Shown piece after piece: positions 1 to 64,000 of a stretch of 64,000 nt of DNA. Each line of letters begins with the position of its first letter. The stretch's first letter is position 1. Source of the DNA: Periconia sp. R9002 (lineage: Eukaryota; Ascomycota; Dothideomycetes; Pleosporales; Periconiaceae); the NCBI GenBank assembly GCA_023627715.1, contig JAMAHW010000003.1, positions 248,001 to 312,000 on the forward strand, given 5' to 3'. The translations under genes were made by a program, and so were the position numbers. A model generated the notes under the pieces. It made no database searches. It was not told the origin of the DNA and saw nothing but the letters and a program-made list of their open reading frames with translations.

Positions 1-1571
1 GGAGTTTGGTAAGACACCAAAATGAATCGGCTTCGACCGCGTCCAGAACAGGCTTTGGTAGTTGTCCAGGATCCATCCCGGACTCAATGTCTGAATCTGA
101 AATGTACGCGCCAAGGAAAACCTGCCAGAATGGTGTGACCAAATCGTTGATGCCTTGGACATAGCCGGACGCAGGGTGCCGTATTGCCCATACATAGAGT
201 ATTCTCTCCAAAGATCTTTGTGTGGCTTCGTAACTGTAGAGTTCTAGGTGCGGATTGGTTCGCGGGACATCGATGCTAATTTGATGCCAGATGGCTTCGT
301 CCAACCCACGACCTCGCCCGCGATTGGCCGAAGGGTATGATGAGGCACCTGCAACACCAGCAGCAACAGAATTGGCACTGCCAGAAGTGCCACGCTCAAA
401 AGCCTGCTTTACTCCATCCAAATATTCCTTTCGTTTCCTTTCCAGTGTTGCCACTCTCCGTTCGCTACTTGTTGGTAGGTAACCAAGCAAGACTTGCCAG
501 GCCATGGCGCGCACTTCGGATGGTATTCCCGACCATGCGCAGTCCCGCAGCTCGGACAGCGAGATTGTACTTGTTTGCAGTATGCGTTTAAACTTGTTGA
601 TGCGACCTATCCGAGCAGAGTGTTCTTCAACCTCCTTCGCAGTAGCATTGGCAGGAGTGGAGGGGTGTGAGATGAGGTGTAGAGAATTTGCGGGATCTCG
701 TAGTATCTCCTGGTATTGTGGCCGTAGAATCTTGCCCTCAGTCTTCTTCGCGGTCGGGTAATTTGGTATGCCCCTCTCCTCCGCAATGTCTCCGCTGTCT
801 ATTGCACGCCACGGCGTTGCACTTATGCCATTCTTCCCAGCGGCTTCGCCAGAGTCTTTTGGGGTTGCTGATTGTTTCCGCCGCCCCTTTCTGCGCATGC
901 TCGCTATACTGGGTAGTCCAAACTCATCCTCGTCATCCTCGAATAGTATGTCATCATCTTCGTCCTGTTCACCCCAATCATCATGGGTCTCCCGCAGGAA
1001 ACTACTGTATGTTTTCTTGGAGGCGGCAGGAGAACTGTTGCTACCGGTGCGCGAGGACAGTGCGCTTGAGTCCCGGCTCTGGCTGGCGGAGGGGGGTGTT
1101 CGCGGGCGTGAATTGGATGAAGGGGGAGAACTGACACAAGATGTAAGCTCGGGATGAGGAAGAGGTTGCGCGTCGCCTACAGAGATTCAAACTTCAGGAT
1201 ATCTGCATGCGAGTAAGAAGCACCTATGATCTTCTTGTTCTCGTATGGCTTGGAGGTGTTTGATGTAGACCGCCAGAATGGAGACGCGGATCTAGGCATT
1301 GTGGTCAGCGCATTGCTCCATTCCATAGATAGGTAATGGAACAATTGTCAACATACGAGGAGCGATCTGTGCATGGAGGATCACAACAGTTAGTGACGTT
1401 CGATGAAGGTGCGCATTAAAAATGCTACGGACCAACCTGGACCATTTCCTTGAATTGGAGGGTTCATGTTAGCAGTGGAACGGGTGTGGCGCACAGCAAA
1501 GGGTGAATAAAGGTTACAATGACAACAGAAGACATGGAGGAGCTTACCTGCTGCTGCTTCTTGTTCGCCAT
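1..1571 (-). CDS. GYP1: Gyp1-type TBC-domain Rab GTPase-activating protein, 3' end outside window
   Basis: TBC-domain GAP of the Gyp1/TBC1D22 type, which stimulates GTP hydrolysis by Ypt1/Rab1-class GTPases at the Golgi. The model is complement join(1..1176, 1224..1291, 1357..1366, 1433..1448, 1548..1571); the phases agree at every junction. The large exon reads open for 1,176 nt to the window edge. It has a Ser-rich acidic N-terminal part, the TBC entry (RDCAWSGIPSEVR, then LLGYLPT), the arginine-finger motif ISIDVPRT and the glutamine-finger region YVQGINDL, and it ends shortly after SFWCL. The C-terminal part of the TBC domain is missing because of the window edge. The first exon encodes MANKKQQQ. 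Exons two and three are very small (16 and 10 nt). The weakest junction is the last intron (1177..1223, donor GTGCTT). Family assignment is strong; the first exons are inferred from phase. Confidence 0.85.
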
Positions 1572-2091
1572 TTTCTTCCCTTCAAGTGATATACATGTAG
1601 AGATGGAGACAAGACACGGTGACAGTGGTCAAACGCCCCGCTCGTTGTGCTGTAGGCTGTCCTGGCCTGTCCCCACCAAATGCGACCGTCGGCGGCCAGG
1701 CACTGCCAAGCCCGAGCGGGCCGATCACGATTGTGGCTAGCGCGTTCTTCAAACTTCCTTTTCTCCTCACTTCCGACATCTCGGCGTCAGGTCAACGGCT
1801 GAGGCACGGACACTCTAATAACTGCCTCACTTGATGTCTTGAGCTTCCATCTCACTCTCACCTCCTTCACCTCTTTCCTATCTTCCTTCGACTCGTGCCT
1901 CGTGGTATTGACGTTACCGTGGTCGGCGCGCCTTTCGGTACACGTGCTCTTCTTTCCTTGAGCCCCTCAGCTTCCCACTCAGGCGGCGACGAGAGCGTGC
2001 ACCTGCCTCTAGGCGCAAGCTTTCTTTTTCACTTTCAACTTCTTGTTCCTAACTTCCTCACCACCACTATCTCTACAATTAACCAGTCGCT
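1572..2091. promoter_or_regulatory. Divergent promoter between GYP1 and HRP1
   Basis: A 520-bp interval separates the two divergent start codons. It contains pyrimidine-rich stretches on the HRP1 side (about 1840-2090), as is common upstream of highly expressed fungal genes. No TATA box or specific operator stands out. Shared regulation of the two genes is possible but is inferred only from the layout. Confidence 0.5.
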
Positions 2092-5000
2092 ATGGCCGAC
2101 GATTTCGATGAGGATATCTTTGACGACCTGTGAGTGCTTACGATCGATACCTCCCATTGCGCAATCCCGTTAATCGTACCGATAGCTACGATGAGGAGCC
2201 ACAAGCTGCACCAGCAGCTCCAGCCGCCCCAGCAGCTCAGCCCGAGCCCGAGCCTGCGCCCGTCACAGTGAAGAGCGAAGAGCCAGCTCCCCCGGTTCAA
2301 GAGTCTATTGAAGTCGCTGCCGTCAAAGACGAGCCAGTCAACGATGACAATACCAATATGGGCGGCTCCGCCTGGATGGGCAACGACGGTAACTATCAGC
2401 CGCAAGACAACGGACAAGGAGGCGACGATGGCTATGGTCCCATTAATGTCAAGGAAGATGGGTATGTATAACCTTGCATGGGTGGGCTTTATTGCCTCCA
2501 CCTCCCCTCTACGCCCCTTGTTTTACTTTTCGCGTTGTTGTATCGTGCGATGTAAGGTAAAGTAAGTCAACCGAGCACACAATGTGCGCGCAATTGGACG
2601 CAATTCCAATGCGTATATCAAGGCCTACGGGACTCCTAGACGTCATCTCCACGTCGGCACGATCGATGTTATACCGAAGTCTCTTGGAATCTTCATGATA
2701 ACACCTCGGCTTTATCTAAACATGGAGAAACATCCTCCTAGGAGGTTCTCAATGGTTTCGCTATGATCTTCAGCGTTGTACGATGCGCCGTATCGAATGC
2801 GCATGCTCTTTGTCGTAGTCAAGATTTTGCGAGCGCGTATTGGCTTGCAAAGGTGGAGACGAAAGAATATTCATAAGCTCTATGGAATGTGGAACGGATG
2901 CAGGAAGATATGGTCGGATTTCAAAGCAGTTCAGTACATACAGCCAGCAGTGCGTTTCGGAGCATAGAAGAAGCTCACCTTGGGTAGCCGACAAAGTCAG
3001 TGTCAGATCATCCGACCTCACCATGGAGTGCGAGGGGAATCGCAGGTTGCCTTCATGATTGGCAGCGCCATTTCCATGTCGATGTGTACCTAGGTACTTG
3101 ATAGCGTACCAGCTGCGAGCTGAGGATAGTCCCAAGCACTGGATATTTATCTCCATGCTTGCCTCCATAGCAAAACACAGACGCTTCATCCGAAACCTTT
3201 CTGTTGCTCTGCAAGGCGACTTGTCCTTCGATTCTGGATGACCGTTTGAAGTTGGGTATGCGCGGCCTACTGGGATAGCATAGTCCATGAAGAACGCAAG
3301 ACAATGTCCGCGCCATTCAAGCGCTTTGCAAGTCGACTGTTTAGCCGCTTGTTGTTATGTGTCGGACTGCTCTGTCCCCACCACCCGACAACAATTGAAC
3401 CTTATCCTGGATAGAAAAAGACCGCTGTTTATACAACACCATCGCGAGCACCTGACGCTAGCCTGGAGCATACCAACTTTGCCCGCATTCAGCCCTTTGA
3501 TCAACTCAGTAGACCATGTTTGAACATGATCGTATTGGAGTCTCATTGTGTCTGGTGTGGATCACATGTTTTCTGGGTGTAGCTAAATTGCTTCTCTCTT
3601 ACTGGTGATCGTTTCTGGCGCCGCAGTTGGGCTAGTCTCCTACGGCCATCGATTGTACAAACACCTCCTGGATCCAATTGTAAAGACGAAGCTTCTACAT
3701 CGCACGATACTAACCGTCAATCATGATATATCAGTCTTGAGAATTCCTAGATATTACTAACACCCAATAGCAAAATGTTCATCGGTGGTCTGAATTGGGA
3801 GACGACGGAAGGTAAGCTTATATAGTTCACTTCAATCCTCTTAGTATTTGTTATCATACTGCTGTATCGACACAATTGTACTGACCGAGCTGGCTAGATT
3901 CACTCAAGGGATACTTTTCTCAGTTTGGAGAGGTTAGCGAGTGTACCGTTATGCGTGACAGTGCCACCGGCCGATCTCGTGGCTTCGGTTTCTTGACTTT
4001 CAAGGATCCAAAGTGCGTTAACACTGTCATGGTGAAAGAGCACTATCTCGATGGCAAGATTGTTAGTAGCAAATCATACTTTCTCAATTATTACTGACAT
4101 CTACAGATCGATCCTAAACGGGCTATTCCTCGTGAAGAGCAAGAGCGAACGAGCAAGATCTTTGTTGGTGGTGTGAGCCAAGAGGCTACCGAGGATGATT
4201 TCAAGAACTTCTTCAAGCAATTCGGTCGCGTTGTCGATGCTACCTTAATGATGGACAAGGATACGGGTCGCCCACGCGGCTTTGGATTTGTTACGTTCGA
4301 CGGTGACGCTGCCGTTGATGCATGCTTGTCTGGACCTTTACAAATTCACGGAAAGCCCATCGAGGTCAAACGCGCTCAACCCCGTGGCAACATGCGCGAA
4401 GAGGAAGACAACAAGAAATTCGGCAGAGGGAAATTTGGCAGTCGTGACGGAGGCGCTCACCACAACAACGGTGGCTTCGATCCTGGCCAGAATGCTGCCA
4501 ATCAACAGGGTGGGGCCAACGGCAACATGAGCCCTGCCATGCTGGCGCAGTACTGGCAGCGTATGCAGCAATACTTCAGACAAATGCAACAAAACCTCGC
4601 AGCCGCTCAAGGTCCCCAAGGAAATGGCATGCCCGCTCAGATGGGTAACATGCCACAGGGTATGAATCCAGCGATGATGGGAATGATGGGAGGCATGGGA
4701 CAACCCGGCGCTATGAACCCCATGATGGCCGCTCAATTCGGCAACATGCAAGGCGGCAATGGTGGAGGTTTTGGCGGCGACCAGGGCATGATGGCTGGCA
4801 ATGGTGCACGCTTCAACCCACAAGAGCAGCACGCCTTTGAACAGCAGAAATATGAGCAGCAACAGCAGCGCCGTATGCAGCAAGCTTCTGGCTACGGAGG
4901 TGCTGGTGGCCCTACTGCTTGGGAGGGTATGTACGATGATGCTCCACAGCCGTCTGGCATCCCCCAAGGACCTGGTGCGCACCGTATGCATGGAGGCAAC

Positions 5001-5180
5001 TTTGGAAAACACAATGTTCGCGGTCGCCAAGGCTCAAGCCAGCCGCCTGCGGGAGCTCCAAACGCACCTGCAAACGCACCTACAGGCCCCAAAAATGCGG
5101 GCAAGCCTGGAGCAAACTATCGAGGAGGAGGGAGAGGTGGCGGTGGATTCCGCCACAATCCCTACGGCGGACGCGGTTAG
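2092..5180 (+). CDS. HRP1: Hrp1/Nab4-like tandem-RRM mRNA 3'-end processing hnRNP
   Basis: Nuclear RNA-binding protein. In yeast, Hrp1 (CF IB) binds the UA-rich efficiency element in 3'-end formation and shuttles in mRNA export. Exons are 2092..2129, 2186..2461, 3771..3811, 3898..4061 and 4107..5180; phases match throughout and give 530 residues. Residues 1-105 are acidic and Ala/Pro-rich (starting MADDFDEDIFDDL). RRM1 begins near residue 106 with RNP2 MFIGGL and RNP1 RGFGFLTF. RRM2 begins near residue 190 with RNP2 IFVGGV and RNP1 RGFGFVTF. The rest is Met/Gln/Gly/Asn-rich, prion-like sequence ending in a Gly/Arg-rich tail. This is longer than the usual two-RRM core because of both low-complexity arms. 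The second intron is about 1.3 kb, far longer than any other in the window. The next gene, MPE1, acts in the same process. Confidence 0.9.
2462..3770 (+). other. Unusually long (1,309 nt) intron of HRP1
   Basis: The donor GTATGT follows GAAGATGG and the acceptor ACCCAATAG precedes CAAAATG; a TACTAAC branch site lies just before the acceptor. Splicing restores a Gly codon (GG/C) and leads straight into RRM1. Open frames occur inside on both strands but none has recognisable domain sequence. A 12-bp palindrome of the TACCTAGGTA type lies near 3086-3097. Confidence 0.75.
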
Positions 5181-6209
5181 GCTCTGCGTTTTAAAAGGTG
5201 AGAAGACTGAACTACAGTAGCCTACAGTCACGTTCACGAGACTCTGCGCGATGGCATTTTGGCGGTCACCTTCTGAGTGTTCTTTCTTTAGTCATTGCGA
5301 CTTTTGGCCTACTTTGGGTTTCTGGCGTTCACACTGGTGGTTTTCTGCAATTGGGGAGACAGGTTACATTATGCAGGACCTGAATGCCCCTCACAGGGGG
5401 TTTGATACTGGCGTGGATGTTAATTGGGGACGCACCCTAAATCTGTACAATACAAATCAATCAATGACGGCTCAAGTGTCTTGTTCAATCGCCTTTCTAG
5501 TGTGCCCTATGAAAAAAAGCATAATACCATAGCATCATACATATGTAAATTGAAAAGTTTTCATTGGATAAGAAAGCGTCAATTCCTACACAAAATATTC
5601 TTGCTCCATGATTCATTATTTTGCTATCTTACTGGGTCAGACACGCTGGTGAACCTTACGATTCTGAAGTCACAACTTTTGATTGGTCTATTATGGGTAG
5701 CGCATCTGATGGATGAGGTAATCACTCTGACATTCCATGATGACTAATTTTTACACGTGATTGCACTAGTATTACTTGGCAACGCCGCTCACTCTTTGTC
5801 TCCACTTCTCTTTCTCTCTCTTTCTCATTCTCAACTCAACTCACTCACATTCACCAGACCCCGCAACCCCGCCGCTCTCTTCATCTGAAGCGCCACACCT
5901 TGCGTACGGCTTTATTTCCTACATACACGATATTAGCGACACAAGGAAGCACCGGGTATACGATTACATTAGGTAACTGCAGGTGCTGCTACGTACGCTT
6001 CTGGGTCGCCCAACCTTCCACCTTCCTCCCTTCACCCTGTACCCCTTCTACATAGCAATATACTAGTTGCGCTGTTCGCACTCATCACAAGTTGCGCCCC
6101 TTTCTTTCATCAACTTGATTGCATCTGCTCGGCAGTTCAAGGTGACTGCAACGGCGGTTAAGCCCCCCTAATACCGCCTCTCTAGGCATCTACTACCCGA
6201 GACGCCACC
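5181..6209. other. Intergenic: HRP1 3' region and MPE1 leader
   Basis: No supportable gene. The first part is probably the HRP1 3' UTR. From about 5795 the sequence is pyrimidine-rich up to the MPE1 start, which has a strong context (GCCACCATG). Confidence 0.5.
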
Positions 6210-8195
6210 ATGTCTTCCTCCGTTTTCTACAAGTTCAAGAACTCCAAGGAGCCGATGCGAATCGTCTTCGATGGAACCGACATATCAGTGTTTGAGTTGA
6301 AGCGTGAGATCATAATCTCTCATGGCCTCGGGGACGGACTCGACTTTGACTTTCACATATACCCTGAGGATCAGCCTACGGTCGAATACGATGACGACAC
6401 TACCCTCATTTCACGATCGAGCACTGTAATATGTGTGCGCCGACCTGCTCCCCGTGGCCACGGCCGAGCTGCTCGCTACGTCTCAGGCAAGGCGCCTGTA
6501 CGAGCCATCAAGAAAGCAAACAAACCTGCCGATACCGCTGCAGCAGCTGCAGGAGCCGCTACCACTGAGCAAGATGCAGAAGCCGCTTTCTTGGCTGAAT
6601 CTGCTCAGGTCTGGGACCAACAGAAAGCAAATCTATCTACCGCCAAAAATGTCCGCCGACCGCCCATACGTAAACCGAATACTTCTCCCGATAACATTCC
6701 CATCGGATACGTCTGTTATCGTTGCAACAAGAAAGGTCACTGGATCCAGGACTGTCCTACCAATAACGACCCTGATTTCAAGCCTACAGCTCGCGCTAAG
6801 CGTACGACAGGCATTCCCCGATCATTCCTAAAGACGGTGGAGAAGCCTGCGGATGATGAGGATGCACGCGGAATCATGCTGAATGCAGATGGAGAATATG
6901 TTCAGGTCATGACTGATACGCGAACGTGGGAGAAATTTCAAGAGAAGGCGATCGCGACGAAAGCACAGGCTGCCGACATGGATGCAGCCAACAAGGAGGC
7001 GCGAGAACGAGGTCTCGAGTGCCCAATCGACAAGCGCATGTTTGTGGATCCGGTAAAAACGCCGTGCTGCGGCAAGACATATTGTCACGAGTGCATTGAG
7101 AATGCTTTGGCAGATGGAGATTTGGTTTGTCCCAATTGTTCAACGGATGGTGTCTTGATCGATGATCTGGCGTCGGATGAGGAAATGGTGCAGAAAATTA
7201 AGGATTTTGAGGCTGAGAAGGCGAAGCAGAAGTTGGAAAAGGAGCAGCAGGCAAGGGAGGAAGCAGAGGCGGCTGCAAAGCCTGCATCCCCTTCTAAAAA
7301 TGAAGAAAATAGTTCTGTGCCCCCAACTGATGAAAAAACAAAGGCCGTTGAGACCAGTAAAAATGGTTCAAACTCACCAAAGCCGAGTAACCCCAGTGTT
7401 TCTCAATCATCTTCTGATGTCAAGTCCCCCCTGACAACTGCAGCCAAGCCAGTCTCCAGTCTTTCGCCAGGTTTGGGTGCCAATGGCTCAGATACTGACA
7501 CTTCGACAACATCAAAGAAGCGCAAAGAAGCACCGACTGAAATCAAGCCTCCAACCGCGCCCAAAGCTATGCGACAGCAGAAGGAGCAACAGGACCGCCA
7601 GGTTCAGGATCAGTCATCTGCCATGGAGAAAGACTTTTTCCAGTCCATGGAGGCACTCAAGCAGATGCAAGAGGCGCCTAATGCTAACACTCCGCTAGGC
7701 ATGGGCGCAAACATGCCGGCTAACCCTATGATGGGCATGAATGGAATGAATGGCATGAATCCTATGAATGGAATGAACGGCATGAATGGTATGAACGGAA
7801 TGCATCCCATGGCCAACATGAATGGCATGAACCAAGGGTTTCCCGCTATGAATCAGTGGAACGGTTACAACCAAGGCTTTCCACAAAACGGAATGGGCTA
7901 CAACATGAATCAAGGCTGGAACAACGGATTCAACGGGCCTCAGCAAATGGGCTACAACGGCATGATGAATAACAATATGAACGGCATGAACATGCGCGGC
8001 AACGGTTGGGGATGGAATCAGAACCAGGGTTTTCAAGGAAATGGCAACATGGGCTACGGTGGTGGCCACAACAATTTTGGGAATCAACAACAACCCGATC
8101 AGGAGGATGCATATGAGCGTAAGCCACTGAACCCACATCGTAGCCAGAACAAGAACCGCAAGCAGCGAGCACCGGACTACCATTACATTGGATAA
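6210..8195 (+). CDS. MPE1: Mpe1/RBBP6-like cleavage and polyadenylation factor subunit (DWNN, zinc knuckle, RING)
   Basis: Intronless gene of 661 residues. Mpe1 is a nuclear subunit of the cleavage and polyadenylation factor that helps activate and monitor pre-mRNA cleavage. The N-terminus (about 3-78) is the ubiquitin-like DWNN domain (FYKFKNSKEP, then GTDISVFELKREI). A CCHC zinc knuckle follows near 168-181 (CYRCNKKGHWIQDC). A RING/U-box type domain lies near 270-311 (CPIDKRMF, CCGKTYCHEC, CPNC). A Ser/Pro/Lys-rich linker leads to a Met/Asn/Gly-rich tail of GMN repeats (about 495-650) and a basic end. The domain order is diagnostic. The protein is longer than yeast Mpe1 because of the repetitive tail. 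The start has a GCCACC context. Confidence 0.93.
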   Translation: MSSSVFYKFKNSKEPMRIVFDGTDISVFELKREIIISHGLGDGLDFDFHIYPEDQPTVEYDDDTTLISRSSTVICVRRPAPRGHGRAARYVSGKAPVRAIKKANKPADTAAAAAGAATTEQDAEAAFLAESAQVWDQQKANLSTAKNVRRPPIRKPNTSPDNIPIGYVCYRCNKKGHWIQDCPTNNDPDFKPTARAKRTTGIPRSFLKTVEKPADDEDARGIMLNADGEYVQVMTDTRTWEKFQEKAIATKAQAADMDAANKEARERGLECPIDKRMFVDPVKTPCCGKTYCHECIENALADGDLVCPNCSTDGVLIDDLASDEEMVQKIKDFEAEKAKQKLEKEQQAREEAEAAAKPASPSKNEENSSVPPTDEKTKAVETSKNGSNSPKPSNPSVSQSSSDVKSPLTTAAKPVSSLSPGLGANGSDTDTSTTSKKRKEAPTEIKPPTAPKAMRQQKEQQDRQVQDQSSAMEKDFFQSMEALKQMQEAPNANTPLGMGANMPANPMMGMNGMNGMNPMNGMNGMNGMNGMHPMANMNGMNQGFPAMNQWNGYNQGFPQNGMGYNMNQGWNNGFNGPQQMGYNGMMNNNMNGMNMRGNGWGWNQNQGFQGNGNMGYGGGHNNFGNQQQPDQEDAYERKPLNPHRSQNKNRKQRAPDYHYIG

Positions 8196-10878
8196 TCGAT
8201 CTAATCATCCTCCCGGCACATACGGCGTCTCTTTCCCAATGTCTTTCTTGGCATCATTTTCTCGTCACAGGGCCCAGATTCATCTTTGAAATATGGGCGT
8301 GCGTCGCCTCATCAGATTTCTGCAACTACCGTGGTTATCATGACGGTCGATTCAACTGTACAACATTCACATAACCCGGATACCCTTCTACTTCAACCCC
8401 CTTTATCAACTTAAACAAATGTATATTTGCCTACCGGGTACAATTTCCTTTTTCACAAACACCACGGGGGTTCCATAACATAACTCGGTTTTTCACCACT
8501 ATCACGGACGGCATACGGCGTTTTTCTCCCTGTCTGATCGAATTTCATCAACAGTTGCGAAACGCATAGGGATGGTTGCTTTTTACTCACCACCGCACAT
8601 CACTGGGTGGACTTCACTGGGCTGATTTTTTTTTTCTTTCTTTCTCGTTACATGATTTTGTGCAAAATCTCTTTGTCGCTTTACTTGCTTGCTTGAGCTT
8701 GAGGTCGATGGATCTCGCTCACGAATATCATTCGGATGGATGGATGGATGGATGGGTGAGGGTCAGAATCCGCCTCAAGCACCCAATAAACCAATCGATT
8801 CTGATACGATGGCACACTGTTCTATCTTTGGGGTTATTTATGTCTGACCACGACATGGGCTTCGTGCCGACTTTTTTTGCGTTTGAGGGACAAGGACAGA
8901 CAGACAGATAGAACAACGAATGCAAAATATTGCCTCTCACGTGTCGTTTCTTTACTTGCTTTTCTTTGTTTTGTGCTTTTTGCAGTCAAGCCTCCAACTT
9001 TCCCCGGGTCATGATTACAACACACGAGCGGCGGTTCCAGTCGTACGATGGCAGACCCTTCTAGAAAGTGAATAATGTGATATACTACATAGCACTCAAT
9101 AGCTATAGAAGAGAGTACGACGAGGGAGCTCAAAGGTAGATTTGGTTGAAAGAAGGCGCTCCTTCGATATGGGATACGGAAGGCTTTTCTCATTTCAGCA
9201 ACTCACCAAATACTGCTTACAGCTACATAGTGTTTGCATAGAACCTTTAGGATTCGGTTTAACCCCCTATGTCAGTCCATCATATCGTGGTAAGGCCCTC
9301 GATTCGCGTACTACAGACCTCTTAAATTTCTATTTTTACTAAAGTAATCTAGAGTTAACTCACCTCAAGTAGCAAATAACACCAATCCAGAGCACTACCA
9401 AGCATCTCCCTCGTTCAACTCCTTCGTATCTTTTGTCACATACACCTCCCCAAAGTCAATCATTTTAAATTTCCCCGAGTCCGTGTAAATAAGGTGCCGT
9501 GGCCCTTATGTGGACGGTGGAATTCTATAGTCTGTTATTAGCTTTGAAGTAACTTGCATTCTTACGCGTGATATATATACCTTATCCATGCTTTACTTCA
9601 AAAGTGTGCCATTACGGTATTCGGGTTTTTTGCTGCCTAGATGCGATGGGTTGGAAGGATGGTAAAGGGTTGTTGGAGGTTACGCTGCAATTGAGACTTG
9701 ACGAAAAGAAGGCTCTGTATGACTAGGAAGCGAGCAGGATTATCATCACTATGCTGTGTAACGTTGCGAGGAATCGGCAATTAAAGTTTGTAACAGTTTG
9801 ACTTCTTATTTAGAAACCTGCGAAAAAGCAGTGTTGCAAACAGAACCGGTCAGATGTACTTTGTCTGGTTCTGTTGGTGGCGCGGCGGTTCGTGTCTATC
9901 TAGGTACCTACCTACCTTGCGTGCTTTGGCGCCCTTGTGCTTCTGTCTCCTGCTTTCTTTCCTCTCTGCGATTCGAAAGAAGTCAAGACAGAAACGGTGC
10001 TTCAAATCACATAGTTACAGGCTAACCCATCAACCCCCACAAAAAATACAAACTTCAAACCGCATCAAATGCCCATGTCTCCTTTCATGTGTGTGTATGC
10101 AATTGCGTCATCCCTTCCCTAACCTACATCTCCTTCTCTTTGCCTTTGTGCCTCTAACGTACCAACCCGACCTAATCTAACCCACCCATACATACATCGT
10201 ATATATCACTGACAAATCCCCACCACCCCTCCCCGCCTTCCCCTCTTCTCCTTATCAATCAATCTGATCAGTAAGCCATCGTGCTTCAAGTAAACTGGCC
10301 AAGTACTACTCCATCCTCCCACGCGTAAAATCCATCACACCCCCAGCGCACACAGCGCACAACACAGCACATCAATCCCCCTTCCCTCTTCTCCCCTCCA
10401 CCACTCCAAGTTTTTCGGCATCCGTACAAACCACCCCATTCGTCACATATTCAACACCACTACCATTCACTCATCCAACCACAATTACGAGTAAATGTTT
10501 TTTTGTCCCCGGATGTGTTTACAAGGAGAGCGAGAGGGGTGCCGAGGGGGTGTTTTGATTAGTTTGTTTGGAAGGGGTACGGATACGGGATTTTGAATTA
10601 GTAAACGGGGGGTCGTTCCTGTATGTGTGTGGATGGATGAGTAATGTGATGGATGGATGCGATGGTGTGCGAGGGGGATGGGATGAGGAGATTATAAATA
10701 CGAAGCGGGGAGACGTTTCTTTTTTGTTTGTTAAGATAGATCAGTTATATTGATATATATTGATACATACTCGCGGAGTTTTTTTTACGGCGACTTTTGT
10801 GATATCGAATATCGAATACGTATACACATCATCGATTTGACACTTTTTTTTTCAAGAAAGATCCAAGTTTTTACCACA
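8196..10878. other. Intergenic, no supportable gene
   Basis: About 2.7 kb. It contains a (GGAT) tetranucleotide tract at 8734-8756, a TACCTA-type block at 9900-9916 and C/T-rich stretches around 10200-10450. Open frames are short and lack family-like sequence. The last part is the leader of the next gene. Confidence 0.5.
8734..8756 (+). repeat. (GGAT)n microsatellite
   Basis: Five to six uninterrupted GGAT units downstream of MPE1. Confidence 0.9.
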
Positions 10879-11952
10879 ATGTCAACTCAAAAAGCCCTCC
10901 TAGTAACCGCCGTTGCTTCACCTTTAACCCTCTCCACGACATGGCCCATCCCGACCCCGAAACCCAGCCAACTTCTCCTCCGCGTGACCGTCACAGGCCT
11001 GAACCACCACGACCAGAAGATCCGCGACCTCGGTCTGTGGTTCGCCGACACGCTGCCCACGCCGCTGGGAAACGACATCGTCGGCTACGTCGAGCGCGTC
11101 GGGTCGGACGTCACCAAGTTCAAACCGGGCGACCACGTCTTCACGTACGGGAACCTGATGGAGGAGGGGCACGTGTCGAATGGGCTGCAGGAGTTCGCCA
11201 TCGCAGATGAAGCGCACACGGTGAGGGTTCCGGCGGGGTATACGGAGGAGGAGGTCGCGGGCCTACCAGTGAATTTCTCCGCGGCGTATACCGCGCTGTT
11301 TGATCCTGAGTGTGGGTTGGGGTTCCCGACGCCTGGGTCGGCGGAGGCGAAGGGGTTTGGGTTCACGGAGAAGACGATTTTGATTATCGGGGGTGGGAGT
11401 AATTGCGGGAGGTATCTCGTGCAGCTCAGCGCGCTCGCTGGGTTCGGGGAGATTGTTGTGTTGGGTGGGAAGGAGGACGAGTTGAAGAAATTTGGGGCTA
11501 CGCAGATCCTTGATCGGCATGGGGATTATGAGACGGAGATGCGGCCGCGCATCGCGGCTGCGGTGGGAGAGGATCTAGTGTATGCTGTCGATGCGGTGAA
11601 TTCGCCGGATGGCCTGTATGTTGCTATTAATGCGTTGTCTGCGTCGAGGCATGGGAAGGTCGCGAGGTTGCTGCCGAGCGGCCCGTATGCGAAGGAGAAG
11701 GTGACGAAGGAGGACGGGTCGTATACGGTTGTTGATGTGACGGGGTTGCCGCAGATGAGGAAGGTTGGGGAATGGATGTGGGTGCAGATTGCGGAGTTTT
11801 TGGAGAAGAAGAAGATTAAGCCATTGGTCCAATGGTCTCAAAGGGTGGGAGGGGTTGGGTTGGAGGCTGCTGTGAAGGGAGTTAATGAGGCGTTGGATGG
11901 GTTTAGGGATGGGACGAGGAGTGGGCAAGCGCAGGTTAGGGTTTCTGAGTAA
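10879..11952 (+). CDS. Medium-chain dehydrogenase/reductase, enoyl-reductase/quinone oxidoreductase type
   Basis: A 357-residue MDR-superfamily oxidoreductase in one exon. The GroES-like N-terminal half shows the substrate-site region GLNHHDQKIRDLG and the lobe GNDIVGYVERVG followed by FKPGDHVFTYG. The Rossmann half has the nucleotide-binding segment TILIIGGGSNCGRYLVQ and then LGGKEDELKKFGA. The zinc-ligand Cys/His pattern of classical alcohol dehydrogenases is absent, so a zinc-independent enoyl reductase or quinone oxidoreductase is more likely. I chose the start at 10879 (ACAATG context) over an upstream open stretch because alignment-like similarity begins at MSTQKALLV. GC at third positions is visibly high compared with the AT-rich leader. 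The substrate cannot be told from sequence. Confidence 0.85.
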   Translation: MSTQKALLVTAVASPLTLSTTWPIPTPKPSQLLLRVTVTGLNHHDQKIRDLGLWFADTLPTPLGNDIVGYVERVGSDVTKFKPGDHVFTYGNLMEEGHVSNGLQEFAIADEAHTVRVPAGYTEEEVAGLPVNFSAAYTALFDPECGLGFPTPGSAEAKGFGFTEKTILIIGGGSNCGRYLVQLSALAGFGEIVVLGGKEDELKKFGATQILDRHGDYETEMRPRIAAAVGEDLVYAVDAVNSPDGLYVAINALSASRHGKVARLLPSGPYAKEKVTKEDGSYTVVDVTGLPQMRKVGEWMWVQIAEFLEKKKIKPLVQWSQRVGGVGLEAAVKGVNEALDGFRDGTRSGQAQVRVSE

Positions 11953-13389
11953 GTGAGTGAGTGATGAATTGTAGATTTGCCAAAGATGAGGGTTCGGGGC
12001 AGTTAGGAGATATGCAATGATAGGTTTTGTGAGTTCGTAGTTTCAACCGTTAGCTTTTTCGTGTCAAATTCGTATTGTTGTGTCGATGGTGAGATTCCAT
12101 GGCATGTCGTTCTATAACTTTTGGGGAATTCTCCTTCCTGATTGTTTGCTGACCGACCACAAAACTGCATGAGTACACATAAGCCGTTTGTAGATTTAAA
12201 TATAGACCTTGATGTAAATCAGCAAATCAAGTACCATACATATACCACAATCCCTAAGTGTTCTAAGCTTCTCATGTGTGCAGGAGGATTTGCAATGTTT
12301 GCATGTTCATCAAACCGATATACTAGAAAACCAGGTTTACAAACTATGCCAGACTCACTGTGTTTTTCCTGCACAGATGATTGGTTGGTTGATATGTTTC
12401 ACTGGTCACCCACTGATATCCGGCAATTTGGCGTGCATAGGCAATTAGCGATTTCATTCTATGCTTCTTCGCTGTCGGCTTCTGATGATTCGACCAAAAT
12501 ATGGCTTACAGGAATACATTACGAGAAAAAGAAGAAAAGAAAAGAATGAGAAGTACAAAGTCCAATGAGCCGAAGTCAATCGCGTTACATAACGCAGTTA
12601 GTAAGATGAGGGATTTTGTGGAAGGATTATGTAGGTATGTGGTGGATGCGGCGTGGTGGAACATACGGGACATTGAATAGTATGCATACCACCACAACGT
12701 TGCTAGTAGAGAGTAAGAAGGAAGATTAACGAAAGAGTCTTCCTACCGTCGATATTGATGGGTAACGGAGATGTTGGAGGGATTCAACATAAGCAAGTGA
12801 GCTAGGCCAAGATTAGACATGTCTCAAAGCTTAGCCTGACGCTTGAGGCCGATGACATCACGCGCTGACACGCCACAACCTCGAGGAACCCACCCAGATG
12901 ACGATGACGCCTAACTGGCGGTCAAAGCCAAACAAAAGGGCAATCATCACGCAGGCGGGTAGGTTTTTACCCACTACGATTTGCTGGGAGCTCGCGGCAT
13001 CTATAACCAGAGAGGCAGGACTGATGTCGCAGAGAAGGGTGGAGGGACGTCGACGACGGGGTCCTTCCTGGCAACACCTGGTGATTCCAACGTTTCGTTG
13101 CACCCGTGGGAAGTGTCTTTGCGTTATTAACGACAGCTATAAAACCTAAGCGCACGGGACGTCCCTGTGCCTCCAACCATCTTGCCGTCATGTTCTGACC
13201 TTCCCTCCCCGCTTTCTCCTCTCCGTCATTCACCTTCGACAGGGGTTCGTTGGTTAAAAGCAAGACTAGCTCTTGCCCACATACTTACTAACTCCTCGCA
13301 ACACTTCTTCAGCATCGTATTCGACATTTTGTAGGGGCAGGCTGACGGGGTACGCTACGCTTGTATTCCCTGCATCATCACGCGCCACC
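11953..13389. other. Intergenic, no supportable gene
   Basis: About 1.4 kb between two plus-strand genes. An open frame at 12142-12549 begins at a non-ATG codon and has no family-like sequence. The end is the leader of the next gene. Confidence 0.5.
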
Positions 13390-14674
13390 ATGAACTACGC
13401 CAACATGATCGAGGAGAAGAACCTCAAAGTACGAAGCAACATTTCTCTTCATCCTCTCTTATTGAGTCTACTCGAAACTAACATGCGACCAGAAAACCTT
13501 TATAATAGCAACCCTCTGCTCTACGCTCGTTGGAACCTTCACTTCTTCGATAGGGCTCTGGGACCGCGTCCAAGACAAACGTCGACAGGGTAAACGCGAC
13601 CTTAAGCAGGAAGAAGCCATCAAGCAGCTGCAAGAACGGGCCGACAAGGCCGAGAAAGAGCGAGACGAGTGGGCGCGACGGGGTGGTCCCCCCCGACAAT
13701 CTCGACGGCGCAGAAATGACGACTACGACGATCGATATTACTCCGACGACGATGAAGTAGGCGATAGCTTCGAGCGCTCGGGCGCTCTCATCCAGCGCCA
13801 ATTCGACGAAGGGTACGGCCGGTTGGGCAAGCGGTTCGCAATGGGGGACACGATAACCGAGAACCGACTCCAACGACACATCATCGAGCTCCAGCAAACC
13901 GTCATCCAAGTCCTGCAAGACGCCCTCGCCAACGACCGCCAACTATCGCGGGCCGACATGGCAAAACTGGTTGCAGCATCAGACGCCGCTCGACTCGGTT
14001 CGGTCGAGGCGTTGCGCGAACAGCAACACCGCCTCGCGCTCGAATACGGGAACGACGCTGCCCGCTCATCATCAGTGTCACGATACGCAGCCCTCGAAGA
14101 CTCTCCCCAGCGCGAGCGCGGCGCCCTCATCCCTGCCAGCCCAAAACGCTCGTCAACGATTATAATACAAGACGACGTCGACAACCTCTTTTGCCCCTTC
14201 AGTATACATCTCCAGACGCACCCGCACTCCCCTCTCCCCTCGTCCTTCACCACCTCCTCTCCACCCGCCGCCTCCCTGACCTGCCCCACCTGCACAACCC
14301 CGATCCCCATCTCACCAGACGACGTATGGACCATTGGCAAAAAAACAGCCGTGCCATCCTCATCCTCATCCTCCGCCTCCTCCTCCCCCGCATACGTGGA
14401 AAAACTCACCGAGACGCGCGAGTTCCGTCTCGGTCCGCGCTTCGTGGTCAAGTGCCACACGAGGCACGGCGAGTTTGCGTGTGCGCTGTGCGCGCGGTTC
14501 AGGGACCGAGACGCGGTTTGCAGAACCGTCGACGCGCTCGTGAACCATGTGGGCCGGTTCCATAAAGTTTGGGAGTTGGAGGAGGATGACGATTTGAGGG
14601 AGGTGATTAGGCGGGGCAGTGTTGTTGTTGGTGGACGAGAAAGGGTGGTGAGAGAGGAGGTGAGAATGATATAA
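13390..14674 (+). CDS. Conserved-looking orphan with N-terminal membrane segment and C-terminal Cys/His cluster
   Basis: Model join(13390..13428, 13493..14674), 406 residues; the 64-nt intron has a CTAAC branch site. The start is in GCCACCATG. After MNYANMIEEKNLKK comes one hydrophobic segment (about 15-32, FIIATLCSTLVGTFTSSIG), then a highly charged coil-prone stretch (about 38-70) and an Arg/Asp-rich linker. A helical region follows (about 125-200, Gln/Leu-rich). The C-terminal part has CPTC near 288-291 and a later cluster with CHTRH, CALC and HVGRFH that could bind zinc. I do not recognise the family. The layout suggests a membrane-anchored protein with a cytosolic coiled coil and a zinc-binding tail; this is inference. 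Confidence 0.8.
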
Positions 14675-15384
14675 TTTGCTGCGTGGAAAAGCCGTGGAGA
14701 GAATCTTGGTCTACCTAGTCGGATGTGGCCAAAGTTTGTAACATGGATGATTTTTTTTATCGTATTGTACATGCAACAAGTTTTGCATATACGTACGCAG
14801 TCGCAGCTTCGCTAGGAGGATCGATTGGGAAATGTTTTTGCGTTTCGGCGATGAAGTTTTTTTCCCCTGAACGTTATGTAAGTATACTTATACGTATTAG
14901 ACCTCCTTGCTTATCACGACGACATGGAACGAGATCAATGAAATGAAACGAAACGAAATGAATATTGGCTATGTAGGCACCTACCTATATGAGAACCATT
15001 ACGAACATTGATACCTACATCGCGGGTACAAAAGTCAGCTTAACGCAACCGGGGGTGATGGCAATGAATGATGAATGTCTTAATACGCTACGTTACACTA
15101 CGTGGTGTCTCGATAGATAACAAACGGCTGTGGATTTGGAGTTTAATAGATGTGTAGATGGGGGGGGGGGGGGGATTGCGCGATGAATAAGGTTGCAGAG
15201 AGTAGTAATGTGATCAATGTGTCATTTACTCTCCAGCGTATATAGCCTTAGATACGAGAGAGAAAAAGCACATTGTATAAATCAAGCAAGGTGAACATAA
15301 AATCTAAATCACCCCCTCCATCCCCATCCCACATCCCCGACATCCATTCCCACCTCATCCAACCTACGCTACGCTTACGCTACG
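14675..15384. other. Intergenic between convergent genes
   Basis: About 710 bp of 3' flanking sequence shared by convergent genes. It contains a 15-G homopolymer at 15160-15174. No gene seen. Confidence 0.5.
15160..15174 (+). repeat. Poly-G tract (15 nt)
   Basis: Uninterrupted run of G; the exact length may be unreliable in sequencing. Confidence 0.85.
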
Positions 15385-18300
15385 CTACGCGCTCGCCTCC
15401 GCCGTCCTCATCCTCTCCGCCACACTCCCACCCCTCCACGCCGCCCTCGGATCCTCCTTCCTAACAAGCTCCTTCTTCTTCTCCCCGCCCTGATCAACAC
15501 CCCACCCGCCGCCTCCAGGCGTGTAAATAATGATGCGTTCACCGGGCTGCATGCTGGCTGTGTTTTTGGCGCCGAGGTTGATGAAGCGGTATTCGACATC
15601 CTCTTTACCATTCGACGAAGAGGGGGAAGAGGAAGATGGGTCGGAGGAGATGGTGGATTGTTTGTGTTGGAGGGATTCGACTGCTGCAGAGGAGGTAGCG
15701 TGTGCGTTTTGATCGTTGTTGTTGGTGGTGGTGTCGCTGTTCTTGTCGATGGTTTTCCGATCGACTTTGCGCGCCCACATGTTGAGGCCGCACGCGGCGT
15801 CGCCGCCGCCTTCCATGCCGTATGGATGGTACACGCGGCGCTCGCTGAGGATGCTGACTTGTACCGGGATTCTAAACTCGATATCGCGAATCACGCCCTC
15901 GCCGCCATTGTGCAGACCGACGCCCGCAGACCCGGTCCGGAGGCCGAATTCGCGGAGCAGGACGGGGTAGCGGCGCTCGAAGACTTCGGAGTCGGTGATG
16001 CGCGTGTTGGTCATGTGCGTGTGCACGCCCGAGGTGCCTTCCCAGGTAGGGCCTGCGCCGGAGCCGCCGGCGATGGTTTCGTAGTAGCCGAAGCCTTTTG
16101 TTTCTTTGCGTTCGGAGGAGGTGGGGGTTTGGGTGGTGCCGCCGAAGCCGAAGGTGAGGTTGTTGGTGTCGCCTTGGGAGGCGGCGCAGGCTTTGAAGGC
16201 TTTGAGGACGACGTCGGTGACACGCTGCGAGGTGAGGACGTTGCCGCCGACGACGGCGGCGTTGTCCGAGGGCGAGAGGAAGGATTTCTTGGGAATGAGG
16301 ACGTGGATTGGTTTGAGGCAGCCTTGGTTGAGTGGGATGTCCTCGCTGATGAGGCACCGGAGGCAGTAGATGATGGCCGAATAGGTGACGGCTTCGGGGG
16401 CGTTGATGTTGCCGTAGACTTCGGGACCCGTGCCGCTGAAGTCGAAGACGGCTTCGCCCTTTTCCGGGTCGATGGTTACTTTGAGGCGGATGGGGGAGCC
16501 GTCGTCCATGAACTCTTCGGCCGAGAGGTCCTGGCCTTCGAAGCGTTTGTGGACGTCTTTGAGGAGGTTGCGGACGGAGGTTTCGGCGTTGGCTTGGATG
16601 TTGTGCATGTAGAAGGTTACGACTTCTTCGCCGTAATCAGACATTAGGGTTGAGATTAGGTTGATACCCTTTTGGTTGGCGGCGATCTGCGCTTTCAGGT
16701 CGTTGATGTTGTCTGATAGACAGCGAGTCCCTGAGCAGCCCGGGTACTGCCCTGGCTCATCGTAAAGCAGTTCAGTGATTCGTTTCTCGTTGAAGTGGCC
16801 CTCAGATACCAACTTTTCCGACTTGATGGCCGCGCCTTCTTGGTACAGCTCTCGGGAGTGCGGCGGCATACTTCCCGGTAGGATTCCTCCAATGTCGGCA
16901 TGATGCGCACGGGAGGCTACATAAAATATAATCTTGTCGCCATTGAAAGCCGGGGTAATGGTAGTGATGTCGGGAAGATGGGTGCCGCCAAACATGGGAT
17001 GGTTAGAAACAAGGACATCGCCCTTCTTGAGCTTGCCTTTCCAAATAGCGGCTTGCTTGCGTACGCAAGTCGACATGCTTCCAAGATGTACGGGAAGATG
17101 GGGCGCTATCTACATTAGCCTATACATATTTAGGTGACGAAAAAAGGGACTTACCGTTAGCTACAAGTCCACCCTCAGCATCAAACAGAGCGCAAGAGTA
17201 ATCCAGACGCTCCTTGACGTTCGTAGACACGCTAGTCTTCTGCAGTGCTCGACCCATCTGCTCGGCGATAGCCATGAAACGGTGAGCGAAGATAGATAGA
17301 AGAATCGGATCCACTTCTTTCGTGCCAATCTGTTTGTCCTGGCCGTCACTCTCGCCAATGTTAATCACAACATGGGTTTCGATGACCAGCGCCGAAGCTC
17401 CAGGGGTCACAACAATGGTCTGGGTACCGTCCGCAATGATGGCAGGGCCCTTGATGCGATCGCCCGTCGCCAGATCCTCCAGTTTGTAGATGGCTGTATC
17501 TTGTCGGCCGCCCTCGAAGAAGACTTTGCGTGTTCCGTACACTTTGTCGTCTTTGGCGAGATCTTTTGGTTGTATTTCCTTGAGCTGCTGATCCACCGTT
17601 TTCTCCAACCCTTCAAACGTCTTGCCAATGCCGCGTGCTCGCACATCATCGACAATGATATCGCGATCGGGCAGAGTAAAGCCGAATTCCTGCTCGTGCT
17701 GCTTCACAAAAGCCTTGCCAAACGCCCAGTCATCTCCACCAAACTCCTTCTCCGCCTCTTCCTTGGTCGGTTTGATGATCATGAGCGCAGACTCCGTCCC
17801 GCGATACCTCAAATTCAAATACTCCTCAAAATGTATCTGCTCCTCGCTGAACCCCTGATCCGCGAGCGTCGCCGTCGACTTCTTCCGCAGCTCGCCCATC
17901 TTCTGCTGCAGATACTCCCTCGTCTCCTTGTCGTCGGACCATACTTTGGATTCGGGTTCCTGCCTCTCGTCCACCACATCCGCCAACGCCATGCCGTAGG
18001 CAGACAAAACGGACGAGTATCGATGCACGAGGATCTGCGATATCCCCAAAGCTTCCGCGATAGCCACAGCGTGCTGACCACCCGCGCCGCCAAAAGTGGC
18101 AAGTCGATGCTTCGAGGTATCGTGACCCCGAGCCTCGGTCAAGCTTCGAATCGGGCGGGTCATGGTTTCGTTGGCGATCTTGATGAAGCCGTGCGCGATC
18201 TCGTCCAGACTCATCTCCTTGTCCTTGTTGCCGCCAGCAATCTCCTTGTTGATCTGCTCCGCGAGTTCCTTGAACAACTTCTCACTGGCTTCAGCATCCA

Positions 18301-19751
18301 ACCCCTCATCCTCATTCTTGCCGAAGATCTTGGGGAAGAAATCGGGCAACAATCGTCCTAGAAACAAATTCGCGTCCGTGATGGTCAACGGTCCGCCTTT
18401 GCGGTAGCAAGCAGGGCCAGGATGCGCACTCGCGGACTCAGGACCAACAACGAAAAGCCCGTTTCTCCAGAAGAGGCGCGACCCGCCGCCGGCCGCGACC
18501 GTATTGATGTCGAGCTGCGGCGACTGGATGGTCACGCCCGCCGTCGTCGTCTCGAAAACGTGATCGTACCTCCCCGCACCGTATCTGCTCACATCCGTAC
18601 TCGTCCCGCCCATGTCGAACCCAATAACAGGAATCCTGGTCTGCGGATCGTACGAAGTAAGCGCGTACCCTACCACACCACCCGCAGGACCCGACAAGAT
18701 CGCTTTCAGTCCCGAGAAGATATCCACGTCCACCAACCCGCCATCCGACTGCATAAACTCACACCTCGCCCCTTTAGACCCTTCCTCCCTCTTCACACTC
18801 TTCGACCCCAACCCACCCTCAAACCCCTTCGAGAACCCATCAATATACTTCCGAATCGCGGGCGTTAAGTACGCGTCCGCGCACGCCGACGTCGCGCGGG
18901 GCACGAGTTTAATCATAGGCATGAGTTCGTGGCTCAAACTGACATGCTCGAACCCAATCTCTTTCGCGATGCGGCCGACGAGGGCTTCGTGCGCGGGATA
19001 CGTGTACCCGTGCATCAAGCACACAGCTATACTCCTGAGCCCCTCGTCGTACACCTGCTGCAGTTGCTTCCTAATCTCCTCATCACGCGGACGCTGCAGT
19101 ATCCGCACCGTTTCACCGGATAAACCCTTCACCAGCTCATCATCTTCCCCAGCGGCATCAATCGCCTTCGCATCCGTAACCTTCCTCTCCGGATCTTCCG
19201 CGTAATCCTCCAGCGTAACCCTCTCATCAATCTCCACCACCTTTTTGTACAGCACCTCCGGCTTCCTAATATCCAGCGCGAAGATATCCGGACGGCTCTG
19301 ATTCCCAATCGCAAGGCAGTCTTTAAACCCCTTGGTAACCACCATGGCAATATCCTCGCCCTTGCGCTCGAGCAGCGCATTGGTGGCGACGGTGGTGCCC
19401 ATACGGATCGACTCGATCTGGGACGTGTCGAGGGGTTGGCCGCGGGGGATCTCCTTGCCGGTGAAGCGCGAGAGCAGGCGCCGGATACCTTCGAGCGGTG
19501 CGTCGTCATAGTTGGAGGGGTCGACGGAGAGGAGCTTGATGAGCACGTCGTCTTCCATTTTGCCCGTGCCTGGGTTGCCGACGCAGTCGGTGAAGGTGCC
19601 GCCTCTCTATTTCATGTCAGTCTGAGGGGAGGGAGGTAGCAGCGAGCGGGGAGAGGGGAAGGGGGAAAGGGGAAAAGGAGTGAAGTGCGAAATCCCATAC
19701 ATCAATCGCGATGCGTATCCCCCTCCCGCTAATCTTCCCTGTTGAACCCAT
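15385..19751 (-). CDS. OXP1: ATP-dependent 5-oxoprolinase (fused hydantoinase A/B)
   Basis: Cytosolic enzyme of the glutathione (gamma-glutamyl) cycle that opens 5-oxoproline to glutamate at the cost of ATP. Model complement join(15385..17105, 17155..19606, 19701..19751), 1,407 residues. Exon one ends inside the motif IAID/RGGTFTD, so the first intron is certain. The HyuA half has SDGGLVDVDIFSGLKAILSG, GFDMGGTSTDVSRYG, TVAAGGGSRLFW and HPGPACYRKGGPLT. The HyuB half begins around GLVANAPHLPVHLGSM, which spans intron two, and contains GGSGAGPTWEGTSGV, HMTNTRITD and LLREFGLRTGSAG. The family length is about 1,290; the excess comes mainly from a low-complexity insertion near the C-terminus (Asn/Thr/Ser/His-rich, encoded around 15600-15760). 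It shares orientation with the two genes to its right but with separate intergenic spacers. Confidence 0.95.
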
Positions 19752-20493
19752 TTTCTAACCCTTTCAAAACTTTCAACCCCGGGTACCTCAAGCTATCTCT
19801 GATCCTTTCCTTCCAGTCCCGCACCCAGAACAGAGGGGAAAAAACAAAAGCCCAAACCCAACCCAAACGGGTACGTACGTAGGACGGATCGTATAAGAAA
19901 AGAAGAAAAGGGAGGTAGGTAGGTTCGTTAGTGTTGAGAAGTAGAGGGTTTGTTTTGTTTGGAGAATGGAGAAGAAGAAAGAAATGTTAACGATCTCAGA
20001 GACCAACGCACACGACTAACTAACAATTACGTTTACATAATTCAAAATCACGATTCCGAAAGCTGCCCTCCGTCTCTCAAATCCAAGAGTGGGGTAGAGG
20101 TAAAGGTAGATAGCTTAGCTTATGAATTGAAGTGTGCCCCGCCCTCTCTCCACCCCCGCGGCGCGCGATGTCGGAGCGGAAAAGGGGTTGCGTCATGTCC
20201 ATTCATCTGCATTTAATTCGGCTGGCTTCGGGTTAATTTGTTCAATATTCGTATGAGATAGGGTATAACATCACGTGCTGATGAGATATAACATGGACCT
20301 GTGATAAAGTATGTATTTATATATTTTTCAGGGACATGATAGCATTTCGCAAACCTTACTTACAGAAAAAGTAAAAAACACACACTCATCACTCATACTC
20401 TAAAAACCCTCCCAGTTTCCCACGCATATACACGACCCCCATCCCATCCCACCCCCTTTCCAAAGAAAGGAATAAAAACAAGAAAACGCATTT
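19752..20493. other. Intergenic between 5-oxoprolinase and UGGT
   Basis: About 740 bp holding the 5-oxoprolinase promoter and the 3' region of UGGT. Purine-rich and AT-rich tracts; no gene seen. Confidence 0.5.
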
Positions 20494-23400
20494 CTACAAC
20501 TCATCCCTAACCCTCTCCCCCTCCTCTCCACCCTCCTTCCCCACCTCAGCCTCCTTCCTCTCCCTCTCCCTAATCTGCTCCAACTCCTGAATCCCCACCT
20601 CATCCCCTCCAACACCCGCCTCCTCACCACCGCCCCTCACACGCCTCGCAAGCGCCGCAATTTCCTCATCGTACACATTCCACTCGGGCACCTGCCTGCG
20701 TGCGCGATCGAGCTTGGGCTCTTTAGTCTGAGGATTATTACACAGATCAATGGTTTTGGCGTCCTTGAGGCTCTCGTCCGAGCACCACGTCTCGCACCAG
20801 AGCCACTCCTGGGGTAAGCTCTTGATCTCGAGGTTGAACTGCATGTTGTTGGGGAGGTCCTGGTCGAGGTTGGAGAGCGAGTTGGGGTCGGCGGAGAGGG
20901 AGTGGTATTGTTGTCGGAGCCGGTCGCCCGCCGCCAGCGCGCGGAAGCGCTGGAGGTCGACTACATAGAGCGCGGAGATGTGGTAGGGGCGGCCGCGTAG
21001 GAAGTTGGCCCAGTAGCCCGTCTTCCAGAATCGGAAACCTTCCATGCTCGTGCGCGAGTCGCACATGGGCGTGAAGCCGTAGGGCGCTCCTTCCAGGTCG
21101 AATTGGACGAGCTCGTACATGTCGGTGCGCACAATCTGGTCGGCGTCCACGAAGATGACTTTGTCCAAGTCGAGTGGGAACAGGACGTCGAGGAAGAGGA
21201 TCTTGTATCCCCAGATTTCTCGCTGCTTCTCCGACTGTTGTCGGAGCCAGTGCGGCCATTTGAACGTGACCATCTCGTATTCAAAGCCATATTCTGCGGC
21301 CATGTGTGGCAGGAACGATTTGAATGACGGGGACAGGAACTGTTCAATGAACCAGAACTTGACGGTATGGTTGGTGTGTTTCATGACAGACAGCATCATA
21401 ATATTGAGCATACGCTCGTACAAGTGGCCCGATGCGACAGAAAAGATGTTGATGTCAGCCTGCGTGCGCTTTCCAGCCGTAGAAGATTTACCGCCCGAGA
21501 AGAACGACGCCCCCTTCTTCAGGACTTTCTCACTGTTGACATTAAGCCCTATTTTACTAAAAAGCTTATTGACTTGCTGAGAGCCCTTTTCCACAATCTC
21601 AGATGCCAGAGACTCCTCGGGGGCGAGGACATCGGTAAGTTCTTGACCCTCGTTCCGGGAAAGCCGAGGGAACAATGTGGTGCCTTGGAAGGACATGAGA
21701 ACAAGCTCGTTGGTTTCATCGCCAGGGACCGGGGCCCAACCGAGAGGTCCGGCACTCTCGAGTTTGAAAACGTCCTGGCTGCGACCACTCTTGAGATGGA
21801 TGCTGTAGAAACCCGGGTTGACTTTGAACTGGAAGTAGCCCAGATTAGCCATGATGATAGTATCGGCAAGATGGGGATCCTTTTCGGTAGCAAGGACCAG
21901 CTCCGCACCACGAGGCGGTTGGCCACCGTTGGTGATATCGCGTGAATGACCCTCGATGAGAATGCTTTCGAGCCCATAGACAGCATCAATGTTTGTGCCA
22001 GCTGGTAGAGAACTCAGTTTGATGTTGTCGAGATCGTGAATAGACTCTTCCGATGCCACGAGCCAAGCCGGAGGAACATCCATTGCCAAATTCAAAAGAG
22101 CCTCCTTAGGAATGCCATTGAAGCGCGCTTCGAGTTTCTGGACAGATCCATCTTCGGTGAAGTTAGGCTTCGAGCCGAGAAGATAGCGGTAAAACCGTTT
22201 GACAGGCAGTTCTTGAAGCGCTTCTTTGGGGTTCAGGAAGAGTCTGAGGTGAACACCAGACATTTCCGACAGCGTCTTCAAGGTCGGCACCCATCTCTGG
22301 GCAAGCTCGGTAGCAGGGTCGATCGAAGCGACGATTTGGAAGGTCGCCTCTTCCACATCGCCTTTGGTGATGACAGTGTGAGTATGGTTCCACTTCTTGA
22401 AGTGATCAGCCCTAACCGTTGAAGCGGAATCGTAAATGCCCTCAGGCCCATCTGAAACAGAGGAAAGCGCAACGAGTGACTGAATTTTGGCCACATCGAA
22501 CGGCGACGAGACTTTATCGTTGAACTTTAGATCCTCGAGAGCCTTGCTCAATGGCGTGATGCGTTTGGTCGTTTCGTACGACACCAGCATGTCCACGTCG
22601 TCCTTGCCAAAAAGTTTGGTGTCGGGAATGGGTCCGACAAATCGTCCATTGACTAAAATTCCGTTTTGACTTGGCTGGAGATTAAGGGCCTCATAGATGG
22701 GCTCCGCTACAGCCCAGAAAGCTGTTGCATTGGCAGTGCTTGGTGAAGTAATCACAGGCCGGCCCAGGATATCTAGTAGCTGTTCGCTGCTGAGGGACCG
22801 GCTAGACTTGATCCAGGTTTCTACCAGATCTTCCGAAACGCTTACCTGCTGAGCATTGGCCTGCGGGTTGTGAATGAGCACGAGCTCAATATTCGGGTTC
22901 TCGTCGCGATACTGCGCAACAGACTTGAGCAAGTCCAAGCCATGCTGGGAATCAAAGTCACCAACAAGGGTTACATGAACCCACTCAGCCGGATTCGCAG
23001 ACTCAGCAGCTTTAATGCTAGGCATCTTATGGAAAGCCGCTCCATGCACGGCTTCGAATTCGGCCATGTCGACGAGAGTGATGTTCTTTTCATCTTCGGG
23101 GATGATGAGCGAATTGCGCTTCGGTAGAGCCTGGAAGAGGAAGTACTTCGGCACCCAGGCGTCTTCTTCGAATACCCGCTCGAAAACACCTCGCTGAATT
23201 TGGTTGAGATCAATTGAGACACGCTGGCTTAACGCACCGAGCCAATTGCCCACTTTCGGCATGGGGATACCGTTAATGAAGAATAGAGCATTTTCATCGT
23301 TTGCCGAAAGACGATCCAAGTATTTCTTCGCTCCTTCAACCCGACGTCCAACTTCCTCGGACTTGAGAACATCTGCAAAATCAAGCGCTTCATGCTCAGG

Positions 23401-25296
23401 AAGGAGCTCAAGACCTTCGATAGCTGCATCGAAGACGGCTTTGCTGGGCTGATCAAGTTTCTTCTCTCTAACAGCCTGCAGTCTCTAATCAGCATAAGTG
23501 CATAGCGGAGATTAAAGAGGTAAAACTCACAGCAGTAAGATAGTTTACTACCGCAGACAACCCATACGTGTCCATAAGATAATAGATAACTTTAGCTTGG
23601 TCCGAGGCACCAGCAGTCCTGGAACTAGGAACAATACCCCAACGAAGAGGGATATTGCGGTTGATAATATTGACAGCAGTCTCCACAACCGAGAGAACAT
23701 CGTCCTCTGATGTAAGATCGACGGGTAGTATAGCGTTGTGTATGTCACGGCGGACAGAAGGCAAGCTACCAGGGTAGGTTCTTTGCAGAAGCTAAATGAT
23801 CATTAGACAATAATGCATGCACGTTTTCGTTGATGGGCACTTACAGCTTGCAGATTAGAAGGCCAGTTCTCGTACCTCTCATCTTTTTCAATATTGTTCA
23901 GCCACACAATGACATTTCCCCCTTCAATCTCATCTCGGAAATCATATCGCTGCGGCTCGTCGTCCTGCGTCTCTGTGATAGCCGAATGTGAAAGTAGTGA
24001 GACGGCGTCAGCTCCGGAAAATCCCTGGCTGCGCATACCATTGATCAAAGATCGTTCTCGGCGAAGGTGCTCAAGCAAAGCAAAAGGATTGATATCACGG
24101 GCTGGTATCTGCACTCCGTTGATCCAGAAACTCTGGCTACCTGGTGAAGCGAAGTAGCCCGGAAGCTGTTCGAGATTGAACGCTTGCTCCTTGATGAATC
24201 CTTCAGATGCATTGTGCGCCACTATCGCCGACGAGTATTTTGGAAAATCTTGAATCAATCGTAGAAGCGTGTCCATGGGGTTTTCACTCTGCGCGACAAA
24301 GCTTGCAGCCTTTAAGCTAAGCTCGGAAATGTCATCCTTGGATAGCGGCTTCAAGTCTGACACATCTTCTTCATCGTGCAACTCCGTATCCAAAGATGCT
24401 GTTTTCTTGTTTTGCTCTGCATTTCGATCGTCGATGACAATGTAATCCGTTCTCTTCAGTTGCAAGCTAACACCATATCCATTCACTATCAGTGGCGACT
24501 TCTTCGAGCTAGCTGACGGTTTGTGTCGGACGCGGTAGGACGTCTTGCCATCAGCAGCAGTCGCGCGTAGCGTTTTATGAAATTTCCCAAACGACGAAGA
24601 AGTGATGTCAGCATATAAAATAGAAGGAAGCGCATGCGAAGCATTCCCAAGAACCCGATCAAACGGCAATTTCTTCGTCCTGCGAAACTATTAGCATCTG
24701 CTCCATCTCCAAACCGGACCACGCAAAACCCACCGTTCACCTTTGATACTCCCATGACTATCCTTCAGGTCTGGAGAGCAATACTGCTTCCCTCCAAAGG
24801 CGACCCAAGTATCACACTCCTCCCCCTGCTCCCCCTCCAGCCCAGGCTCCACCGACGTGTTATAAAACTGATAGTGCGCCTCGATGCGCGGAGCCGCCGA
24901 GCGAACCGAAAGGGCGAATTGAAACGACGAAAGCGTAGTGGGATCGGTAATATGGCCATCGGTCCCGAGTAATTCCACAAATGATTCAAAAAGCTCTTTA
25001 TCTGTTTTCGCCTTGTCGAAGTAGCCGTCGGCTATGCGGTCGAGGAGGGGAAAGTATGCCGTGGAGTTCTCTTCGGCGGCGGTTTCTCTACAAAAAGTCG
25101 GTCAGACATTACAATTCGATTGTACAGGGTGAGATAGTGGGTGAAGAGCTTACAATAACTCCACCAGGTACGGCGCAGAGTCGAACGAAGCTCGCAGAGC
25201 GACATTGATGCTCGGTCCCGCGAGTACACCAATACGTCCGACAGCGCAGAGCAGCGCCAGGCTCTGCGCGCGGAACAGCGGCTTAAGCACCCGCAT
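20494..25296 (-). CDS. UGGT: UDP-glucose:glycoprotein glucosyltransferase (GT24), ER folding sensor
   Basis: ER-lumenal enzyme that re-glucosylates misfolded N-glycoproteins so that they rebind calnexin. Model complement join(20494..23475, 23531..23791, 23845..24679, 24734..25087, 25154..25296); phases agree and give 1,524 residues, the normal size. A signal peptide covers about residues 1-27. The large N-terminal part holds the thioredoxin-like UGGT repeats. The catalytic GT24 domain starts near residue 1204 (INIFSVASGHLYERML) and carries the metal-binding DAD motif at about 1308-1310 (FVDADQIVR), with SNLDQDLPN and EWLWCETWC further on. The protein ends in RDEL, a plausible ER-retrieval signal after a Glu/Arg-rich tail. 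The intact GT24 motifs favour a catalytically active UGGT over a degenerate Kre5-like protein. Confidence 0.95.
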
Positions 25297-25867
25297 CTCG
25301 GATGCGACGATTTTCGTATATGACGTGAGGAGTACGGAATGGAATCACGCCGGCGGGAGTACGATGCGTGTGGGAACAGGAGTTGTGGGGGGGGAGGTTA
25401 CAATAAACTCAAAGCGATATCATGGAGAAGATGCAACGTATAGCTTGAGCCGACCTCACCACTCCATGAAAGAGCTCCCCGTGGCGATGCTCAGCACCGG
25501 GTCAATGCCAATCCCAGATGCTGTATACAAGCGACAATGGGCCTGGCAGCTTCGGAATATGCTTGGAAGTGTGTAAACAAGTCAAAAGAGCTGTTCGGTC
25601 AGGGATGTTGCTGTGTTTCGAGGGGTGTGGGATGCTTTGGATCTTGGCTCGGGGACGCCACAATTGCCCCGCCACTTGTGGCACCTCCGCTGTTTTCACC
25701 GGGAATGGCTAATGTAGGGGGCAGGGGTAGTCTTGTCTATCAAAACGAACGACGCAACGATATGGATTATTTCAAGGCCGTCCACTATTTACGTAGAAAA
25801 TGTACTCCCAAGAAATATCGTAGATGTATCACATAATCCCAATCCTCCCTTTACTCGAAGAAAAGTT
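25297..25867. other. Intergenic between UGGT and P450
   Basis: About 570 bp, UGGT promoter plus P450 3' flank. No gene or clear motif seen. Confidence 0.5.
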
Positions 25868-27955
25868 TCACAAATCAAACCTGAACCTCTCCTCGCCCCT
25901 CTTGACCAACCTAATCGGAATCGTCGCGCCTCTCAATTGCAACGTGATGATACTCGCAGCCTTGTTTCGTAAAACGTGCTGTGCCTTATCCGCGGCCATT
26001 CTCCAAACCTTCTCCTTGGCCTCGTCATCCATGCGCGCGACCTCCTCGTCCGAGGCAAATTCATCCACCCCAAGCTCGACGCTGTACTGCGAGAAAATGA
26101 CGGCGAAAGCGGCGAGGAGCTCCACCTGAGCGAACCTGCGGCCAATGCAGGACCGGTAGCCGTCGCTGAAGGGGATGTAGGAGCCCCGGACGGGTTTGAA
26201 GAGCGACGAAGAGGTGTCTTCTCCCGAGGGGCCGCGCAGTTCTTCGTCGTCGTAGTCGATGTCGACGAAGTCGGTCGTGGAGTTCTTGTCGAGGAACCAG
26301 CGTTCCGGGCGGAATCGGTCGACGTCTTTGATGCTGCTATTTTGGTCTGCCTCGTTGGATGGTCCGGGCCAGTATCTGGGGTTGCGGTGGATCGCGCAGT
26401 TGAGTAGGACGTGGGTTCCCCCAGGCATGGTGTATTGTCGGTCGCCCATTGTGAAGACTTGGGGACGTCCTGGGGCGGTGGATTTGGGGATGTTGACGAT
26501 GGGTTGGAGGACGCGGAGCGTCTCGTTCATCACTGCTGCCGGCATGGACCCGAATAGTTTAGGGAAATCTTCCTCGTATTTCCACTCTGAGATGGGTCGA
26601 CCGTTGATGATCTTATCGACATCCTCTTGTAAACGTTCCTGTGAAGACCAGTGCATAGATAACAGGATCAGAGAGAAGTGGAGCGAGTTGGCTGTAGTTT
26701 CGTGACCTGCCAACATCAGGACAAAGGCGTTGCCGAAGATGTCGCTCTTTTTGACTGCCGTTTGCTTTTCGTCGATAATGTTACTTGCGCGAATGAGTGC
26801 CTGAAATATGTCCATGCCCTCGGTCTGCTTGTCAGAGGCAACCTGCTCCCTCTTGATCTCGTACACCTCCTCCATGTACTGACCCCATTCATCTACAGCA
26901 GTGCCTACCGTCCTATGAACTTTGAGCGGTGACTTTTCTATTGCGAAGTCAGCATGAGCACAAAAAGACCTTGGTTTTTCAGGTACTATGCTGCTATAGA
27001 AGCTTCATCGATAGACTGTGACTGACTGCTCCACTTACTGAGAAGTTTAGGGGGCCCGACCATAGTCCACATAATGTTATGAAGCAACTCGCTCAATGCC
27101 TGTCGATAGCTCATCTGGTGACCGGCAGGTACGTCCGATCCCATCGTGACCGAACTTTCGTTGGGTTTTTGAGCATTTTGATCTTTCCCGTCCTCGTCTT
27201 CATGCGCCCAATTCACTCGGACATTAAAACCAGCGCCGCTGATAATGTACAACGCCCACCTCATAGTATCGCTCGCAACGTCCAGGTTCTTATCGCTGCT
27301 CTGTGCCTTTTGGGCCCACAGCCGGAGAAGAGCTTGCGTATGATAGAGCGTCTCATTAAACACCAACTCATTGTTGCGCTCGCCGAAACTGGGCGCGGCA
27401 ATCTTTCTATGCATACGCCAGTCATGACCCTCAGTCGAAACCAAGTTCTTGCCGTAAATATCCAGCCGGCGATACATCTCCAAGGGCTTGGGGAAATCAT
27501 TTCGCCTTGCTGTGATCTGAGCGACGACCTCTGCATCGGCGACGAAGCATATTATCTTAGTGGGCGAAACACACAGAAAGACATCCGAATTAATTTTCGC
27601 ATAAGGCTCATGCCCAAGCCTATGACCCCATTCCGGATCGAGTACGCTATCAGAAATGGTCAATCGAGAGGAAAAAACATATATGAATATTATTTCTTAA
27701 TTGAAGAGGAACCTACTCTGTCCACACGCCGTGGTGGGATACAGGCACAATGCGGCGCAGTATCGGCGTCCAGATCCAGAACGTAGAAAGCCAGAATATA
27801 CCAAAAACATTCGCAGGTACGACTACATAGGGCAAGCCCGAGCTCTTTGCTGAGGCGATGTTCCGCCTAAGGTCACGATACAGCATGAGCAGCTGGATAA
27901 GGATGAAGCCGACGACGGCGCTGAGGATGAGAGATGACAAAGTCATGGTGGCCAT
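25868..27955 (-). CDS. Cytochrome P450 monooxygenase
   Basis: Membrane-anchored microsomal P450, 638 residues, model complement join(25868..26937, 27039..27646, 27717..27955) with consistent phases. An N-terminal hydrophobic anchor follows MATMTLSSLIL. Further motifs are the C-helix region WRMHRKIAAPSF, the I-helix AGHETTA (about 357-363), the ExxR motif ETLR (421-424), FRPERW, and the haem-binding loop FSDGYRSCIGRRFA with the axial Cys near residue 546. All key residues are present, so it is probably active. The length is above the usual 500-550, partly because of an acidic insertion before the haem loop (VDIDYDDEELRGPSGED). I preferred the start at 27955 over one at 28039 because it puts the anchor at the very N-terminus. 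The substrate cannot be assigned, and no secondary-metabolite core gene is adjacent. Confidence 0.92.
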
Positions 27956-30641
27956 TGTCACGCTGTAGCCCGGTCGCAACGAGCAAGAGGTGAGGTATGC
28001 GAAAGAATAGAAGTGAACAGTGTTTGCACGCCTGAACACGTAGATGGAGGGCAGTCTAGGTGGAGGCCGTGGATGCGCTTGCTGGATGGTGCGCGAGCGG
28101 CGTAGCCAAACCGAACAGTTCTCTGTGCCTCATTGGTGTTTCAAAGTCTTTAAACAGTCTCGGAGCACCAGTCTCCGTGCGCTTAATTCATTCCACCATG
28201 TTGTCCTTCAAGTTTCAACCACTTCAACGAAATCTACGACTACTCTCCATGAAGCATGCATCTAGGCACTGAAGAAGTCTGGAACGATTAGTTAATACGG
28301 ACACGATCAGTTTGTGGGCCGCTGCTGACTCATCAAACTTGAGATGCACGTGATGACCACGAAGCATTGATGACGGGAATGATTCAAAGATCCAATCTCG
28401 GCGAGGTTGAACGGAAGAAGATGCTTACGGCCTGAATGGTCGTTCTTGCAGCGTTTCACAGGCCTAAAGTGACACCTCGTGTGAGCTGTCACATTCTGCC
28501 TTCTACGGGGGAGCCGCCGGGTGCGAATCACCATGCCAGGACCTCCGGCGAGATGAGAGCCACAAAGTTACACACAAATGCGTAGCACCCGACGGCGATG
28601 AAAAAACTTTTCCGAGCCAGTCACCATCTGCCACCAAACATCACGAGAGTCCCACTGCTTGCATTCCATATCAAGATGGAAAAGGGGGGGATACGGGGCC
28701 TCCATACGAGCTTTGTTCTGAACGGTGAGAAAGCACACACATTACGAGCGAGCATTTCCGTCCTCAGCATCAAGTTTAGTCCACCGTTCAGAAGAGCGGA
28801 GGAAGAAGAAACAACGTCGTTGCCGGGCACAATCTAGGCTTGGCTGCGCCTAGAGTGGGGAAAGAAAACAAAGGAATGCAGGGAGATCTCATTACCACAG
28901 ATCTGTCTTGAACCAGTATGACCTGCCTACCCGGTGGCTACATGATCGCGGTTGAGGTACGTTTTCCTTTTTTTTTTTTCTCACCGCTCAATTTCCGTGG
29001 AAACAGTGATCTAGGAAAGAAGGATGTTGATATGGTAATGGTGCTGCAGTAGTACGCACTATAAAGCGATCGTTACACCGGATTTTCGAAGGTCCCATGA
29101 CGACCACGTGGACGACCCTTTCCACAATGGAAAGGTGCTAGCGGCTGACTGTTATTACGGTGCAGGACTTGAAGGCCTAGCGCAGTAGCAAGCTCGTCGC
29201 GAAAAGGGATGTGTGGCTAGGGCTGCAAAGGCGATTGCTCCGGACAGATTGTGTTTCTTTGGTCGCGATGGTGTTGCGACAGAAAACGGGTGTTTCATGA
29301 CTTAAGTCACTGCCGACAGCACTTGTGAAGACGGTGTTTAGCGCGGCATGCGGACGGGTAAAAAGCAGAGCGGTGTTGAATGTGTACCCATTATCTTTTG
29401 CGAGCGCTCGCTGACCGGAGAAAAGTACCCTGGTACATGTCCTAGCGGCAGCGTCGTCGTCGAGAGGATGTTTTGTTTTCCTTTTGCAGGAAGCCTTTTG
29501 CGCAGCTGACCATGTTCGTCACTGCACGGCATATCATGCTGAATCATGAGATGAGATTGTACCATGTCTGTGCTAGAGATTATGGGCTCTCTCCGCTGGA
29601 TACCTACTCGTGCTGGTCGCGCCGCGTTCGTTTTTGCACACAGCATGGGTAGACGGCCCCAGCAGTCCACAAACGACCTGGCTTCTGTAGACATCCCGGT
29701 CTACGTGCAGGCCAAATCATATTGCTCCAACGTACGTTGCATGGCATCATTTGATGATTGGGGCGACAACGAGTCCTGTGCGATGTTTTTAGACAGGGAG
29801 GGGTTGGGGATGGATGATGGATGGGTTCGGGTGCATAAAAGGCCGACCCCGCAAGTACAATACCGTCAGCCGAAAAGCTCGCCTTGCATGCTGCTGGGTG
29901 CCAGGTGGTACTGTACTGTATATACAGACGGCATACTCTGTTCGGTACTCTGTATTACCCTTGCAGCACAAAAGCCGGGAATAGCACCCGCGTATACACA
30001 TGAGCTGTGCAGTGTAAGCAGTCACCCAGCGCAACACGCCGTGTAGACGAAGTCGATATCGTGTATACCTACATGCACATGTACACGAGGCAACTGGTGA
30101 CTGGAGGGCCCCCGACATGGTCAAGCCATTGGCGAATGACAGAAGCCTCGGAGAAATTTACGGTGACATGTGAGTGGTTGTGGTGCATCGGCGGTGATCA
30201 ATGGGAATTGTGGGCTCATTCCATCATGGCCTCGTCGTATCAACTTGCCGATCTTGGGCAGCGAGAGGTAGAGCGAGAGAGATTTTTTCTTCTCGGTAAT
30301 GAGATGGATCGTGGCCCAGGAGTAAGGCAGGGGAGGCAGGGCAGGGCATCGTGGCACGGTACCTGAGTCGTCGCGAAACAACGGTGCATCGCTGCTAAAT
30401 GCTAGCAGACTCCACCATGGCAGAGATCATGACGCGATTTTGAATTGCGAAGAGCGCACGGGAGGTGGTGGGCCGTAGCACTGGGCAAATGGAAGCGCCC
30501 TTCCACAGAGCTTCTCGAAAGGAAGGAAAGAGGGCAAGAAGAAAAAAAAAAGTCGTGCATGCATGTTGGTGGTGGTTGTTGGGGTTGTCTGTCTGTGCTT
30601 GTGGTACGAGGCCCCGCTAAGTGAGATTGATGCTACCTGGC

Positions 30642-30670
30642 CATGTACAAGGTACCATTCATTGTACATG
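30642..30670. repeat. Perfect 9-bp inverted repeat with 11-bp spacer
   Basis: CATGTACAA and TTGTACATG face each other, forming a dyad that could be a regulator site or a small hairpin. Function unknown. Confidence 0.6.
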
Positions 30671-31831
30671 TTTAGATATGCCTTCACCGTACTTCGTACA
30701 GCCTCGTGGCAGGCTGCAGCCGGCACCGCTTCGTCTCGTCTAGTCCGATCCAGATCCCAGATTTGGACGTCAATCAATACTTTGCGAGCTCACGTGCGTC
30801 TGGGAATCATCCATCCATGGATGTCATCAGTCAGCGTGTCTTATGTATGTATCACCAAGACACTTGGATATTAATGATATCTACGACTACGTAGGTAGAG
30901 TGCTGGAGGAAAATCAGGAGAATCAAGCATTGTCGCATACTGGTGCTGGGGCGAAGCAGAAGAAGCGGAGAAGAGCGCAGGTGGCTTGAATTTCCATCGT
31001 CTTGAATGTATGTACAGTATGCGTGGTGGTGAAATGATTCACACACGGGCGCAGGTTGACTCTCTCTTGTTGCCAATGCCAGTCTCACATGTCCGCGCAT
31101 GCGGCGTGCGCAGCGTCACACTATCACATTGACCTTGAAATGAAAAGATCAGCATTCGTGGGCGCGAACGCAAGGAATCACACCGGACAGATGAGAGTGA
31201 TGCTGCGGTGTCCAACATTGGCTGGCCCCGGGAATAATTTCCAGAAGAAAGAAAGAAAGGTAAAAAAAAAATACAAATCAAATACAAATACCTACAAAAA
31301 ATGAAGAGGCAGAGGGGCAAAAAACAAGCACTTGGACAATAATGAGGCGAACTAGGCGAGTGGAGACCTAGCTACTTACTCGCAAGTAGGTGTAGAAAGG
31401 TATAGGGATGAGACGTAGATAATCATCATGTCTGAGCTATCACAGGGCTAGATGGTGTTGCCACCAAGGACAGAGAGCTTGATTGCTGGATAGAAGGGTA
31501 GGGCAATAAAGTTGTGCCTGGGCTTGGACGTGTGCAGGAGTTGGAACAGGATTCCCAGTCGAGGCCAGCACGGCGCACGCTGCGATGGCGGCTTTTCCAA
31601 GTCTCCGGGCCTGGGTTTCTGATGGCTGGCGCTGGCTGGGCGAGGCGTCAAGCGAGGTGAGGGCCGTGTCGAGTTTCCACAGAGAGAGACTGTGTGAATC
31701 GTCTTTTCTTAGTCGTGTCTACTATTAGCTGCCTGCATATGTATCAAACCCCCTTCTCCACACATGGTGGCTGGTCGTGGGCTGTCTCTCCAAATCCCCA
31801 AGCCTGTTCGCTCCCCCAACGGCTGTCCCCA

Positions 31832-31867
31832 ACTGACTGACTGACTGACTGCCAACCAACCAACCAA
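31832..31867 (+). repeat. (ACTG)5 followed by (CCAA)4
   Basis: Two adjacent tetranucleotide tracts in the region upstream of the Zn2Cys6 regulator. Confidence 0.9.
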
Positions 31868-31916
31868 ATATACCATAGCCTTACTATACTACAACCATAT
31901 CTCCGTCGTCAGCAAC

Positions 31917-31937
31917 CAGTCAGTCAGTCAGTCAGTC
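31917..31937 (+). repeat. (CAGT)5 tract
   Basis: Five CAGT units. The reverse complement of CAGT is ACTG, so it lies in inverted orientation to the tract at 31832 and could pair with it. Confidence 0.9.
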
Positions 31938-32132
31938 TCAGCCTAAGCGAGGGGAGCCTCGTCACGAGCACTCCCTCCTCGCTCACTTTTTTTTGCCGTG
32001 CCGTCCATCTCATCCGGACCGCATCATCATTTCGTAGCGGAATCCTGCGTGCCATGTCGTGTACAGAAAGGGTAATCCTCAAGTAGACACGGCAATCAGC
32101 CCATTCACATCACATCAGATTGTCATCATGGG

Positions 32133-32170
<38 letters not shown>
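32133..32170 (+). repeat. (AAC)n trinucleotide repeat
   Basis: About 12 AAC units upstream of the Zn2Cys6 regulator. Confidence 0.9.
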
Positions 32171-32678
32171 GAATAAAAACGCCAGCATCTACTGTAGTTA
32201 GACAAGGGGATCTAGGCTCTAGGTAGCTCTAGCTCTGATTTCGGGCGCAGTTGGTAGCTTACTTTTGCAGGTAATGGGCATATGAAATAGGTGCCAACGA
32301 CCGTTGTTCTAACTGTTCCCGTCAGCCTATATAGCTCTTCGTCTCATGATACCTGGGCATGGCATCCCATCCTGCGTGGTCACTGGTGGTGTTGGTGACG
32401 ATTCTTCCTTCGGCCGCGTCTGCCCTATCAGTCCATGGATTCGATTGATATTGCTATGCCGCCATAGCCCGGCGAGGACTGCTTCTTGTTCCCACGGGAT
32501 GGCCTTCGGCCGATCCTGTCCGTCGCTGGTCTGGGATGGGAAAGGATTTCTGTTTCTGAGCGCACGGGTGCCCGTAGCACAGCACAGGACAGGACTGCAC
32601 ACAGCACCGTCTGCACCGTCTTGTCTGCACGGACCACCAGCAAAGCAAAGCATAGCATAGTAGCCAAAGGCAAAGCAA

Positions 32679-32714
32679 ATCCATCCATCCATCCATCCAT
32701 CCATCCATCCATCC
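32679..32714 (+). repeat. (ATCC)9 microsatellite
   Basis: Nine ATCC units in the region upstream of the regulator. Confidence 0.9.
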
Positions 32715-33136
32715 AGCATTGATGGAGCTTGGACAATCTTGGAGCACTGGCATGGCAACGGTCACCGGCTCGCGTTGCTTGCGGTTGGGCGGTTTGCCGT
32801 CTCGTCTCATCAAGCGCAGCCTGCATCAATCGCATATTTTACGGTATCAATCTGAGATATCATTGATGTTTGCATGCCGCGTCGCCGTTTCGTCGCTCGC
32901 TACACTGGACGGGCCCGCTGACTTGCTGCATCCGCTTCCAGTACTGTCCCCGACTCCATGTCTACGGTAAGCTTGCGGCTGCTACGGTGTGCCACCTTTT
33001 TTATTTTTTCGCCTGGCCTAGAGGCTAGCCTAACCTCTCTCTTCCCTGAGCCTCCCTCTCCTCCCCTCCCCTCCCCCACCATTGCAAGGCTCAAGGGCCC
33101 TCTTTCTGGCCATGCCCCCTGCCCATGTTCGGGCTG

Positions 33137-33168
33137 GTCAGTCAGTCAGTCAGTCAGTCAGTCAGTCA
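33137..33168 (+). repeat. (GTCA)8 microsatellite
   Basis: Eight GTCA units about 660 bp upstream of the regulator start; the same 4-mer family as the tracts at 31832 and 31917. Confidence 0.9.
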
Positions 33169-33824
33169 AGGCTTGCTGGGTCCCCTGCTCGCCGCTAGCA
33201 CACACCCACACCCACTAGCTAGCCTGCCCTGCCCTGCCCTGCCCTACCGCCGCTCCGCCGCCGCTGTACCGTCGCTTCGTCGCAAATCGTTTCTACACTT
33301 CTCTTGTCAGTTCAGTCATTGTCGTCGTCCCCTCTCCGCCTCGCCGTCTGTCCTGTCTGTGTTTGTGCTTCTCTGCTCTGCCTATCCCATATCATTCTAC
33401 CTATACCTTACCTTACCTTACCTTTCTTGGCCGCCCTTGTCCTGTTTGGTCCCTCCGCCTCGCTCGCTCGCTGGCTGCGACGCTTGTCAAACTCTCATCT
33501 CGACCGTAATGACGCGGATTGGCCCGTTGTCTCTTGTTCTTGTCCTGCTGCCCTGTTCTCTCTGACGTGCCTGTCTATCCACTGCACTGCTTGCCTGCTG
33601 TCTGTTCTTTGCTTGCTGCCCGCCGAGCCCTCCTCTGCCGCCCACCGCACAGGGTCTCGTAGTCAGTCGTGGGCGCGTTTGGAGCTGTTGTGGTCCCTCC
33701 ACCACCACCACGCCCAACCATCCCTCCCTCCATCCATCCTCTCCACCCACTGACGGAATTGTTGCCGCATGGCCTGAGCGGATCCGTCTGATCAGGGTCA
33801 AGCAACAGAAAAAAATAAAAAAGG

Positions 33825-36800
33825 ATGGACGGCGGTGATCCGGGCATGCCCACCACCCACAAGCGTCCGCGTTTGGACTCGGCCAATACGCAGTATATCG
33901 CTGCTGCTCATCCCCCTCCACCCAGTGCTACCACGCCTACCCAACCTACTCACCATCCTGCCCAACCCTCCCGCCATTCCTCCCTCTCGGCTCCCATCAA
34001 GGTATCCTCTCCTCCGCCGAACCGTCACTACCCTCCACCACCTCCTCCACCCCACTCTCGCCCACCTGCCCAACACTATTCCCTGCCCGCGCCACAAGGT
34101 CACCACTACCCCAACCACCATCACCTTCACCAGCAATCGCCCACCGTTGCACAACAACCCGACAACATTCGTCTTCCCGACCCTTCCAAGTTTCCTCCTC
34201 AACCTCATCGCATTCATGGACCCCCGGGCACCCCAGTGACTCACTCGGTGAGAATCTCCCAGGACAGCATCGATACATATCGCCCGCCTCCCACGCCACA
34301 GTCTGCTACCGCCCCCGACCCTCCTCCTTCCAGGCCGCACAGCGTTCCCGAGGATTCCAACATGGCGAACCCGAACCCTACGAGCCCGTGGAACTTGAAC
34401 CAAGATCCTCGCAATGGCGGTCCCCCCATGGCAAACGGCTATTCCACCATGAGTCCTCCCCACCCCGTCGAGCAGCCCTACCATCCTCCACCCACCCAGC
34501 CCGGTCCGCATTATGCGCCTCAACCTGCTGTCGGCGGTGCATACAGCGCTCCTCCCGCGTACATGCCCCAGCAGTATGCTCCTGGTCCCGGTCAAGTGCG
34601 AAGGAAGCAAGTTCGAGCTACTCAGGCTTGCAACCACTGCCGTTCGCGCAAGCAAAAGTGTGACGAGGCTAGACCCTGCCAGTTTTGTCGCGAGAACAAT
34701 TTCGATTGCCAGTACAAAGATGTCCCTGTGCCCAAACAGGATCGGAGCATGATGCAATTGCAAGAAAGCGTGAATTCCATAAGCGAGACGCTCGCGAGTT
34801 TTGTCGAAAATTTCAACATGTGGAAACAAAGCGTCGAGAGCCGGTTACCACCACCGAATGGGGGTGACTACATGGCCATGAGCATGGGGCAGCCCTCCCC
34901 GGAGAATGCATTCACTTCGCGAGGCTCCATAAGCGAGCAACGCCCGTCTCAGATGCCCACGCCTATCCAAGGACGATCACAATTGAGCCGCGTCAACAGC
35001 ATGAAAACCGAGTCCCCGATCCTCATGAACTCGCACGTCTCCCCGGTCCCTACCAATATATCCACGCCCATCAAGACGGAGATTTCCATGGCCAATTCTC
35101 AACCACCACCCACGCCCGTAGAAAGCGTGGCGTCCCGAGACGTACCCCAAGAGCCGGAAGGGTTGCAGAGCGACCATACCACGCCAGCCCACATGCTTTT
35201 GCCACGGTTGGCTGCCCACTGGAATCTGGAATCGCGAATCCCAGACCTGAAGAGGCTGGCCGACCTGGGAAAACCAATCACCGAGTATCCCATGCACTAC
35301 GAGCAGGATCGAGGGTTGCTCCGTGTCTGGGGAATTGGTGAGGGTCACGATACCCGTGACGGTGTCCAGGGGGCTGCAAGCCCAGCAAGCCACAACGAGG
35401 TGGATGTCCCCTCTCCGGCATCGGTACCCTCCCAAGAGAGACTTTTTGGTCCAATCCTGGAGCAGTCGAGCCCTAGCACCATGGGCGGCGATTACCCTAC
35501 ACACTTCGATTCCGTAGGAGGGCTGGGTCCGGACGGCAAACCCGACTTTAGACTGGCAACTTTGACGACCCTTCACAAAGCCTACCAGGAGCACATTCAC
35601 GTTCTACACCCGTTTCTGAATCCATATCAGCTGGAAAAGATGATTGTCGAGTTTGGGAGACAGTACAGCCCAGATACCAAAGCTTCACAAACCATGTCGC
35701 CTGCCGCGGTTCCGGAGCGTCTGAGCATCTCAGGTCTCAAACGAAAGCGGTCAAACAGTGTGTACGATGGCTTGGAGAACTATGCCAGGCCTCCCGTCGA
35801 GAGATCACTGCGTAATGCCATTGTACTGCTCGTGCTAGCGCTGGGCAAGGTCTGCGAATACAAGGGGCCTTTACCAAGCCCCCAGTATGATAGAAACCCT
35901 TTTTCCGGAGGAGCTTACCCCTACCATCGCGATTCACCACGCTCAGCAAACGGAAGCTTTCACAATGAAGAGAGTGAGAACGGCAGGAGAAACGTAGATA
36001 TTATCCCCGGTATGGCGTATTTCTCGGCTGCAACCGACATATTGGGCAACCAACTTGGTGGAAACACAGTTGCGCATGCGCAGGCGAGCATTCTTGCTGC
36101 ACTCTATCAAGCGCAATTTGCCCGCGTGCTGGAGAGCTGGAGCTGGATCACGAATGCTTGCAGGATTTCTCTGGTGTTAATCAAAGCGTAAGATGCCTCC
36201 TAGAAACCGATTCTAGCCATATCACAAGAGACTGACGATTTCTAGGGATTACCGCTACATCAACCGAGACAACTTGAAACGGGAAGGCGATGATTTGAAC
36301 AGGCACAACACCATCCCTACCGTGCACCGCAAAGAGCGTCACCGACTGAACCTGATCAAGGTCATCTTTTGGACTTGTCTCCAGCTCGAATCGGACATTC
36401 TCGCAGAAATGAGCACTTTGCCACCCACAAGCATAACCAAGTACCAGGGCGATATCGTTTATCCCGAGGGCGTGTACGAGCACGCACCTGATCCGCCTCA
36501 TGAGCCCGAGGTCTTGCCAGATGACGCGGGGCCAAAGTTTATCTATTCGAGCTTGATCGCTCTACGCATCCTGTTGAATGGCGCTCACAACTCACTCTAT
36601 GGTGCTGGTAAGTGTCCGACATAAGGCTGCGTCAGGGAGCCATCCATCTAACGTGTTTTCTAGTGGGTAACCCCAAAAACAACATCCACAATACTGCAAA
36701 GACCATGGTCGACATACTCATGAACTGGCGTCGCGTCTTACCCTCCATCCTGAAGTGGCATGACACGGAGCCGCCATCAACCGACCTGAACATTGCTCGA

Positions 36801-37456
36801 TTAAGGGCCAAAGTGTATGGTGCTTGGTATGTGGTCCTTAGGCCTGTCCTCTTCATGGCGCTCGAAAAGTTCAAAGATCCGCCCCCCCCGGGTTCCTCGT
36901 CCCACAGCAATTCCCCAGCTGCAGCGGGAGGGTCTTTCGCAGTTCCTCCCGTTGGTACGAGGTATGGGAACCGAGGCTTTATAGATCCGGTGGAGAGCCA
37001 AAGGAACGAACTCATAGAGCTTTCGCACGATTGCATCGAAGCCGCTATCCGAAGTACTATAGCCTTCGATCGCGTGGGAGCACCTCCGGATAGTCCTTAC
37101 AATGACTATGTCAGCACTCGCACAGGGAGGCTGATTGTGACGAATATATTCGGCACGTTACATGCGTAAGTCACATGGATAGACCGAGCTGTTCAGCAAA
37201 CGTCGTACTAACTAGCAACTACTACAGACAATTTGGGAACATGATCGTGCTGTCAGCAGTGTGGAAATCTCCGCTCCGGCATTGGCTCAGTTACGAAGGG
37301 AGAACGACATCCCTCAACGAACAGAATCTGTCACAACTGTTCCGTCGCACCATTGCTATCCTTGACGAGATGGCACCCAACTCGCCGATTCTGAGGATTG
37401 ATACCGAGATCCTCCGTCACATTTACAGAGAATTGAATCTGAAGCCATGGGTGTAA
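33825..37456 (+). CDS. Zn2Cys6 fungal-specific transcription factor
   Basis: Nuclear regulator of 1,151 residues, model join(33825..36187, 36246..36607, 36664..37165, 37228..37456); all phases match. The long N-terminus (about 1-255) is Pro/His/Tyr/Ser-rich. The binuclear zinc cluster lies near 269-297 with spacing C-x2-C-x6-C-x5-C-x2-C-x6-C (ACNHCRSRKQKC, then PCQFC) and a basic RRKQVRATQ lead-in. A coil-prone stretch that could dimerise follows (SMMQLQESVNSISETLASF). A Ser/Pro/Thr-rich linker connects to the fungal_trans middle homology region from about 580 on (LTTLHKAYQEHIHVLHPFLNPYQLEKM). The large regulatory domain resembles regulators that integrate nutrient signals, but I cannot name the orthologue. 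The leader region is long and repeat-rich. Confidence 0.92.
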
Positions 37457-39818
37457 GACCCCGGTCCAACTCTCTATTCTTTACACCGGTTACGTTACCC
37501 TCTCGAGCTCACCGTCTACGCGCGGCTTTCGCCATGGAGACTTTTTTGGATATACCCTTTGTTTTTTTTTTGGTCGGGACACGCGTGCATTTATTACCCC
37601 ACAACAGCGTCGCGTTAGCCACATGGGCGTCGTTCATCTTCGCCGACCTTGAATTGCCTTGGTCGCTTGTTCTATTTCTGTTTACACACCATTCCATGCG
37701 CATTTACCTCGGCGTCCTACATGTATTTAATAACCTCGCTTCCCTTTTTAGGCTTTCTATGAGCGAGCGATCGGTCAATCGGACCCGACCGGTTTTTTGT
37801 TCCTTTCTTGCAACTACACATCATCACATTGGGTGGCTAGCGCTCGTTTTTGCATACATCAGTTTTTTTTTCCAACCCAATTCGCCGATATATATACCAT
37901 GATCTTTTGTTTTTTTTTAGCTACATACATACCATATTCCTTGTTCGCCGAACTGGGAAAGCGTCAACCGTACATCATCATCATCATCTTTTTCCATGCT
38001 CTCGATCTATCACGTTTTTTAGCCTCACGGATTGGGTTTGGAACGGAGAGAAGGAATCCTGAATCATATACCCACCACACGCACGGGAGGAATGGATTTG
38101 GACGTTTCTTTTTTCTTCTTCTTTGGGAGGATTTTTGTGCTTTTTTGTGAGCGAAAGCGGTACCCCGCGAAACTTTCCTTTTTTTTTCCTCTTTTGCGGA
38201 AATGGGAGGGAAATTGTTTTTTTTTTTTTCTATATCATTCTGTACATCTGGGGGTTTTATGGTTTGGTCTCGGTTTTATCACTATCACCTCTTTTTTCGG
38301 CCTTGAACACCCCGAAAACCGAAAAACGTTTAAACAACGCACAGACACAGACACGTACATAACAACTATACGACACGGCAAAGGTTTTTGTTTTATTTGG
38401 AAAATGTGAGGGGGTACGGTAACCATGTTGACTACTTACTTACCTGGCCTTGGAAGGAGAGAGACAAAAGGTCATCGTTTTTTCTCTCTCTCTTTTTCTT
38501 CACAAGTCAAACAAACAAACAAACAAATGTAAAGAGAAAAAGAGAGAGAGAGAAAAGCATATATGAACACTAAAAACAGAAAATGAAAAACATTATTCGG
38601 TATCACTCACAATCATCTATCAATCCCCATCTTTACCTCTCTTCTCCGTTTCTCCCGCTCATGTCTATGTATCTATCTAAATGTCTATGTCATGTTGTCC
38701 GTGCGTTACACACCCACCACCTCTTACCTCCTCTCCTCTTCCCTCTCCCTCTCCCTCTCTCCTGATCCCTCCATCCCTATCCCATCTAGTTCCCCTGTTC
38801 CTGTCCGTCCGTCCTCCCCTTTCCTCTTCCCGCCCATCCATCTGTCCGTACGTACGGCAAACACCGTGCCGCAAGGACAGTTAGTTACAAAGACCGCGTG
38901 TGTGCACGCACCACACCGCGTGGTGAAATGAGCTCTAGATCGGTCCGACTTTGGGCATGAATTGAAGGAAATTCACATTTCGAAAATGGTGTGTCTGTCT
39001 CCCTCGCGCAGTCTAACTATTCGTGATTAGATTTGTTTAGTGTATGTACGTAGATGATAACACCAGGGGGGTGTTATGCGAGATGGGGGGGATCGTCGGT
39101 TTTAGTGTTGGGTTGGGTTTCTGTAGATCTCAGGTGAGGGACCTTCGGGCGCGTGTGTTAAAAACCTCAACTCTCGGTTTGTTGTTCACGTCGTGGTAAC
39201 GGGATTGATATACCCTTTCCAACATAGCACGGATAACTACCTATCCATCCGCCCGAGTAAATACATCGAACTTTTAATCTATCACATCTCACATCTCACA
39301 CATCAACATATATGCATACACAGACTCTATATATAGAGAGTTAAAAAAAAGCAAATATCTTGCATACATCTATGGTATTTGCCTACTTATCTAGTCCATA
39401 CATATGTTAGGTATGTATGTATCTACATAATATAGGTATTCGTAGAAATAGATGAAATCAAATCAGATTAAACAACTCATCCCAAAGCCCTTTCCTTAAA
39501 AAAAGAAATCGAAATGCACTTTCTCTGGAAGTTCCCCTCTATGTGCCTTGGTTTTTTTTTTTTTGCTATAGGGAGGAATGGGTAGGTATATACCATATGT
39601 GTGTAAGGATGGATGCTTATTACTAACACAAAAAAGTTGTTATGGCTTGGTAAGTGTTTTTTGCATAGTTTGAGCTCTTTTTGGTATACCTATACGTATT
39701 AAGTTACGTATATATGTATGTAGCTTAAGAGAAGACAACACGTGCGTACATCCCACCCATCCAATAGGCACCTTTGTAGTTTCGTTAGCGAACGCCGGAA
39801 TCCTTCGCGTCTTGGTCC

Positions 39819-39840
39819 TCTCTCTCTCTCTCTCTCTCTC
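39819..39840 (+). repeat. (CT)n dinucleotide repeat
   Basis: About eleven CT units in intergenic DNA. Confidence 0.85.
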
Positions 39841-40907
39841 TTTCTGTGCTGTCGCGAAAATAATTAGAAAGGAAGGAGTTTGAAGAGGGGCGGTGTTGAA
39901 GGTTGTATTTATGGAAAGGTACTGGATAGATAGATGGGCAAGGGCTTCAAGGAAGTGCGAGAGAGGGAGAGAGAGAAAGAACCGCAGGGCTCACGTCCCA
40001 TTCTTAATAAGCCCCTCCATTCGATTCAGCTCCATGTACACAGAGAAATCCCCGCTCCATATATACATAGGTACATACATAGTCCATCAGTAAGATAGGT
40101 ACCTAGGTAGTTACCGTACATATCACGCAATCCCCCCCCTCTCTCTCTCTCCACGGAACATCACGCGCCGCGCGTGTTAAACCGAAACAAACCGAATCAA
40201 AGTCCCAAGCTCGGCCCCGAGCGAGAAAAAGCATGGAGCACACACATGTTGGAGGTGCTGAGTAGCCGCTCTCGACTCGTCTCGCGCGGCTTTCATTTTA
40301 AAAGGACAGGCAGGGATGGAATGGAGAGAGATACGTGCTTCGCAATTCATTCGTTCGTTCGCGCTTCTAGGTACTTGTTTGGGGAAGGGAAGGGGAGAGA
40401 AAGCGCGAATCAAAAGGTGCCGGAGAGATTGTCCTCTAAGGGGGTAGGTAGATCATATAGGTAGGCACCTATTCATGGGGGAGGGGGTCGATGGAATGTA
40501 CTGTATGTGCATTGTATGTATGTGCACTGTTATTGTGCTAGGTACCTACAGTAATGGACCGAACTGGATCGTTTTCCGGCGCGTGGGTGAGGTGGGTCGG
40601 TGTCGGTCGGTCACCGGGTCGTTCGATGTGAGGAGGTCAAGGTCTTTGATTGATTGATCGATTGATTGCTGGAGGCAGCAAACTGAGAACACGTTTTGAT
40701 TTGACGAACAACACGTTTTTGATTGTGCATGAGCGTGCGTGCAAATGCAATGCCGGCAGACAGTTACGTTTACCTTGCCTAACTATAAGACGGATTACAT
40801 ATAGACACCCACCACCCACCACCCACCAAACAACGCGACGAAAAAGAAAAAAAGACGACTCCTCGCGTGGGGCGGGGGGGCGCCGCGCGCCGCGCGGCGG
40901 GCGGCGC

Positions 40908-40917
40908 NNNNNNNNNN
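40908..40917. other. Assembly gap (10 N) in homopolymeric sequence
   Basis: Ten N flanked on the left by GC-only sequence (40870-40907) and on the right by T, A and long C runs up to about 41015. The real gap size and the flanking bases are doubtful; treat 40860-41020 as unreliable. Confidence 0.97.
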
Positions 40918-43900
40918 TTTTAAAAAAAACCCCCCCCCCCCCCCCCCCCCCCCAAAACCCGCCCAAAAAAAAAAAAAACCCCCCCTCCCCCCCCCCCCCC
41001 CCCCCCCCCCCCCCCGCACTGGATTCTTCCCAGACTACCAGCGATGATGGGTTGGTTCCCTGTAACCGCACGTGTTATAGGGGTCGTTTCGTTCGGGTCC
41101 GACGACCCGCACGGCCAGCCACCAAGGATCCGTTACCGAGTAACGGTTTTTTTGGAGTAGGTGAATGGGGAAAAGGACAGACCTGGGTCGAGAAGGGGGG
41201 ATCTGCATTGGAGAAGCGGCACACGCGAGGGAAAAGCAAAAGGTGGGTGGGTGGGTAATGTGGCAGACAGGGTTTGGGGTGGATGGAGAAATGGATCGGA
41301 TGGTGGGTGCAGGAAGTGCGAGGGCGACCGACCGGATGTCTTTTTTGGGGAGGGGAAGTCTGGAATGGGGTGCTTGTGCGGAGAGTAAGCGCCGTGTACA
41401 ATTGATGTAAGGTTGATAATAATGCATCTCGCGAATCTATTGATCATACATAAAAAAATGCACGTAGAAATCATCGCAACAAACACCCACTTCCAACAAC
41501 AACCTCCCAAACACGAAGAAAAAAAACACACAACAACATCTCGTACGTAACTATCACTAATCCCCAAAATCAAAACCCCTCCCCCATTCTTCTTCTTTTC
41601 CCCCTTCGGAAATACCTCACCCATCACCGACCACTGAAGTTCCCTCCCCTGCAAACCACCCAACCAATCACAGCCCCCCGATCTCAACAACACCTAACAA
41701 GGGAGCTACAGATCGGGAAGTGATTCCCTGCACACACATCAAACCTTCCCTCCTCATCCGAATCGCAATTCAAAGCAAAACATTTTTTTCAAGCCACGAA
41801 ATTCGAGAACGCGTGTACAATGATGAAAAAATCATACCATTCTCGTCTTTTTCTTCCGTGTTTAGGTAGGTGAGGCTTTTTCTTTCATGAATCGTGTGAA
41901 GTGATCAATGTGATAGCTTGAGACGTACACCGTACATAGGTGGTTCCCAATCATTGATGGTAGGTACATACCTTTCGTCCGTGCCCGCGCCTCTTCACTA
42001 CGTCCCAAACGAGGAGACTCGTTTTCCGAATGTAGAAGCCGGGGGTGGGGCGGCGTACCTATGTCAGACAACTTACCCGTCTGTCTAGGTGTGTGTGTCC
42101 CAGCCCCAGGGTGTCCAATGTCAACCAACCAACCCGTGTCAACATCCATACGACACATCCCCTTCCCGTCAATGCGGTCCTGGGTACCGACGGCGGCTCG
42201 TAAATAGACGAGATGGCGTTTTAGTTTTTCGTTGCAAAGTTGAGTTCCCGTTGGCTCGGGGGGTTTGGCCGTCGTAATCGTGTTTCGGTTTTTATACCTA
42301 GGTGTGTGGCGTATATGCGGACGGAAATTTTGGGATGGGGATTATTAATGGAAGTTGTTGCTTTGTCATGTTGCTTGTTGGGTTTGGGAAGGGGGAGGGG
42401 GGTTTGAGGTGTGAAGGATGGGTAAAGAGGGACGGATGTTTGTAAAGGTAAGGCGTGGAAGTGTGAGGAGTTGAGCGGGTTTGGAAATGGGTGGGCGTGT
42501 GTGTAGATGGGTATGGTGTTGTTGTGACTTTGTTGTGGTTTGGATGCTGTGAGTGTTTGCTTTGCGGCTTGGTATTCCACGTCGAAAGCTATATACTTAT
42601 GTGTGAAGACTCGTGGGGATGGCAACATACATACGTTCTACGACCACACATATCTTCATATATACATAGTAATCACTCCCGCGTAGAATTTGTGATATGC
42701 ATTTCATCGCCAAGTTCAGTTGATATTTTGGAAATGAAGAATAAGTTGAAAGAAGAGAACAACTGTACGCAACCCACTTTAAAACTAAGACGCAATAGTA
42801 GACTTGGTTCTCCAGCGTGTCTCTTTCGTCTCTCTTGTCCCTCAGACATAAACAGCTGATGGTGTGAACGTAAATGAGGTAGCCATAGAACATCCATCTC
42901 CTTTGACCGAGGAAAAGAGTCATACATTCCACCTATAATGGCTTGCGGTATCGACTGAACTCCTCCGTTTGTTATATTGTCACTACGAGTTCAATCGATC
43001 CAAAGCAAAAACTCCAGTAGATACTCTTCAATGAGTGTGTTTGGGTTGCGAATATTACTTTGTTAAATGTGCCCGTTCTACGAATATAAGAAGTGCGCAA
43101 ACAGTGGCCTGTGTGTCCTTCCTGGCCGATGTCGCGTTGTTTTTTCTGTCTGCGTCGATACCCCGGGTAACAATGCTCCGTGATGATTTACTCATTCTTT
43201 TGATTCCTGTCGTGAATATAAGAAAGCTGGGCTAATAGATATTTAAGGATCTGGAACTGACAAGATCCAAAATATCTCAAGATTAAAAGAATGGTATTTA
43301 CAATCCATCTAAGACGATGGACATCATACGGACAGATCAGCACGTTCAACGTAAGGCGCTCCTAAGATACCTCATCTATATTCTATCTCTACCCACTCTT
43401 TTTCCCTCAAGTGACTGGAAGTGGAGATAAATCTCACTTAGGAAGATGTGTAACAATAGAACAGCAACAACATCCAATGCGACAAACAATCACTAAAATT
43501 CGAGCCTCCAACACTTAGAAATATCATCTACCGAACTTTCCTATTATCCATCAACAAATCACTTTGCAGAACGTTCAACCCCTTCCTATAGTAGCTTTTG
43601 TATGCAAGTAATTTCCTTCTGCTCTAGCGCAAAGACAACATAGACAATATATCTTATATTTATAAAAGGTGGAAAGATAATTGCGGACTACGAAAGAGCT
43701 ACATATATAGATCAAAGCTTTGGTGATATCGTAGGTTTGGGTGCCGTTGATAATCTTTCCTTGTACCGTCAACGTTCTCTCCTCATACGCAAAGACTGTG
43801 TGTCTCAATTAATACACAGGTTGTGGGGGGGTATTCTCACCCCTGATTTATGAAGTTATATCAACAATGTCAAAGTTCTTTCCTCCGCGATCGCATTTCT

Positions 43901-44243
43901 TAAGTATCCTTGCTCCACCATTAATAGCCAAGAATCAATCAAGTTTTCAGTCAATCTTGCGGCAAAATAGTTAATGTTGATAGATTGAAAACGATATGTT
44001 GTAACGTGTGTCCTTTACGTGATGAAACAAGCTGGTACCCAAAAAGTAATCGTAATGAGCTGAATGCGTCGTATACTTCCCACACAACGTCTTCCTCCTC
44101 TCCAAAAGAAAGCCAAAAACAAACCCTTCCTGTTTCCTCGCAATTAATGTACCTGTATGTATCTTTCCATAGATATTTCTCAAGGATGAAAGGCAACAAA
44201 GAGGTTCCGACCAATCGGATCGTTTGCAAATCTCATAGTTGCC

Positions 44244-44699
44244 TTAGAGACTTAATTTGCAACATCCTTTAGCATATGGAGGCATAGATTTAACCCGAAC
44301 AAAGTCTATCAAGTTAATTAGATTAGGTACCATTCGAATAAACTTGCTTAACGAAATAAATCTTACCCCAGAAGTAACTGCGATGGTATTGATTCGCGAT
44401 ATTTTGTTGTCAATCTCCGATAGGGTTTTCTTTATTCGTAGAAATGAGTCATTGATCTTGTTCTCCGTTTGTGGAACCCTGTTATCCATTTGTACCATCC
44501 TGTTCTCGATTTGTACCATCCTGTTCTCGATTTGTACCATCCTGTTCTCGATTTGTACCATCCGGTTCTCGATTTGTACCATTCTGTTATTAATTCGTAC
44601 TATCCTGTGTTCCATGTTGGAAAGACGACCGTGTGACATGGTAGTTGCCCGGGAGATGACGCGTGACATCGCACGTTGAGCGATGGGATGAGAAAGCAT
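44244..44699 (-). CDS. Small heptad-repeat coiled-coil protein (hypothetical)
   Basis: A 151-residue frame starting at an ATG. After a basic N-terminus (about 1-30) it has five near-identical heptads of NRMVQIE type (about 36-75). Met and Ile fall at alternating 3- and 4-residue spacing, so they form the a/d core of a coiled coil. A second helical stretch follows (about 76-105, NKINDSFLRIKKTLSEIDNKI), then a hydrophobic C-terminal part (FIRMVPNLINLIDFV). The DNA shows 21-bp tandem units from about 44482 to 44606. No family recognised. Introns near the C-terminus are possible. The repeat preserves frame and heptad register, which argues for coding, but the surrounding DNA is AT-rich and gene-poor. 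Confidence 0.45.
   Translation of the reverse strand: MLSHPIAQRAMSRVISRATTMSHGRLSNMEHRIVRINNRMVQIENRMVQIENRMVQIENRMVQIENRMVQMDNRVPQTENKINDSFLRIKKTLSEIDNKISRINTIAVTSGVRFISLSKFIRMVPNLINLIDFVRVKSMPPYAKGCCKLSL
44482..44606 (-). repeat. 21-bp tandem repeat encoding heptads
   Basis: Five to six units with few substitutions; each encodes one heptad in the coiled-coil frame. Confidence 0.85.
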
Positions 44700-45359
44700 G
44701 TTGGGTGTGGAGCGTGAGGGCGGCGTCGACCTTGGGTTGTAGTTGAAAATAGTTAGGATAAAGTCAGAAACGATGAGTAGAAAACGATGAGCGGGGTGGA
44801 GGGATGATGAAGAAGAGGAGAGCGATGAATTAAATAGTTAGTGCTTGCGGAACTAGAGATTGGTAGCGACTACATTTACCGTAGTTACCAAGAACCTGCC
44901 ACGCGGGTGTCAATATATCCCGCACTCACAAACATTGAGTAAAATAAAACTATAGAAATACTATCCTAGTATTCTACTTACTGTTAAGAAGACTATGATT
45001 CTAGGGGGAAGAGACCCTCGAAGCGTTGTATATAGAGTGGTAAGTGTTGTAAGTGCGGGCTATTTCCACACCTAGGTGCCTCCGGGGGCCGCAACTGAGA
45101 AAAGAACTCAAATCAGCTGGGTTGGAAAGTACCTGGGGATTTAGATAAGATCGAGGATGCGCTGACAAAGTTCCGCGTGAAAAATGCAGCAAAGCATAAT
45201 GACTCAACGGTGACATCGATATGAAGATCCGAGGCAATGGGTCTTACATACAGACTGGCAGAAGATGTCGTAATGAGATGGATTTACTAAGGGATACCAA
45301 TCATTCATGACTGACACCCATTTTGTACCTACACGAGCCTCCGAGATCAAAGCCATCTC
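44700..45359. other. Intergenic, AT-rich
   Basis: About 660 bp between two minus-strand genes. No gene seen; it contains the presumed promoter of the coiled-coil ORF. Confidence 0.4.
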
Positions 45360-47093
45360 TCATTGATCAAAACAAATCTTAGTCCTCCACTTGAACGTAA
45401 TATTCTCATTCCTCAAATCCTCTCCTTTCCTCCCCTCAGGATACGCCCACCAATCCAGCACCTCCAAACAATGATAAAGATGCTCTCTATCAATATCACG
45501 CCCGCAAACATGTCGTCCACTCTCCTTCGCTTTAATATACCTCCTCACAGCCAACACGCAATGCGCCATGTGGAACAGCCCATCCGTCGGCACGTTATCG
45601 ATGGCTGGACTGCTAATCCACGTCTCGTTCATATGATCGCCGCTCGTGCGGATGCGGTTCATCTCCGTGTAGCGGTTTTGGAACCATTTCTGATAGTGTG
45701 CTTCTTCTGGGTCGAGGAGGTAGGTTGGGATGACGGCTTGGTCGTCGATGCGGAGGGTCCATTCACCGGGTTTCATTGCGGAGAGGAGTTCGGTGGCATT
45801 TTCGGGCGTGACGTGGCGTTGGTAGTAGGGTCCGATGCTGCCCTCTGTCGAGAATTCTGTGAACTCGTGGACCTGGTTACTGGAGTGTTTGCGGCTGTGG
45901 TATTTGACTGAGAAGAGGAAGATGGCGAGTGCGCTTGCAATGATACCCAAGATGGTAATTGCTGCACTGGGTGAAAAAATGCGAGCTCTGAGGATTGATT
46001 TTGATTTTGTTTTCTCGATGTTTTGGCAGGCTGTTGCAATTTTTTCTTGCCTGTCTTGCGGCAGGCCAAGGGTGGGCAGTAGTTTTGGATCGTATCTTGC
46101 AAGGATGGTAAGGACTGAGGAAGTTTCTGAAGCGGGCGATTTCCCGTGTTCCCCTGGATTGAACATGATGGAAATTTGACGCTGATTGGGCCTTTTGATG
46201 AACTCATGGGACATCTTGAAAGCGTCGTCGAGATTGTTAGTAGAGGGGATTGCCGCACGTACATGCCACATAATAAAGGTACCATGTTCAGAAACGTCGA
46301 AGATGGTTGGGACTGCAGCTCCTTCTGGAGGTGCTTCACTAAGTATATCTTTCAGGCTTCTGTCGGATTCGATGCTTTCTCCGCTTGAATGGTAAACCTG
46401 ATGAACGAAAATATTTACGGATTCAAACAGTGGTTCATATGAAGGACTAGAAGCCCGATGGCCTTTGAGGTATTCGAGAAACATGTTGAGGGAATTGACC
46501 TTGAACCAGTTCACAGGCTTTCAAGAGGGGAATGGGAGAAATACTGAGCGAGAGATTAAAACCTACAGCGCATAGGAAGCCGATCTCGGACGCTGGATTA
46601 TCGTCATGTGCATTCCGAGGATGCTGGTGTTAGCTGATATACCGGTATTTTTCATTGCTATGCATATAGAGACGCCGATCTTGCCAGCACAAACACGGAG
46701 GTGAGTTTTAAGATTTATCGTTACTGTGGAGTTGGTACATCGTATATGCAGAGTAGGCGAACGCGAAAACGCCAGAATAGGAGAAAAGGCTACACTACAT
46801 ATAGTAGGTATTGCCACTAATAAGGAGTCGTGTGGTCGTTTTGCAGGAGAATCAAGATCTACTTTACGTACATTGACTGCAAATACTGTTTCCCACTCTA
46901 TGTCTTCTTGAATATCTATTATTAGATGTTTGCATATTTGCGAAAAAGGAATTGAATATGTAAAGACCGAATAAATGGAATACCCATCAGGTGAGAGTTT
47001 CTTAGAAAATGGGAAACTGGGCTTACCGGCTGAATTCGTGCAGGCGGGGTTCGGCTGCACCCCACTGTTGTTACGTGTGCAAAAACTATTCAA
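45360..47093 (-). CDS. UstYa/DUF3328-like membrane protein with extra N-terminal region (5' end uncertain)
   Basis: UstYa-type proteins are fungal membrane oxidases involved in forming cyclic RiPPs and other metabolites. The main exon (45360..46517, 385 residues to the stop) has a hydrophobic segment at about residues 184-203 of that exon and then the two diagnostic motifs HMAHC (315-319) and HLYHC (345-349). The family normally begins with the membrane helix; here about 180 residues of unrecognised, predicted cytosolic sequence precede it. Consistent phases link further upstream exons at 46567..46623, 46872..46915 and one ending at 47027. This last exon is open to about 47117 but has no in-frame ATG, so the true first exon is not resolved. 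The gene lies 0.8-1.4 kb upstream of a secreted peptide precursor on the opposite strand, which fits a RiPP setting. Confidence 0.7.
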
Positions 47094-47117
47094 CGTTCTT
47101 CTTTGACAGTTACATCT

Positions 47118-47902
47118 TTAGCTGCATGAGCCGCAACCGAGAATTCATGGTGATCATGTTTGCTCGAATAGCCTGGTTGGGTTAGGAGGCAACTGTGGCG
47201 TGCTGGATCCGGCAGGTGTGGTATATTAAATGCAGAAAATGATTTGCACACTCCGACTTCATGAGTATGAATACGAGATTCACTTGGTTGCTATGCACTT
47301 CAAAGAAGGTCTTACGGATAGTAATGATGAGGCTAGCTTTCGTAAAGTCTTGTTGACTTGCAGGTATTTCTTATGATGATTTTAAGGATAAGGGATGGCG
47401 GCAACTTCACTAATCGATAAATTTTCGTTAAACACTCAGAAATGTTTTGGGTCAATGAATCAGATGATTCACAAATATTGAAAAGCATGCTCTCGTTACA
47501 TCAGACTGTTAAATCAAACCCCTCACGCCAGCAGGTCAGGCTCCCAATCAATGCATGCAACTGCGATGCAAGCATTCCAAGGATCGCCGCAAGACAACAT
47601 CGGAGACTCGTGTTGGACTTTCAATAACTGGCCAGATTCAGATGAGCCTAATTGAAGATCCGCAAGAGTAAGAGACTTGGTTCACGCCGAAATCCGGAGG
47701 GGCTTCCAAGTTGATAGCATCGGGTAGAGGTGGATCATGCTGGGTCGCTCCCCGAGTCACAAAAGAGAGAATCTAAGATATAAAGCAACTCAAGCTTCTC
47801 CCACTCAATCCAGTAGGTTCAAACTGCTTGCCAGAGACTGAAACTCAGCACAATTTGTCTCATTGATCATCGATATAATCCCATTCCACACGGTCAACAA
47901 TC
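47118..47902. other. Divergent interval between UstYa-like gene and peptide precursor
   Basis: About 0.8 kb. It may contain the missing first exon of the UstYa-like gene and the promoter of the peptide gene. Nothing else supported. Confidence 0.4.
47779..47785 (+). promoter_or_regulatory. Candidate TATA box of the peptide precursor gene
   Basis: TATAAAG lies 118 bp before the ATG and is followed by a pyrimidine-rich stretch, as in many fungal core promoters. Confidence 0.45.
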
Positions 47903-48262
47903 ATGAAGTTCTTTGCAATTACACTCGCCACGCTCGTCGTTGCAGTTTCTGCTCTACCGTAGGTTTTCCGTTACGTTATTCCATAACTTCCCAAGCCCCC
48001 ACAAGAGAGAGCTTTTACGATGAGTCTCAAGGTCACCGTTTTTTTAATGGAAGTGTATCAGAGCATAGCTGATTTGAGTCCAGAAAGCCACTTTGCGTAA
48101 CACCAAACCAAGTGGGCTGTATCACGAGGCGAGAGCCTGTGCCGTAGGTGTTTCGTGGTTAAGTCATAGAACTTCATTGAAACGTGTGGCTAATTCGTCT
48201 TCAGCGAGCCAAAATGTTCAAGTCCCAACCAAACAGGGTGTATAACCAAGCGACAGGAATGA
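47903..48262 (+). CDS. Secreted two-repeat peptide precursor with Kex2-type sites (alpha-pheromone-like or RiPP-type)
   Basis: Model join(47903..47958, 48084..48143, 48205..48262), 57 residues; all junctions are phase 2 with GTAGGT donors and CAG acceptors. Residues 1-17 are a signal peptide (MKFFAITLATL...VSA). The rest is two units. Unit one is LPKP, then LCVTPNQVGCIT, then RR. Unit two is EPVPEP, then KCSSPNQTGCIT, then KR and a final QE. Each core has two Cys seven residues apart, ready for a disulfide. Each core is preceded by X-Pro dipeptides, as trimmed by Ste13-type dipeptidyl peptidases, and followed by a dibasic Kex2-type site. Known alpha-pheromones share a C-x-x-P-G-Q-x-C-like centre, so the similarity is suggestive but partial (no Trp, PNQ instead of PGQ, one residue longer). 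Alternative: a RiPP precursor for the nearby UstYa-like protein. Each unit has its own exon, implying exon duplication. Confidence 0.72.
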
Positions 48263-48485
48263 CTGGAACGAGTTAAAGCAGTACTCCTGCCTTGCACGGG
48301 GTATTTCTGCTTGCCAAAACACAGAAGATAATTTGAAAGTACCGGGGCACCTTTTTTGATGTGGCATACATATCACACCATACTTTGAAGGCGGAGAGGA
48401 TGTAAAAGGGTCTTTGATCTCACGAATGATTGGTGCATTATGGTCTTTTTAGTGGGGTAGAAATATATTCTATAAACATCTAAGC

Positions 48486-49463
48486 TCAAATTTTTGACCT
48501 CAATGTCGTACTATCCATGCGCCTTCCTTCATCAGACTGCTCTTCAACAGTGAGGTCGGGAAATTGTGAAGGCATGATCCGGCGAGGGCTCGATCGTGGC
48601 ACAACATTATATTTCTCAAAATCGGTGACTCCCTTCTTACGCAAGAAGTCCTCGTCCAATTCAAGACAACCATTCACCTCAGGAACAGGAGCCTGAAGTA
48701 TGGCCAGGATAGCGTCGCTGAATATGGTCGGTTTGCGTAACTCGCTTGCCTGCTCTTGAGCTAGATTTTCCGTGGCCGCCGATTGGATAGCTGTCGCTGG
48801 CCAGATACTCGTGATGGCCATCTTTGTCTTTCCTTCGCGCTCCCAGTCCATTGCTAATCCTTTGGTGAGAACGCTCATCCCGACTTTGCCCATGGCGTAG
48901 GCTGTTTTTCCTCGGAAGAACCGTGAGTAGATAGGTGGAGAGATGACGACGATTCTCCCTATCCAATCATTCTTCCGAAAGTAGGGGAGCGCAGACTGAA
49001 TAGTCCCATATAGCCCTTCGATGTTGACGCGCTGCATGAGTTGGAACCGTTTCATTGGCGTGTTTTCTACGCTGGCCCACCAGATGGCTCCACTATTGTA
49101 AATGAGGACATCTAGTTTACCGTACTTTTGGACTGTTTGGGCTACCATGCACTGAATTTGCGCGTAATCACGAGTATCGCAAGCGACTGCCATGGCGTCT
49201 CCACCTGCCTCTCTGATCTCTCGTTCGACGGTACTTATCGTGGATGCTTGCGAGTTGGGGTCAGGTGGGAATGGTGATACGTTACTCGCATCGGATGTGG
49301 ACTTTGCAGCAACAACAACTTCAGTAATCAGTATTTCATTTCGTAAATTTATGCTGGCATACGCACCAGAGTATCCGTTCTTCGCTAAGTCGATCGCGAC
49401 TTGCCTGCCAATTCCTCGCGAGGCCCCGACGATAAGCGCTACTTGTTTGCTTGACATCGGCAT
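48486..49463 (-). CDS. Short-chain dehydrogenase/reductase, HSDL2-like
   Basis: NAD(P)-dependent SDR of 309 residues, complement join(48486..49318, 49367..49463). The 48-nt intron is a multiple of three and has no stop, so the frame also reads through, but removing it gives the expected NGYS/VVVAAKSTSD strand of the Rossmann fold. Motifs: cofactor loop VGASRGIGRQ near the N-terminus, then the acidic pocket CDTRD, then NSGAIWW, then the catalytic pair YAMGK preceded by VVISPP. The insertion after AAKSTSD and the sequence around NTPMKRFQLMQRVN resemble the hydroxysteroid dehydrogenase-like 2 family, often peroxisomal or mitochondrial; no clear C-terminal SKL is present (ends RSKI). I took the first in-frame ATG, although a further 5' exon is possible. 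It is convergent with the peptide gene, 223 bp away. Confidence 0.85.
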   Translation of the reverse strand: MPMSSKQVALIVGASRGIGRQVAIDLAKNGYSGAYASINLRNEILITEVVVAAKSTSDASNVSPFPPDPNSQASTISTVEREIREAGGDAMAVACDTRDYAQIQCMVAQTVQKYGKLDVLIYNSGAIWWASVENTPMKRFQLMQRVNIEGLYGTIQSALPYFRKNDWIGRIVVISPPIYSRFFRGKTAYAMGKVGMSVLTKGLAMDWEREGKTKMAITSIWPATAIQSAATENLAQEQASELRKPTIFSDAILAILQAPVPEVNGCLELDEDFLRKKGVTDFEKYNVVPRSSPRRIMPSQFPDLTVEEQSDEGRRMDSTTLRSKI

Positions 49464-49939
49464 TTCATTAGAATCATTCAAGGATACTACATTGAATTAG
49501 TAGAATGAGTATCTATATGAATAAGAAGACAGATGATTGTGGCCGCGCTCCTAATCTTATTGTTGAAGGCACTGTTGCTGTCGGATTACTGATCGGACAA
49601 AGCTCGAGACCACGCTAAGTCCGTCTACCGAGGTATCCTTGCGTGCGTGATACGCGAGGTGCGGAGAAGGATCGACTCAGGGGCTCCATCGCCTCTAAGA
49701 CACGTTTTACCCCGTTTCCAACCATTGATGCCAAGATAGATGATAACTAGCTAGTCAAGGCAATATGCGGTTTCTTAACCAGATACTGCAATTGTTAGTG
49801 GGAATCTAAGGATCTCATGCCAATAAGGTAATCTCGTTTTATGAGTGTGGGAAAAATTTGAATATGATTTATCACTTGTTCGTCTACTTCATCATGAATT
49901 CATTATCGTCAAAAACATTTTGCATCAATAAGAGACACA
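49464..49939. other. Intergenic between SDR and CFEM receptor genes
   Basis: About 475 bp, SDR promoter and 3' flank of the receptor gene. No gene seen. Confidence 0.4.
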
Positions 49940-51404
49940 TCAGTGACTGATCTTCCCATGGCTCACCAAACTCGCTTCGTCAATGTCCTTCTGTCCAAAT
50001 TCCACTGCGAAACTGCGCTTGATTGTTACGCCCTCACCGTCACTGGATTCCCCGAAATGGGGACTGGTCACGGCGCTGCTAGATTTAATAGACTTATTGT
50101 TGTGACTGATGTTTTTCAGCTCGTTTCCACTACCGTATTTCTGGTATTGTTGTGTGCTACGGGCTGAGGAACCGGCGAGAACGGGGAAGAGTCGGACTAA
50201 AAGTAATCGAAGAGTTGGAAGGCAAGCACTGAAGGGTGAAATCAGTTGATGAAGCATGCGACTTGTTGATCAGAACTTACCACATGATGCCGACGGCGAT
50301 CTCAATTGAACTCCATACGGAAACATCGTAGAACTCCCAGCTTGCGTTCTCGGAGGCAGCGAAATGCACCAGTGCTCTCAGGCGTAAGATACTGACGATA
50401 GTGACAAATGTGCCGACGCAGAACATCAGCGCTACACCGACCTTCTTTTTCCAATGCATCTTTAAGCCCCTTAGCTGCCAAAGTGGTATCCCCAGGATCC
50501 ATAGGTCCAGTGCGATACTCAATCCGGCATTGCTCGATGCAATAGCGTTAACGTCCAGGCATGATCCTTCATGTAAGCCATCCCACTTCTTCCAAAAATA
50601 ACTGATGGGATGGCACTGAAAGATGGCTGTTATTACGTACGCAACGCCCCAAAGCGTTACAAAAAGAGCAGTTCCCCAAAGAAGTCGTTGTGCGTTCTTG
50701 CTGGGAAACACGCGCGTGTAGAACAGAACAAGCGTCAGTTTCAAGAGGGTGACCTGTATAAAGTACAAGAAAGCCATTATGTAGAAGTATTTGAGCATTT
50801 CGGTGATTTCGGAGGGTGTTAAAGCCCAAATGTCTTGCCCGAGACCATTCTTGACGGTACCATACACGGTAATGACTGCGCTGGGAATACCGGAGATGAG
50901 CGTGGCAAGTACACACCAATCGTCGTAGGCGAAATCCGATCTAGAGACTGAAGCTTTGAAAGTGAGGCGGATGACTACAAAGGCAGCAGCTATGCATATC
51001 ATGATGTTGGAGAGTTTGACATAGTCTTGGCCATGGTTGCGGACGGGGGCGCCGCAAGTCGTAAGAGAGATATTACGCGTAGCTACATCGATCAGTTCAT
51101 GCTCAACGCAGAGAATGTGCAAGGTGCCTACCTAATGCCTCAATGATCGTGCAGTTACTCGTCACACAAACTGTAACGTGTTCCTGGAAGACGGGATTGG
51201 TACAAATGCATGTCTGGTTGGCTGGACTGCAAGTATTTGTTTCAAAGGCACCCATTAGACATTTTAACTAGCTGATGGTTAGCAAGACCTCATGGTATTT
51301 ATAGTCGGACACTTTACAGCACACAGTGGCATGGCGCCAGATTGTGCGAACGATGTCGCGCACAAGCTGGCGAGCAGCAGAAGCAGCACGCGTAGATACT
51401 TCAT
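49940..51404 (-). CDS. CFEM-domain PTH11-like seven-helix receptor
   Basis: Plasma-membrane protein of the PTH11-related GPCR-like class, several of which sense host surfaces or nutrients. Model complement join(49940..50228, 50281..51082, 51132..51267, 51318..51404), 437 residues with matching phases. A signal peptide (about 1-23) is followed by a CFEM domain with eight Cys (PLC, LKC, NTC, QTC, IC, TVC, SNC, TTC). Seven hydrophobic helices follow, starting at NIMICIAAAFVVIRLTF, with the loop motif YDDW typical of the rhodopsin-like fungal membrane family. The C-terminal tail from about residue 345 is Ser/Thr-rich and cytosolic. The CFEM reading depends on removing the intron 51268..51317, since the unspliced frame stops. 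The gene is in the same orientation as the SDR and the UstYa-like gene. Confidence 0.9.
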
Positions 51405-54067
51405 ACTATTGTTGACTCGAAGATCCGGGGCCAGATGCTGGTAACACAAACGTATGTCGGAGGTTGCAGTATATTGGAGGTCATACAATGGACGTACATA
51501 GGGGTTAAGTAGGGATAATTTTGCGGGTATGCTTCGCTCATGTGGTTAATGCTCCGCTAGGTGATCTTGGCCGAAGCCGTCCGCCACAGCATGGTGTTCG
51601 AAGGCAGACGATTGACTCATGTCATCAGAAGTGACATCTAATAACCCAGCCTGCACTAGTCAACTAGGCAGTGATAGCCACGGCTAAGAACTATAGTGCA
51701 GCGCCACGTGGGTACCTAGTGCTATCGAAAGTGTCCTTGTCTTCACAAACGATTGGTAAAATCACTCGGGGTATCAACACCAGGTAAGAAATCACAGGTA
51801 ACGTCCTTGGCGGGAACTGAACATTTGTGGATACATCTATACGCACTTGTATGGTAGCAACAATCGGTGTTTCTCGAGTAACCCTAGTGCTACTTTAGCT
51901 ATGAATTGCATAATCTGGCACGGCTGTATGGTTGTAATTACATTTTGCCCAATCTGCCGGATATGAAAGTACCGCGTTCTTCTCAGCGATCATATCAAAA
52001 GATGAACGATAGAGGTAGCCAGGCAAAGTGGGAATGTACCGTGCTGGGTTCCCGATATATTGTATAACTGCGCCATAACTCTATAAAGTGGGTCAGAGCC
52101 CATCCCCAACAACTGCTTGTCGGCCGAAATCACATCTGTCGCTCTACTATCTGCAACTTTTGCTAACCCTAGGACAATTGTGACATAATAACTGCAAACG
52201 GCATTTCTAGAACACAGTGGCCAGTTGCCTTTCTCCCAGGACAGTTTGAAGGGAAGCTACGGTTCTCACGAGTCTTCAGCAAGATAAAGAATAGATATGG
52301 CATAAATTGTGCACATGTAGCACGTAGTTGTCATCGGTTAACCTGTAAGCGAGAAGCTATCTTTAGCGAGATGGAGAACTTTTCCCCCTAGCATGCACCA
52401 CAGCGTTCTTTGCGAAATGCACTTACGAAACTATTGCGGTTTCTAATAGTTCTGGGACCACGCCTCCTGACTAGAATAAAACCCATCTAGGCCGCCCTAG
52501 TTACTTTTCTAGTAATGGCGAAAGTTACATTGCCATGATATAAGCACGTGTTTATATACTGATAAGCTAGTATATTAGGTGACGCTGTGCTTAGAGTACA
52601 CATTTCGATACACCGTCGGGGAACATATACAGGGGATGTCACATCGGAGGTGACGATTCGGGCCGTCTAGTGATTTTAGAGGGTCCGATCAATTAGACTT
52701 TTGGATTTTTGCTCTATATGTCGGCGACTTTTCCACGGAACACTAGAGACCGGAATACTCCGTCTCCGATGTGTCACCCCCCTGTGTCTATACCATTACT
52801 AGTGTAGGAAACGCTGATGACGCATTGTGTTCTTTTTGGTCAGGAGGGTTGACTTCCTACGGTAAATCCTGAAAATCAACAATGAAAAAGTACGCGGCGC
52901 GCGAAGCCGATCTCATGGCTAGACCGAATGAAGTAGTGCTCTGCTTCTTCATCGAACCTCATTCGCTACGGAAAAAACCCCGATTTCGTGAGATCACAAG
53001 ACATGATTGAACCCTGGCAACAAAAAAGTGGATAAAAGTGCGTGCTTGCGGGAAACATCAGTAAAATCTGGGGCACCTGTGGCGCTCGAGGAAGTCTAGG
53101 ATGCATTCAGATCTTGAGAGTGGATGAGGTTGATTGGGGTATGTATGAAACCCGCAGGAAACCAAACTAAGTTTCATTGAACGTCGTACTGTGTAAATTC
53201 AAATTGTGCATTGAGGACAAGGGTATAGTAGCATTAAGATCCGCTCTAATTTGTAGAAGTGGTTTACTAAGCTGAAATACGTATGGATGTTTTACATCTT
53301 TCTTTTTCTCGGGTTCGCTGCTTCGACTTGACAGATTTTCTACCTTGTACCTATACTATGGACTGAAAGAAGTGACGTACGCCCCACCTCCCGATGAAAC
53401 CGAGCATCATCAAGGATATATATATTACCAGCCTTTTTAATATAAACCATTCAGATATCATACAAAATGGCCCACGTCCAACATTACTCAACCCCATGTA
53501 GAACCAGGGGGTAGGTCCGGAACTTCTGTCACTCCATAGTAGACATGAGGATTTGAAGACCAGGCTCTTGGTGAGAGTTATACCGGTAAAGCCACGGATC
53601 GTTCAACATTTATTCCGTGTATTTTGTGCTTATTAGTGTTAGAAACAGAGAGAGTAGAAGCTGAAGTTCTCATTTGGTTGGTACGTATAAACATAATTCC
53701 AATGGAATTTGCATTGTTCATCGCAGGGCAGCGAGCATTGCGGACGGCGTTGTATTATGATTCCCACGTGAAATCAGAAATTGTTCCGCTATCTCTCTTG
53801 CAGCTGACAAAAGTTTCTGTTACCAGATCTTCTCCACCATCTGAATATGATGTTCAAGCATTGCTCCGCCCTATTACCCACCGATTACTGGTGGACTTCC
53901 GCGACCATGACTCCGTGCTGTTTCAATCTCCCTCTTTTTCTCGCGCAGGATGCAAATAGCGTGTTTAAATCCTTAGATTTGAGCCGGATGAAGCATACCA
54001 AGTTGACGGCGTCCCCTGATTATAGAATAAATTAACAATTGAAGCAGACGACAGGACTGCATACCAC
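51405..54067. other. Gene-poor interval with a MITE
   Basis: About 2.7 kb without a supportable gene. It includes the promoter of the CFEM gene and a 155-bp inverted-repeat element (52630-52784). A frame at 53624-53959 starts at a non-ATG codon and has no recognisable domain. Confidence 0.5.
52630..52784. mobile_element. 155-bp MITE, copy A (TA/TG flanks)
   Basis: The ends are imperfect terminal inverted repeats: CAGGGGATGTCACATCGGAG on the left, and on the right the reverse complement of a CAGGGGGGTGACACATCGGAG-like arm. The left flank is TA; the right flank is TG, as if one base of a TA target duplication had mutated. It has no coding capacity. It has exactly the same length as, and related ends to, the element at 62435-62589. 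Confidence 0.75.
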
Positions 54068-54568
54068 TTACCGAAACACTCCAGTGTTCATCTGCTTGCA
54101 TACCCCTCTCTTGCATCCTTCACAAAGATCATCCCTATGTGGCGGTGTCTCTTTGTAGGAAGGATTCTTCCACCGGTCGAACTTAATGCCTGCCCATACT
54201 TTGAGCCAATACGCAACGCGATCCACATAGGATTGTTCGTCCAAAGTCAGGATGCCAAGATCGCGGCATGTCTTGCAACGCTGATTGAAGACGATCGCTT
54301 TGTAACCGTTGCCAGCATATCCTTTTATGATTATGGCGACTTTTCCGCTGAACCAGCCACTTTGCTTGCACGAGTTCTTGATGCATTTAAACCTTCCCAT
54401 AACGAAAGTCGTCCATTTGTTTTTGCAGTCGCTCTCGTTATCGCCCTCGTAGAACCACGCTGAGGGGACACTTTCCGATACGGCGTCCAAGACATTTGGG
54501 TGGAGAGACGGATACGTGAAGATTTCTGCCGTAGTCCTTTTGGTCTTTGACTTCCTGTTCCTTGTCAT
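54068..54568 (-). CDS. zf-3CxxC domain protein
   Basis: A 166-residue basic protein; start MTRNRKSKTKR. The zinc-binding 3CxxC-type fold is visible as C-x4-C (CIKNSC, near 65-70), CKTC (near 101) and CEGC with a further Cys (near 150), with the intervening conserved stretch WFSGKVAIIIKGYAGNGYKAIVFNQRC. In fungi this domain is found in small proteins of unknown role; in animals it is in receptor-transporting proteins. The stop codon TAA is part of a perfect donor (CG/GTAAGT). Splicing to an acceptor near 54015 (TATAATCAG) would replace the end by about 13 residues, so two C-termini are possible. Confidence 0.75.
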   Translation of the reverse strand: MTRNRKSKTKRTTAEIFTYPSLHPNVLDAVSESVPSAWFYEGDNESDCKNKWTTFVMGRFKCIKNSCKQSGWFSGKVAIIIKGYAGNGYKAIVFNQRCKTCRDLGILTLDEQSYVDRVAYWLKVWAGIKFDRWKNPSYKETPPHRDDLCEGCKRGVCKQMNTGVFR

Positions 54569-54680
54569 CGCAGGTGATTGAACTGGAACGAATTGAAGTA
54601 GGCTGAAGGTAAGCAATAGAAGAAGCGTGTGTGCGTAAGCGTATATGGAGTATGTGTATGTGGTACGTATGTGTAGGTCT

Positions 54681-54700
54681 CTACCTACCTAGGTAGGTAG
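54681..54700. repeat. 20-bp perfect palindrome of TACCTAGGTA type
   Basis: Two CTAC/CTAC units meet two GTAG/GTAG units around a central CCTAGG. Shorter versions of the same block occur at about 3086, 9900, 40096, 40444 and 40538. Confidence 0.85.
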
Positions 54701-54858
54701 CAGGTATCAATCAATGTCTACGTCCGGCCATGTGGCCCGTGCTCCTAGGTGCTCCTGCCCTGCAACCTCACCTGACAGTGCGCGTAGAACACGCAATTTT
54801 TCTTGAGGTGAAGTCGAAGACGTTATTGATACATTAGAGATCGCTTAGCATTTTGTGA

Positions 54859-55191
54859 TTAAGAACAAGGACGGTCCCGCCATACTGTTACCTTCACATT
54901 CCCCTCACGCTTGTGCCAATCAGAATTTACATTGATATTGAGAGGGGTAAATGTACACTTATCAGACATCAATAATTTACCATGCATAACGCCCAGTTGC
55001 ATCAATAAAACGTGAAATCCAATCATGCAGGCACCAGAATTCAACAGAAGTGGCCATGACCCTATCAATAAACTCCACATGGACGGATAATGACCAGCAC
55101 TTGCTGCTGTGATACCACAGCAAACCCCGATGAGCCAACACACTCCGCATATAACCTGACTTGGATCCTGCAGTCTATCTCGCTCCGACAT
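54859..55191 (-). CDS. Possible small membrane protein (hypothetical)
   Basis: A 110-residue frame from an ATG with two hydrophobic stretches (about 13-34 and 40-66) and a polar C-terminus. No family recognised and no splice context; it may be chance. Listed because the composition is more membrane-like than that of neighbouring random frames. Confidence 0.22.
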   Translation of the reverse strand: MSERDRLQDPSQVICGVCWLIGVCCGITAASAGHYPSMWSLLIGSWPLLLNSGACMIGFHVLLMQLGVMHGKLLMSDKCTFTPLNINVNSDWHKREGNVKVTVWRDRPCS

Positions 55192-56978
55192 GCGTTGATC
55201 TTACCATTCCCAAATATAGGTCGAGTGCCAGGGACACGCACGGGGTACGAGCTGAGGCCTATCCAAGATTGAAAGCAACGTTTCATTCAGCATCCCGTCT
55301 ACCACTTGAGAGACCGAGTATCGTGAGTCTTAAAAGTTCTTTTCCGATGGATTTGGCGATACGAGAACGACGGATTTAGTGATATAGCACCATACTGTTC
55401 TTTTTGAATGCAAAGGCCAATCTCTCTTTCTTGCTAGCATTTCATCTTCATTACACGTTAAGGTTATTGATAGATAGGGCCGTATGGCGCAATTGAAGAG
55501 AAACCTGCAAGGCTATGAAGATGGACTCGGGTGAACTGACCTCAGCCATGAATCGGTAGGCGCTTCAGCAACCAATCAAACCGTGTACGTTCCCTGGAAA
55601 AGACTAGCACACATCATGTACGAGAAATCGGGTTTCAAATAAGAACTCATGCATATAATCAGTTCCAAAATTACATTTCTCTGCGAGAGATCAAGTGCTC
55701 CTCTGAAGTTGAAATTACTTTAGACAAATCAATTTCTAAACCCACACAACCCTCTCAAACTTTAGAAGAAAAGAGGACATTTTCAATTGTACATTGATCA
55801 ACTGTAAAATTGAAATCCTGGCCGTATCGCAGTAAGCAACAAAGTAATCCTCACTGCCTCTGTCCTGATAGCCATACTCGCGAAGATTCTACCTCTGGAA
55901 GGCCCATCATAATTATTAAAACAGTTCCCTCTGAACACAAAACGCCTGGTACTGCGTCCTCTTTTAGGATTTAGGAAATCAACCCTCCCCCCCATAATTC
56001 TTTTCGTCCCTTAATCAGGTTTTGTCCCAAGCAAAAGCTGGAGTCACTTTCAATTCGTACAAGATTAACAGTTTTTCTGAAGTTGCAGCGCGTGTTCCTT
56101 TGCACGACTCTCGCGAGTAGGATTTGCGTCCATGTCTATCTAGTCAATACCGGTAATAGAACGTTTGTGAAACTTGTTCACAATAACAGTAGGTAGTGAC
56201 TCAAGTGCTGTCATTACACTGCAGCTTGGGGGCTTGCGTCAGTTTGCCTCCTCGTCCCTCTTGGTCTCGGTATTATTAGCCTCAAGTGCTTGCAGCACGT
56301 CTCGTCCGGTCAACAACGCTCATTCTTATAGGCCATGGGAGACGAAAACACATGTACCAATATGCATCACGATTGATTGAATTGGTGGTATCTTGACCGA
56401 TGAAGACATGCTTTGACGTAAATCAGGCGAACCTATCTGGACTCTGAGGTTGTGGCCAAAGTGATAAGGAGACCGGGGTTCTCTGTCGGGCCCTTCGCCT
56501 TCGAATCTCGTATCATTAGGATGATAACTATTACGTTCTATATAGCGGTTTGGCTTTTTGCTTTTGTTCATTTTCATGAAATAATAGTACTTTTCAAGTC
56601 TGCATGTCCATCAAGAACCGTAAAGCTGCCATCTGCCTGCAATTTAGAAGTCGCCGACCAGGTCGCACGGCTGCGCCTTCCCGGTAGAAGACGAGGATAT
56701 ATCTGCACTGATATCTGGCAGCCCAACCCCGCGTTGAATCAATCCACCCTGAACCCTTGTCAGGGTGTAACCCACGGGAAGGTGCCCTCGGGCGAGGACA
56801 GGAGCAGGATAGCTGGACATATGCATACGGCACATAGCTAGCTAGTACACCAATACACACATATAAACATCCAACACCTGCTCACAACCCTCTCCGGATA
56901 TTCTTGAAACTTTTATATCGCAGCGTGTTTCTCTACATCGACGTTTAAGATTGTTAGGGGTACCGCATACTTCGAAAC

Positions 56979-59384
56979 ATGTCGGACGTGGGAAAATATA
57001 CAGGAGATAATTCGACAGCTCAATTCCAGCATACGATCGATTGGGGCCAGATCGGGAAATCAACCATCTCGACCTCTCTGGAGATTTTATCGCGCTACTC
57101 CGCTGCTGGAGTAGATCAGTACACGGCAACTGTCGCTGAGACTGTCTGCGGTCACAGGTTTCAGCTGTCCAAAGAAGGGCATCGACGCTTCACAGATGCT
57201 CTGTCTTCACTACCGTGTAACGGAATGTTAGGGGATTGCCTTTGGCTAGGTTTTGGGCACCGCCATCTGGTCCGCACGATGTCCAATTCTTCCCAAGGCA
57301 CTGTCTGTGTAGCTTTCTGTGGAGCACTTGCAGAATGCTTCGATGGAGATGTATCTGCAGAGATTCTTCATGAGATAGTGAAGACTGTTGATGCGCCATC
57401 TCAGTTTACGCCATCCTTACTGCAGTGGAAATCTTTAATTAAAGTCTGCGCTGGTACCTTGGCCCAGTCAAATTTCGGCAGCCTAGTAGACGAGTTGATA
57501 CAGCTAAATCCAAGGTACTATGATCTCGACACCAATGTCCAGAGCTACCACAGAGCTAGCAGAAGCTCTTGCCAGAACCCCAAGTTGATCGCGGAAGCGA
57601 TTCAGGCAATTGGAAGCGTATCCAAAGGAAAACTTAGCGAGGTAACAGTTGTGGGTGGAAATGCGATTGGTTGGCTTGCAGGAATTTCCGCGTGGTTTTT
57701 TGACATTCCCTCATCGATCGAGACAGGAGAAGGTGCAATCTTGTACAGGAGTGATTCAGAAAAGCCAATCCAGGCACATTTTATATTCAACGGAAGGTCG
57801 GCAGATGGGTCGAGCGCTATCTTTCCTCACGACTTACAGCGTTTTGAAAAAGTATACAATATCGATGATCCAACATTTCTCCTTCGCACGGAAAACTTCA
57901 TGAATAAAGACACAATGTGCGGAGGACGTTTGCCGTGGGATGTCATTTTCAGTCGTTTCTTTGGATCAAATTTTGACGTGCTCATCCAGGACGAGAGACT
58001 TGCTTTTGCCACAGTCATCGGAAGTGCAGCCAGAATTCTGAGCGCTATTGTCGAAGCAGACCAAAGAATCTCGCGTCGGTTCATGGCTTCATGGAAGTTG
58101 TACAACTTTTCAACACATGGTGTGGGGTTTGTGGATTTTGTTACATGGCGGTTCCCTGAGTTACAGCCTTTGCGGAAGAGCATGGAGGCAAGCTTGTACG
58201 GGAGCCTGGAGGACGCATGCTCCTCCTACGACAATAGCCTCTCGAAGCTCAAAATAACCTGCGCAGTACGTCAATGCTCTAAATGCAACCTCCCGAGAGG
58301 ATTCCCAAGCTTTGATCGGTATTGTCAGCCGATTATGGTCAAAACGATTATTTCCGTGTCCCTATTACTTGCTTCGACTAGAATTGCGGAAAACTTGTTC
58401 ATCCATACCTTCGGCCTTCGAGGATTCTACCAGAATCAAGTCCTCATCTACCACGATCTACCATCAAATTCGCAGACGGTATGTTCTTCCTTCGAACATG
58501 AAGTACCGTGTAGCTTTTGGGATTGGGTTGTTTCAAGGGTCACAAGTGAAACCGGCGGCCGCAAAGAAAAATCACGATTTTACGATTATTTTATGCTTTT
58601 TGCCGGTCATCAACACTATCTCGACCACCCCAGGCCATGGGACATCACTGCCGAGTCAATCAACGGAATATGCATTTACTCCCAAGTGTTGGATTTATCG
58701 ACCTTTGCTAACTTGGATCTCGAGGCGAACTCAGCAGTCTGTATCTGTGCTGGCGGCATTGAGCATGAAGGAAAGCATTATAACTTAATAGTAGACAGCG
58801 ACACACGAATGGAACACTTTCGCGGTGGGCAATGCATGGAGGATGCGGTAGAGGAAATAATTTCCTGGGGGCATTGCGACATTGAAGGGCAAGTTTATGA
58901 GTCTCTCCACGGGCTCACTCTATCTTATCAGATAATCCCGAAGACGCCACAAAAGATTTCACGCTTCAAAATCGGGCCAACACAGCTTTCCAGAACTATC
59001 CTAAGTGCCAGGGGTTGGATTGATTGTACCAAGTCCGATTGCCAAGAGATTGTGGATCTCGAACCTTTTATCCAAGAAGACGGATCAGGACAATGCGATA
59101 TACATGAGACGGGATTCTACTTCCTAGGGAATCTCACCCCTCAAAAGAAGTGTGCTGTATTAGCTGCCGCCTTCCAAAATCCAGTAGAAAAGTTCATGGT
59201 CCTTATACGGGAAGAAGCATGTCTACAATGCTGCATCAGGGCAGCTTTGCAGCGCGACACGGAGGAACATTACAATATGAGAATGATGGATACGCCAGGC
59301 TATATTGCTGCACCCCCAGACATTTTAAGCTATATTATTGAACCCCCAAGAATTTTCAGGCTCATAAAATGGCTCATTATATAG
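56979..59384 (+). CDS. Large fungal orphan protein (801 residues)
   Basis: Intronless, with the start ATG in MSDVGKYTG. The sequence has a Cys/Trp-rich soluble composition with conserved-looking blocks such as CWLGFGHRHLVRTM, TPSLLQWKSLIKVCAGTLA and VVGGNAIGWLAGISAWFF, one hydrophobic segment (about 450-465, IISVSLLLAS), and late pairs CTKSDC and CLQCC. I recall similar long single-exon hypothetical proteins being expanded in Pezizomycotina accessory regions near heterokaryon-incompatibility genes, but I cannot name a domain and give no function. The open frame is intact, without repeat-induced-mutation stops. It lies at the edge of the accessory region. Confidence 0.8.
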   Translation: MSDVGKYTGDNSTAQFQHTIDWGQIGKSTISTSLEILSRYSAAGVDQYTATVAETVCGHRFQLSKEGHRRFTDALSSLPCNGMLGDCLWLGFGHRHLVRTMSNSSQGTVCVAFCGALAECFDGDVSAEILHEIVKTVDAPSQFTPSLLQWKSLIKVCAGTLAQSNFGSLVDELIQLNPRYYDLDTNVQSYHRASRSSCQNPKLIAEAIQAIGSVSKGKLSEVTVVGGNAIGWLAGISAWFFDIPSSIETGEGAILYRSDSEKPIQAHFIFNGRSADGSSAIFPHDLQRFEKVYNIDDPTFLLRTENFMNKDTMCGGRLPWDVIFSRFFGSNFDVLIQDERLAFATVIGSAARILSAIVEADQRISRRFMASWKLYNFSTHGVGFVDFVTWRFPELQPLRKSMEASLYGSLEDACSSYDNSLSKLKITCAVRQCSKCNLPRGFPSFDRYCQPIMVKTIISVSLLLASTRIAENLFIHTFGLRGFYQNQVLIYHDLPSNSQTVCSSFEHEVPCSFWDWVVSRVTSETGGRKEKSRFYDYFMLFAGHQHYLDHPRPWDITAESINGICIYSQVLDLSTFANLDLEANSAVCICAGGIEHEGKHYNLIVDSDTRMEHFRGGQCMEDAVEEIISWGHCDIEGQVYESLHGLTLSYQIIPKTPQKISRFKIGPTQLSRTILSARGWIDCTKSDCQEIVDLEPFIQEDGSGQCDIHETGFYFLGNLTPQKKCAVLAAAFQNPVEKFMVLIREEACLQCCIRAALQRDTEEHYNMRMMDTPGYIAAPPDILSYIIEPPRIFRLIKWLII

Positions 59385-60984
59385 AGAACCATGATGCTTG
59401 GACCCACAAACATGGATGTTTTCACAAAAAGGCAGGCGATCTTGAGTGGCAAACGTTTTCACACGGAAATAGATTTCACGCAAAGCTGGTTACCTTTTAC
59501 ACCGCAGTTTACGGAACATATATATTTATAATCGAAGAAGCACTGTACCGGTCGTGGGACCAGCATGGCAGAAGATCACGAGGACATCCTCGACTCACCG
59601 CCATGTACATGCGCATCAAGTGATGAAACTTAAGACATCAACATTCACCACCTCCAACTGTTTGATCAGCTTTACAGCGATTAGGATAAATGACACTATA
59701 TCAAAGATACAACAAAACATTCTAGTCTCTATAACATCATTGGTCTTCCTTCACCAATCCCCCTCACGTTCCACAAAACCTAAATTCCCCCGAAGAAAAG
59801 TAAACCGCTCCAATCGCGAATTCATTCGCTCTCCAGCACGCACCAAATTTTCAACCCAATAAATACACATCTTCCTCTTAACTCATCATTTAGCGTCAAC
59901 AAAAGCCAATTCCAACCACCCCTCACCATCGCACATTGATCCCCGAATCCCGACCTCCCCCGTTCTTCCCTTCCAGCAAAACGAGCGAATGGACATATCA
60001 ACATGCTACGCCACACACACATACACGCATCAATGACGGCAATACCTACATACAGGGCACGCATGTCCAAACATCTTGTGATGAACCCCTGAAAAGCGTG
60101 TACATACGCTACGCGTGAGGCCAAGGACGGATCAATATCCCTTACCTTTCCCACCGCCACAACAACAACAAATGCCATCAATTTCAACTCCAACCATCAC
60201 TGCATCGTACACACACACAAATAATCTAAACTCAACATAAACCATCACCCCACAAATCCCCATATAACCCCATCCAATTCCCCAAACGAAGACCAACTTC
60301 CCTCCCCTTCCCTCCCCTTCCCTTCCATTTCCCTCTCCACGCACAAGCACACATATTCCACCCACTTGCCACCAATACACACACCTCCACGCCTCCACAC
60401 CACCCCATCCCATCCCATCCCACCCAATAAACCGTGCACTCCAAAAATCAGATAAACGATGACAGCATCAATCATTAGTACCATCCATACAACCGCCCTT
60501 CCACCAATCAACAATAAAAACACAACGCACACATACACATACACATACACATACCCAAACGCAACGTACGGACAAAAAAAAACAGGATCTATGTCAGTGC
60601 TGCACCAGTACCAGACATCAATGTGTGAACAAGTTATGTAATTAACGCATCAGGAATCCATAAACCCGGAAAAATAGCCCATTCGAAATTTTCGACAAGA
60701 ATAAACGCCCAGAACAAGGGAGGTAAAGAAAGAGGAGGAGGAAGACGAAACGGAATTTCAACATGTATATTTGTATGCAGTCGGATAGGTGTGAGAGTGC
60801 TCGATTCCAAAAGAAACCAACCATTCAGGCAAGCTCGATATGTAATCAAGGTATGTATGTATCAATCCATCAATCTATCTATCCAACCAACCCACAAACT
60901 CTCCATTCTACTCCAATCTACCAACCAGGTACAGAAAACCCCAAAGCCCAAAGCCCAAAGCCCCAACCCCAAAAAAAAGAAAAT
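59385..60984. other. Intergenic, C/A-rich low complexity
   Basis: About 1.6 kb. It contains CCCATC-type and (ACACAT) repeats (60400-60425, 60525-60555). No supportable gene. Confidence 0.5.
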
Positions 60985-62061
60985 TCAATAAGGATCCTTA
61001 TCCCCCCTAACCCGATGAACATGCACAACCCTAACCCTCACCCTCCCAGGCGCACGCAAAGCAACCCACTTCTCCACACCACGCGCGATCCGTTCAGCAA
61101 CGCCAACACTGCGATGCGTCCCATGCATGCAGCAAACACCGACCGCGACATCTCTCTTCCGCTCGTCTGCCGCCGTCTTCGTCCTGGCGCTGGTGAGGTC
61201 CCACTTCCTGTTCACGTGCGAGGTGATATCCGTGACGGCGTCCTTGACGGCGAGGAGGGCTTGCGGATCGCGCATGACGCAGTCTTGCACGATGGGGGAG
61301 ACGCCCGAGTAGTGCAGGCAGATGCGCTCGGGCGGAGGGGTGAAGCGGTATGCGGGGATCGTGTAGAGGTGGTGGGTTCCTTGGGGGAGGTGTTTGGTGA
61401 GGATGCGATCGACGTCGATGCGACGGGGGGTGTGATGGACCGAGTAGGTGAGGATGTGGATGGTTGGGATCGAGGGAGTGGTAGGTGGTGGGTTTGGTCG
61501 TGGGTCGATGCGAGTGTGGTGGTGATGGCGGTGGCCGTGGTGATGGTGATGGTGAGAGGAGGACCGGTGGTGAGGAGCTTGTTTGTGTGATTCCCGTGGA
61601 GGTTCTGGTTTGGGGATGGGAATTCGGGATTCGCGGTGGCTGGGTCGGTGGGAGGTGTGGGAGGATACGGTCGATTTTTCGGTTTTATGCGGACTAGGTT
61701 CTTTCTCGTTCTCTCTCTTGCGCTCCTTTCCGAGAGACGGTAAGTCGAACCGGACGTGTCTAATTGGCGATTTGCGTAGGTCAACGCGGGATATCATTCC
61801 CGGTACCGATGAAAACAGTGCAGTTTTGACCACTTTAGGTACAATGTCCGGTGCTGGCAATGAAGTCTTCCGATTAGGCAGCACATGCCGGTATTCCACG
61901 ACATCAGGCAAAGAACGACGAGGCTGTAAATCATGGATTGGAAAACCGGGGGCGTATGCTGCGTTAGGTCCCCATACTAAGTTGGGAAGTGGTCGAGGCG
62001 GATGTTGAGGAGAATCGCGGATAGGACAATCTTCATGATGAGTACAATTGCACTTCTGCAT
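60985..62061 (-). CDS. RapZ C-terminal-domain-like protein with poly-His linker
   Basis: A 358-residue single-exon protein. The N-terminus is Cys/His-rich (MQKCNCTHHEDC) and Pro-rich. Residues about 110-190 are charged and end in long His runs (about 170-182). From about 200 to 330 the sequence fits the C-terminal domain of the RapZ family: strand IHILTYSV, then the helix DPQALLAVKDAVTDI, then the motif VGVCCMHGTHRSVGVAERIA (about 307-326), corresponding to the bacterial GCTGGxHRSV loop. In bacteria this domain binds RNA and senses glucosamine-6-phosphate. Its role in fungi is not established. The poly-His tract may bind metal or simply be expanded CAC codons. There is no P-loop N-terminal kinase domain. 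Confidence 0.75.
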   Translation of the reverse strand: MQKCNCTHHEDCPIRDSPQHPPRPLPNLVWGPNAAYAPGFPIHDLQPRRSLPDVVEYRHVLPNRKTSLPAPDIVPKVVKTALFSSVPGMISRVDLRKSPIRHVRFDLPSLGKERKRENEKEPSPHKTEKSTVSSHTSHRPSHRESRIPIPKPEPPRESHKQAPHHRSSSHHHHHHGHRHHHHTRIDPRPNPPPTTPSIPTIHILTYSVHHTPRRIDVDRILTKHLPQGTHHLYTIPAYRFTPPPERICLHYSGVSPIVQDCVMRDPQALLAVKDAVTDITSHVNRKWDLTSARTKTAADERKRDVAVGVCCMHGTHRSVGVAERIARGVEKWVALRAPGRVRVRVVHVHRVRGDKDPY

Positions 62062-62995
62062 GGCTGCTTCACTTCACCAGCTTCGGTGCTAACACAACAG
62101 GGCGTAAATGTAGTTGCAGTGATGAATGGGATATCGTAAAGAGCGTGATGGTAGGGGGGAGGAACGGGGGAGAGTATGGAGGTTGAGGTAAGGTGAAGAT
62201 GAAAATGCTGTTGAGGAACATGAAATAGGTAAGACAATGCTGATAAGTATAGTGACTGATTTGCGTGACTTTTGCCTAGTCATGTCTGGTTGCTCTTGCC
62301 TTCTATTGAGTCAACGATCCATGTGGTGATGTCGTACGGTAGTCAGCATGCGTCATGTCTTTTGTCCTACTGTGAAACGCGCTTTCTGCGGCGACGCTTT
62401 GACGCAGTTACGCTTCGAGGTCTGAACATACCTACAGAGGGGTGACACGCCGGGAGGGTATACATTAGGTTAGCTAGACCATGCGTTATTCAAAAATTAG
62501 ATAACTATACTACGTAGGTTATGGAGCTTCTAATTCGTAGAACCTATTAGTCCTCCCGCTATGTGACTTCCCGGCGTATCACCCCTCTGTATCGAATGCG
62601 AACGTAATTGTGAACTACTATAGAAACATCGATACATATATGATGACCACCCCGGCTTCTTAGCTCAAGCGTGACTAATAGTAACCAGTAGCCTAGTGAC
62701 TAATTGTTTGATACTCTTCATCATCATGTGGGTTGGAGTGCACATTATATGTACATAGGTAAGCTTCTTCAATGTGGGGGAGGAGGTTGGAATGCATGAT
62801 TAAAAAGTGATTTCATTTCGCATTTTGTAGACAGGCACGCAGCTCGCTTATATCTCCGCTACCTCACCACGTACAACCTCCACCCCAGTGTCATCCATCT
62901 TTGATATCTGGTCGTGCAATGTGAAAAATGTTCGCTAAATCAATCCCTCGCCCGAATACCAAAAGAGTTAGAATGTTCAGACAGTTCTAGTCTCC
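62062..62995. other. Intergenic with a MITE
   Basis: About 930 bp between the RapZ-like gene promoter and the 3' end of the coatomer gene. The only structured feature is the 155-bp element at 62435-62589. Confidence 0.5.
62435..62589. mobile_element. 155-bp MITE, copy B, with intact TA target-site duplication
   Basis: The terminal inverted repeats are 21 nt long with one mismatch: the left begins CAGAGGGGTGACAC, and the right is the reverse complement of CAGAGGGGTGATAC. Both sides are flanked by TA (62433-62434 and 62590-62591), typical of Tc1/mariner-type insertion. Subterminal inverted similarity (CGGGAGG and AATAGGTT on the right arm) extends inward. It has no coding capacity. Confidence 0.85.
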
Positions 62996-64000
62996 TTAAC
63001 CAACAAGCCTCAACCCACTTGCCGGTGCTCCGATTTGGCAAACGTCACAAATCTTGCATACAGTGCCCTTGTACTTCGCATGGTATTTGGAGCCATCATA
63101 GGGACATGCAGCCGAAGGATTGCCCTGGTAAATTGGCGTGTATGACGCAGCACAAATCTCAAAATCGGCAAATTGATCAAAATCAATTTCGATGGCATCG
63201 GCAGGGTTCCGCTCAGCGATTGTTTTGACCCTCTTCGCCGTCTCCTTCAGCTTAGCATTGCCCGTCCTATCCAGTAAAGCGTTTGCGAAATTGAGCGCGG
63301 TGTTCAATTGTCGATTCTTGTTGGCAAAGTTCATAGCAGCAGAGAGGGGCAGTGACCTATGAGCACCTTCTAATTCAGGAACGGTGAAATACGCGGACAG
63401 TTCAAGTGCACGCTTCCGAGTATCTTCAGGAAGGCCGGAGATATCTGTAGCACCCTGTACGAGGGTACGTCGGGCAAGCTCAATAGACATAGCGAGAGTA
63501 TACTGAGCTGCGGTCGTGATAGCCTTCTTAGCCTGTATTTTATTGTCAGCGAATGTTCCAATTTAATCCCGAATGACATACCTCTGAGAGCTCTGCTTGC
63601 GATGAGACGACGTTGATGATCAACAAGTGAAGCAGCTTTTTGAACAAATCCACACCATCTTGCAGTTGGTTCTTCACCATGGCAGATTTACCCGGCTGCA
63701 GATAGGTGGACAGCACGGATTGTAGGTCTTGCGGAATGATTGGAAGAATCTTCCGGGAGTCAGTCTCGTTGATGGTTCTCCGCACGTAGTTTACTAGCGC
63801 CGGCATGTTTGGAGTAGCTGGCAGGAATGTCCTTGAAGCCTGGTATATCTCCTCGAAGCGTCCTTCCAGTGGTGCAAAATTGACGGCGCCTATTTGTCGG
63901 TTCAAGAGTTGCATAGCTGTCTCGAATGAGCCTGCGGCTACGTGATCTGCGGCCAAAGGCGAGTTTCGTGCCCAAAGATCTGCTTCACTGCTGCCTGCGC
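62996..64000 (-). CDS. COP1: Coatomer subunit alpha, C-terminal part (5' end outside window)
   Basis: Alpha-COP of the COPI coat, which shapes retrograde Golgi-to-ER vesicles. Only the C-terminal part is in the window: complement join(62996..63532, 63582..64000); the 49-nt intron is phase 0 (ELSE/AKKAIT). The exon entering from the right edge shows DLWARNSPLAADHVAAGSFETAM, characteristic of the alpha-COP C-terminal domain that binds epsilon-COP. The end contains the two-Cys/two-Cys segments CPYDGSKY and CKICDVCQIG and stops at RLVG. About 318 residues are visible; the WD40 propeller lies outside. Confidence 0.93.

Follow-up and report, generated by a model that had tools for sequence, protein, structure and literature searches.

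Dikaritin precursors (ustiloxin, asperipin-2a, phomopsin) carry a signal peptide and repeated cores set between dibasic Kex2 sites, and a neighbouring gene encodes a protein that combines two HxxHC motifs with a membrane helix. Known dikaritin cross-links use tyrosine. A further set, the Kex2-processed repeat proteins (KEPs) of Umemura 2020 and Le Marquer 2019, is defined by secretion, Kex2 sites, and repeated peptides. In the sections of the Umemura survey that we draw on, 22% of 7878 such proteins lie near a DUF3328 gene, most often directly adjoining it, and Tyr is found in 65.6% of the repeats of DUF3328-linked KEPs, so that with 34% lacking it this residue is usual and not universal (PMC7329392). 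The enzyme side is represented by CctR, a DUF3328 protein described as having one membrane helix and a lumenal helical domain, in which the HxxHC(x)nHxxHC motif that marks the family holds two coppers; it hydroxylates a C(sp3)-H bond (PMC12435403). The alpha-pheromone precursors Ppg1, PpgA, and Ccg-4 also have a signal peptide and Kex2 sites, together with X-Pro/X-Ala spacers and a Cys-loop with a turn Gln. As far as the cited sections go, the X-Ala/X-Pro signature is described as serving, in general, only the alpha-type pheromones of Ascomycota and is stated to be absent from the cyclic toxin precursors considered there; among Dothideomycetes, the alpha-pheromone is of the PYG[LM]P[IV]G type in Pleosporales and of a two-cysteine type elsewhere (PMC6339444).

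Here, we analyzed a 64,000-nucleotide stretch of the genome of Periconia sp. R9002 (the window), in which the sequence-only reading had proposed a hidden three-exon gene for a small secreted precursor with two Cys-loop units. Enumeration of GT/AG splice combinations recovers exactly the product that had been claimed, the 57-residue MKFFAITLATLVVAVSALPKPLCVTPNQVGCITRREPVPEPKCSSPNQTGCITKRQE. Splice products longer than 45 residues arise from 29 combinations, six of which retain both cores. In two of these six, namely the claimed model and one that lacks three spacer residues, exon 1 is spliced from its GTAGGT donor; the remaining four splice from a donor further upstream, which cuts off the end of the signal peptide. 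In the claimed model, the signal peptide and the spacer stay complete and the donor of either intron is GTAGGT. Each intron ends in CAG and interrupts a Pro codon between its second and third bases, and exon 2 is therefore a symmetric module of 20 residues. See Table 1 for the coordinates of all features.

The predicted precursor consists, in order, of the predicted signal peptide (MKFFAITLATLVVAVSA), LP-KP, core LCVTPNQVGCIT, RR, EP-VP-EP, core KCSSPNQTGCIT, KR, and QE, which supports the earlier description of a secreted precursor with Kex2-type sites and X-Pro spacers. Hydropathy in the signal peptide region reaches its peak, 2.62, in the 12 residues that begin at residue 4, and small residues stand at -3 and -1 by eye; the cleavage site, after VSA and before L, presumably fits the -3/-1 rule. 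The mature chain that follows has 40 residues and four cysteines. In both units, Pro occupies every second position of the spacer from the cut to the core, an exact even register. In alpha-factor, such a dipeptide register is what Ste13-type dipeptidyl peptidases read. Tyr, Trp, Phe, and His are absent from both 12-residue cores, and the calculated [M+H]+ values of their disulfide forms are 1245.597 (LCVTPNQVGCIT) and 1236.535 (KCSSPNQTGCIT).

Table 1. Features of the precursor locus and its surroundings (window positions).
Feature	Position	Strand	Evidence
Exon 1: start codon, signal peptide, Leu, two bases of Pro19	47903..47958	+	splice enumeration
Intron 1, 125 nt, phase 2, GTAGGT...CCAG	47959..48083	+	splice enumeration
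Exon 2, 60 nt: last base of Pro19, KP, core 1, RR, EPV, two bases of Pro39	48084..48143	+	
Core 1, C-x7-C	48091..48126	+	splice enumeration and unit detector
RR, Kex2-type site	48127..48132	+	
Intron 2, 61 nt, phase 2, GTAGGT...TCAG; 5' end and preceding exon end repeat those of intron 1	48144..48204	+	
Exon 3: last base of Pro39, EP, core 2, KR, QE, stop	48205..48262	+	
Core 2, C-x7-C	48212..48247	+	splice enumeration and unit detector
KR, Kex2-type site	48248..48253	+	
Distant DUF3328/UstYa-like protein gene (predicted), adjacent, divergent	45360..46514	-	profile, alignment, motif evidence
Single membrane helix of that protein, residues 185-203	45906..45962	-	hydropathy 2.54; model helix 182-208
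First HxxHC motif, HMAHC, residues 315-319	45558..45572	-	alignment
Second HxxHC motif, HLYHC, residues 345-349	45468..45482	-	alignment
Short-chain dehydrogenase, downstream of precursor gene, convergent	48489-49481		Pfam
Fungal-rhodopsin-domain membrane protein, next after short-chain dehydrogenase	50280-51122 (region 50280-51545)	-	Pfam
P450, ~20 kb from precursor gene	25871-26875		Pfam

The adjacent gene on the opposite strand starts ~1.4 kb upstream of the precursor gene; its product probably starts at 46484 (residue 11), in line with the start of several close relatives. Pfam at its default threshold assigned the protein to no family. At a loose threshold, PF11807 (UstYa) matches the whole protein with E 0.27 and 11.5 bits and its C-terminal half with E 0.043 and 14.1 bits, against a cut-off of 25. 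A protein search gave 33 homologues, none listed with a precomputed Pfam domain, and the closest named one (74%) is from Periconia digitata, a pleosporalean dothideomycete. The seven closest orthologues, this one among them, show 68-77% identity. When 21 of the 33 were aligned with the window protein, HxxHC-x25-HxxHC was present in 22/22 sequences, and UstYa matched 14 of these 22 at E <= 1 (best E 7.1e-5). We also built a profile from six same-genome UstYa open stretches, chosen by hand from ten PF11807 loci, and hhalign matched it with a probability of 79% and E 1.5e-5; the 42 matched columns take in both motifs. The spacer between the motifs is 19-49 residues in those six. An AlphaFold model (mean pLDDT 79.1, pTM 0.45) places the motifs on helices 312-332 and 343-357, and the motif domain follows a single membrane helix. 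The invariant motif, the sub-threshold PF11807 matches, the hhalign result, and the CctR-like topology are the reasons why we call this protein DUF3328-like: by motif and topology, though not by Pfam score, it is a predicted distant member of the family.

Unlike CctR, whose helix is reported to begin at residue 38 (PMC12435403), the neighbour has a membrane helix preceded by ~180 residues, for which an alpha/beta fold is predicted at about residues 36-140. Most aligned relatives also have residues 1-184, at lower conservation. A fold search of the model against the PDB returned 0 matches at E <= 1e-3, and PDB sequence searches gave nothing usable. A single-protein search of the genome for a paralogue returned only the protein itself, and a viral contig scan for the family confirmed 0 of the 49 stretches that matched a pattern. 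The ATG-to-stop stretches between the two genes are of 31 to 61 residues only; the same interval holds one 184-codon open stretch (46566-47117, minus) with no Pfam match, and a spliced gene may lie there.

We tentatively read the locus as a small fungal RiPP-type pair, in which the precursor peptides would be oxidised by the adjacent divergent DUF3328 protein, and put the probability of this reading at just under one half. The 57-residue precursor would enter the secretory pathway, where Kex2 would cleave behind both dibasic sites, RR and KR. A Kex1-type carboxypeptidase would strip the basic residues left at the C termini, and trimming of the Ste13/DPP IV type would take off the X-Pro dipeptides to leave two 12-residue peptides, LCVTPNQVGCIT and KCSSPNQTGCIT. 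In each, a disulfide would close a nine-residue loop over a Pro-Asn-Gln turn. The lumenal, putative copper enzyme from the adjacent gene may oxidise the peptides during export, with C-H hydroxylation or a further cross-link as the likeliest reaction. Domain searches of the genome gave one match for the Kex2-type P domain and three for the DPP IV N domain, of which two are free of stops and one contains stops.

How often such a neighbour would occur by chance can be roughly estimated. The PF11807 profile has 61 matches in the 42.9-Mb genome, at ~34 places by hand grouping, which by arithmetic gives a PF11807 neighbour within 2 kb in roughly 0.3% of cases; the true chance is somewhat higher, since the count leaves out divergent members and we inspected several neighbours. 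Against the RiPP-type pair stand the score of the neighbour below the Pfam cut-off, the lack of a PDB fold match for its model, the scarcity of other enzymes among the open stretches given to Pfam, and the lack of an aromatic residue in the cores; but Tyr is also missing from 34% of the repeats in DUF3328-linked precursors, and CctR acts on a C(sp3)-H bond. Furthermore, the DUF3328-like protein may have a job of its own, since it has 33 relatives versus none found for the precursor in protein searches.

The locus shares with dikaritin loci a predicted signal peptide, repeated cores between dibasic sites, and a neighbouring gene whose product has a predicted membrane helix and both HxxHC motifs. 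It differs in having two units instead of many, with one exon each, in carrying a Cys pair and no Tyr in either 12-mer, and in an enzyme that has both motifs but misses the PF11807 cut-off; of possible further cluster genes, only the short-chain dehydrogenase is adjacent to the precursor gene. Like KEPs, the precursor has a predicted secretion signal, Kex2 sites, and repeated peptides, but the KEP definition asks for at least three repeats, and here there are two, split by introns. The genome itself is rich in UstYa genes, and we examined ten PF11807 loci with ~1.5 kb on each side. On contig C60, a Tyr-type repeat precursor with DITYIDK x5 and X-Ala spacers (L001:3016-3375, minus) lies ~1 kb from a canonical UstYa gene (L001:1429-2064, minus). 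This pair is likely a dikaritin-type locus with Ste13-type spacers.

The reading that survives best beside the RiPP-type pair is that Kex2, Kex1, and Ste13 alone release two secreted, disulfide-looped signal peptides, pheromone- or hormone-like and non-mating, next to a DUF3328-like gene by coincidence. We consider this conceivable but doubtful. Its appeal lies in the combination of an X-Pro dipeptide register with a two-Cys loop, the look of many ascomycete alpha-pheromones, and in a core that resembles the C-x3-GQ-x-C of an alpha-pheromone-type gene elsewhere in this genome, plus one residue. That gene (contig C90, L041:4961-5617 and 5692-5814) has a signal peptide-like start and GCRFVGQPC-KR, followed by eight RRFVGQPA units with EA/DA/EP spacers; past a stop, an open stretch ends in WCRFVGQPC. 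The eight RRFVGQPA repeats lack both cysteines, which are found only in GCRFVGQPC and the downstream WCRFVGQPC, an arrangement that looks unusual for a pheromone precursor. Three Cys-type pheromone patterns matched at 7, 8, and 11 places, some of them shared, and by eye only this gene is pheromone-gene-like; these patterns are no complete pheromone census because they require PGQ or a Trp next to Cys. The Pleosporales-type PYGxPxG pheromone has 0 matches in the genome. The STE2 receptor is encoded by one gene, whose match is split into two adjacent parts.

A pheromone-type gene and a single STE2 are thus already present, which speaks against a further plain signal. So does the rarity of DUF3328 genes near pheromones, with only 3 of 216 putative fungal pheromones having one in the sections of the Umemura survey used here (PMC7329392). 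The spacers do not help this reading either: the UstYa-linked Tyr-type precursor on C60 also has an X-Ala spacer (DADA-A-WYDITYIDKR), and an X-Ala/X-Pro spacer therefore cannot separate a signal from a RiPP.

We considered and set back a mating alpha-pheromone identity for the precursor. It has Kex2 sites with X-Pro spacers of the alpha-pheromone kind (RR-EPVPEP; LPKP after the signal peptide), and its cores fit neither C-x3-GQ-x-C nor PYG[LM]P[IV]G. The sequence-only reading had proposed a comparison with the alpha-pheromone gene of the same genome, and this comparison goes against identity: the C90 core is C-x6-C with GQ, as in Ppg1, PpgA, and Ccg-4, whereas the precursor has C-x7-C with PNQ, that is, Asn for the Gly of the GQ turn, and a DUF3328-like neighbour. 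Of the two fates left open by that reading, pheromone-like or RiPP, the mating pheromone loses ground to the separate gene and the core spacing. The RiPP fate gains from the adjacent DUF3328-like gene, since DUF3328 genes are seldom near pheromones in the Umemura survey, and on this circumstantial evidence we favour it over a pheromone.

Less probable still is a small secreted two-loop Cys protein, effector- or defence-like, that stays intact or is cut once and whose dibasic sites are incidental. The signal peptide and the four cysteines of the mature chain would suit such a protein, but the two units each conserve a Cys pair, a dibasic site, and an X-Pro lead-in, which a single fold need not do.

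We take the predicted precursor gene to be real because of its unique pattern, the detector controls, the in-frame identity, and the silent codon changes. The degenerate PNQxGCIT pattern CCNAAYCARNNNGGNTGYATHACN has 2 matches in the 42.9-Mb genome, both at the locus and 121 bp apart, and a reversed control has 0. A unit detector, written after the pair was seen, looks for neighbouring C-x(4-10)-C...[KR][KR] units with equal Cys spacing and at least 55% identity. The locus is its sole match in 222,954 bases (window and overlapping loci included), and 6,000,000 bases of second-order Markov sequence gave one weak pair (5/9 identical) and none with at least 9 identities. The units are identical at 10/16 residues in frame and at 4/15 in each other frame, and 5 of the 10 conserved residues have differing synonymous codons between units. 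With the 17 nucleotide differences placed randomly, at least 10 residues are kept with P = 0.005. We rely on this value and set aside a P of 0.00024 for "all five differences synonymous" as circular, the codons having been picked as conserved. Protein rather than DNA is conserved between the units. Furthermore, the exon end and intron start are repeated (CTCTACCGTAGGTTTTCCGT / CTGTGCCGTAGGTGTTTCGT, 80% over 20 nt, spacing 185), as duplicating an exon with its intron start would leave them, which supports the earlier proposal that the gene grew by exon duplication.

The sequence-only reading had also pointed to relatives of the core as a check. A genome search for a precursor paralogue returned only the locus itself. 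The first of two protein searches gave 0 candidates. For the second, the query was doubled to let in longer relatives that carry more repeats, and its single candidate did not reach E <= 10. Little weight attaches to this negative, since the searches required three exact 5-residue words and small spliced genes often go unpredicted. Chance open frames or a decayed gene would agree with the lack of a homologue in protein searches and of a genome paralogue, but are highly improbable given the unique duplicated pattern, the synonymous change in conserved codons, the phase-matched introns, and the absence of a comparable pair from 6 Mb of simulated sequence. A scan for bacterial-type promoters and terminators was uninformative for a fungus.

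As their cited sections describe, both published surveys start from annotated proteins and require at least three repeats, of 8 or more residues each in Umemura (PMC7329392, PMC6339444), and a two-unit gene would therefore be skipped. In the part drawn on here, a study of lichens describes two clans of DUF3328 clusters, reports a repeated precursor in neither, and takes single-core cases into account (PMC12048977). The open-access literature that we surveyed, with subscription journals mostly outside it and its papers represented in part, yielded no DUF3328-linked precursor with a two-Cys, non-aromatic core. If the RiPP-type pair is correct, both of its halves lie outside the survey filters, which ask for an annotated protein with at least three repeats and for DUF3328 at the Pfam level, and an uncounted number of such loci could therefore exist. 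It is speculative, and we think rather unlikely, that the locus stands for a class of minimal RiPP loci in which a divergent, sub-Pfam DUF3328 copper oxidase acts on non-aromatic, disulfide-looped peptides from few intron-separated units. In such a class, the pheromone-type loop would be joined to DUF3328 C-H oxidation. The RiPP-type pair by itself, if correct, would provide a DUF3328 substrate that has no Tyr, Trp, Phe, or His, with a direct bearing on what these recently recognised copper enzymes oxidise, and would link pheromone-like disulfide loops to RiPP tailoring. The exon-per-unit layout suggests how such precursors can grow by duplication.

We ran Pfam on 17 open stretches of the 42-64 kb region of the window (of 129 with at least 60 codons). 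The short-chain dehydrogenase is the only other enzyme, and no peptidase, transporter, P450, or tyrosinase was found among those 17. Reductases are reported from some dikaritin clusters, such as that of asperipin-2a (PMC12048977, in the part cited), and for this reason the short-chain dehydrogenase might belong to the locus; we do not count it as evidence. The rhodopsin-domain protein is presumably PTH11-like. Upstream of it, an open stretch (51282-51545) has by its look a secreted CFEM-type start and no Pfam match. On the other side of the locus, a 21-nt tandem array of 6.2 copies (44478-44608) encodes NRMVQIE heptads within a 197-codon open stretch (44247-44837, minus), whose Pfam matches are coiled-coil-like and all below cut-offs.
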